A DNA stretch of 37,301 nucleotides. Origin: an uncultured bacterium (GTDB lineage: Bacteria > Cyanobacteriota > Vampirovibrionia > Gastranaerophilales > Gastranaerophilaceae). Of this stretch, positions 1 through 37,301 are shown one piece after another. The notes beneath the pieces are model-generated. The model worked only from the letters and a program-made list of their open reading frames with translations, did not search any database and was not told where the DNA came from. The first letter of the stretch is position 1, and every line of letters starts with the position of its first letter. The DNA lies in the NCBI GenBank assembly GCA_902775025.1, contig CACYKP010000027.1:1-37301 (forward strand), given 5' to 3'. Both the position numbers and the translations under genes were made by a program.

Positions 1-425
1 AAAGATATCTCTTCGTCTGTCATATCTTCAGGCACAAGATGCGCAACATTTTTTAAATGTTCTTCCGAAACGTAAACTCTTTCGCTAAATCCACCGGGGC
101 GGATATTTGTAGATTTAAAATGTTCGCACATAGAAACATTTCCGTGTCTGCAATAAACACATTCTCCACAAGGAATATGGTGTGAAGTAACAATTTTATC
201 GCCTATTTTAAAACTTGTTCCGGAATCAATCTCATCTATTATTGCAACAATTTCGTGTCCTAAGACCGCACCGTCGTGAACAATCTTTTCCCTAAACTTA
301 ACAATATCAGACCCGCAAAGTCCGCAGCCCAAAACTTTGACTATTGCTCCTTTACGTCCGTCTAATCTTATATCCTCAACTTCTTTTATAACTATCTTTT
401 CGCCTTGTACCTGAGCTGTTTTCAT
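1..425 (-). CDS. Zinc-dependent alcohol dehydrogenase, N-terminal part (cut by window edge)
   Basis: The first 141 codons of a medium-chain zinc dehydrogenase run off the left edge. The start is ATG at 425, with AAAGGA about 9 nt upstream. Visible landmarks are the catalytic zinc Cys in 'GCGLCGSD' near residue 35, 'GHE' near 57-59, and a four-Cys structural zinc lobe 'CGECVYCRHGNVSMC' near residues 86-100. The family oxidises alcohols or polyols with NAD(P); the substrate cannot be read from this part. The Rossmann cofactor domain is missing. A C-terminal part of the same family, in the same orientation, lies at the right edge of the window (see findings). Family call is firm, substrate unknown. 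Confidence 0.9.
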   Translation of the reverse strand, partial: MKTAQVQGEKIVIKEVEDIRLDGRKGAIVKVLGCGLCGSDIVKFREKIVHDGAVLGHEIVAIIDEIDSGTSFKIGDKIVTSHHIPCGECVYCRHGNVSMCEHFKSTNIRPGGFSERVYVSEEHLKNVAHLVPEDMTDEEIS

Positions 426-491
426 ATTCGTATTCCTTTTTTTACAAAATGTATGATTGTTCTGCTTTTCCGTATTATTTAATTTTTATCT

Positions 492-1358
492 TTATGCTTT
501 TTTTAATCGTGCAAATTTTGTATTAGCGTAAAAATATCTTAAAATCTGGTATCCGTTATACCCTCTTTTAGCAAGATTATTTGCACCATGTTGGCTCATA
601 CCGACTCCGTGCCCATTTTTCTTTACCCCATCATCAAAGGATGGAACAGATTTTATAAAAGGAAGATCGTGCAGCCAAACCTGACTTGCACTTCTTGTTT
701 GTCCGCCCGCAGAAGCAGAATAGTATGCAGGAACAATTTTGCCTTGGCAGACCAAAACAATTCCTTCTGTTTCTTCTACTGCCTGATTTGTTTGAACCGT
801 TTCTGCCGAAGCTCCGCCATATGCCTGATCCTCCGGTGTGTCTTTTAAATCGTATCCGTATTTACCCCTTTTCCCCATATTGGCAAGAGCATAACTTCTT
901 GCTGCAATAGCCTGCGCTTTATGAGCTTCTATCTCCCACCTAGGTGGCATTTCCGAAGGAACAACCCCTTTTATATATAATTCCAAAGGCAAGTCATTCA
1001 TAACAGTAAGAGCATTATCGTCATTTATTATTTTGAAATGTCCTCGATACCATTTTCTTTTGACGCTCACAAAACCTTTTTCTTCGGGTTTGATGATTAT
1101 TTGATCGGTTTTAATTTTTCTGTATTGTCCGTCTATTTTTATTGCAATAACACCTTTGTAAGGTTTTAACTCATACCCTTTCATTTTGGTCATTTCATAC
1201 AACAACTTATTTGTCCTTGCATCAAGAATTTGAGCCTTTGTAGAAGCCCCTACATAGGTTTTACTGACACGAGTCTGCAAGCCTATTTTAATTGCAAAAC
1301 AAGGCATTACAAAAAATAAATATACAAATAATAATATTAAAACTCTTCTCAGCCCCAT
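492..1358 (-). CDS. SpoIID/LytB-domain secreted protein (peptidoglycan-acting)
   Basis: A protein of 288 residues with a signal peptide (residues 1-22, basic 'GLRR' then a long hydrophobic run ending 'PCFA'). The SpoIID core starts near residue 123 ('LPLELYIKGVVPSEMPPRW'); E136 aligns with the catalytic glutamate of SpoIID lytic transglycosylases. 'KAQAIAARSYA' near 147-157, 'SASAGGQT' near 214-221 and 'GHGVGMSQHGA' near 249-259 are family blocks. The family cuts denuded glycan strands or modulates amidases. An upstream GTG at 1373 is in frame, but ATG 1358 is preferred because TATAAT ends exactly 6 nt before it and there is no Shine-Dalgarno sequence. The link between the 'SVPS' block and the GHGVGMSQ block is only about 10 residues, where SpoIID proteins I know carry roughly 70 more. 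It sits downstream of folC. Confidence 0.85.
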   Translation of the reverse strand: MGLRRVLILLFVYLFFVMPCFAIKIGLQTRVSKTYVGASTKAQILDARTNKLLYEMTKMKGYELKPYKGVIAIKIDGQYRKIKTDQIIIKPEEKGFVSVKRKWYRGHFKIINDDNALTVMNDLPLELYIKGVVPSEMPPRWEIEAHKAQAIAARSYALANMGKRGKYGYDLKDTPEDQAYGGASAETVQTNQAVEETEGIVLVCQGKIVPAYYSASAGGQTRSASQVWLHDLPFIKSVPSFDDGVKKNGHGVGMSQHGANNLAKRGYNGYQILRYFYANTKFARLKKA

Positions 1359-1364
1359 ATATAT

Positions 1365-1370
1365 ATTATA
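1365..1370 (-). promoter_or_regulatory. -10 box, predicted leaderless promoter of the SpoIID-like gene
   Basis: A perfect TATAAT on the minus strand ends 6 nt before the ATG at 1358, so the expected transcription start falls on the A of the start codon. The -35 region is poor (about 3 of 6 matches). It lies immediately after the folC stop codon. Confidence 0.5.
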
Positions 1371-1379
1371 CACTAAACA

Positions 1380-2534
1380 TTAAATACGATTAAAATAATC
1401 CATCCCGCCAAGCATATAAAATGAACCGCATATAATATTTAGTTTCTCTGCATTTAATTCCGTATACGGATTATATTTTTTTGATTTAAATTCACAGGCT
1501 GCTGAAAGTTCTTCATAAGAACAAGCATCTGTATAATTGAATTCATTGAAGTATATCTCATCACCTTCTCGAAATAATATTTCCAGCATTTTTTTATAAT
1601 CTTTTCTTCTTAAGCAACCAAAAACAAATCGCCTTTTTTCATAAGGGAAATAATAATCCAAATTATCTCTTAGAGCTTTTATACCGTTAGGGTTATGAGA
1701 CGCATCAATAATTAGATTTTTTTCTTTTATGTACTCAAATCTGCAAGGATGGTTCACGTTTTTTAAACCGTTTAAAATAGTTTCCTCCTTTATATTGGGG
1801 AAAAACTGATTTATTGCAGTAAGAGCAAGCGCCAGATTATCAATTTGATGTTTTCCCTTTAAAGATAGTGCATCTATAAAATCTTGACGAACAAACGGGG
1901 TTACAAAAATAAACAATGAACTTAATTCATCAGCTCTGTCTTTAATCTCCTCATACCCCATACTTGTAATTACAGGACAACCCATTTTTATAATACCTGC
2001 TTTTTCATAAGCTATTTTTTCTTTTGTATCACCAAGCCTGTCAGTATGGTCTAAATCGATTTGAGTAATTATTGAACATAAGTTTTTCTTAATTACGTTT
2101 GTCGCATCTAATCTTCCGCCCATGCCGGTTTCGAGTATAGCAACATCGACTTTTTTTTCTTTAAAATACAAAAACATAATTACCGTAAGTATCTCAAATT
2201 CGGTTAAATGTATTCCTGTATTAAAAACTTGCTCTGTATATTTGGCAAAATCTTCCTTTGAAATATTTTCGCCGTCAACTTTTATTCTTTCCGTATATTC
2301 CCAAATATGAGGACTTGTATAAAGTCCGGTTTTATATCCGGCTGCTCTTAATATACTTTCTATAATTGCACAAACAGAACCTTTTCCATTAGTACCTGCA
2401 ACATGAATACAGTTTAAATCGTCCTGAGGATTGCCTAATTTGTCTAATACGTTAGAAATCCTATCCAACCCTAAATCTATATAAAAATTATCCTTTGAGG
2501 TTATTAATTTTATTGCGTTTTCATAACTTAACAT
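1380..2534 (-). CDS. folC: Bifunctional folylpolyglutamate/dihydrofolate synthase
   Basis: Mur-ligase-family enzyme that adds glutamate to dihydropteroate or folates in the cytoplasm. Seen: P-loop 'GTNGKGS' at residues 47-53, 'TSPHIWEYTERIKVDG' substrate region, 'DLDHTDRLG' metal/ATP block, and 'DASHNPNG' near 285 at the start of the C-terminal domain. Length of 384 residues is slightly short of the usual ~420. I start at ATG 2534; an in-frame GTG at 2549 would overlap surE by 10 bp and has no better ribosome site. The gene follows surE with a 5-bp gap, so it is probably translated from the thyX-surE transcript. Folate is also the indirect partner of ThyX, the first gene of this run. Confidence 0.93.
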   Translation of the reverse strand: MLSYENAIKLITSKDNFYIDLGLDRISNVLDKLGNPQDDLNCIHVAGTNGKGSVCAIIESILRAAGYKTGLYTSPHIWEYTERIKVDGENISKEDFAKYTEQVFNTGIHLTEFEILTVIMFLYFKEKKVDVAILETGMGGRLDATNVIKKNLCSIITQIDLDHTDRLGDTKEKIAYEKAGIIKMGCPVITSMGYEEIKDRADELSSLFIFVTPFVRQDFIDALSLKGKHQIDNLALALTAINQFFPNIKEETILNGLKNVNHPCRFEYIKEKNLIIDASHNPNGIKALRDNLDYYFPYEKRRFVFGCLRRKDYKKMLEILFREGDEIYFNEFNYTDACSYEELSAACEFKSKKYNPYTELNAEKLNIICGSFYMLGGMDYFNRI

Positions 2535-2539
2535 ATTGA

Positions 2540-3331
2540 CTAAAACCACTCACAAACATTTTCTTTACAAAGACCTGCCTCTAATTCCTGAATAATATTT
2601 GTTCTTGTCATCTCGTAAGTAACAGGAGTAATTGATATTTTGTTATTCCTTATTGCAACAATATCTGTTGAAGCAGCCTCCGGCTCATTAATTAATTTCC
2701 CTGCCAACCAATAATAAACCTTTCCCCTTGGGTCAATACGTTTTTCATAATCGTCAGTAATTATTCTATTTCCCAACTCAGTTATAGCAATCCCCGAGAT
2801 ATCTTCTTTTTCAAGTGCAGGAATATTAATATTTAAAATTGTTTTTGGAGGTATTTTATATTTATCAAGTCTATTTAACAATTGTGCAATAAACTCTGAT
2901 GCAAATCTAAAATCTTCATAATCACTACTTAAACTTGCAAGAGAAGTAGATATACTCTGATATCCCATTATAGCTCCTTCCATTGCACAACTTACAGTAC
3001 CGGAATAAAGAATATCTGTGCCTAAATTTGGTCCGTGATTGATTCCTGATATTACAAAATCAGGTTTTTCCTCCTCTGATAGAATTGCATTTATTGCCAG
3101 TTTTACACAGTCGCTGGGTGTTCCTGTCGTCATCCAACACTTTTTGGCACCGTATTTAGGATCAATTTCTTCAACCCTTAGCGGCGTATGCAAAGTAAGA
3201 GAATGACCCGCAGCAGAACGTTCTCTATCGGGAGCTATCACATATACATTATGGCAAGGAGACAAAGCTTCTACCAAAGCCCTTAGCCCGTTCGATAATA
3301 TTCCATCATCATTTGATACAAGAATGTTCAT
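2540..3331 (-). CDS. surE: 5'/3'-nucleotidase SurE
   Basis: Survival protein E, a metal-dependent phosphatase of nucleoside monophosphates. The N-terminal metal-binding motif 'NILVSNDDG' is intact (D8-D9), followed by 'APDRERSAAGHSLTLH' (residues 34-49), 'TTGTPSDCV' and 'SGINHGPNLGTDILYSGTV', all diagnostic blocks. Length 263 is typical (250-270). The ATG has AGAGAAAG about 8 nt upstream. It lies 16 bp downstream of the binding-protein gene and just before folC in the same direction. No anomalies seen. Confidence 0.96.
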   Translation of the reverse strand: MNILVSNDDGILSNGLRALVEALSPCHNVYVIAPDRERSAAGHSLTLHTPLRVEEIDPKYGAKKCWMTTGTPSDCVKLAINAILSEEEKPDFVISGINHGPNLGTDILYSGTVSCAMEGAIMGYQSISTSLASLSSDYEDFRFASEFIAQLLNRLDKYKIPPKTILNINIPALEKEDISGIAITELGNRIITDDYEKRIDPRGKVYYWLAGKLINEPEAASTDIVAIRNNKISITPVTYEMTRTNIIQELEAGLCKENVCEWF

Positions 3332-3347
3332 TTATATACTTTCTCTG

Positions 3348-4157
3348 TTAATCTTCTTCTACGTTACCACCAAGCCATTGTTTATGCATACGATTTATAA
3401 CATTTTTTTGTTTTAAATCAGTAATTGCATTATCCAAAGCATGTTTTAATTTATCCGCACCTTTTCCTTGCTTAAAGCCTATACCATACGGTTCTTTTGA
3501 ATATCTTTTTGGTATAAGAGTAACGTCTTTATCTTCCTGCACAAACCGCCTTAAAATTGTATCATCAGAAGTTATAGCAATTATTTTATCGCTTTTTAAT
3601 GCTCTATAAGCGTCTTTATATGTTTTAAAACCTATAACATTTGCTGTCGGTGCAATATTTAACATATTCTTTTCTGCTGTTGTACCCCAAACCACTCCGA
3701 CATTTTCACCTGACAAGTCTCCTAATGAAGAAATTTTGCTACCTGATTTTATCAATATTGATTGACCGGCAGAATCGTACGGAATAGAAAAGTCTATAAC
3801 CTGCATCCTTTGAGGAGTTATTGTTAGTGTTGCGATAACAATATCAACTTCGCCGGTCGAAGCCTTAATTAGTCTGTTACTTGTTGTTACTGGAACAAAA
3901 ACAACTTTTTGTCTGTTATTAAAAAGATATTGTGCAATATATCTTGCTAAATCAGCATCATACCCGCTTAGTTCACCTTTTTCATTATAAAAGCCAAAGG
4001 GTTTGGAATCTGTATTTATACCTACTTTTATAAACCCTCTGTCCATAATATCATCATATATATCGCTCTCAATAAATTTTTCAGGCTTAATAACAATATA
4101 ATAAAAAGCTATAAGACAAGCAAATACTGCAATAATAATCAATCCGATTCTGTTCAT
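3348..4157 (-). CDS. Family 3 extracellular solute-binding protein (amino-acid ABC type), orphan
   Basis: A 269-residue periplasmic or membrane-anchored binding protein. Residues 1-27 form an N-terminal hydrophobic anchor or signal ('RIGLIIIAVFACLIAFYYIV'), with no clean lipobox. The SBP_bac_3 fold follows: 'GFIKVGINTDSKPFGFYN' near 46-63, 'GYDADLARYIAQ', 'STGEVDIVIATLTITPQR' (the classic dicarboxylate/amino-acid-contact block), 'VGVVWGTTAEKN', and C-terminal 'YGIGFKQG'. I prefer ATG 4157, which overlaps the thyX stop as ATGA, over an in-frame ATG 27 nt further upstream inside thyX; the overlap suggests translational coupling. No permease or ATPase gene is nearby, so the partner transporter, if any, is elsewhere. 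Ligand not predictable beyond 'polar amino acid-like'. Confidence 0.88.
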   Translation of the reverse strand: MNRIGLIIIAVFACLIAFYYIVIKPEKFIESDIYDDIMDRGFIKVGINTDSKPFGFYNEKGELSGYDADLARYIAQYLFNNRQKVVFVPVTTSNRLIKASTGEVDIVIATLTITPQRMQVIDFSIPYDSAGQSILIKSGSKISSLGDLSGENVGVVWGTTAEKNMLNIAPTANVIGFKTYKDAYRALKSDKIIAITSDDTILRRFVQEDKDVTLIPKRYSKEPYGIGFKQGKGADKLKHALDNAITDLKQKNVINRMHKQWLGGNVEED

Positions 4158-4852
4158 AATTCGAGTTTCGGTTTCCTTCCGCATGATTTGTCTTCATCAC
4201 AAAAGCCCAATCGCTCACATTTTGGCACCAAATACGGTTTAAGCCAAGGTTCAACTTTTATAAGTTCTTCACACATAGCCTTAACCATTAACCTGATTTC
4301 CGTTTGAGCTCTGGAACACAGTCTTAAATTTGCAACATGAATAAGCTCTCTAAGGTTCATACTTGCAACAATTGATGTTGAACAAGCATTAGGTAAAACG
4401 GCTCTTGCATCCTCTGCAGGAACACCTGCATCTACAAATTCTTGATATTTATCAGAGATTTCTCCCATAAATTCGATAAATTTTTTCTTTAATTCTTCAT
4501 TTTTTTCAATTGTCGGAGGAATTAAATAATCAAACTGCCCTTTTTCCTTAACATACCTTTGTGATTTTTGAGAGAAAGACATATGTCGATGCCTTACAAG
4601 CTGATGTGTACAAGCTCGTGAAACATTTGATATGGCAAACGTTACCTGAACGTGTTCTATAACCGAATAATGACCTGAGCCGACAACCCTATCTATGAGT
4701 TTAAGCATTTTTTCTTCATCATCAACACTGTTATAGATATTTATAGGCATATCTGCACTATAACAAGTTCTTGCTGCGGTATAAATAGTTTTAAGCATGT
4801 TTTCCGGTCTTGAAATAAGATGGACAACAGGCTTGTTATTATGTTCTTCCAT
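4154..4852 (-). CDS. thyX: FAD-dependent thymidylate synthase
   Basis: Converts dUMP to dTMP using methylene-tetrahydrofolate, FAD and NADPH. The ThyX signature RHRx7S is present at residues 87-97 ('RHRHMSFSQKS'), and the C-terminal dUMP-binding region 'LRELIHVANLRLCSRAQTEIR' is intact. Length 232 fits the family (210-260). The ATG has GAGAGG 6 nt upstream. It heads a minus-strand run with the binding protein, surE and folC. Use of ThyX instead of ThyA is common in Cyanobacteria-related and anaerobic lineages. Confidence 0.96.
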   Translation of the reverse strand: MEEHNNKPVVHLISRPENMLKTIYTAARTCYSADMPINIYNSVDDEEKMLKLIDRVVGSGHYSVIEHVQVTFAISNVSRACTHQLVRHRHMSFSQKSQRYVKEKGQFDYLIPPTIEKNEELKKKFIEFMGEISDKYQEFVDAGVPAEDARAVLPNACSTSIVASMNLRELIHVANLRLCSRAQTEIRLMVKAMCEELIKVEPWLKPYLVPKCERLGFCDEDKSCGRKPKLEL

Positions 4853-4907
4853 ATAAATCCTCTCTCTTTTTTATTAATAATATCATGTTTTAAAAAGCAT
4901 GTATAGT

Positions 4908-4935
4908 AAAACGTCGAGCATAAGCTCGACGTTTT
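4908..4935 (-). terminator. Intrinsic terminator after the small protein gene
   Basis: A perfect 12-bp inverted repeat (AAAACGTCGAGC / GCTCGACGTTTT) with a 4-nt loop. Read on the minus strand it lies 15 bp after the stop of the 4951-5283 gene and ends in TTTT. It separates that gene from thyX. Confidence 0.8.
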
Positions 4936-4950
4936 GATATAATATAAAGC

Positions 4951-5283
4951 TTACTTTGTATTTCCTGTTGAAAAAGCGGCTGCTTCCTCGTAAGGATTCT
5001 CAATTCCGGAATCCACTGCTGCTTTATAGGCAGCTTCAAACATCTTATCTGAATTTTCTGCTATTTGCGGATTTTGCATTAAAGCTTTTAAGTCGTTATT
5101 AACACTATCAGCATCCTTTACTAGCATTGAACGCCCTAAAGCTTCTGCTTTCGGATCAGAAAAATCTTTTAACTTTGGCTCTTCCCCCTCATTTACCCCT
5201 TGAGAAACATCAGGTGTTTGCTTTTGTGAACTGCTGAAATTTACCTGATTAATACTAAAATTAGGACCATTAATTTCACTCAT
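4951..5283 (-). CDS. Small hydrophilic protein of unknown function
   Basis: A 110-residue protein with no signal peptide or membrane segment. Residues 1-35 look disordered (Ser/Gln/Asn rich); residues 40-105 look helical, with 'DPKAEALGRSMLVKDADSVNNDL' followed by 'FEAAYKAAVDSGIENPYEEAA'. I do not recognise the family. It has its own promoter (extended -10), a strong GAGGTAA ribosome site 8 nt before ATG and its own terminator, so it is very probably a real monocistronic gene. It is divergent from secA. Confidence 0.75.
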   Translation of the reverse strand: MSEINGPNFSINQVNFSSSQKQTPDVSQGVNEGEEPKLKDFSDPKAEALGRSMLVKDADSVNNDLKALMQNPQIAENSDKMFEAAYKAAVDSGIENPYEEAAAFSTGNTK

Positions 5284-5310
5284 GTTTTATTTACCTCGCT
5301 TTTGTTTATT

Positions 5311-5337
5311 ATTATATCATTTTTTCGTCTTTATCAA
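5311..5337 (-). promoter_or_regulatory. Promoter of the small protein gene (4951-5283)
   Basis: On the minus strand, TTGATA (5332-5337) and TATAAT (5311-5316) are 15 bp apart, with TGA just before the -10 (extended -10). The start codon is 28 nt further on, with a normal leader containing GAGGTAA. Confidence 0.6.
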
Positions 5338-5459
5338 CCATCCATCCATACTAAAACGTGTAAATAAGTTTTTTTGCTAGGTAGCATATAATTTTGTTAC
5401 AAAAGTTTACTTAAACACAAATTACCTGAGTTACTTATTCGTAAATTTAATTATATCCG

Positions 5460-5468
5460 TGATATAAT
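5460..5468 (+). promoter_or_regulatory. Extended -10 promoter of secA
   Basis: TG-A-TATAAT lies 24 nt before the secA ATG. No good -35 box is seen at 16-18 bp, as is usual for extended -10 promoters. The leader carries GGAGAGG. Confidence 0.55.
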
Positions 5469-5492
5469 TTTAATAATTGGAGAGGTTAGGAT

Positions 5493-8138
5493 ATGATTAA
5501 TTTTTTATTGAAGTTAATGGGTGATCCCAATGAGAAAAAAGTTAAAAAAATCATGGGGATTATTGAACATATAAATAAGTTAGAGCCAGAATTTGCAAAG
5601 CTTTCAGATGATGAATTAAGAGCAAAAACAGACGAGTTTAAACAGATTTTAGCTAACAGACAAAAATCCGATAATCCAAAAGCTGACAAAATATTAGAAA
5701 AGGAGGCTTTGGATAAAATTTTGCCGGAAGCATTTGCGACTGTTCGTGAGGCAGGTAAACGTGTCCTTAACATGCGTCACTTTGACGTACAGCTCATAGG
5801 TGCGTATTTCCTTCATAACGGTCATATCGCCGAGATGAGAACAGGTGAAGGTAAAACTCTTGTGGCTACTCTAGCCGCTTACCTTAATGCTTTGACGGGA
5901 AAAGGTGTTCACGTTGTAACGGTAAACGATTATCTTGCAAAACGTGATAGTGAATGGATGGGTAAGATATACAAGTTTTTAGGTTTGACTGTCGGTGTAA
6001 TTTTGTCAAATCAACATGACGCAGACGAGTTTAACCGCAAGCGTGCAGCATATAACTGCGATATTACTTATGGTACAAATAATGAATTCGGGTTTGACTA
6101 TTTGCGTGATAATATGGCGCCTTCTAAAGAAAATCTTGTCCAAAGGCCTTTTAACTATGCTATTATCGACGAAGTTGACAGTATTTTGATTGATGAAGCA
6201 AGAACTCCTCTTATTATAAGCGGACGTGTTGAAAAATCAGCAGACACTTATACTCTGATGGCAAAGGTTGCTCCGCAGTTAGAAAAAGACAAAGACTATG
6301 AAGTTGATGAGAAGAATAAAAACGTAATCTTTACGGAAGACGGTATTGATAGAGCGCAAGAAATCATTGGGTGCAAGGATTTATTTGATATAAATGTTCA
6401 ATACGCTCACGATTTGTTGAACGCTTTAAAAGCAAAAGAATTATTTATCAGAGATACCGATTATGTAGTTAAAGACGGTGAAGTTGTTATAGTAGATGAG
6501 TTTACAGGTCGTATGATGCCGGGGAGAAGATGGTCAGACGGACTTCATCAGGCAATAGAGGCTAAAGAAGGGGTTGAGATTCAGGATGAAACTCAAACTC
6601 TTGCAAGCATAACTTTCCAAAATCTGTTCAGACTTTATCCTAAACTTTCAGGTATGACGGGTACTGCAATGACTGAAGAAGCTGAGTTTGGAAAGATTTA
6701 TAATCTTGAAGTTACAGCAATTCCTACGAATAAACCTGATATCAGAATCAATTATCCTGATGTAATTTATAAAAATGAAAGAGCAAAATATAATGCTGTT
6801 GTAAACGATATTATAGAGCAAAACAAAATCGGCAGACCTGTTCTTGTCGGTACTGTTAGTATTGAAAAATCTGAATACATATCATCACTTTTAAAGAAAA
6901 AAGGTATAAAGCATAATGTTTTGAATGCTAAACAACACGAAAAAGAAGCGTATATTATTGCTCAGGCAGGTCGTGTAGGGGCTGTTACAATTGCAACAAA
7001 TATGGCAGGCCGTGGTACCGATATTCTTTTAGGCGGTAACGCTGAATTTTTGGCTAAAGAAGAATTAGAGAAAAAAGGCATTACTCCTGAAAGCAACAAC
7101 TATGAGCAGTTGAAAGATGAAGCATTAGAGAATGCACGAAAAATAACAGAGCAAGAACACGCTAAAGTTGTTTCCTTAGGCGGCCTTCATGTCATAGGTA
7201 CAGAAAGACACGAATCAAGACGTATTGATAATCAGTTAAGAGGCCGTGCTGCACGTCAGGGCGACCCCGGTTCTACAAGATTTTTCTTATCGCTTGAAGA
7301 TAACTTAATGAGAATATTTGGCGGAGATAAGATTGCAGGCTTGATGGCAATGTTACAAGTTGATGAAAATATGGCAATCGAATCAAAATTAATTACTCGC
7401 CAAATTCAATCTGCACAAAAGAAAGTTGAAACTTATCACTTTGATATCCGTAAGAGCGTTTTGCAATATGATGATGTTATGAATATTCAGAGAGAAAAAT
7501 TCTATGCGCAACGAAGAAAAGTTCTTGAAGGTAAAGATTTGAGAAACGATATTGAATATATGATAGATAGAGAAATCGACAGACTGCTTAAATCATACAT
7601 TACACCTGAAATGAATCCTGAAGAATATATTCCTGAGGATTTAAAGACTTTGATAAGCGAACTTCATTCAATAATACCTCAGCTTTCATATATATCAGTC
7701 GATGATATTAAAAGCTCAAGGTTCCATAAAATATACGATATGATACGTGAAGCAGCACAAAAAGCGTATAAAGACCACGAAGAAGAGATTGTCGGTTTCT
7801 TTAACAATATTTCCGCTCAATATGATCCGACATTTGTACCGCAGGAGGTTTTCGGAGCGGATAACGTAATGCGTTCTCTGGAAAGAGATGTGTTGTTAAG
7901 AGTTGTTGATAATCAATGGATAGACCATCTTCATAATATAGATATGCTCCGAGATGGCATCGGATTAAGAGCTTACGGTCAAAAGGATCCTTTAATTGAA
8001 TATAAGAAAGAAGCTTATGACTTGTTCAATAAAATGATGTATGAGATTCAATCAAATACCGTCAGATACATTTTCCGTGCCAAATTTGGAATACAATTTA
8101 TCTCTGATGACGGTGATGTAGAAATTGTTGAGGGGTAA
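5493..8138 (+). CDS. secA: Preprotein translocase ATPase SecA
   Basis: Motor ATPase that drives unfolded preproteins through SecYEG. Residues: Walker A 'MRTGEGKT' (115-122), Walker B/DEAD box 'IIDEVDS' (224-230), '[11 protein letters not shown]' just after it, preprotein-binding region, '[14 protein letters not shown]' and '[14 protein letters not shown]' (NBD2), '[15 protein letters not shown]' (arginine finger), and a helical scaffold/wing '[29 protein letters not shown]'. It ends at 881 residues without the usual Cys-rich SEC-C zinc tail. GGAGAGG stands 10 nt before ATG. Its last 87 bp overlap, tail to tail, the coding end of the 8052-9074 pilin gene. Confidence 0.98.
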
Positions 8139-9074
8139 ATCAACAATCACATCACATTCAATGTCTGAACCCTTAACACAATTGTATCCGCCGTTTTTAA
8201 CACTATTACTTTTTAGAGTAATGTCTTCCGGAACCGTTAAATTTTTCGGTAAAGATTTGTAAATCAGACTATTTTTACTAACAAAATTCCTTATATAGCC
8301 ATTATAAGTTAACGGATTTGATTCAATATAAAAATCATCGTTTAATTTGTTTTTGCTAAGATAATACCCCCAAGCTTCGGCTTTAGTTATATAATAAGGC
8401 TTAGAATTTACGGAATATTTTACATCAGCCAAATCCTGTCCAAGCAAACCTGCATTTTCATCGTTTTTACTTTCATAATATGAAATCCTGGTAAGCATAT
8501 AATTCGGTTCAATTTCCGGAATACCTATCGGACAGACTCTGCCTGTATCAAGAGCTGCAAAAGCAAAGATATCCGGCTCTTGTTTGGGCGGATTATAGAC
8601 CATAGAATTTGGCAGCTTATTTCCGTTCAAATCAGCAAAAACCAGCATAAAATAATGCTCGGCATTATTACTTTTTGGCAACATATTTGATATATAGAAT
8701 TTAATACCGTTCATTGATATAAAATGCGGAGTTTTCAAATCTGTGCCCAAATCACTTACTGCAGGTGCAGAGCAATTAATATTTTTAGAATTTATATATT
8801 CCGTAAGCATCAGACAAAGTCGCTTTATGTGTTCAGCATCGGACACCTGAACTTCCGAACCGTTAACAACATCTTTTTTTACAAAAGGATTTTTTAAACT
8901 TGTAAAATTAAAAGAGTTATACAAAGCTTTATCAAGGCTGTGATATACGTTAGAATATGCATATTTAACAGACTTGTCTATATTATTTAGCGTCCTTAAT
9001 CCATATACTGATACTATACCTATAATTGCAGTTACCAATAGTAATTCTGCCATTGTAAAAGCTGATTTTTTCAT
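8052..9074 (-). CDS. Type IV prepilin-like / pseudopilin protein, last of the pilin run
   Basis: A 340-residue protein with an N-terminal prepilin signal '[20 protein letters not shown]': cleavage before Phe, Glu at mature position 5, then a hydrophobic helix. The -1 residue is Ala rather than Gly. The globular part is unrecognised, with Cys pairs (near 87 and 100, and near 296-306). It lacks the 'HGxxxC' module seen in three neighbours. The ATG has AAAGGTG 9 nt upstream, 15 bp after the preceding pilin gene. The last 87 bp lie inside the 3' end of secA on the other strand. Probably a minor pilin or a type II secretion-like pseudopilin; the assembly machine is not in the window. Confidence 0.8.
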
Positions 9075-9089
9075 AATTTATTCACACCT

Positions 9090-9773
9090 TTATTTGCAAT
9101 TTGGAGCACATGATTTAATTTGCATATATGTTCTGTTTGTTTTGGTTGAAGAAACATATTCTTTTTCGACATCTCCGACAACTTCCATTTCACCAAATCT
9201 GCCGACCTTTATACCGAATTGATCAGGCGCTTTATTGCCGGAACATTTTTTTAGACCATAAGTTGAAAAAGAACTCTGCAAAGTACAATTGTTACCTTTT
9301 GAGCCATTTACATCAACAAGTATATATTCATCATTTGCAAAATTACTGACAGGCATTGACCATATCATACCATCACCACTTGTAAAATTACCGCCGCTAC
9401 TAAGAGCTACTCTTGATTTACAATTTGCAGCTTTTGCTTTATTTAATTTTACAGCAAACAAACCACAAAACTTTTCGTCACCTTTATATGTTTTTCCGTT
9501 ATATTTTGCTTCGTTTCCACCTGTCATATCACTAATTATCGTATTACCAAAACCTGATTTTGCCAAATTATCTGCTCTTTCAGGATAAAAATCATCATCA
9601 TTAATAAGCTCTGATACCACACGAGCAGCATTATAATAAGCTTTTTTAAGCATAATCATTTCTTGATTAGGTCTGGAATTAGTTATCATCGGTAAAGTTA
9701 CTGCCGATATAACACCAATTACAGATAAAGTAATAAGAATTTCTGCTAACGTAAATCCATTTTTTTTATTCAT
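9090..9773 (-). CDS. Type IV prepilin-like / pseudopilin protein
   Basis: A protein of about 227 residues with the clearest prepilin signal of the set, 'MNKKNGFTLAEILITLSVI' (Gly at -1, Phe +1, Glu +5), then a hydrophobic helix and an unrecognised globular domain with several Cys residues (ending 'IKSCAPNCK'). In other Vampirovibrionia such proteins are often labelled type II secretion system protein or prepilin N-terminal cleavage protein. I start at ATG 9773 (GAGAGG 7 nt upstream); an adjacent ATG at 9776 is equally possible, and ATGs further upstream in frame would put the signal too far inside. It lies 23 bp after the 1038-residue pilin gene. Confidence 0.85.
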   Translation of the reverse strand: MNKKNGFTLAEILITLSVIGVISAVTLPMITNSRPNQEMIMLKKAYYNAARVVSELINDDDFYPERADNLAKSGFGNTIISDMTGGNEAKYNGKTYKGDEKFCGLFAVKLNKAKAANCKSRVALSSGGNFTSGDGMIWSMPVSNFANDEYILVDVNGSKGNNCTLQSSFSTYGLKKCSGNKAPDQFGIKVGRFGEMEVVGDVEKEYVSSTKTNRTYMQIKSCAPNCK

Positions 9774-9796
9774 CATAAATCCTCTCATTTCACTTA

Positions 9797-12700
9797 TTAC
9801 CAAACTATAACAACAGCACCACCGCCGCCCGGACCAGCAGTCATTTGCATTAAACCGCTTTGTACCAGCGGACTGTTTTCATATAAATTAAACGAGCTTG
9901 CTGTTGCGTTTTTGTCATTTTCACCTACACCATAACAGTTATACCCTTTATAATTACCATAAGCATATTCTGTTCTTTCTGAATCTTTTGAAGTAGCTAT
10001 AGTTTCAGATATTGGACCTCCATAAAAAGTAGATTTTACTGTACAGGATGAATCACCTGACTTTTTATACAAACAACCTGAAGCTTCGTTCACTCTGTAT
10101 CGTGAGCCTCCGCTTTTACTTTTTGTTTTATAATATACAGCTCCATAGAATTTGCCTTTTCTAGCAAGACACTTATCGTTTAATGTTGTACCTGCACCGG
10201 CAGCTCCTACATTATATTTAGTTTGGATGTCATATCCTCCGTTATAATTCATTTTTATATTAAATAATTTTGACCAAATAGAAGTAGGTTTCCAATTTGG
10301 TTGTGCAGGGCCTGAAGCAAGCCTTACGGTATGTACACCTCCGTTTTCATTAATTCCTTTATTCCATAAATAATAGTTATTTGATACATTACCACTTCCT
10401 GATTTTAGTGAGTTGTTATAGCCGTTTCCATCAACAGTTTTGTTAAAGACAACTTTTCCGTCACTTTTTTTACAAATCATTGTTGTAGAAAGTTTTTTAC
10501 TTAATACGGAAGCATCATCTATGCCATATCTCAGAACGACACCACCTTTAGGAATTGAAAAGGTACAATTGGTACCTAAATCCGTTTCTGTAGAAGATAC
10601 AACTTTACCTTTATTTCCGTTGCTGCCTAAACTATATGTCTTTGACCAAATCCATGAGCTTGTAGTCATATATGGTTCTTGATGCATTGGAGAACCTGAG
10701 AACGGATACAAAGTTTTTACAGGAGACGTTTTTGCATCACTTTCCTTCATCCCTTGAATACTATAACCATTACCTTGATAACTATCATGTATTATATCAA
10801 CACCATTATATCCCTTATTACCGTAAGCCTGATATGCAACATTTTTTATGAAAAAGTAATCCGTACCATATTTGCAATACCATGCAGTAAAATCACAATA
10901 ATTCGTAGGACGTACATATTTATTAGGATTACTCTCATCTACATATACATCAGGCTTTTTGCCTCCTGTTGCATTTTGTCTTACTACATTCTTTTTTCCT
11001 ATTGGGGTTTGCCAAGATATATAATAATATGGCGCTCCACCTGCAGGGTTTAATACAGGGTATCTTTTTTTACTTGAATCTTTTGTAAATTTTGCCGTGT
11101 TATCTTTATCATCGCTATAATTAACACTTCTAATTTTGTTATGATCTATAGTTGTTCCCAGAGGTAAATATGTCAATTGATTACCTGTTATATTAGCATC
11201 ACTTCCGCGTATAAAACAAGTATTACCTTCTTCACATTTTGTACAGCCTACACCAGTATTGGTTGCACAACGCAAAGGATAATAGGTTGATTTTATATTG
11301 CTAATATAATTAGTAAATTTTTCTGCACTATTTTTATTGTAATTTATTTGGTAAATCAGTCTGGACAATGTACCCAGCCCTTCATTACCCCCAAGAACCA
11401 TTACAACTCGAGAACCGCCGAATGTTATTTCGTTGTCAATATTAGTAAGATTAGTATAACTCCAACCTTTCATTCCTTTATAATATGGTTTGAATTCTAC
11501 CATACAATAATCTCTGATTAGTTTTTTTACTTCATCATTCATAACCGAGCGTTCGTTATAAAGAGATGTGAATCTAGCATTTTTAGGCAAATCCCTCATT
11601 AGCATATACTCAAGTTCATCCTTCTCTTTTTGCAGCTCTTTTATTCTTTCTTCTATAGCGTAATGAATGATGTCGTTAACAACATGCGTTATTTGAACAC
11701 CCCAACTATGTGTATCGTCGCCATACTTATCTCTGGTACCTCTTAGTACGTGAGCTTCCGGATGAGATTCATAAAGAGCCCAAGCTAAATTTGCAACAGA
11801 ATCATACTCTAACTCATTACCATCTTTGTCATCTGCTAACACATATTCCCATCTTTGATTGATTTCTTTTATAGTATCATTTATATATTTATTATAAACA
11901 GGATCCTCAGCTTTTTTAAAAAACGCAGATAAATTTTTAATCCTTTCTACACTACTATACTTCGTATTCACTGTCAATGTATCGGCTATAAGAACTATTA
12001 ATTTTTTTAAATTTACACGTAATGGATGCGGATCATCATGTGTCCAATCCCAAGTATTGTCCCAGCCATTTTCAACAGTTTCCAATTTAGCAAAATTTAA
12101 TTTATTACCATAATAATCGTAAAGTGTCTTCTGGGATGTTATTGTATTATAAATTTTAGGATAACAATCGTCAGGTCTGCAATTTGCAATAACACCTTTT
12201 AAATCACATATTTGGTCACTACGACTACATATTGTTGAACCTTGGAGGATGCTATATGCCCATCTGCCATTGTTGGTACGTACAATTTCATCATAATTAA
12301 TATTATTTCGTAAATTATAAATTTCATTTTCTATTTCTCTAATTCTTTTTTCAACTTCCGTTTTACCTTTTTGTGAAATACAAGACGAGTCTATTACGCT
12401 GGGATAAGTAAGAGTTACACCGCCTCCGAAACCTGCATCAGCTGTATAAACAGAATCTACAATGTATTTTCCGTTCAAAAAATCATAATAGTCTTTATCA
12501 CTAAGTTGGTATATATCATATTTGTCGCCGCCGTTACTAAAAAAATCTTTTGCATTATCTAAAGTAATCTCATGGCTGGATGTACCGGATTGACTTGCAT
12601 CAATATGTGCACCCTTTGTACCGCCTGAACCCGCACTATATATACTTACTTTATACATTGGCGCTTTTGGAACATTAAATGTACAACTTGACACAGACCT

Positions 12701-12913
12701 GCTTGATATCAAATTCGACCCGTTATATTGTTCTTCGAGCAATGAACCTCCGTTGCTTATACATCTGTAAATTCCGTGTGATATCTTTGGAGGTACTGCT
12801 GATATTTTTTTTGTTATCATAGTCATTGATGCAGCCATAACAACCGATAACATTGTAAACATTATCAATACTTCAACAAGAGAAAAACCTTTAAATTTTA
12901 ATTTGTTTGTCAT
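9797..12913 (-). CDS. Giant prepilin-like protein with glycine-rich adhesin-type ends
   Basis: A 1038-residue protein, several times longer than an ordinary pilin. The signal is 'KFKGFSLVEVLIMFTMLSVV' (Gly -1, Glu +5). Directly after the helix comes 'HGIYRCISNGGSL', then 'CTFNVP' and 'YSAGSGG', shared with two neighbours. Residues ~180-480 are highly charged and helical, with two heptad-like stretches ('EKRIREIENEIYNLRNNIN' and 'ERIKELQKEKDELEYML') that could pair as an antiparallel coiled coil around an inserted domain. A second 'CTFSIPKGG' occurs near residue 810. The C-terminus is glycine-rich and ends 'GPGGGGAVVIVW'. Cys residues are abundant. ATG 12913 has AAAGGAA 6 nt upstream; an in-frame start 66 nt earlier would displace the signal. 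Likely surface-exposed minor pilin or tip adhesin (inference). Confidence 0.85.
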   Translation of the reverse strand: MTNKLKFKGFSLVEVLIMFTMLSVVMAASMTMITKKISAVPPKISHGIYRCISNGGSLLEEQYNGSNLISSRSVSSCTFNVPKAPMYKVSIYSAGSGGTKGAHIDASQSGTSSHEITLDNAKDFFSNGGDKYDIYQLSDKDYYDFLNGKYIVDSVYTADAGFGGGVTLTYPSVIDSSCISQKGKTEVEKRIREIENEIYNLRNNINYDEIVRTNNGRWAYSILQGSTICSRSDQICDLKGVIANCRPDDCYPKIYNTITSQKTLYDYYGNKLNFAKLETVENGWDNTWDWTHDDPHPLRVNLKKLIVLIADTLTVNTKYSSVERIKNLSAFFKKAEDPVYNKYINDTIKEINQRWEYVLADDKDGNELEYDSVANLAWALYESHPEAHVLRGTRDKYGDDTHSWGVQITHVVNDIIHYAIEERIKELQKEKDELEYMLMRDLPKNARFTSLYNERSVMNDEVKKLIRDYCMVEFKPYYKGMKGWSYTNLTNIDNEITFGGSRVVMVLGGNEGLGTLSRLIYQINYNKNSAEKFTNYISNIKSTYYPLRCATNTGVGCTKCEEGNTCFIRGSDANITGNQLTYLPLGTTIDHNKIRSVNYSDDKDNTAKFTKDSSKKRYPVLNPAGGAPYYYISWQTPIGKKNVVRQNATGGKKPDVYVDESNPNKYVRPTNYCDFTAWYCKYGTDYFFIKNVAYQAYGNKGYNGVDIIHDSYQGNGYSIQGMKESDAKTSPVKTLYPFSGSPMHQEPYMTTSSWIWSKTYSLGSNGNKGKVVSSTETDLGTNCTFSIPKGGVVLRYGIDDASVLSKKLSTTMICKKSDGKVVFNKTVDGNGYNNSLKSGSGNVSNNYYLWNKGINENGGVHTVRLASGPAQPNWKPTSIWSKLFNIKMNYNGGYDIQTKYNVGAAGAGTTLNDKCLARKGKFYGAVYYKTKSKSGGSRYRVNEASGCLYKKSGDSSCTVKSTFYGGPISETIATSKDSERTEYAYGNYKGYNCYGVGENDKNATASSFNLYENSPLVQSGLMQMTAGPGGGGAVVIVW

Positions 12914-12930
12914 TGTGATTCCTTTTTGAT

Positions 12931-13467
12931 TTACCAAGATATAAATAACACTATTTGCGGTGAAGCCCCGCCAACCCACTGTTTATATATGTTTGATTGG
13001 GGGTGAGACTTCGCTAAATATGCTTTGAACTCATCTTTTGGATGATACACATCGGTATTAGTTTCTGTGCCATCAAAATATTGTTTATAGTAGTACGTTT
13101 GCAAGTCTGTCGGATTAGACAGTGTTAATGATTTTTCAAAAAATGGCTCCTGTGTATTAAAATATGTATTGCCATTTATATAATGAATATTTATAAATTT
13201 AATGTCAGACCTTAAGTCTACATTACAATTCGGTGCCGCAACAGCAGATGTTTCGGTTTGCCCCTGCATCGTATGAGTATATAATCTGCCACCGCTATAA
13301 TAACACTCAAAAAAGCCATGAGGCTGTTTTAATTCTTCTTGCGGCTTTTTATGGGTTATTAACTTGGTTGCTGCAACAAAAAACAAAGATATTATCAGCA
13401 TCGAAATCATCATCTCTGCTAAAGAAAATCCATTTTTTTTATTTTTATTTTTTTCTGCTTTTACCAT
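12931..13467 (-). CDS. Small prepilin-like protein with HGxxxC module
   Basis: A 178-residue protein with signal 'NKKNGFSLAEMMISMLIISL' (Gly -1, Glu +5), then 'HGFFECYYSGGRLY' directly after the helix and a C-terminal tail 'PQIVLFISW'. It has the same two end modules as its two large neighbours but almost nothing between them, so it looks like the minimal form of the family. It overlaps the stop of the upstream 584-residue gene by 7 bp, suggesting coupled translation, and is followed after 17 bp by the giant pilin gene. Confidence 0.82.
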   Translation of the reverse strand: MVKAEKNKNKKNGFSLAEMMISMLIISLFFVAATKLITHKKPQEELKQPHGFFECYYSGGRLYTHTMQGQTETSAVAAPNCNVDLRSDIKFINIHYINGNTYFNTQEPFFEKSLTLSNPTDLQTYYYKQYFDGTETNTDVYHPKDEFKAYLAKSHPQSNIYKQWVGGASPQIVLFISW

Positions 13468-15215
13468 ATTAGTATTATCGCTCCCGAATTGCCTCTTGTA
13501 CTGTTTGCATTAGACGGTGTACAAGCATATATACTCATTCCGGATATTGTCGTCACATATTTTTTACTATAACCGGAATCACAACCATTTGCATTCATTT
13601 CAGAACCCGCACTATTGTACAAATAAGAGGTTCCGTTTTGATTATTTGTTAATCTTAATGCATAAGCATTCGGATTAACGTTATCAACATACAAATATGA
13701 ACCACTTCCGGCAAACCCTGGACAAGTGCCGTTTGATTCACAATTTTTTAATCCGCCTTTATAATTCAATGATCTTAGCTTTGATAAATAATCAAGAAAA
13801 TGTGTAGTATTTTCAGGTTTAGCATTCTTTTTAACATTTGTTATAACAGGAATATCTGCTGTAGAAATTTCTATAGGATCATTGTTTATACTACCGTTTA
13901 CGCCAGAATTTGCAGTTGCAATATACATATTATCACCGACACCCTTGACATAAGACATTGCACCACTGCTTTTCGCAGGATATAACTCTAATGTTCCCGC
14001 TAATTTTTCAAGAATTTTAACATTCATTTCGCCATATTGACCGCTCTTTGGATAGCGTGCAATTATTCTTAAAGGTGTAAGTCTGTATTCAAAAGTATTC
14101 GGAGTAAAACTTACTGCACCTTTTTTTGCTACATTACTGCCTGCAGTATAATAACTTTCACATGTACTTCCCAGAGGTTTTTCAAACCCACCTTTTGACC
14201 CAGGTGTTGAGGTTGTTGATGTCAAATTACTGCAGCCGCCACTAATATTGGATGTACAAGAGGGTGACGATGGAACAGATGAATTATATGTATAACCATC
14301 ACTTGTTGCAACCGCATCATGACCATCTCCTGACTTGGTTAAATATAAAGTCTGAACGCCGCTTGCATTTGATATTGCAATTCCTGCTCTTTCATAAGTT
14401 TCATCAACATCTATTTCGGTATTACCATTAATATACCCTGTAAATGTCTTTGATTTGCCAACTCCTGAAGCTTGTCCTTGTCCATGCACGAAAGTCCAAC
14501 AATATTCGGTCCCAACTGCTCTTGCAGATGCACTACCTATACTATACCATCTGCCTTCCCCATCTGATGAGTTTTTAAAAGGACCATAACATGATGCCGT
14601 AGTCAAACCTCCGACACAAGCAGTATTACAAGCAGAAGATGAATTTATCCTTGCAGACCTGCACATTCCTTTGCCCCCTATACCTATAGGTGATTTAACG
14701 GTATATTGAACGGGAATACCATTTGCCATCGTTTTTGCCCAATCATTGAAGGCTCCTTTTACTTTTGATGATAATCCTTCATATTTGAAATCAGCTTTTG
14801 CTATATCATCCTGAAATGTACCACCTGCATTTACATAACCTGTGATTGCTGTATTACCAATAGATGATACACCTGTTATTTGGTTTCCACCGCTATTTCC
14901 TCCGGCTCCAATTACATACATCTGTAAATACTGCACATTAGGAACAGTAAAAGTACAATGATTTCCACCTACCGCAGTCGCTGTATTCATTGATTTATTT
15001 TTGCCGTTTGATTCATAATAATACATTAAAGTATTGCCGCTATAATAACACTCGGCAATACCATGGTTATACCTTACGATAGGATACTTTATCTTTTTAA
15101 CTCCAACCACAGGAACAAGGGCTGCAACTAATACAGCACTAACAAGCATGCTTATTAGCAATTCCGGAACCGTAAATGCAGATAAAAATCTTTTATACTT
15201 CATGTAATTAGCCAT
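13461..15215 (-). CDS. Large prepilin-like protein with glycine-rich adhesin-type ends
   Basis: A 584-residue protein heading the pilin run. Signal 'SAFTVPELLISMLVSAVL' (Ala -1, Phe +1, Glu +5) follows a basic 'KYKR' stretch. After the helix it carries 'HGIAECYYSGNTL', then 'CTFTVPNVQYLQMYVIGAGG', close to the start of glycine-rich tail-fibre/adhesin domains ('FTVP..v..v.viGAGG'), and it ends 'GNSGAIILIW', like the end of the same domain type. The middle is Gly/Ser/Thr/Asn rich with many Cys residues. GAGAGG stands just before ATG 15215 and a good promoter lies 69 nt further up. Probably an exported minor pilin with a binding role (inference). Confidence 0.85.
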   Translation of the reverse strand: MANYMKYKRFLSAFTVPELLISMLVSAVLVAALVPVVGVKKIKYPIVRYNHGIAECYYSGNTLMYYYESNGKNKSMNTATAVGGNHCTFTVPNVQYLQMYVIGAGGNSGGNQITGVSSIGNTAITGYVNAGGTFQDDIAKADFKYEGLSSKVKGAFNDWAKTMANGIPVQYTVKSPIGIGGKGMCRSARINSSSACNTACVGGLTTASCYGPFKNSSDGEGRWYSIGSASARAVGTEYCWTFVHGQGQASGVGKSKTFTGYINGNTEIDVDETYERAGIAISNASGVQTLYLTKSGDGHDAVATSDGYTYNSSVPSSPSCTSNISGGCSNLTSTTSTPGSKGGFEKPLGSTCESYYTAGSNVAKKGAVSFTPNTFEYRLTPLRIIARYPKSGQYGEMNVKILEKLAGTLELYPAKSSGAMSYVKGVGDNMYIATANSGVNGSINNDPIEISTADIPVITNVKKNAKPENTTHFLDYLSKLRSLNYKGGLKNCESNGTCPGFAGSGSYLYVDNVNPNAYALRLTNNQNGTSYLYNSAGSEMNANGCDSGYSKKYVTTISGMSIYACTPSNANSTRGNSGAIILIW

Positions 15216-15283
15216 AAACCTCTCGTTTAATATTCATTGCTGTATATAAAATGTTATATACTGTATACTGCAAACTTATTTAC

Positions 15284-15312
15284 ATTATAACATATAATAG
15301 CGACTCTGTGAA
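15284..15312 (-). promoter_or_regulatory. Promoter of the five-gene prepilin run
   Basis: On the minus strand, TTCACA (15307-15312) and TATAAT (15284-15289) are exactly 17 bp apart, the best sigma-70-type match noticed in the window. The start codon of the first pilin gene is about 60 nt beyond the expected transcription start. Confidence 0.7.
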
Positions 15313-15361
15313 GTAATATACTATAAAGATTGATAACTTCAGATGTAAAAAAATACATATT

Positions 15362-15391
15362 AAAACAGCCTGCATTTGTGCAGACTGTTTT
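15362..15391 (-). terminator. Intrinsic terminator of aspS
   Basis: A 13-bp inverted repeat with one mismatch (arms AAAACAGCCTGCA / TGCAGACTGTTTT) and a 4-nt loop, 20 bp after the aspS stop. On the minus strand it ends in TTTT. Confidence 0.75.
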
Positions 15392-15410
15392 ATACCATAA
15401 TTATATCGTC

Positions 15411-17186
15411 TTACTGTTTTTGAACAGTACTCTTAATATGCAATTCTCTCAACTGTTGAAGAGAAGCTTCACCAGGAGCATCAGACATCAAGCATTTTGC
15501 ACTTGCGTTTTTCGGGAATGCGATAACATCACGGATAGATTCTGTTCTGCACAATAGGGCAACTAATCTGTCCAAACCTATAGCTAAACCTGCGTGTGGC
15601 GGTGTACCATATTGCAAAGCATTGACCATAAATCCGAATTTTTCTGTTGCTTCTTCTTCCGTTAAGCCCAATGCCTTAAAGATTTTCTTTTGAACCTCTG
15701 AAGAGTGAATTCTTACAGAACCGCCGCCTAATTCAGTACCGTTATAAACGATATCATAAGCTATTGATTTTACGTTACCCAAATCACCGCTATCCAATTT
15801 ATCCAAATCTTCTAAGTTTGGCGAAGTGAACGGATGGTGCATTGCCAAATATCTGCCTTCTTCATCAGACCATTCAAACATCGGGAAGTCTACAACCCAA
15901 AGAAGATTGTGTTTGCTTTCATCTATCAAGTTTAATGTCTTACCGAAGTGAAGTCTTAATCTTCCCATAACATCATAAACAAGTTTTGGTTTATCTGCAA
16001 CAAAGAAGATTATATCGCCTGCTTTAGCACCGGCTCTTTCTTGAATAGCTTTAGCTTGTTCTTCTGTAACAAATTTAAGTACAGGTGATTTTGCAGTACC
16101 GTCTTCTTGGTAAATTATATTAGCCAAAGCCTTTGCACCAAATGATACAGCAAGCTTTGTAATATCATCAATATCTTTTCTTGAATATTTAGCACCGCCT
16201 TCTATCTTAATACCACGAACAATACCGCCATTTAGAAGGGTATTCTTAACTATATCAAAATTAGATTCTAAAATGATATCGCCGATATCAAATAACTCTA
16301 AACCAAATCTTGTATCAGGTTTATCAGAACCGTATCTGTCCATTGCCTCTTGCCAAGGCATTTGTATAAACGGAGGCTTAATATCAACGCCAGCAGCCTT
16401 GAATGCATCAACTAACAAACCTTCTACAACTTCAATAACATCTTGTTGTTTAACAAATGATAACTCCATATCAATTTGCGTAAATTCAGGTTGTCTATCT
16501 GCTCTTAAGTCTTCATCACGAAAACATTTTGCAATTTGATAATATCTTTCAATCCCGCCAACCATCAATAATTGTTTAAAGATTTGCGGTGATTGAGGAA
16601 GTGCAAAGAATTTACCCGGTTGAACACGGGACGGAACTAAATAATCTCTTGCACCTTCAGGAGTTGTCTTAATCAAAATCGGAGTTTCAACCTCCAAAAA
16701 TTCTTTATTATTCAAATAATTTCTTACGGCTTGAACAATATTGTGTCTAACCTTCAAGTTGTTTAGCATTTTTTCGTTTCTTATATCAAGGTATCTGTAT
16801 TTTAGTCTGACATCTTCTGAAACATTTTCATCGCCTAAAACAAACGGAAGAACTTTAGATTCCGATAATACGTTTACATCTTGGGGATACATCTCAACTT
16901 GCCCTGTAGGATATTTTTCGTTATAAGTTTCTTCAGGTCTTTTTGAGATTTTACCGGTTACCTGAATAACGTATTCACTTCTTACTTTAGAAAATACTTC
17001 GTGGACTTTAGGGTTAACTTGCGGATTAGCTACAAGCTGGAAAAATCCGCTTCTGTCACGAAGTTCAATAAACAAAATTCCGCCTAAGTCTCTAACGGTT
17101 GATACCCAACCGCAAAGAGTAACTTCTTCATTTAAGTTTGCAAGGTTTAATTCCCCGCAATTTACCGATTTCATACTAGTTTTCAA
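15411..17186 (-). CDS. aspS: Aspartyl-tRNA synthetase (bacterial type)
   Basis: Class II synthetase that charges tRNA-Asp. The order is an N-terminal OB-fold anticodon-binding domain ('VTLCGWVSTVRDLGG'), motif 2 'FRDEDLRADRQPEFTQIDMELSF', the bacterial GAD insertion, and motif 3 'GLAIGLDRLVALL' near the C-terminus. Length 591 is typical. The start is TTG at 17186, with GGGAG 8 nt upstream; the next in-frame ATG (17174) is 20 nt from that site. The 'RDLGG' in the anticodon domain has Leu where non-discriminating enzymes such as that of Pseudomonas aeruginosa have His, so it looks discriminating (inference from one position). Confidence 0.96.
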   Translation of the reverse strand: MKTSMKSVNCGELNLANLNEEVTLCGWVSTVRDLGGILFIELRDRSGFFQLVANPQVNPKVHEVFSKVRSEYVIQVTGKISKRPEETYNEKYPTGQVEMYPQDVNVLSESKVLPFVLGDENVSEDVRLKYRYLDIRNEKMLNNLKVRHNIVQAVRNYLNNKEFLEVETPILIKTTPEGARDYLVPSRVQPGKFFALPQSPQIFKQLLMVGGIERYYQIAKCFRDEDLRADRQPEFTQIDMELSFVKQQDVIEVVEGLLVDAFKAAGVDIKPPFIQMPWQEAMDRYGSDKPDTRFGLELFDIGDIILESNFDIVKNTLLNGGIVRGIKIEGGAKYSRKDIDDITKLAVSFGAKALANIIYQEDGTAKSPVLKFVTEEQAKAIQERAGAKAGDIIFFVADKPKLVYDVMGRLRLHFGKTLNLIDESKHNLLWVVDFPMFEWSDEEGRYLAMHHPFTSPNLEDLDKLDSGDLGNVKSIAYDIVYNGTELGGGSVRIHSSEVQKKIFKALGLTEEEATEKFGFMVNALQYGTPPHAGLAIGLDRLVALLCRTESIRDVIAFPKNASAKCLMSDAPGEASLQQLRELHIKSTVQKQ

Positions 17187-17301
17187 TTTATTATCTCCCT
17201 TTATATTTCGCTTTTATATTACATGTTTACTCCAAACAGGGGTAAATGTAAAGTTTAGGTAAATATTATTTTATTAGTTAATATGCATGGTTAAATACTC
17301 C

Positions 17302-17329
17302 TTGATTTAAAGAGAAAAATCATTAAAAT
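17302..17329 (+). promoter_or_regulatory. Promoter of the 17337 gene, predicted leaderless
   Basis: TTGATT (17302-17307) and TAAAAT (17324-17329) are 16 bp apart. The -10 ends 7 nt before the ATG, and there is no Shine-Dalgarno sequence between, so transcription should begin at or next to the start codon. Confidence 0.55.
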
Positions 17330-17336
17330 AAATAGT

Positions 17337-18101
17337 ATGAAGAAATATTTATTAGTTTTGGCATTATTAATTTTTACACAACCTTTATTTGCTGCCCCAA
17401 ATAACCAAGGAGGATATGCAGGAACTCCCCCAGGATTTTACGATGACATTGATCCGAATTCTATTGAGGACAATGAAGAAGAAAATACAGAACAACCAAA
17501 TTACACAAATAACGGTGCTCCTGCTTTTAATAACAACGGAGAATTTCAGGCATACTCTGATGACGGTAGTTTTAACAATTTTCCCGAACCTGTCAAAGCT
17601 ACAAAAAATTATTCTGAAATATATAAAAATCTTGAGCCTGCTGATTTTTCTTATTTACACAACATTGATCCCGATCAATATTATGATATGAAAGATACTG
17701 CTTGGTCAGTTTATCCTCTGTTAAGGTTAAATTCGGCTATTTATTTTAAAAATCAAACAATTGAACCTGGATATTATCTATTGACTCCTCGTGAACACAA
17801 CAGCAAATGGTATATCCTTTTTAAGCAAAACGGACAAGTCAGGCATATAATTCCTGTATATGACAGAGATTATACTCCTGAATTTTTCTATGACCAACAT
17901 ATCCCAAAACCGAAACTCAAACCTACGCAAAAAATTCACATGAAAACGCTTGATATCATAGGAAAAGTCAAAAGTTCAAAGCGCAAAGAACCTATAAAAA
18001 GCTACTTAGAAGTTAATGATTTAGAAAATTATTTTATAAGTATAATTATTTATTACGGCGGACACAAATATTCCACAATTTTTAGAACAATAAGACTTTA
18101 G
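17337..18101 (+). CDS. Secreted protein of unknown function
   Basis: A 254-residue protein with a clear signal peptide (residues 1-19, 'KKYLLVLALLIFTQPLFA'). The next ~80 residues are low-complexity, rich in Asn, Gly, Pro, Asp and Glu and probably disordered. From about residue 90 the sequence looks folded: 'WSVYPLLRLNSAIYFKNQTIEPGYYLLTPRE' then 'WYILFKQNGQVRHIIPVYDR'. The alternating pattern suggests a mostly beta C-terminal domain. I do not recognise the family. It is convergent with the MscS gene (5 bp between stops). Confidence 0.75.
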   Translation: MKKYLLVLALLIFTQPLFAAPNNQGGYAGTPPGFYDDIDPNSIEDNEEENTEQPNYTNNGAPAFNNNGEFQAYSDDGSFNNFPEPVKATKNYSEIYKNLEPADFSYLHNIDPDQYYDMKDTAWSVYPLLRLNSAIYFKNQTIEPGYYLLTPREHNSKWYILFKQNGQVRHIIPVYDRDYTPEFFYDQHIPKPKLKPTQKIHMKTLDIIGKVKSSKRKEPIKSYLEVNDLENYFISIIIYYGGHKYSTIFRTIRL

Positions 18102-18106
18102 CAAAA

Positions 18107-18961
18107 TTATTGCTTCTCAATATAAACACTTGTAGATGGGAATGCAAAGCTGATTCCTTCTTCTCTGAAACGGTGAATAATTTGTCTTATTACTTTTCCT
18201 TTTATAATTTTGTATTTTGCCCAAGCTGTTTCTGTGGTATAAGCAAAAAGTCTTATATTAATGGAGCTGCCTGCAAGTTCTTCTATAGATGTAAACATTC
18301 CTGAGCCAATTATCTTTTCATCGTTGGTTGCAATTTCCTTTAATATTTCCACAGCTCTATCAAGTTTTTCATTAGATGTTCCGTATTCTACTCCGACTGT
18401 AATATCAATTTTTCTTTTTTTGCATTTTGATACGTTTGTAATTGCTTCATTAGCAATTGTATTATTAGGAACATTCACTACAAAGTTGTCTAAAGTTCTA
18501 ATAGAAGTAGAACGCAAGTTAATTTTTTCAACATACCCTTCAATATCATCAAACTTTATATAATCTCCGATTTTGTAAACTCTATCACCTAATAATCCAA
18601 GAGAGCCAAAAACATTACCAATAGCTTCTTTAGCGGCAAAACCTACCGCTAAACCTGTTATTCCGAAACCTGCTATAAGAGATGAAACATTATATCCAAA
18701 GCTTTGAAGAAATCCTGCAAGAAGCATAAATATAATGATTGCTTTTAATACTTTTATTAATATTGGCAGTAAATTTACAAGAGAAGAATCGGAATGCTTT
18801 TCCCGCAGTTTACTTGTAATTTTAAACTCAAGCGTGTCTATAATCTTATTAAGCGCAATTATTATAACAATATTTATAATAACCCCGATAATAAAAGGTG
18901 AATGTTTTTCCAAAAATCCAAATATCGGTTTTACTATCATATTAAAAGTATCATCTATCAT
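18107..18961 (-). CDS. Small-conductance mechanosensitive channel, MscS family
   Basis: A 284-residue channel that releases solutes on osmotic downshock. Three hydrophobic helices (about 22-43, 65-87 and 92-118). The pore helix is 'SLIAGFGITGLAVGFAAKEAIGNVFGSLGLL', with the Gly/Ala pattern and the kink Gly of MscS TM3. The beta domain starts 'YKIGDYIKFDDIEGYVEKINLRSTSIRT' and includes 'VPNNTIANEAITNVS'. Length matches E. coli MscS (286). AAGGA lies 11 nt before ATG. It follows nifS by 25 bp and may be read through from it. Confidence 0.93.
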   Translation of the reverse strand: MIDDTFNMIVKPIFGFLEKHSPFIIGVIINIVIIIALNKIIDTLEFKITSKLREKHSDSSLVNLLPILIKVLKAIIIFMLLAGFLQSFGYNVSSLIAGFGITGLAVGFAAKEAIGNVFGSLGLLGDRVYKIGDYIKFDDIEGYVEKINLRSTSIRTLDNFVVNVPNNTIANEAITNVSKCKKRKIDITVGVEYGTSNEKLDRAVEILKEIATNDEKIIGSGMFTSIEELAGSSINIRLFAYTTETAWAKYKIIKGKVIRQIIHRFREEGISFAFPSTSVYIEKQ

Positions 18962-18986
18962 TTTTCATATTTCCTTATTTGTACAA

Positions 18987-20177
18987 TTAAAAACCTTTGC
19001 GTTTTCTTAGTTCCTCAAGCTCACTTTGGAATGGAGAGATTTTAGTCAACTTATCCATAATTTTTGGCATATTTTCAATAACATAATCAATCTCTTTTTC
19101 CGTATTATACCTTGAAAGAGAAAATCTTATTGAACCATGCAGAGCGGTAAACGGTATTCCCATAGCTCTTAATACATGGCTCGGTTCAAGTGAACCTGAC
19201 GTGCATGCACTTCCTGAACTTGCACATACACCTATATCTGACAAGTGAAGAAGAATAAGTTCACCTTCAACATACTCAAATCCGATATTTGAAGTATTAG
19301 GAACTCTGTTTGTAATTCCTGTATTTAATCTTGCATTAAATACATTCTTTAAAATTCCCGCCTCTAATTTATCACGAAGCTTTTTTACTTCTGTTAATTC
19401 GTGGTTCATGTTTTCAAGAGCAAGTTCACCTGCTTTTCCCATACCGACAATATACGGAACATTCTCTGTTCCTGCTCTCATACCACGTTCTTGGTGTCCG
19501 CCGTTAATTAGAGGTGTAAGTCTTACGTCAGGTTTAACGTATAAAGCCCCGATTCCTTTCGGTGCATGGAATTTATGTCCTGAAACACCCACTAAATCAA
19601 TCTTTGTATCTTTGACATTCATCGGTATTTTACCTGCAGCTTGAACACCATCTACAAAAACTCTTGTTTCCGGTGAATGAGATTTTACATACTCTGCAAT
19701 TTCTTCAACGGGGTGAATTACACCTGTTTCGTTATTTGCCCACATTACAGAAACCAGAGCAGTATCTTTTCTAAGTTTTTCTTTTAATTCTTCGACTTCT
19801 AATTCACCTTGTGCGTTAACACCTATGTAATCGACTTCATAACCTTGTTTTTCAAACCACTTATAAGTATTCAAAACGCATGGGTGCTCAACTTTTGTTG
19901 TTATTATATGACGTTTTTCCCTATTACAATTAAGAACTCCTTTTATTGCCATGTTAGCTGATTCTGAACCACAAGAGGTGAAGAAAATTTCTTTTTCGTC
20001 TTTTGCGCCAAAAAAATCACGCATTTTTACTCTTGCTTCTCTTATTGCAGAGGCTGGCTTTTTTGCAAAATCGTACATACTTGAAGGATTAGCGTACTCT
20101 CCGCTCAAATACGGAAGCATTTCCTCTAAAACTTTTTTATCTGTTGCCGTTGTTGCATTATTATCTAAATATATCAT
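18987..20177 (-). CDS. nifS: Cysteine desulfurase, NifS type
   Basis: PLP enzyme that takes sulfur from cysteine for Fe-S cluster assembly. PLP lysine is K202 in 'VSGHKFHAPKG'; the persulfide-forming Cys is C325 in 'CASSGSACTSGS'; N-terminal 'YLDNNATT' is intact. Length 396. GAGGC stands 6 nt before ATG. It lies downstream of the three-domain nifU, with 188 bp of repeat-bearing spacer between them. No nitrogenase genes are present, so it most likely serves general Fe-S maturation, as NIF-type systems do in many anaerobes. Confidence 0.95.
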   Translation of the reverse strand: MIYLDNNATTATDKKVLEEMLPYLSGEYANPSSMYDFAKKPASAIREARVKMRDFFGAKDEKEIFFTSCGSESANMAIKGVLNCNREKRHIITTKVEHPCVLNTYKWFEKQGYEVDYIGVNAQGELEVEELKEKLRKDTALVSVMWANNETGVIHPVEEIAEYVKSHSPETRVFVDGVQAAGKIPMNVKDTKIDLVGVSGHKFHAPKGIGALYVKPDVRLTPLINGGHQERGMRAGTENVPYIVGMGKAGELALENMNHELTEVKKLRDKLEAGILKNVFNARLNTGITNRVPNTSNIGFEYVEGELILLHLSDIGVCASSGSACTSGSLEPSHVLRAMGIPFTALHGSIRFSLSRYNTEKEIDYVIENMPKIMDKLTKISPFQSELEELRKRKGF

Positions 20178-20201
20178 TTTTGCCTCTTTTTGTTTTGTTG
20201 T

Positions 20202-20226
20202 GTTGGGGTAGAAACCCCAACCTACA
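20202..20226. repeat. Short palindromic repeat, variant of the TGTAGGT family
   Basis: A hairpin GTTGGGGT / ACCCCAAC followed by CTACA. On the minus strand it reads TGTAGGTTGGGGTTTC..., the same plan as the TGTAGGTCAGG copies at 22400, 30541 and 33881, with a different but still self-complementary stem. Confidence 0.55.
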
Positions 20227-20238
20227 GTATCTACCTTT

Positions 20239-20275
20239 CCCCCCTCTCCTTTTGAGGAGAGGGTTGGGGTGAGGT
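20239..20275. repeat. CCCTCTCC hairpin repeat (copy 1)
   Basis: CCCTCTCC / GGAGAGGG stem with a 6-nt loop, followed by TTGGGGTGAGG. Related copies lie at 24598-24633 and 31242-31300. Located in the nifU-nifS spacer. Confidence 0.55.
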
Positions 20276-20365
20276 AATATTCTCACTCCTATGTGTTTTG
20301 TTAGTTAATGCCTGACCTACTTATTGTTATTAGTATTTGTAAAGTGCGGTGTACCACACCAATAA

Positions 20366-21196
20366 CTATACCTGTTCTACTTCAAGGTTTTTATCAACTT
20401 TATCTTTCAATATAGATTCAACAAAAGTTTTTATTGTCATTCTTGAATTTTTACATCCTTGGCACATACCTGTCAATTTAACTTTGACTTTGTTACCATC
20501 AAGGTCAATAAACTCAATATCGCCTCCGTCTTTTTGGAGTTCTGGTGATATTTGCTGTTCAATAACTTTACTTATTTTTAAGATTTTTTGTGTTGCAGTT
20601 AAAGGAGTTTCTTCCTTTTTGTTTTCAGCTTTATAGTATGTATCAATAATATCTTGAATAGTTCCTTTACATCTGCCGCAAGCACCACCTGCTTTTGTAT
20701 AGTTTGTTACTTCTTCAACAGTTTTAAGATTATTAACCTTTATTGCTTCCCAAATTTGATTTTCGGTTACATTAAAACAGGTACAAACAATCTTATCAGC
20801 GGTTTGAGCAGGTAAATCTTCTTCGATTTCTTCTCCGTAATACTTCTTTAGAGCATCTTCGAGAGCTTCATGTCCCATAACAGAGCAGTGCATTTTTTCC
20901 TGCGGAAGTCCGCCAAGCTCATCTGCGATATCTTTGTTTGTAATTTTCTTAGCTTCATCTAAAGTCTTACCGATAATCATTTCTGTCAAAATACTTGATG
21001 ATGCAACTGCCGAGCCGCAGCCGAATGTTTGGAATTTTGCATCAACAATCTTTTCACCGTCAAGTTTTAAATATAATTTTAAAGAATCACCGCAAGCAAG
21101 AGAGCCTGCTTCTCCGATTAAATCTGCATTATCTATTTTTCCTACATTTCTAGGGTTTCTATAGTGATCCAATACCTTTTCTGAATAATCCCACAT
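20366..21196 (-). CDS. nifU: Three-domain Fe-S scaffold protein NifU
   Basis: A 276-residue scaffold on which Fe-S clusters are built from NifS sulfur. Domain 1 (1-125) is IscU-like with cluster ligands C35 ('ACGDS'), C60 ('GCGSA') and C104 ('HCSVMG'). Domain 2 (133-190) is a BFD-like [2Fe-2S] domain with C138, C140, C173 and C176. Domain 3 (200-276) is Nfu-like with 'GMCQGCKNS' (C245, C248). All ligands are present. It is the first gene of the nifU-nifS pair. A full-length NifU with no nitrogenase nearby points to housekeeping use. Confidence 0.95.
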   Translation of the reverse strand: MWDYSEKVLDHYRNPRNVGKIDNADLIGEAGSLACGDSLKLYLKLDGEKIVDAKFQTFGCGSAVASSSILTEMIIGKTLDEAKKITNKDIADELGGLPQEKMHCSVMGHEALEDALKKYYGEEIEEDLPAQTADKIVCTCFNVTENQIWEAIKVNNLKTVEEVTNYTKAGGACGRCKGTIQDIIDTYYKAENKKEETPLTATQKILKISKVIEQQISPELQKDGGDIEFIDLDGNKVKVKLTGMCQGCKNSRMTIKTFVESILKDKVDKNLEVEQV

Positions 21197-21341
21197 TTTT
21201 CACCTCGTTGATTTGTGTTTTTCTTACTTAATTCTATATCAAATAAATATTTTTTTATATTGCCTTAATTAAAATTTAATGATTGGAGTAAATAAGCTAA
21301 TACAACATATTATTATAGAAGCATCCATTTCTTATTTTTCG

Positions 21342-21350
21342 TGTTATAAT
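21342..21350 (+). promoter_or_regulatory. Extended -10 promoter of the 21373 gene
   Basis: TG-T-TATAAT lies 22 nt before the ATG, with AAAAGGG as ribosome site between. No good -35 seen. Confidence 0.5.
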
Positions 21351-21372
21351 ATTTGAGAAAAGGGATATAAAA

Positions 21373-21939
21373 ATGGTAGAAAGCGTAAATTCATCTACAG
21401 TACAATCAACAGATGACAGGAATAAAATGTTTTTGGATTGGAGAAAACAACTTCAATCAAGTGCTCAAAACGAACAAAATAATAAAAATATTTCAACAGA
21501 AAGAAAATCTCAGTTTTTATCTAATTCTGATATGCTGAATAGGGCTAAACAATTTCTATCCAATGAGGATATTGCAAATAGGGAAACTCCCTTTTTGACA
21601 AATGAAATATCATCAGAAGACAGACCGCAGCCATTTCTTCAACCGGCTGATACACAAAATGCAAAATCACCTCTTGAATTAAATCAGGAAGAAGAATCTG
21701 ACGAAATAGATTTTACTGTCAATAATTATACATTACCAAAAAATGACAGCACCATTTTATCTGAGCTTAAACGAAACCCAATGCGTTCTACTATGACAAT
21801 ACGAGATATTGCAAATGAATATGAACTTTCTTATCAAAAAGCAACTGACATTTATAAAACATTAAATCAAGATTCAAACGGAGTTGCAAGAGAATTTAAC
21901 CTCCCTGACAGAAACGCAACTGTTTCATATTTGGTATAA
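21373..21939 (+). CDS. Unknown protein with degenerate FLSN repeats and a helix-turn-helix-like end
   Basis: A 188-residue soluble protein. Residues ~46-92 hold four degenerate units of about 14 residues around 'QFLSNxDxxNR', 'QFLSNEDIANR', 'PFLTNEISSED' and 'PFLQPAD'. A Glu/Asp-rich linker follows, then a compact C-terminal region 'STMTIRDIANEYELSYQKATDIYKTL' (about 140-165) that reads like a winged-helix or HTH segment ('IRDIANEY.LSYQKATDIYKTL'). I do not recognise the family. DNA binding is inference only. Own extended -10 promoter and AAAAGGG ribosome site support it as a real gene. Confidence 0.7.
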   Translation: MVESVNSSTVQSTDDRNKMFLDWRKQLQSSAQNEQNNKNISTERKSQFLSNSDMLNRAKQFLSNEDIANRETPFLTNEISSEDRPQPFLQPADTQNAKSPLELNQEEESDEIDFTVNNYTLPKNDSTILSELKRNPMRSTMTIRDIANEYELSYQKATDIYKTLNQDSNGVAREFNLPDRNATVSYLV

Positions 21940-21945
21940 CATTAG

Positions 21946-21963
21946 ATCAGGTTTCACCTGACA
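21946..21963. repeat. Short palindrome TCAGGT..ACCTGA, possible terminator
   Basis: GATCAGGTTTCACCTGAC lies 7 bp after the stop of the 21373 gene. It is a truncated member of the TGTAGGTCAGG family and may stop transcription, though no T-run follows. Confidence 0.45.
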
Positions 21964-22012
21964 AAATTGTTAATAATATGTGCTATTACTGATAATTCAG
22001 TTTTATTTACCC

Positions 22013-22348
22013 CTAGTTCAATTCAGCATTATCTAATGCATTTTTGCGTTTTTCTTCTTCTTTAATAAATTCGCAGTCTGCTTCAAGACGCTTGTCTTCC
22101 ATTGCATCAATTAGTTCGTGAATATCTTTAATTTGACCAAGCTCAAAACCGACTTCAGCAAGAAGCACACAATCGTTGCAAAGTCTGTGGTGACCATACA
22201 CTACAGAACCTGCAAAATCTTTTGTTGAGCCGCAAGCATCGCAAGTGAAAAATTCATGCTCGCAATCAGGGTTTTCTTCTATATCGTCCAAACGCATCTG
22301 TTCAACGACCAGTTGCATTTCTTTAACAATTTCTTCTTTCGATTTCAT
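22013..22348 (-). CDS. Small CxxC..CxxC protein of unknown function
   Basis: A 111-residue acidic protein. The middle holds 'CDACGSTKDFAGSVVYGHHRLCNDC', two CxxC knuckles 19 residues apart, as in a zinc ribbon; the flanks are charged helices. I do not recognise the family. Possible roles (RNA or protein binding) are guesswork. ATG 22348 has AGGA about 8 nt upstream. It is a single gene between the 21373 gene (convergent) and pdxJ, from which a repeat-bearing spacer separates it. Confidence 0.7.
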   Translation of the reverse strand: MKSKEEIVKEMQLVVEQMRLDDIEENPDCEHEFFTCDACGSTKDFAGSVVYGHHRLCNDCVLLAEVGFELGQIKDIHELIDAMEDKRLEADCEFIKEEEKRKNALDNAELN

Positions 22349-22399
22349 GTTTATAATCCTATCTTTTCGGTTTTACCCAGCATATATTTTAAAGTTATT

Positions 22400-22421
22400 G
22401 TCAGGTGAAACCTGACCTACA
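22400..22421. repeat. TGTAGGTCAGG palindromic repeat
   Basis: GTCAGGT GAA ACCTGAC followed by CTACA: a 7-bp perfect stem. Same plan as 30541-30561 and 33881-33902. Confidence 0.6.
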
Positions 22422-22440
22422 ATTTTCTATAATTTTTATC

Positions 22441-22463
22441 TGTAGGTCGGCATAATTCGACCT
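22441..22463. repeat. TGTAGGTCGG palindromic repeat, variant; may end pdxJ transcripts
   Basis: TGTAGGTCGG then CGACC, a GGTCG/CGACC stem around an AT loop, 17 bp after the pdxJ stop. A divergent family member with its own self-complementary stem. Confidence 0.45.
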
Positions 22464-22479
22464 TATTACAATATTATCT

Positions 22480-23196
22480 TTACACGCCCTCGCACAGAGC
22501 TTTCATTTCGTTTACAGCTTTTTCTAAGCCTACATATACCGCTCTTGAAATAATTGAATGCCCTATGTTTAATTCTACAAGATTAGGAATTTCGTGCATT
22601 CTATGAACATTATCATAATTTAAACCGTGTCCGGCGTTAACTTTTAACCCAAAGTTTTGTGCAAAAATTGCTGCACCTTTAAGATCCTGAAACGCTTGTT
22701 CTTCGTCTGATGTACCGTATACATTAGAGTATCTTCCCGTATGAAGTTCTATAAAAGGAGCTCCGGTTTTTGAAACGGCTGATATTTGGTGTACATCTGG
22801 ATCAATAAAGAAACTCACTTCGATACCTTTATCAATAAGAGGTTTGGTAAACTCTATCGCCCATTTTAGTTGTCCTGCAACGTCAAGCCCGCCTTCTGTT
22901 GTAAGTTCCTGCCTTTTTTCAGGAACTATACAAACTGCGTGCGGCCTGATTTTGAGTGCAAACTTTTGCATTTCTTTAGTCATAGCCATTTCTAAATTAA
23001 GACGAACTCTCGGCATCATTCTAATCATCTCAACATCGGCATCTTTTATGTGTCGTCTGTCTTCTCTCAAGTGAGTCGTGATTGATGCGACTTTGCAGTC
23101 TTTACATATTCTGACTGCCGTCATTAAATCAGGATCATTGCCGCCTCTTGCGTTTCTTAGTGTTGCTATATGATCAATGTTTACACCTAATAACAT
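22480..23196 (-). CDS. pdxJ: Pyridoxine 5'-phosphate synthase
   Basis: Condenses 1-deoxyxylulose 5-phosphate with aminoacetone phosphate derivative in the DXP-dependent vitamin B6 pathway. 'LLGVNIDHIATLRNARGG' at the N-terminus, 'HLREDRRHI' (residues 42-50), 'FIDPD', 'ELHTGRY', 'NAGHGLNYDNV' and 'LNIGHSIISRA' are the PdxJ signatures. Length 238 is typical. Its ATG overlaps the murT stop (TAATG), so the two are translationally coupled. The product feeds PLP to enzymes such as NifS; the coupling to a cell-wall gene has no obvious reason. Confidence 0.96.
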   Translation of the reverse strand: MLLGVNIDHIATLRNARGGNDPDLMTAVRICKDCKVASITTHLREDRRHIKDADVEMIRMMPRVRLNLEMAMTKEMQKFALKIRPHAVCIVPEKRQELTTEGGLDVAGQLKWAIEFTKPLIDKGIEVSFFIDPDVHQISAVSKTGAPFIELHTGRYSNVYGTSDEEQAFQDLKGAAIFAQNFGLKVNAGHGLNYDNVHRMHEIPNLVELNIGHSIISRAVYVGLEKAVNEMKALCEGV

Positions 23197-24593
23197 TATT
23201 TACTCCTTTTTAACAATTTCATTTTATTCAATTTTAACAAAGCCGTATAAGTCGGTAGAATTGTAATATTATTATCCGCCGATTGTCCTACATATTCAAC
23301 CGCTTTTTCTATATCACTTATAACTTTGATTTTGTTTGTATCGACTCCTGCGTATTTAAGGCGAAGTGCCATATCATTTGCTCTTGAGCCTGACACTACG
23401 ATCTCTTTATGCAAGATTGCTCCCTTCTTGCTCTTGAGGGGTGGTGATGAAAGAACTTCAAATTCCGCATCCCAGAGCCATGAAACATCACGCCCGTCTG
23501 CATAATTGTCATTTATTATAATTAAAAGGTTTGAGTCTAAATCTACCGTTTTAAGCACTTCGTTTGCACCAATCGGGTTTTTGATTAGCTGAATTAGTGT
23601 TCTTTTACCGTTAAGGCATTTTACTTCGCTTCGCCCGAATGCTACTTTGAATGTTTTTAAATTCTTTTGAATATCTTCTGTCTTTATACCAAGTTCCTTA
23701 CATAATGATATTGATGCCAAAGCATTATACGCATTGAATAACCCCACTAGAGGAACTTCAAACTCTTCGCCATTTATATTCAAAAGGGAGCGGTCTTTAT
23801 ATAAAGTTACATCAGCTTTGTATTTAGGTTCAGGTCTTTTGTAACCGCATTCACAATAATAATGCCCCTGTTGAGCATAGAATTTTTTCTCATAACTTAA
23901 GGGTTTTCCGCAAGGACAGTTAAAAGCTTCTTCCGTTTTATTTTCGTGGGGTGCAAGTCCATCCATATAATTTACCCCTTCTACCCCGTAAAAGATTTTA
24001 GACTTACCACCTTCAAAGCTTGCAACAAGAGGATCATCTGCATTTAAAAGAAGTGTCAAATTCGGTTTCTTATTTATACCGTTTTGTATAAATCTTTTTG
24101 TCGTAGCAAGTTCTCCATATCTGTCTAATTGGTCACGGAAAAGATTTGTAACAACGAGATAGTCAGCTTCAAATTTGTCATAAATAACTTCTAAAAATGC
24201 TTCATCTGATTCAATAACAGAATATTCATAGGGGTAAATTTTATCTTCAGCATTTGAGGGGAAATTTGGCGTGAGGTTCTTTAACGGATTAAGTTGCACG
24301 GCAAGAGCATTAACCACACCTTGAATCATATTTGCTCCGAGTTCATTATTCAAAATTGAATGCCCGCTTTCTTTAAGCAAATGCGAAATCAAGCCTGAAG
24401 TTGTTGTTTTTCCGTTTGTACCTGTTACATTGATTTTTGTCTTTATATATTTATTTGCGTGAGATAAAAAATCAGGACAAATTTTTAAAACAATTTTACC
24501 GATAATCGAAGTTCCGCCTGAAAGCTTTGTAACTTTTAGAGCGGTACCTATTAATTTTGCTAATAATAATGAAAAATAAAAAGAATGCCTCAA
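23196..24593 (-). CDS. murT: MurT-like Mur ligase (lipid II isoglutaminyl synthase subunit)
   Basis: A 465-residue Mur-ligase-fold protein. Residues 1-35 are hydrophobic or basic as in MurT; P-loop 'NVTGTNGKTTT' near 55-65; an inserted Cys4 zinc ribbon 'CPCG...CECG' near 225-255; and the C-terminal MurT (DUF1727-type) block 'NDNYADGRDVSWLWDAEFE' near 361-379. MurT with GatD amidates D-glutamate in lipid II. No GatD gene is in the window. The start is TTG at 24593, preceded closely by GAGGGGG, which is supplied by a dispersed repeat; there is no early ATG. Coupled to pdxJ by a 1-bp overlap. Confidence 0.9.
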   Translation of the reverse strand: MRHSFYFSLLLAKLIGTALKVTKLSGGTSIIGKIVLKICPDFLSHANKYIKTKINVTGTNGKTTTSGLISHLLKESGHSILNNELGANMIQGVVNALAVQLNPLKNLTPNFPSNAEDKIYPYEYSVIESDEAFLEVIYDKFEADYLVVTNLFRDQLDRYGELATTKRFIQNGINKKPNLTLLLNADDPLVASFEGGKSKIFYGVEGVNYMDGLAPHENKTEEAFNCPCGKPLSYEKKFYAQQGHYYCECGYKRPEPKYKADVTLYKDRSLLNINGEEFEVPLVGLFNAYNALASISLCKELGIKTEDIQKNLKTFKVAFGRSEVKCLNGKRTLIQLIKNPIGANEVLKTVDLDSNLLIIINDNYADGRDVSWLWDAEFEVLSSPPLKSKKGAILHKEIVVSGSRANDMALRLKYAGVDTNKIKVISDIEKAVEYVGQSADNNITILPTYTALLKLNKMKLLKRSK

Positions 24594-24597
24594 ACTG

Positions 24598-24633
24598 CCC
24601 CCTCACCCTTCCCTCTCCCGCTGGGCGAGGGTT
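24598..24633. repeat. CCCTCACCC/CCCTCTCC hairpin repeat (copy 2), overlaps murT ribosome site
   Basis: CCCTC-T-CCC-gct-GGG-C-GAGGG (24611-24631) next to CCTCACCC. Read on the minus strand it places GGGTGAGGGGG just before the murT TTG start. Confidence 0.55.
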
Positions 24634-24718
24634 ATTGATTTCTATACCCTATTAAGTGTATTTTATTTTTCTAAAATACAAACTATAATAATATTATTAC
24701 AAAAACAAGGAATAAAAA

Positions 24719-25030
24719 ATGCTTTTTTACTTTTTAATATCAATAGTGTTTATTGCGGAATTAATAATAACTTTTACTATCGTTCTGCATTTTATGAAAC
24801 TAGATAAAATGATAAATAAATATAATACTCTTGTAACAGATGTAAAACCTCTCATAAAAGATATGTTTGTAACAACACGACAACTATCGGAAGAATTTTT
24901 AAAACTTACACCAAAAGTTGCTGATAAGATTAAATTTTTTGCTATGAATTTTGCAAAAGATCAGCTAAAAAACCTTGTCGGAACTTTAATATTTTGGCTT
25001 GTAAAAACAGAAATTGAGAAACATGTTTAA
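24719..25030 (+). CDS. Small membrane-anchored protein of unknown function
   Basis: A 103-residue protein with one N-terminal membrane helix (residues 2-25) and then an amphipathic helical part ('KLDKMINKYNTLVTDVKPLIKDM...'). The layout resembles DUF948-type or chemotaxis-like small anchored coiled coils, but I do not recognise a family. AAGGAA stands 7 nt before ATG. Divergent from murT; the U32 gene follows 30 bp downstream. Confidence 0.75.
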   Translation: MLFYFLISIVFIAELIITFTIVLHFMKLDKMINKYNTLVTDVKPLIKDMFVTTRQLSEEFLKLTPKVADKIKFFAMNFAKDQLKNLVGTLIFWLVKTEIEKHV

Positions 25031-25045
25031 TAATATTTATAGCTA

Positions 25046-25054
25046 TGCTATCAT
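25046..25054 (+). promoter_or_regulatory. Extended -10 promoter of the U32 gene, predicted leaderless
   Basis: TG-C-TATCAT ends 6 nt before the ATG at 25061, and no Shine-Dalgarno sequence is present. The -35 region is weak. Confidence 0.4.
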
Positions 25055-25060
25055 TAATTT

Positions 25061-26246
25061 ATGATGAAACCAGAATTACTCATGCCGGCGGGCAATTTGG
25101 AAAAATTAAAATACGGGATAAAGTACGGTGCTGATGCCATATATTTAGGTGTTGTAGATTTTAGCCTGAGAGCGATGAGAAAAGGCGAATTGATAACTTT
25201 AGATAACCTTAAAACCGCTATTGATACTGCGCACGAAATGGGAGCAAAAGCCTATCTTACACTTAATATTTTCGGATTTAACAGAGATATTAAAGCTCTA
25301 GAAGACTGTATGGAGAGAATTATTGACTCAAATCCTGATGCACTTATTATCAGTGATGTCGGAATTATGAGGCTCGCACAAAAATATATGCCGAATACAC
25401 CCCTTCACGTTTCGACACAAGCTAACATTTTGAACTATGAAGCCGTTAAATTTTGGCAGGATATGGGGGCAACTCGTTGTATTCTTGCTCGTGAGCTCCC
25501 AATAAAAGATGTTGCTGAAATTAAGCAAAAAGTTCCTGATATGGAACTTGAGTGTTTTATCCATGGCGCTCAATGCGTGTCTTTTTCCGGAAGATGCCTA
25601 CTTAGTGATTATATGACTAAAGGCGAGCGCAAAGCTAATTCAGGGAATTGTTCTCAACCTTGCAGGTGGAGTTATAAACTTCTGGAAGAAACCAGACCGA
25701 ACGAATATCAAGAAATAATTCAGGATGAAAAAGGAACACACATTCTTTCCACAAAAGACCTTTGTCTTGTAAAACACCTAAAAGAAATGATTGAAGCAGG
25801 GATTGATTCCTTTAAAGTTGAAGGCAGAACAAAAAGTTTATACTATGTTTCAGCGGTTGCTAAAGCGTACCGTGAAGCAATTGACACTGTTTTAGCAAAC
25901 CCAAATGCTGATATGGAGCCATACTTCCAAGAACTTTTGAAAGTCGGAAACAGAGGATTCAAACGGATATAGCTATGATATTTCAAAAGGGCTTGCCGGT
26001 GCAGACTTCTTATGTGAAGTTTGGGGTAAAGAAGGGGACTACTATCGTATTAAAACTAAAAATAAATTCTTCAAAAATGAAGATATTGAAATCATTACCC
26101 CAACGGAAAAATTTGTTACGCAGGTGACGGATATTAAAGACACAAAAGGTGAAGAACAAGAACTTGCAAACACTAACCATGAACTGTTGGTTAAATTATC
26201 CAAAGAACCGCAAAATTATGAATACGCACTAATCAGAACTGTATAA
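25061..26246 (+). pseudogene. U32 peptidase-family protein (TrhP/YegQ type), frameshifted
   Basis: The first 303 residues match the U32 family: N-terminal 'PELLMPAGNLEKLKYGIKYGADAIYLG', the U32 signature 'ECFIHGAQCVSFSGRCLLS' near 168-186, a Cys cluster 'GNCSQPCRWSY', and 'GIDSFKVEGRTKS'. The frame stops at 25972 just after 'VGNRGF'. The family's conserved 'NRGFTTGFxxG' segment is gone; the C-terminal part resumes in another frame at about 25956 ('..YDISKGLAGADFLCEVWG..') and runs to TAA at 26246. About 29 nt (a number equal to 2 modulo 3) seem deleted. Relatives hydroxylate tRNA U34 or act in related tRNA or ubiquinone chemistry. Real decay or assembly error. Confidence 0.8.
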
Positions 26247-26391
26247 AAGACGGAGCAAATGAAACAGCTAAATGTATGTGTAACTAATGTTGTAATTTAG
26301 ATTTCGGCTACCAACACATATCTTTACTTTGTCTGCTTTTTCCTTACATATTTACCCACACATATTTAACCCTATATATTTCTCCCCCCAT
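26247..26391. other. Intergenic, no gene seen
   Basis: AT-rich spacer between the broken U32 gene and fabH, with several pyrimidine-rich stretches (runs of C around 26353, 26370-26390 and 26403). No open frame or clear hairpin. Confidence 0.6.
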
Positions 26392-26419
26392 TTGTATTAA
26401 TTTGCCCCCATGGTATAAT
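26392..26419 (+). promoter_or_regulatory. fabH: Promoter of fabH
   Basis: TTGTAT (26392-26397) and TATAAT (26414-26419) are 16 bp apart, with TGG just before the -10 (extended -10). A 5' leader of about 27 nt with AAGAGGG precedes the start codon. Confidence 0.65.
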
Positions 26420-26452
26420 TTTTTTATAAGAAATTTATAAGAGGGATTTTTA

Positions 26453-27466
26453 ATGAATAAAGATTTTATACCGTTGAAGATAGCAGGGATAGGGTATTCC
26501 GTACCGAAGGCAGTTGTTACTAACGAAGATTTGACAAAATTGTATGAAACCTCGGATGAATGGATTTATACCAGAACAGGAATAAAAGAAAGAAGGGTTG
26601 TTTCAGGAAATGAAACTGCGCTTGATTTAGGATTTGATGCAGCAAAAAAAGCTATTAAAAAATCGGGTATTAGCGTAGAAGAAATTGACTGTATTATTGC
26701 AGCAGCATCTGTTCCGCCCCAATTATATCCGACTTTAGCTTGTACAATGCAAGCAATGTTAGGAATTAAAAAAACTATTCCTGCATTTGATTTAACTGCG
26801 GCTTGCACAGGGTTAATCTATGCTCTGCAAGTTGCAAGGGGATTTATTGGTTCAGGAATTTATAAAACTATTCTTATCGTTGCCGCTGATAACAATTCAA
26901 AATTATTAGATTGGAAAGACAGAGGAACATCAATTCTTTTTGGAGATGGTGCGGGAGCTATGGTGGTTACTGCATCAGATGACGGAATTGATGATATTTT
27001 ATCAATAAAAATTAGTGCAAACGGCTCTATTGGACAAATGATTCAAACAAACATGCCATCTCAATGTTGTCCACTTGTAGAACAAAGCGACAAAGTAGGC
27101 GACGGTTTAATCCACATGAACGGAAAAGAAGTTTATAAGTTTGCAGTATCTACAGTTCCGGCTTATGTAGAAGAATGCATTGCAGACTCAGGCATGTCCT
27201 CGGAAGAAATTGATTATTTAATTCCTCATCAGGCTAATCAAAGAATTATTGAATCTATTCAAAACAGACTTCACTACTCTGATGAAAAAGTTATATCAAA
27301 TATTAAGTATTACGGAAATACTTCTGCTGCCTCCATTCCAATAGCTCTTGTAGAAGGAGTTGAACAAGGAAAAATCAAGCTAGGTTCAACAGCCGTACTT
27401 TGCGGATTTGGTGCAGGCATGACTTGGGGCGGTGCAGTTGTAAGGCTCAGAGAAGGAATTTGCTAG
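26453..27466 (+). CDS. fabH: 3-oxoacyl-ACP synthase III (KAS III)
   Basis: Starts fatty-acid synthesis by condensing acetyl-CoA (or another acyl-CoA) with malonyl-ACP. Catalytic triad C118 ('TAACTG'), H259 ('IPHQANQRI') and N289 ('YGNTSAASIP') is complete, and the closing 'GFGAGMTWGGAVVR' is typical. Length 337. AAGAGGG stands 8 nt before ATG. First gene of the fab cluster. Normally fabD follows; here three unrelated genes intervene. Confidence 0.96.
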   Translation: MNKDFIPLKIAGIGYSVPKAVVTNEDLTKLYETSDEWIYTRTGIKERRVVSGNETALDLGFDAAKKAIKKSGISVEEIDCIIAAASVPPQLYPTLACTMQAMLGIKKTIPAFDLTAACTGLIYALQVARGFIGSGIYKTILIVAADNNSKLLDWKDRGTSILFGDGAGAMVVTASDDGIDDILSIKISANGSIGQMIQTNMPSQCCPLVEQSDKVGDGLIHMNGKEVYKFAVSTVPAYVEECIADSGMSSEEIDYLIPHQANQRIIESIQNRLHYSDEKVISNIKYYGNTSAASIPIALVEGVEQGKIKLGSTAVLCGFGAGMTWGGAVVRLREGIC

Positions 27467-27483
27467 GGGTAAATGTAAAGAAT

Positions 27484-27741
27484 ATGCTTGTCGGAAGAAA
27501 AATTGCATTATTATGCGGAATGGGTACAATGGGAGGGATATTGTGTGCAGGGGCTGATGCTCTTAATCTAGCCAATGTTAAGACTCAAAATGATTTCTTC
27601 GATATAGATGTTTCAAAATTAATAGACTATAAAGATTATTCATCACTTGTAAAGGCTTACAAGAAAGTGCAAAGAAAATATTATCCGGAAAAAGATGTAG
27701 TTATTAAAGATAAAAAAGGAGTACATAATGCCATCTATTGA
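27484..27741 (+). CDS. Small protein with hydrophobic N-terminus, unknown function
   Basis: An 85-residue protein. Residues 6-22 are weakly hydrophobic ('IALLCGMGTMGGILCAGADA') and could be a signal or an anchor; the rest is charged ('DYSSLVKAYKKVQRKYYPEKDVVIKDKK'). I do not recognise it. ATG 27484 has AGGGG about 13 nt upstream, within a 15-nt string (GGGGTAAATGTAAAG) found identically at 17239. It overlaps the next gene by 14 bp, which supports both. First of three genes inserted between fabH and fabD. Confidence 0.6.
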   Translation: MLVGRKIALLCGMGTMGGILCAGADALNLANVKTQNDFFDIDVSKLIDYKDYSSLVKAYKKVQRKYYPEKDVVIKDKKGVHNAIY

Positions 27742-28042
27742 TAAAATAAATATTTGGAACTCTGGTTCCAGACAAAATATAAGAAATACTTTAGGATATG
27801 CCGTAAGAAAAAGAAACGGATATTACAAAGATATAAAAATGATAGATGAACGCAGGGGAGAAACAATAGACAGTTTTGAATTGGCAGGATTTGTTCACAT
27901 AGGGCAAACTCTGAAAGAAAGAACTTTTGGTATTACAGATTTGGGTGATGAATATTATAAAGAAGTATTTGGAAAGTTTGATTACTGGAGTAAAAGAATC
28001 TCTGGGGCTTGGGAAAGAATAAAATCAAAAATGTTTAAATAA
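27728..28042 (+). CDS. Small basic protein, unknown function, winged-helix-like end
   Basis: A 104-residue basic protein. The stretch 'GFVHIGQTLKERTFGITDLGDEYYKEVFG' (about 55-83) reads like the wing of a winged-helix domain ('..TFGITDLGDEYYKEVF'), but there is no firm family match. AAAAAAGGAG 7 nt before ATG is a strong ribosome site. It overlaps the preceding gene by 14 bp and is followed 29 bp later by the glycosyltransferase. Confidence 0.65.
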   Translation: MPSIDKINIWNSGSRQNIRNTLGYAVRKRNGYYKDIKMIDERRGETIDSFELAGFVHIGQTLKERTFGITDLGDEYYKEVFGKFDYWSKRISGAWERIKSKMFK

Positions 28043-28071
28043 GATTTTAATAATGGAAAGGAGTTTATATT

Positions 28072-29190
28072 ATGACATATGAAATCACATCATGGTTTAA
28101 ATTTGATAAAAACAGAATTAATTTGGGTAATTGCAAATTTTTAACATTGAAAGATAAAAAATCTTCTCCAATAAGGACTATCGACATAATGCTTGCCCCA
28201 GATAATAATTATGTTCAACATTGTTGTGCAACAATGGCATCAGTTTTATTAAATTGTGATAATACTTCTTATATACATTTTCATATTCCTGATAATGGTT
28301 TATCGGAATATAATAAGGATAAAATTCAACAACTAAAATCAATAAGAAATTTTGATATTACTTACTATGATATATCAAAGTTTGATTTTTCAAATCTTCC
28401 TTTAAATAGAAAATATATTACAGTTTCTACTTATTACAGATTATATATAAACGAATTTATGCCGGATAATATTGACAGGTTGTTATACCTTGATTGTGAT
28501 ACCATTGTGGAAAAGGATTTAAAAGAATTGTGGGAAATAAATCTGGACGGATATCTTGCAGGGGTATGTGAAGATGAAACTTCTATCCCAAATTTAGTTC
28601 GTACGCAACTAAAATATTCTGATTTTTGCTTTAATGCAGGAGTTGTGTTATTCAATTTAAAAGAAATAAGAAAAATAGATTTTATCAAAGAATGCATAGA
28701 TTATTATAATGAAAATTGGTGCATAATAACCCTTCAAGATCAAGATATACTAAATGGAGTTTTTGATGGAAGATGCAAGATGCTTCCGCTCTGTTGGAAT
28801 GTGGCATCTCCATATTATTCCAGTTTAGAATGGAAGTTAAAGACAAATTCAAAAGAAAGGTATAACGCAATTTATAATCCGGGTATTATTCATTTTACCT
28901 ATATCCCGAAACCTTGGAGTAAGGGTTGTGAACACCCTCTGCAAAATGAATATTGGAAGTATATTTCTTATACTCCTTTTAAAAATGAGTATAAGAAATA
29001 TAAATTAAAAAATGATATTAATAAAATTTTTAGTCGTATTTTTTCTATTAAGTGTGAAAAGTATAAAACAGTTGTTTATTTTTTGGGCATAAAGATTTCT
29101 TATAAGACAACAAAACAGTTAATGGCTGAATTATATGATAAATTAAATAAACAAATAAATAAAAAATTTAATGAATTAAAATATAGATAA
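28072..29190 (+). CDS. Family 8 glycosyltransferase (LPS/glycan type)
   Basis: A 372-residue retaining GT8 transferase. 'IDIMLAPDNNYVQHCCATMASVLLN' (nucleotide-sugar pocket), 'STYYRLYI', metal-binding DxD at D141-C-D143 ('LYLDCDT'), 'CFNAGVVLFNL', 'QDQDILN' and C-terminal 'HFTYIPKPW' are the GT8 blocks; the tail 'VVYFLGIKISYK' is seen in many bacterial cell-surface sugar transferases. Sugar donor probably UDP-Glc or UDP-Gal (family-level inference). GGAAAGGAG lies 9 nt before ATG. It sits between fabH and fabD and is more AT-rich than they are, which suggests later insertion. Confidence 0.9.
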   Translation: MTYEITSWFKFDKNRINLGNCKFLTLKDKKSSPIRTIDIMLAPDNNYVQHCCATMASVLLNCDNTSYIHFHIPDNGLSEYNKDKIQQLKSIRNFDITYYDISKFDFSNLPLNRKYITVSTYYRLYINEFMPDNIDRLLYLDCDTIVEKDLKELWEINLDGYLAGVCEDETSIPNLVRTQLKYSDFCFNAGVVLFNLKEIRKIDFIKECIDYYNENWCIITLQDQDILNGVFDGRCKMLPLCWNVASPYYSSLEWKLKTNSKERYNAIYNPGIIHFTYIPKPWSKGCEHPLQNEYWKYISYTPFKNEYKKYKLKNDINKIFSRIFSIKCEKYKTVVYFLGIKISYKTTKQLMAELYDKLNKQINKKFNELKYR

Positions 29191-29264
29191 AAACAAAAAG
29201 TAATGTCATTTGTGTTAAACTATTTTTATGCAGTATAAAACTTGGGAAAAAGGAGAGTTTGGAT

Positions 29265-30165
29265 ATGGTAAAAAAAATAGCGTTTTTGTTTCCAGGACAA
29301 GGCTCACAAGCCGTAGGAATGGGAAAAGATATTTATGAAAATTATGAGGAGGCAAGAAATATTTATGATACGGCAGACGAAGTATTAGGGAAAAGTATTA
29401 CTAAGCTTTGTTTCGAAGGTCCTGAAGAAGATTTAAAACAAACCGTTAATACTCAGCCCTGTATTGTAACAACATCTATTGCCTTGATGGAAGCATTGAG
29501 AAGTGAGCTTAATATTGTTCCAGATTATACTGCAGGTCATTCTTTGGGTGAATATTGCGCTATGTTTACGGCAGGTGTAATGAGTTTGGAAACAACTCTT
29601 AAACTTATCCAAAAGCGTGCAGATTTGATGGGTGCAACTAAAGGCGGAAGTATGGCAGCGGTACTTAACGCCAGCGAAGAAGTCCTAAAAGCCGGTTTAG
29701 AAGAAGGAAGCAAAGTCGGATATGTAGATGTTGCTAACTATAATTCACCGGCGCAAGTTGTTATAACAGGGGATGAAAATGCAGTTAAAACTGCAGGTGA
29801 TTATATCCTTGCAAACGGTGCAAGAAGAGTTGTTCCGCTTGCAGTATCATATTTATGTAACAAGCGCAAACCTAAATGATTCGTCAATCCCTGTTATTAC
29901 AAATGTTGATGCAGAACCTACAATAAATGCAAGTGATTTTAGAACAAAAATGCCTAAACAAATCTATTCATCGGTTCATTGGACTCAAACTATTCAAAAA
30001 ATGGTTGAAGAGGGTGTTGATACATTTATTGAAATCGGACCAGGGAAAGTTCTTGCAGGCTTGAATAAAAAAATAGCTCCAGAAGCAACTGTTTATAATG
30101 TATTTGATAAAGTATCTTTAGAAAATACTATTTCAGCTCTAAAAGAACAAATGGTTGAAGTATGA
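29265..30165 (+). pseudogene. fabD: Malonyl-CoA:ACP transacylase, frameshifted with catalytic-His segment missing
   Basis: The N-terminal part is a normal FabD: 'FLFPGQGSQAVGMGKD' and nucleophile S93 in 'GHSLGEYCA'. After 'GARRVVPLAVS' the frame runs into 'YLCNKRKPK' and stops at 29879. The normal next segment, which holds the second catalytic residue (His in '.FHSPLM', H201 in E. coli), is absent. The C-terminal part resumes in another frame ('SANLNDSSIPVITNVDAEP') and continues with 'SSVHWTQTIQKMVEEGVDTFIEIGPGKVLAGL' to TGA at 30165. By comparison with E. coli FabD about 47 nt appear to be missing. As it stands the product would be inactive, which is odd for an essential gene. ATG 29265 has AGGAGAG 7 nt upstream; a TTG 6 nt earlier is less likely. 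Confidence 0.85.
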
Positions 30166-30166
30166 A

Positions 30167-30597
30167 TGCATCAAAATATGCATTTTGGTGCAAAATATTT
30201 ATTATTTATTATTAACTTAGTGTAAATTTGTTATTTTATTTATATCCACTTTCTTTAGCCGTAAAGAAAGTGGAGAAAGAAACTCTTGGGGCTGGCACTC
30301 CACTCGCTAAACAATTCTACGGTTCAGCCCAATCGAGTGAACTCAGGACTTTCGGGGGTAAATGTACTCCTTTAATTGAAATTTGAAGTTTTTTACAAGC
30401 AGACATTTACCAACCCGCCTGTCCTTCAAACAGCACTCTCTTTGATATTGCTTCACCTAGATTGTTTGCTCATTCCGTAATGCCCCAAACCCCTACAGTT
30501 TTAAATAAGAGTTTAATATTACTATTTGCAATTAATATAAGTAGGTCAGGTTCCACCTGACTAAAACTTTATACACCAAAATGCATATTTTGATGCG
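30167..30597 (+). repeat. MITE-like structured element, copy A
   Basis: A 431-bp noncoding unit starting 1 bp after the fabD remnant. Ends are 26-bp terminal inverted repeats (30167-30192 and 30572-30597, 24 of 26 positions match). Inside: a 13-bp perfect hairpin with GCCG loop (30245-30274), a core of about 250 bp (to ~30497) that recurs as an inverted, roughly 90% identical copy at 33949-34201, and a TGTAGGTCAGG palindrome (30541-30561). No transposase is encoded. The core has an open stretch without a start codon; I read it as noncoding. MITE identity is inference from the terminal repeats and the two copies. Confidence 0.75.
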
Positions 30598-30672
30598 TTT
30601 TGTTTGATATTTTCTTAAATATAAACCATCATATATTTTTTTTGCTATTTGATAGTATTAATGTAAAATTTT

Positions 30673-30681
30673 TGTTACAAT
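30673..30681 (+). promoter_or_regulatory. Extended -10 promoter of the 30689 gene, predicted leaderless
   Basis: TG-T-TACAAT ends 7 nt before the ATG; no Shine-Dalgarno sequence is present. Confidence 0.5.
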
Positions 30682-30688
30682 ACTTTTA

Positions 30689-31186
30689 ATGAAGAAAGTT
30701 GGTTTTATTATATTTTTTATATTGTTTTTGTTTTGTGTAACATCTGTTTTTGCGGTTACAAGAAATAGCTATACTTATTATGGCAAACATATTATGCCTA
30801 CATATTTTGACCCATATTTTATAGATGATTTTGAAAGTTGTAAACCTTATTGGTACGTTGATTGGACAGGAACTTATAAATATATTATTGAAGGAAAAGA
30901 AAAAAACGGACTTTGTAAATACAAAACTCAATATAATCAATGGTTAAAAGAAAACAAAAACGAATGGCAAGATTATAAAATATGTTATTTTGATGAGGCA
31001 AAACTAAAAGAACTTTCTAATGCACTAAGGGAACATTCAGGACAAATAAAATCATACAGATTGGGTTATATGTACCAAACAACCGGAACAAAGGTTGAAT
31101 ACCTTTTGTATTCTTATGAATACTACGGAGCATGCAAATTTATTTGGAAGGGAAAGAGAAGAAATAAATTAGATAATTATCCATAA
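30689..31186 (+). CDS. Secreted protein of unknown function
   Basis: A 165-residue protein with a strong signal peptide (residues 1-22, basic 'KK' then a long hydrophobic run ending 'SVFA'). The mature part is rich in Tyr, Trp and Lys and has four Cys ('ESCKPYWYVDW', 'GLCKYK', 'KICYFD', 'GACKFIW'), which could form two disulfides. I do not recognise the family. It is an odd guest between fabD and fabG and lies inside the segment flanked by the two inverted elements. Predicted leaderless. Confidence 0.72.
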   Translation: MKKVGFIIFFILFLFCVTSVFAVTRNSYTYYGKHIMPTYFDPYFIDDFESCKPYWYVDWTGTYKYIIEGKEKNGLCKYKTQYNQWLKENKNEWQDYKICYFDEAKLKELSNALREHSGQIKSYRLGYMYQTTGTKVEYLLYSYEYYGACKFIWKGKRRNKLDNYP

Positions 31187-31241
31187 TTGCGTAGAAGTAC
31201 TTTTATGGTAAAATAGGTTTAATGGGAATAGTAGTGAAAAA

Positions 31242-31300
31242 TGAGGGAATAATTCCCTCACCCTAACCCCTCTCCCGGGGGTAAATATTGGGGCGAGGGG
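31242..31300. repeat. CCCTCACCC/CCCCTCTCCC hairpin repeat (copy 3) with adjoining palindrome
   Basis: A 19-bp perfect palindrome around A31251 (TGAGGGAAT-A-ATTCCCTCA, 31242-31260) runs into CCCTCACCC and a stem CCCCTC-T-CCC / GGGG-C-GAGGGG (to 31300). Third copy of the repeat seen at 20239 and 24598; the loop contains GGGGGTAAAT. Confidence 0.55.
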
Positions 31301-31327
31301 AAGAATGTTTTATAAGGAGAAAGATTA

Positions 31328-32059
31328 ATGAGTGAAAGAAAGATTGCTTTAATTACAGGCGGTTCAAGAGGAATTGGTTTTAGCTGCGCAAAAGAACTTG
31401 CTAAAAATGGCTGCGATATTATTATCAATGATATTTGTGATGCTGAAAAAGCTCAACCGGCTTTAGACGAAATCAAAGCTTTAGGAGTAGATGCATTTTT
31501 CTATCAATTTGATGTATCAAATGATGAACAAGTACAAGCTGCCGTTGAAAAAATGATTGCTGAGCATGGCAAAATTGATATTCTTTTGAATAATGCAGGT
31601 ATTACAAAAGACGGTTTATTCGTAAGAATGGATGCTGAACAATGGGAAAGAGTTATTAAGATTAACTTGGGTTCTGCATACTATGTTACCCATGCCGTAA
31701 TTAAACACATGATGAAGGCTCGTCAAGGTTCAATTATCAACATGTCATCAGTTGTAGGTCTTCACGGTAACGCAGGTCAAGCAAATTATTCTGCTTCTAA
31801 AGCAGGTCTTATCGGTTTAACAAAAACTCTTGCAAAAGAATTCGGTTCAAGAAATATCAGAGTTAACGCTGTATGTCCGGGCTTTATCCAAACAGCCATG
31901 ACTGCTGATTTAGGTAACACTGATGAATACATGAAGTTAATTCCCATGAAGAGATTGGGAACTCCTGAGGACATTGCTAAGGTTGTTAAGTTCTTAGCTC
32001 TTGATACTGATTATGTAACAGGTCAAGCAATTGAAGTATCAGGCGGACTAATTATTTAA
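31328..32059 (+). CDS. fabG: 3-oxoacyl-ACP reductase
   Basis: NADPH-dependent first reduction in fatty-acid elongation. Short-chain dehydrogenase fold: cofactor loop 'GGSRGIG' (11-17), 'NNAGI' (88-92), and catalytic S141, Y154, K158 ('YSASKAG'). C-terminal 'VTGQAIEVSGGL' is typical. Length 243. TAAGGAG 8-9 nt before ATG. Followed by acpP and fabF in the usual order. Confidence 0.96.
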   Translation: MSERKIALITGGSRGIGFSCAKELAKNGCDIIINDICDAEKAQPALDEIKALGVDAFFYQFDVSNDEQVQAAVEKMIAEHGKIDILLNNAGITKDGLFVRMDAEQWERVIKINLGSAYYVTHAVIKHMMKARQGSIINMSSVVGLHGNAGQANYSASKAGLIGLTKTLAKEFGSRNIRVNAVCPGFIQTAMTADLGNTDEYMKLIPMKRLGTPEDIAKVVKFLALDTDYVTGQAIEVSGGLII

Positions 32060-32085
32060 CGAACTGTAACAATTTTGTAACTTTA

Positions 32086-32113
32086 TTGCAAAATTATCTT
32101 TAACAAGTATAAT
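32086..32113 (+). promoter_or_regulatory. acpP: Promoter of acpP
   Basis: TTGCAA (32086-32091) and TATAAT (32108-32113) are 16 bp apart, 45 nt before the acpP start, giving acpP its own promoter besides read-through from fabG. Confidence 0.6.
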
Positions 32114-32157
32114 TTAAGTTGAAAAGTGTATTACACATAAATAAGAGGATAAAAAAC

Positions 32158-32388
32158 ATGAGTACATTAGACAAAGTAAAAAAAGTAGTTGTAGATCAAT
32201 TAAGCTGTGATGAAGCATTAGTTACTCCGGAAGCAAGCTTTACTGCTGATTTGGGTGCTGATTCTTTAGATACAGTTGAATTAGTTATGGCTTTCGAAGA
32301 AGAATTCGGTTGCGAAATTCCTGATGAAGAAGCTGAAAAAATTCAAACAGTTCAAGATGCAGTTAACTACATCGAAGCTCACTCATAA
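32158..32388 (+). CDS. acpP: Acyl carrier protein
   Basis: A 76-residue acidic carrier of the growing fatty acyl chain. The phosphopantetheine serine is S36 in '[13 protein letters not shown]'. ATG 32158 has GAGG 9-10 nt upstream and gives the usual ACP length; an in-frame ATG 39 nt earlier adds a basic extension and has no ribosome site. Own promoter upstream and a strong hairpin downstream fit the need for much more ACP than enzyme. Confidence 0.97.
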
Positions 32389-32414
32389 TTGATTTTACGA
32401 GTATAAAGTTTTGA

Positions 32415-32448
32415 AGCGGGTGGAGGTGCAACACTTTCACTCGTTTTT
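32415..32448 (+). terminator. Terminator or attenuator between acpP and fabF
   Basis: A continuous 14-bp stem with four G-U wobbles (left arm 32415-32428, loop CAA, right arm 32432-32445) leads into five T residues, only 20 bp before the fabF start. Likely lets only part of the acpP transcripts continue into fabF. Confidence 0.65.
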
Positions 32449-32468
32449 ATTTAAAGAGGTATAAATAG

Positions 32469-33722
32469 ATGACAAAAAGAAGAGTAGTAATTACAGGCAT
32501 GGGGGCTGTTACTCCATGCGGTATCGGAGTTAAGAATTTTTGGAATTCAATGAAAGAAGGGAAAAGCGGTATATCAACAATTGAACAAATGCCATTAGAA
32601 GGTCATACGGTTACAATTGCCGGAGAGATTAAAGATAAGGACTTTAATCCTGATGACTATATCAATCCAAAAGAAGCAAAGAGAATGGACAGATATACAC
32701 AATTTGCTATTGCAGCAGCTGATGAAGCAATTGCTGATTCCGGTATAGATGAGGCTGGCATTGACCCTTACAGAATTGGTGTAATAGTAAGTTCTGCAGC
32801 GGGCGGATTTAAAACATTCGAACAAAACCATTTAAAGATGATTAATAACGGCCCGACAAAAGGTTCTCCTTTCACAGTTCCAATGCTTATTGTAGATATG
32901 GCATCAGGCAGAATCTCTATGAATCATGGCTATAAAGGTGTAAACAAGGCTGTTGTTTCTGCATGCGCAACCGGAACACACTCTATAGGTGATGCATTCC
33001 GTTCTATCCAATACGGTGATGCTGATGTTATGGTTGCAGGCGGTTGCGAAGCTACGATTACAACCTTAGGTGTTGGTGCATTTACCGCATGTCGTGCTTT
33101 ATCTAAAAGAAATGATGAACCGCAAAAAGCATCAAGACCTTACGACAAAGACCGTGACGGTTTTGTAATGGGTGAAGGTGCAGGGGTTCTTATTCTTGAA
33201 GAATATGAACATGCAAAAAAACGCGGCGCTAAGATTTACGCAGAAATTGTAGGTTACGGTCAAACCGCTGATGCTCACGATATAGTAGCTCCTGATCCGG
33301 AAGGACAAGGCGCATTAAAGGCTATGGAATTCGCTCTAAAAGACGCAGGTATGAAACCAAGTGAGATTGATTATATCAACCCTCATGGCACAAGTACAGG
33401 TTTAGGTGATATTGCTGAATCTCAGGCTATAGCTCAAATCTTTGGTGATAAAGAACAAAACCCACATTTGTTGGTAAGTTCAACAAAGAGTATGCACGGA
33501 CACATGCTTGGAGCTACAGGTGCTATAGAAGCTATCGTTTGTGTAAAAACAATGAATGAAGGAATTGTTCCTCCGACAATAAACCTTGATAACCAAGACG
33601 AGCATGTTGCTAATTTGGACTATGTTCCGCATAAAGCTAGAAAAGCAGAAGTTAAAACTGCTCTTTCTAACAACTTCGGGTTTGGCGGCCATAATGCGAC
33701 ATTAGTATTCAAAGCTATATAA
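32469..33722 (+). CDS. fabF: 3-oxoacyl-ACP synthase II (KAS II)
   Basis: Elongating condensing enzyme of fatty-acid synthesis. Catalytic Cys166 ('SACATGTHS'), H306 ('NPHGTSTGLGD') and H345 ('STKSMHGHMLGATGA') are all present; 'NNFGFGGHNATLVF' closes the protein. Length 417 (typical 410-420). AAAGAGG about 9 nt before ATG. Last gene of the fab cluster, followed by a strong terminator. Confidence 0.97.
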   Translation: MTKRRVVITGMGAVTPCGIGVKNFWNSMKEGKSGISTIEQMPLEGHTVTIAGEIKDKDFNPDDYINPKEAKRMDRYTQFAIAAADEAIADSGIDEAGIDPYRIGVIVSSAAGGFKTFEQNHLKMINNGPTKGSPFTVPMLIVDMASGRISMNHGYKGVNKAVVSACATGTHSIGDAFRSIQYGDADVMVAGGCEATITTLGVGAFTACRALSKRNDEPQKASRPYDKDRDGFVMGEGAGVLILEEYEHAKKRGAKIYAEIVGYGQTADAHDIVAPDPEGQGALKAMEFALKDAGMKPSEIDYINPHGTSTGLGDIAESQAIAQIFGDKEQNPHLLVSSTKSMHGHMLGATGAIEAIVCVKTMNEGIVPPTINLDNQDEHVANLDYVPHKARKAEVKTALSNNFGFGGHNATLVFKAI

Positions 33723-33732
33723 AATAATTAGG

Positions 33733-33771
33733 AAAAGACGGGGTTTTGCAATAGCAAAACCCCGTCTTTTT
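33733..33771 (+). terminator. Intrinsic terminator of the fab cluster
   Basis: A perfect 17-bp stem (33733-33749 / 33754-33770) with loop AATA, ending in a T-run, 10 bp after the fabF stop. Symmetric enough to act in both directions. Confidence 0.9.
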
Positions 33772-33842
33772 ATTTAATATACACATACACATATCTAGCG
33801 ATATATTTATTATATGTGGTAAAACATAAAAGTCAATTTTTA

Positions 33843-34249
33843 TACACAAAAATGTATATTTTGATGGAAAAACAGTTATTGTCAGGTGTAACCTGACCTA
33901 CAGAAGATAAAATGTGAAATTTTTAGATTGTTTATTTAACTAAAACTTAGAGGGGTTTGGGGCATTACGGAATGAGCAAACAATCTAGGTGAAGCAGTAA
34001 TAGAGAGAGTGCTGTTTGAAGGACAGGCGGGTTGGTAAATGTCTGCTTGCAAAAAACTCCAAATAATTAATTAAAGGAGTACATTTACCCCCGAAAGTCC
34101 TGAGTTCACTCGATAAGGCTGAACCGTAGAATTGTTTAGCGAATGAAGTGTCAGCCCCAAGAGTTTCTTTCGTCCCTTTCTTTGCGGTCAAAGAAAGGGA
34201 CATATTTAAAAAATAATACTTTATACACCAAAATATACATTTTAGTGTA
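33843..34249 (-). repeat. MITE-like structured element, copy B (inverted relative to A)
   Basis: A 407-bp unit with the same order of parts as copy A when read on the minus strand: terminal repeat (34249-34224), 13-bp perfect hairpin with a 4-nt loop (34172-34201), core of about 250 bp, TGTAGGTCAGG palindrome (33881-33902), terminal repeat (33868-33843). The hairpin differs from copy A at four base pairs, all compensated. A 72-codon open frame inside (33985-34203, minus) has no ribosome site and no intact equivalent in copy A; I treat it as chance. The right terminal repeat overlaps the likely uvrB -35 box. Confidence 0.75.
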
Positions 34250-34262
34250 TTAAAGCTATAAT
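34234..34262 (+). promoter_or_regulatory. uvrB: Promoter of uvrB, predicted leaderless, -35 inside the repeat end
   Basis: TATACA (34234-34239, 4 of 6 matches to the -35 consensus) and TATAAT (34257-34262) are 17 bp apart; the -10 ends 6 nt before the uvrB ATG, with no Shine-Dalgarno sequence. The -35 hexamer lies inside the terminal repeat of element B. No LexA-like box was evident. Confidence 0.55.
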
Positions 34263-34268
34263 ATTGTT

Positions 34269-36254
34269 ATGGAAAGAAAATTCAAGATAGTTTCTAAATA
34301 CAGACCGTCTGGAGATCAGCCCAAAGCAATTGAACAACTTGTTAAGGGTATTGAGCGCGGAGATGATGCACAAACTCTTTTGGGTATTACTGGCTCAGGT
34401 AAAACTTTTACCATAGCTAATGTAATTGAACGTGTCCAAAAACCAACACTCATTATTGCGCATAACAAAACTCTTGCTGCACAATTGTACAACGAATTCA
34501 AAGAACTATTTCCAAATAATGCGGTCGAATACTTTATTTCGTACTATGATTACTATCAGCCGGAAGCTTATATTCCCAGAACGGATACTTATATAGAAAA
34601 ATCTGCAAGCATAAATGATGAAATAGACCGGCTTCGACATAATACCACAAGAAGTTTATATGAAAGAAATGACGTTATAATAGTTGCTTCAGTCAGTTGT
34701 ATCTACGGTTTAGGTTTACCGGAAAGCTATTTTAGAGGAACTATTAAAATCTCAGTAGGTGATGAACTTGAACGAAATGAACTCATTAAACACCTTGTTA
34801 TGACACGTTATACAAGAAATGATGTTGAACTTGAGCGTGCAACCTTTAGAGCAAGAGGGGATATTTTAGAGATAATGCCCGCTTATGAAAAAGTTATCAC
34901 ACGCATCTACTTCTTTGGCGATGAAATCGAAAAAATTGTCAGAATAGACCACTTAACAGGTGAAATTATTGAAACACCTGAGTCGGTTTATATTTACCCC
35001 GCTGTTCACTATATCGCTTATGATGAGAATGAAGATGAAACATTGGATTTAATCCGAGCAGAGTTAAAAAGTCGTGTTGCAGAACTTGAAAGCGAAAATA
35101 AAATTCTTGAATCTCAAAGGCTTCAACAGCGTGTAAAATACGATATGGAGATGATTAAAGAGATGGGGTACTGTTCCGGTATTGAGAATTATTCAAGAAT
35201 AATCGAACGCCGTCCTGTCGGCTCAGCCCCTGCAACTCTGTTAGACTATTTCAGGGGAGATTTTCTTACGGTTATTGATGAATCCCACGTTACACTCCCT
35301 CAACTAAACGGTATGTACCACGGAGATGCTTCTCGTAAACAAGTACTTGTAGATTTTGGGTTCCGTTTGCCTTGTGCAAAAGATAACCGACCGCTAAAAT
35401 GGGACGAATTCTTTGCAAAAGTAGGACAAAAAGTTTATATATCCGCTACACCTTCTGATTTTGAAAAGAATACCTCAACTCAGCTTGTTGAACAAATTAT
35501 TCGTCCGACAGGGCTCGTTGATCCTAAAATATCGGTTAGACCAATCGAAACTCAAATTCCTGATTTAAAACAAGAAATAGCAAAGCGAGCTAAAAAAGAT
35601 GAACGTGTATTAATTACAACTCTTACAAAGCGTATGGCTGAAGATTTGTGTGATTTCTTCCTTCAAGAAGGAATAAGAGTACGTTATCTCCATAGCGGAA
35701 TTAAATCAATTGAGCGTGTAGAAATACTGCGTGATTTGAGATTAGGGGAATTTGATGTTTTGATAGGTGTTAACCTCCTTAGAGAAGGGCTTGATATTCC
35801 TGAAGTTTCACTTGTCGCTATTATGGATGCTGATAAAGAAGGTTTCCTGCGTTCAGATACAAGTCTTATCCAAACGATCGGTCGTGCCGCCCGTAATGCC
35901 TGCGGTGAAGTTATTATGTACGCCGATAAAATAACTGATTCTATGCAAAGGGCCATAGATGAAACAAATCGTCGTCGTGAAATTCAGCTTGAACACAACA
36001 AAAAATACGGTATTATCCCGCAAACAATTAAAAAACCGATTGAAAATAATCTTTTATCACTTGTTGCCAGCTACCGTGATTTTGAAGATATTGTTGCAGA
36101 AGAAATGGTCGATTTGGGAATAGAAAAGAAAGATTTACCTAAACTTATCTCAAAGCTTGAAAAAGATATGCACAAAGCAGCCAAAATACTTGACTTTGAA
36201 CGTGCAGCAGAAATTCGTGATCAGTTGAAAAAATTAAGAGAAATGGTCAATTAA
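34269..36254 (+). CDS. uvrB: Excinuclease ABC subunit B
   Basis: Damage-verifying helicase-like subunit of nucleotide excision repair. Walker A 'GITGSGKT' (39-46), the damage-probing beta-hairpin '[12 protein letters not shown]' (92-103), the Walker B region with '[12 protein letters not shown]', '[10 protein letters not shown]', helicase motif '[12 protein letters not shown]', and a C-terminal UVR domain ('[27 protein letters not shown]') that contacts UvrC. Length 661 is typical. The start has no ribosome site but lies directly after a -10 box. Confidence 0.97.
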
Positions 36255-36340
36255 ATATAATTTTACTTATTTACAAATGTTATAAATATTTATTTAAAAA
36301 AAATTATTTTTGTGTTTATATCAAATTAAGGAGTGTGTGT

Positions 36341-36823
36341 ATGCGTATAAATTCTATTAGTAACAATGAAAACGTAAAATCTAATTTTAAAGCATTAAAA
36401 CTTGCTGATATTAATTCATGGGACGGAAAACTTATGCAAGAATTTGTGCAAAATATTGAAGTACAGAAATTTGTAAAATATTGGCACGATAAAGGTGTTG
36501 ATGTAGTTGCTTCCGGTCATGGAAAATCCGGTATATCATTAGCGGAAGATTCCTCAAAGCCAAACAGATTTTTTTATGGCATATATTCTCATAACGGCGG
36601 GGTAAAGAATTTTGATGCTTTGGAAGCCATCGCACAAATTACTAAAGAAACAAAAGAAAAAATCGAAAGTATTCCTCTTATTCAAGATGCACAAGATTTT
36701 GTATCTAAATTTAACCGAGCACTAAATATAAACAGTGCTTGGCAAAAAGCAAGCAAAGAAAAAAATGATGCGGATTTTTATCAAGCTTTTATAAATGAAT
36801 TGTCAGGAATATTTGAAAAATAA
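36341..36823 (+). CDS. Small protein with 'N..FKA' N-terminal signature, unknown function
   Basis: A 160-residue soluble protein. The N-terminus 'RINSISNNENVKSNFKAL' resembles a short leader-like signature I associate with many small proteins of Gastranaerophilales; this is from memory, not checked. The middle has 'WHDKGVDVVASGHGKSGISLAEDSSKPNRFFYGIYSHNGG', the end is helical. Family unknown. ATG 36341 has AAGGAG 7 nt upstream; a GTG 6 nt earlier overlaps that spacing and is less likely. Single gene after uvrB, convergent with the dehydrogenase fragment. Confidence 0.7.
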   Translation: MRINSISNNENVKSNFKALKLADINSWDGKLMQEFVQNIEVQKFVKYWHDKGVDVVASGHGKSGISLAEDSSKPNRFFYGIYSHNGGVKNFDALEAIAQITKETKEKIESIPLIQDAQDFVSKFNRALNINSAWQKASKEKNDADFYQAFINELSGIFEK

Positions 36824-36874
36824 GATTATACTTATAGCAGAGCAGGGTGCATTATTTAATGCGCAGGCATTTCT

Positions 36875-37301
36875 CTACATTTTAATTAATATCTTAATCG
36901 TATTTTTTGCTTTGTTTGCTTCAAATGCTTCAATAGCATCATCTATTGAATAAATCTTTGAGATAAAAGGCTTAAAATCGATTCTATTGTTTTCTAATAG
37001 TCTTAGTGCAGGCGGGAATTGTCCACATCTGGATCCTAAAACTGTAATCTCATTAATAACAATCGGCGCAAGGTTGAGTTCTTTTCCTGTCGCAACTGTA
37101 CTTTTTAGAACTAATACCCCTCTCGGTTTAGTTAAAGCCATACTTGTTTCAAATCCGCCGGCTGTTCCTGTTGCTTCAACAACTACATCGTAAATATTTT
37201 CTACCTTTAAATCTTGAAGTAATTGTGTCTTTACTCCCTGATTTTTCGCGATATCCAATTTGTTTTGGTGTTTGCCGACTAATGTTACATCAAGATTTTG
37301 T
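36875..37301 (-). CDS. Zinc-dependent alcohol dehydrogenase, C-terminal part (cut by window edge)
   Basis: The last ~141 codons of a medium-chain dehydrogenase, entering from the right edge in frame ('NLDVTLVGKHQNKLDIAK', end of the Rossmann beta2 region) and ending 'KNTIKILIKM' at 36875. 'YDVVVEATGTAGGFETSMALTKPRGVLVLKST' and 'GSRCGQFPPALRLLENNRID' are typical of the NAD-binding and C-terminal catalytic parts. The N-terminal zinc domain is outside the window. Same family and orientation as the fragment at 1-425; the two pieces would fit one protein with ~38 residues missing between them. Confidence 0.88.
   Translation of the reverse strand, partial: QNLDVTLVGKHQNKLDIAKNQGVKTQLLQDLKVENIYDVVVEATGTAGGFETSMALTKPRGVLVLKSTVATGKELNLAPIVINEITVLGSRCGQFPPALRLLENNRIDFKPFISKIYSIDDAIEAFEANKAKNTIKILIKM

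Follow-up and report, generated by a model that had tools for sequence, protein, structure and literature searches.

Introduction

The minor pilin PilV of the plasmid R64 shufflon carries exchangeable adhesive parts, and its variable part is the C-terminal end, which is swapped by a recombinase. The accessible portion of PMC9045228 likewise describes the shufflon-type PilV tip pilins of plasmid TP114 as minor pilins with exchangeable adhesive parts. Modular type IV pilins more generally are covered by PMC8179133, whose accessible text reports 264 architectures, names 860 residues as the largest multi-domain extreme, and presents PilB as a case of a pilus able to display a bulky binding module. 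Outside the pili, the part of PMC9608196 available to us describes gp24 of phage Pam3 as a protein with a glycine-rich stem and hypervariable distal loops proposed to bind receptors. For the Gastranaerophilales, only core pilus genes are named in the corresponding part of PMC5877343.

We analyzed a stretch of 37,301 nucleotides (referred to below as the window) from an uncultured member of the Gastranaerophilaceae (assembly GCA_902775025.1, contig CACYKP010000027.1). We describe a gene (g3), its operon, its homology to other prepilins, its variability, and the reuse of one of its modules. These observations provide a concrete proposal for the way in which non-photosynthetic relatives of cyanobacteria, uncultured inhabitants of the gut and rumen, may attach to surfaces, and they suggest that a domain of phage tail tips is common to bacterial pili.

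Results

An intact gene encodes a 1038-residue prepilin

A preliminary description made from the DNA letters had reported a 1038-residue prepilin in this region. The gene is real: g3 is an intact frame of 1038 codons on the minus strand, with its ATG at position 12913, its stop at position 9797, and the sequence AAGGAA 5 bases upstream of the ATG. The plus strand of positions 9797 to 12913 contains many stops. When g3 was shuffled 200 times, no stop-free run exceeded 157 codons, and third-position GC was low throughout the gene (0.18 to 0.26 in all five segments tested). Thus, no misjoin was visible in g3.

The protein starts with a class III leader, with glycine at position -1, followed by a hydrophobic helix with a glutamate at position +5 (KGFSLVEVLIMFT), and it includes the prepilin motif KGFSLVE. 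The N_methyl profile scored 16.8 bits on the whole protein, under the cut-off of 21.2, but exceeded that cut-off with 22.6 bits when the genome was searched in six frames. In an alignment of 12 of the 20 copies of g3 that were compared (alignment A1), N_methyl was matched at E ≤ 1 by all 12 sequences, including that of the window, and residue E14 was invariant. Comparison of g3 with Pfam, NCBIfam, and PHROGs returned prepilin-type matches and chance matches only. Neither the g3 protein nor its profile matched a PDB sequence at E ≤ 1, and the module and N-terminal part described below gave chance matches only in the PDB sequence search (E 0.08 to 0.7).

Table 1. Features of the prepilin operon and of g3 (positions in the window)
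Feature	Positions	Strand	Basis
g1, large prepilin of 584 aa with a start part homologous to that of g3; last residues GNSGAIILIW	13461..15215	-	hhalign E 5.3e-12, 3.7e-14
g2, prepilin of 178 aa with a start part homologous to that of g3; last residues ...ISW	12931..13467	-	N_methyl 29.1 bits; hhalign E 1.4e-8
g3, giant prepilin, 1038 aa	9797..12913	-	open frame; same-genus relatives of 1236, 1226, and 1306 aa
g3 residues 1-34, prepilin leader and N-terminal helix (KGFSLVE)	12812..12913	-	N_methyl; helix 12-34 in model
g3 residues 36-178, first part of head; Cys51, Cys77, and Cys178 invariant in A1	12380..12808	-	A1, A5; beta strands in model
g3 residues 77-98, start motif CTFNVPKAPMYKVSIYSAGSGG, equivalent in related prepilins to the Gly_rich_2 start (about 4-34)	12620..12685	-	alignment, profile comparison
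g3 residues 179-507, variable insert	11393..12379	-	lengths and identities in 12 sequences; only helices and coil in model, 181-495
g3 residues 181-203, first framing helix	12305..12373	-	model, pLDDT 77 and 85 for 181-200; heptad score at 95% shuffle level
g3 residues 287-434, genus-restricted module (DDKDGNELEYDSVANLAW...GTRD...HSWGV...VVNDII)	11612..12055	-	alignments A3, A4; genome search
g3 residues 408-440, second framing helix	11594..11692	-	model, pLDDT 74-84 for 411-440
g3 residues 508-740, glycine-motif region (GGNEGLG, ATGGKKP), mostly low model confidence	10694..11392	-	A1, model
g3 residues 741-1038, last part of head, ends GGGGAVVIVW	9800..10693	-	A1, model
g4, prepilin, 228 aa	9090..9776	-	N_methyl 26.7 bits; recurring gene order
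g5, prepilin-like, 340 aa	8052..9074	-	TIGR02532 19.1 bits, cut-off 16.3; recurring gene order

g3 belongs to a recurring prepilin operon in a genome encoding a pilus machinery

Five prepilin-like genes lie in a row on the minus strand, and g3 occupies the third place (Table 1). Past the leader helix, too, the start part of g3 is homologous to those of g1 (hhalign E 5.3e-12) and g2 (E 1.4e-8). We fetched 20 copies of the operon from 18 genomes, including that of the window; a simple motif scan detected five prepilins in 13 copies, four in 5, and three in 2, some copies being cut by contig ends.

The genome of the window (2.29 Mb in 88 contigs, 96.5% complete) encodes a T2SSE ATPase and a secretin together on one contig (C34), three further T2SSE proteins, and one prepilin peptidase (Peptidase_A24), all over their cut-offs. 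At E ≤ 0.1, N_methyl matched six places in this genome, namely, the five in the g1-to-g5 operon, three of them over the cut-off, and one at C66, also over the cut-off. The latter is a 222-residue prepilin that could be the major pilin. A search for PilY1 returned no match, but its controls returned none either, so that the result carries no information. A cytoplasmic location of g3, which would have contradicted the preliminary description, was not indicated: the protein has a prepilin motif, and the genome provides a prepilin peptidase, a secretin, and pilus ATPases.

Relatives of g3 found in the order belong to one family and vary widely in length

Of 144 genomes, 30, among them the window's own, contained a match to the whole g3 protein at E ≤ 1e-5; the 18 genomes with fetched operon copies are a subset of these 30. 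Among the 20 copies of g3, the shortest has 603 residues and the longest 1306. Three genomes of the same genus contain relatives (1236, 1226, and 1306 residues) that match most of g3 in separate segments, residues 207 to 451 being without a BLAST match in the case of the 1306-residue relative. The remaining copies compared match chiefly at their N- and C-terminal parts. A search of contigs seeded with A1 identified nine loci, and the search seeded with the single g3 protein identified none; two further alignments (A2 and A8) comprise the window and these nine loci. The profile of g3 residues 36 to 180 (A5) matched 78 of the 286 genomes of the order, and all 78 belong to the family of the window. 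No relative of g3 was detected in viral contigs or, at E ≤ 0.01, in phage records; raising the E limit to 10 for the shortest member of the g3 family produced one match, with an E value of 8.

The start and end parts of g3 resemble the two ends of a Gly_rich_2 domain

The proposal that pilins of this group share a start part and an end part was borne out by the alignments. A second copy of the start had also been seen in the sequence CTFSIPKGG, placed near residue 810. This sequence is at residue 783 in g3 and at residue 805 in a 1060-codon frame that begins upstream, and hhalign comparison of the N-terminal part with that part gave a probability of 17% and an E value of 0.0015 over 16 columns; we do not retain the second start.

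Structural comparison was performed with predicted models of the window g3 and of the shortest member (mean pLDDT of 54.7 and 53.9, respectively). The shortest-member model matched a chain of the Bxb1 tail tip (9d93_Qb) with a Z score of 10.0 over 161 residues (rmsd of 3.8, 24% identity). The match extends from residue 46 of this relative to its C-terminal residue, suggesting that the N- and C-terminal ends share one domain. The next match was to the TG domain of LTK (7nx1; Z score of 7.3, 126 residues, rmsd of 3.7), and the following one spanning the head had a Z score of 4.5. Since best Z scores of 7 to 8 are common by chance in this comparison, the LTK match carries little weight and the Bxb1 match alone stands out. 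The whole window model gave weak matches only (best Z score of 5.5), and a Foldseek search of the PDB with this model returned no match at E ≤ 0.001. The same threshold yielded no match for the shortest member in a viral library, in which its best two hits were glycine-rich domain proteins (E 0.007 and 0.01) that superposed poorly (TM 0.12 to 0.23).

Bxb1 gp33 (267 residues) is a Gly_rich_2 protein (45.4 bits) and presumably corresponds to chain 9d93_Qb, as the 267 residues fit the numbering of that chain. Direct hhalign comparison of the g3 family with gp33 alone gave no match, and Gly_rich_2 (PF21722) had no match in the window protein, in its genome, or in any of the same-genus genomes searched. 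Across the class, Gly_rich_2 was matched at E ≤ 0.01 in 59 of 335 genomes, 57 of them in the family of the window, and over the cut-off in 42 of 335; E values were calculated per genome, and about three chance matches are expected. One related protein of 278 residues combines a plain prepilin with a full Gly_rich_2 domain (N_methyl 24.0 bits and Gly_rich_2 40.7 bits, both over their cut-offs). Among the matches listed, at least 24 of the 90 Gly_rich_2 frames over the cut-off were also A5 matches, in at least 16 related genomes; since the prepilin frame adjoins the Gly_rich_2 frame at some loci, same-frame counts refer only to frames matched by both A5 and PF21722.

These adjoining frames occur in a set of 29 Gly_rich_2 loci, of which 8 showed no prepilin-like N terminus in the stretch covered and 4 are cut open; 15 of the other 17 (200 to 700 residues) were aligned. 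Comparison of g3 residues 36 to 180 with these 15 prepilins gave an hhalign probability of 94% and an E value of 1.9e-7 over 61 columns, covering the start only. Two loci (L120 and L122) share the layout of g3, with a prepilin helix, HGxWxC, CTFxPPxxAxxF, a glycine run, and a final GAVI(V/I)EW. Intermediate sequences in other genera of the family tie the g3 head to Gly_rich_2, the assignment being statistical for the start of the domain and a matter of motif likeness alone for its end. The start and end modules of the preliminary description are most readily understood as opposite ends of a single Gly_rich_2-type domain of the phage tail tip kind, and the outer part of g3 most likely belongs to the glycine-rich domains of phage tail tips. 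This would offer a reason why heads of the g3 type stay nameless: they score below the Pfam cut-off in the genus, and the domain is split by loops of hundreds of residues.

A charged, predicted helical insert of variable length interrupts the head

Across A1 (n = 12), the segment at residues 179 to 500 ranged from 84 to 540 residues, with a mean identity of 17% and 56% gaps, compared to 39% and 10%, respectively, for residues 1 to 178. The insert is bounded by Cys178 upstream and by a glycine motif downstream, both invariant in A1. Cys470 is present in 9 of 10 sequences of A2 and is absent from the columns of A1 conserved at 90%. Charged residues account for 31% of residues 179 to 470 of g3 versus 14 to 21% of six other segments. 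AlphaFold2 predicted helices and coil only for residues 181 to 495, with pLDDT values of 74 to 85 at residues 181 to 200 and 411 to 440 and mostly low values between them. In the shortest relative, the insert was modeled as helices at residues 170 to 189, 191 to 196, 198 to 224, and 232 to 244 (pLDDT 33 to 63). The variable lengths, the charge, and the predicted helices agree with the earlier view of g3 as carrying a length-variable, charged, helical insertion.

That this insertion is framed by coiled coils was supported in part. Helices were predicted at both places (Table 1), but a crude heptad score barely reached the 95% level of shuffles for the first (residues 180 to 209) and fell below it for the second segment originally proposed (about residues 425 to 450); residues 515 to 545 also reached that level. 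"Coiled-coil-framed insertion" is a fair description of the predicted structure, short of proof. Coiled-coil proteins were also among the matches of the window model (Z scores up to 5.5, range of about residues 172 to 447), which may reflect a mere common helical arrangement.

The insert contains a module found in three settings

A module of about 150 residues is present in the insert of the window g3 and in that of at least two relatives; in the 1306-residue relative, alignment is the sole basis for its identification. It is rich in acidic residues (e.g., DDKDGNELEYD) and is related to the C-terminal end of non-pilin proteins, one encoded in the window's genome (C20) and another in genome G005. 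A search seeded with six sequences detected the module in 10 of the 286 genomes of the order, all of the same genus, two of which had contributed query sequences; one of the 12 hits (in G024) is a fragment of 32 residues. Eight of the 12 hits lack a prepilin start and lie in frames of 531 to 798 residues, four of which are adjoined by what we take to be a ClpX-like frame. Finally, a different prepilin of 493 residues (L081; N_methyl 23.5 bits, over the cut-off) carries the module at its C terminus (E 3.9e-7). The occurrence of one module in three settings supports grafting.

Replacement changes predominate in the insert in one genome pair

Selection was tested on the one closest pair of genomes, G005 and G017 (94% identical proteins; g3 copies L034 and L035). 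The insert displayed 26 replacement and 3 silent changes. This ratio differed from those of g1, g2, g4, and g5 taken together in the same pair (30 replacement and 28 silent changes; P = 0.0004) and of g3 residues 1 to 177 (2 and 5; P = 0.003). Nothing unusual was seen in regions 585 to 940 (30 and 12) and 941 to 1236 (11 and 4) of L034. Compared to a neutral simulation, the excess of replacements in the insert was not significant (P = 0.076). Thus, the data for this one pair show weaker constraint on the insert and do not establish positive selection.

Discussion

We consider it likely, with some reserve, that g3 is a modular minor type IV prepilin located at the pilus tip, with a diverged glycine-rich head and a loop-borne exchangeable module binding gut or rumen surfaces; by analogy, it is probably a tip adhesin. 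Tip position, disulfide, and adhesion are what we infer here. As in other members of the prepilin family, the N-terminal helix would join the filament after cleavage, and g3 would sit at the tip with g1 and g2. The head would be of the Gly_rich_2 kind, a glycine-rich (TNF-like) domain that has diverged. Its opening strands and its final strand (GGGGAVVIVW) would come together in one domain, the loops between them having grown to several hundred residues. One loop would contain the helical segment, opened by Cys178 and, in most A2 relatives, closed by a second cysteine (residue 470 in g3) through a putative bond. This segment would carry the exchangeable module outward, away from the pilus; the loops and the module may bind a gut or rumen surface, by analogy with the distal loops of phage fibers, and retraction of the pilus would pull the cell to the bound surface.

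Alternatively, g1 to g3 may be large minor pilins with a purely structural role, priming assembly as GspI-J-K or the ComG minor pilins do, and the insert may be a decoration that is tolerated and drifts, without a ligand. The presence of several prepilins per operon would suit a priming complex, the pilin sheet of GspK contains an inserted helical domain according to the accessible text of PMC8179133, and changes in the insert did not significantly exceed neutrality (P = 0.076). We nevertheless regard this explanation as unlikely, because the same module recurs in a second prepilin as well as in proteins that are not pilins and because the head resembles a phage tail tip domain. This reuse, which suggests that the module has a function of its own, argues against the insert being a shield that varies under pressure from phages using the pilus as a receptor; the uneven change concentrated in the insert would suit any arms race, and we find this explanation improbable. 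Comparably doubtful is a pilus that takes up DNA through an insert and a glycine-rich head binding DNA, as with ComZ of Thermus: the portion of PMC8179133 available gives a precedent for a DNA-related role of a large minor pilin, but acidic residues are abundant in the module. It is scarcely credible that g3 is an artefact of assembly, a misjoin, or a gene in decay. Three contigs of genome G019 do end inside the g3 gene, which indicates that it is hard to assemble, but long relatives with intact frames exist in other genomes and coding bias is even along g3, so that the misjoin of two genes that would have undone the preliminary description was not found.

If the tip adhesin explanation is extended to the lineage, the pilus tip heads of Gastranaerophilales would be the receptor-binding glycine-rich domain of phage tail fibers, with loops docking exchangeable, rapidly re-armed adhesin modules on helical hairpins. 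We put forward this wider proposal tentatively, as one that may well prove wrong.

A search of the full-text literature (subscription papers and database annotations lying outside it) returned no paper joining a type IV pilin to a glycine-rich domain or a minor pilin to a TNF-like domain. Modular pilins are already known, and g3 appears to add a glycine-rich head with nested insertions. In the accessible text of PMC8179133, PilB and PilC of Streptococcus sanguinis are like g3 in combining a prepilin N terminus with a bulky extra module thought to be exposed at the tip; the module of PilB is joined via a short loop, whereas in g3 a glycine-rich domain, with insertions nested in it, appears to form the head itself. 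In size, g3 (1038 residues) and one of its relatives (1306 residues) compare to 860 residues for the extreme case named there. GspK of type II secretion, as described in the same text, resembles g3 in having a helical domain within a pilin sheet; in contrast, the insert of g3 varies freely and its head looks to be of another kind. Neither g3 nor its profile matched a solved sequence at E ≤ 1, a result compatible with distant kinship. Unlike the part exchanged in the shufflon PilV proteins, the variable part of g3 is an internal loop. The ectodomain of the ALK and LTK receptors, TNF-like and glycine-rich, was the second-ranked solved structure for the shortest relative, at a chance-level Z score of 7.3; these are animal receptors, and the likeness is one of fold only. 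The phage glycine-rich tail proteins (Bxb1 gp33, Pam3 gp24, and S16 gp38) share with g3 a VPxG...GGAGGGG start motif and a GGxGxVxIxW end motif, to which the Bxb1 tail tip adds a predicted likeness of fold with the g3 family. g3 differs from them in being carried by a prepilin helix, in containing fewer glycines, in having loops of hundreds of residues, and in having no direct sequence match to gp33.

Distribution of the module and of g3-type genes

The approximately 150-residue, genus-restricted module of the giant prepilin g3 also forms the C-terminal end of a group of proteins, roughly 500 to 800 residues long and likewise confined to this genus (loci L033, L051, L076 to L080, and L082 in the window's own and related genomes). 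Weak matches were found in two of these, Ig-like in the L076 protein and EF-hand-like in the L051 protein. Four members of the set adjoin a frame that appears ClpX-like from its sequence. At L033, the module-protein frame and the adjoining second frame overlap by 89 bases, and the gene may therefore be frameshifted or misassembled.

The five-gene prepilin operon is present as two divergent copies in genome G052, where a perfect 291-bp inverted repeat, its arms separated by a 323-bp spacer, covers the 5′ ends of both. The remaining alignable stretches (around g2 and over g4-g5) are ~69% identical. The repeat could be an invertible promoter or the product of recent gene conversion. In the nearly complete genome G019, three contigs (C3, L099; C12, L100; C4, L101) each break off within a g3-type prepilin gene, as if this gene occurred in multiple copies or strain variants.

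In two relatives, the variable loop appears to be cysteine-rich and not plainly helical. The head of the compact L108 prepilin is a full Gly_rich_2 domain, as in phage tail tips; this protein is well suited, as a small target, to structure determination.

Coordinates of features in the window's own and related genomes
Feature	Position	Remark
Non-pilin module protein, own genome	L033:7329-9930 (G000:C20)	Second frame adjoins
Inverted repeat	L050:11342-12246 (G052:C6)	
Relatives with apparently cysteine-rich loop	L060:7977-10112; L061:935-3751	
Gly_rich_2 prepilin	L108:1330-2166	278 residues
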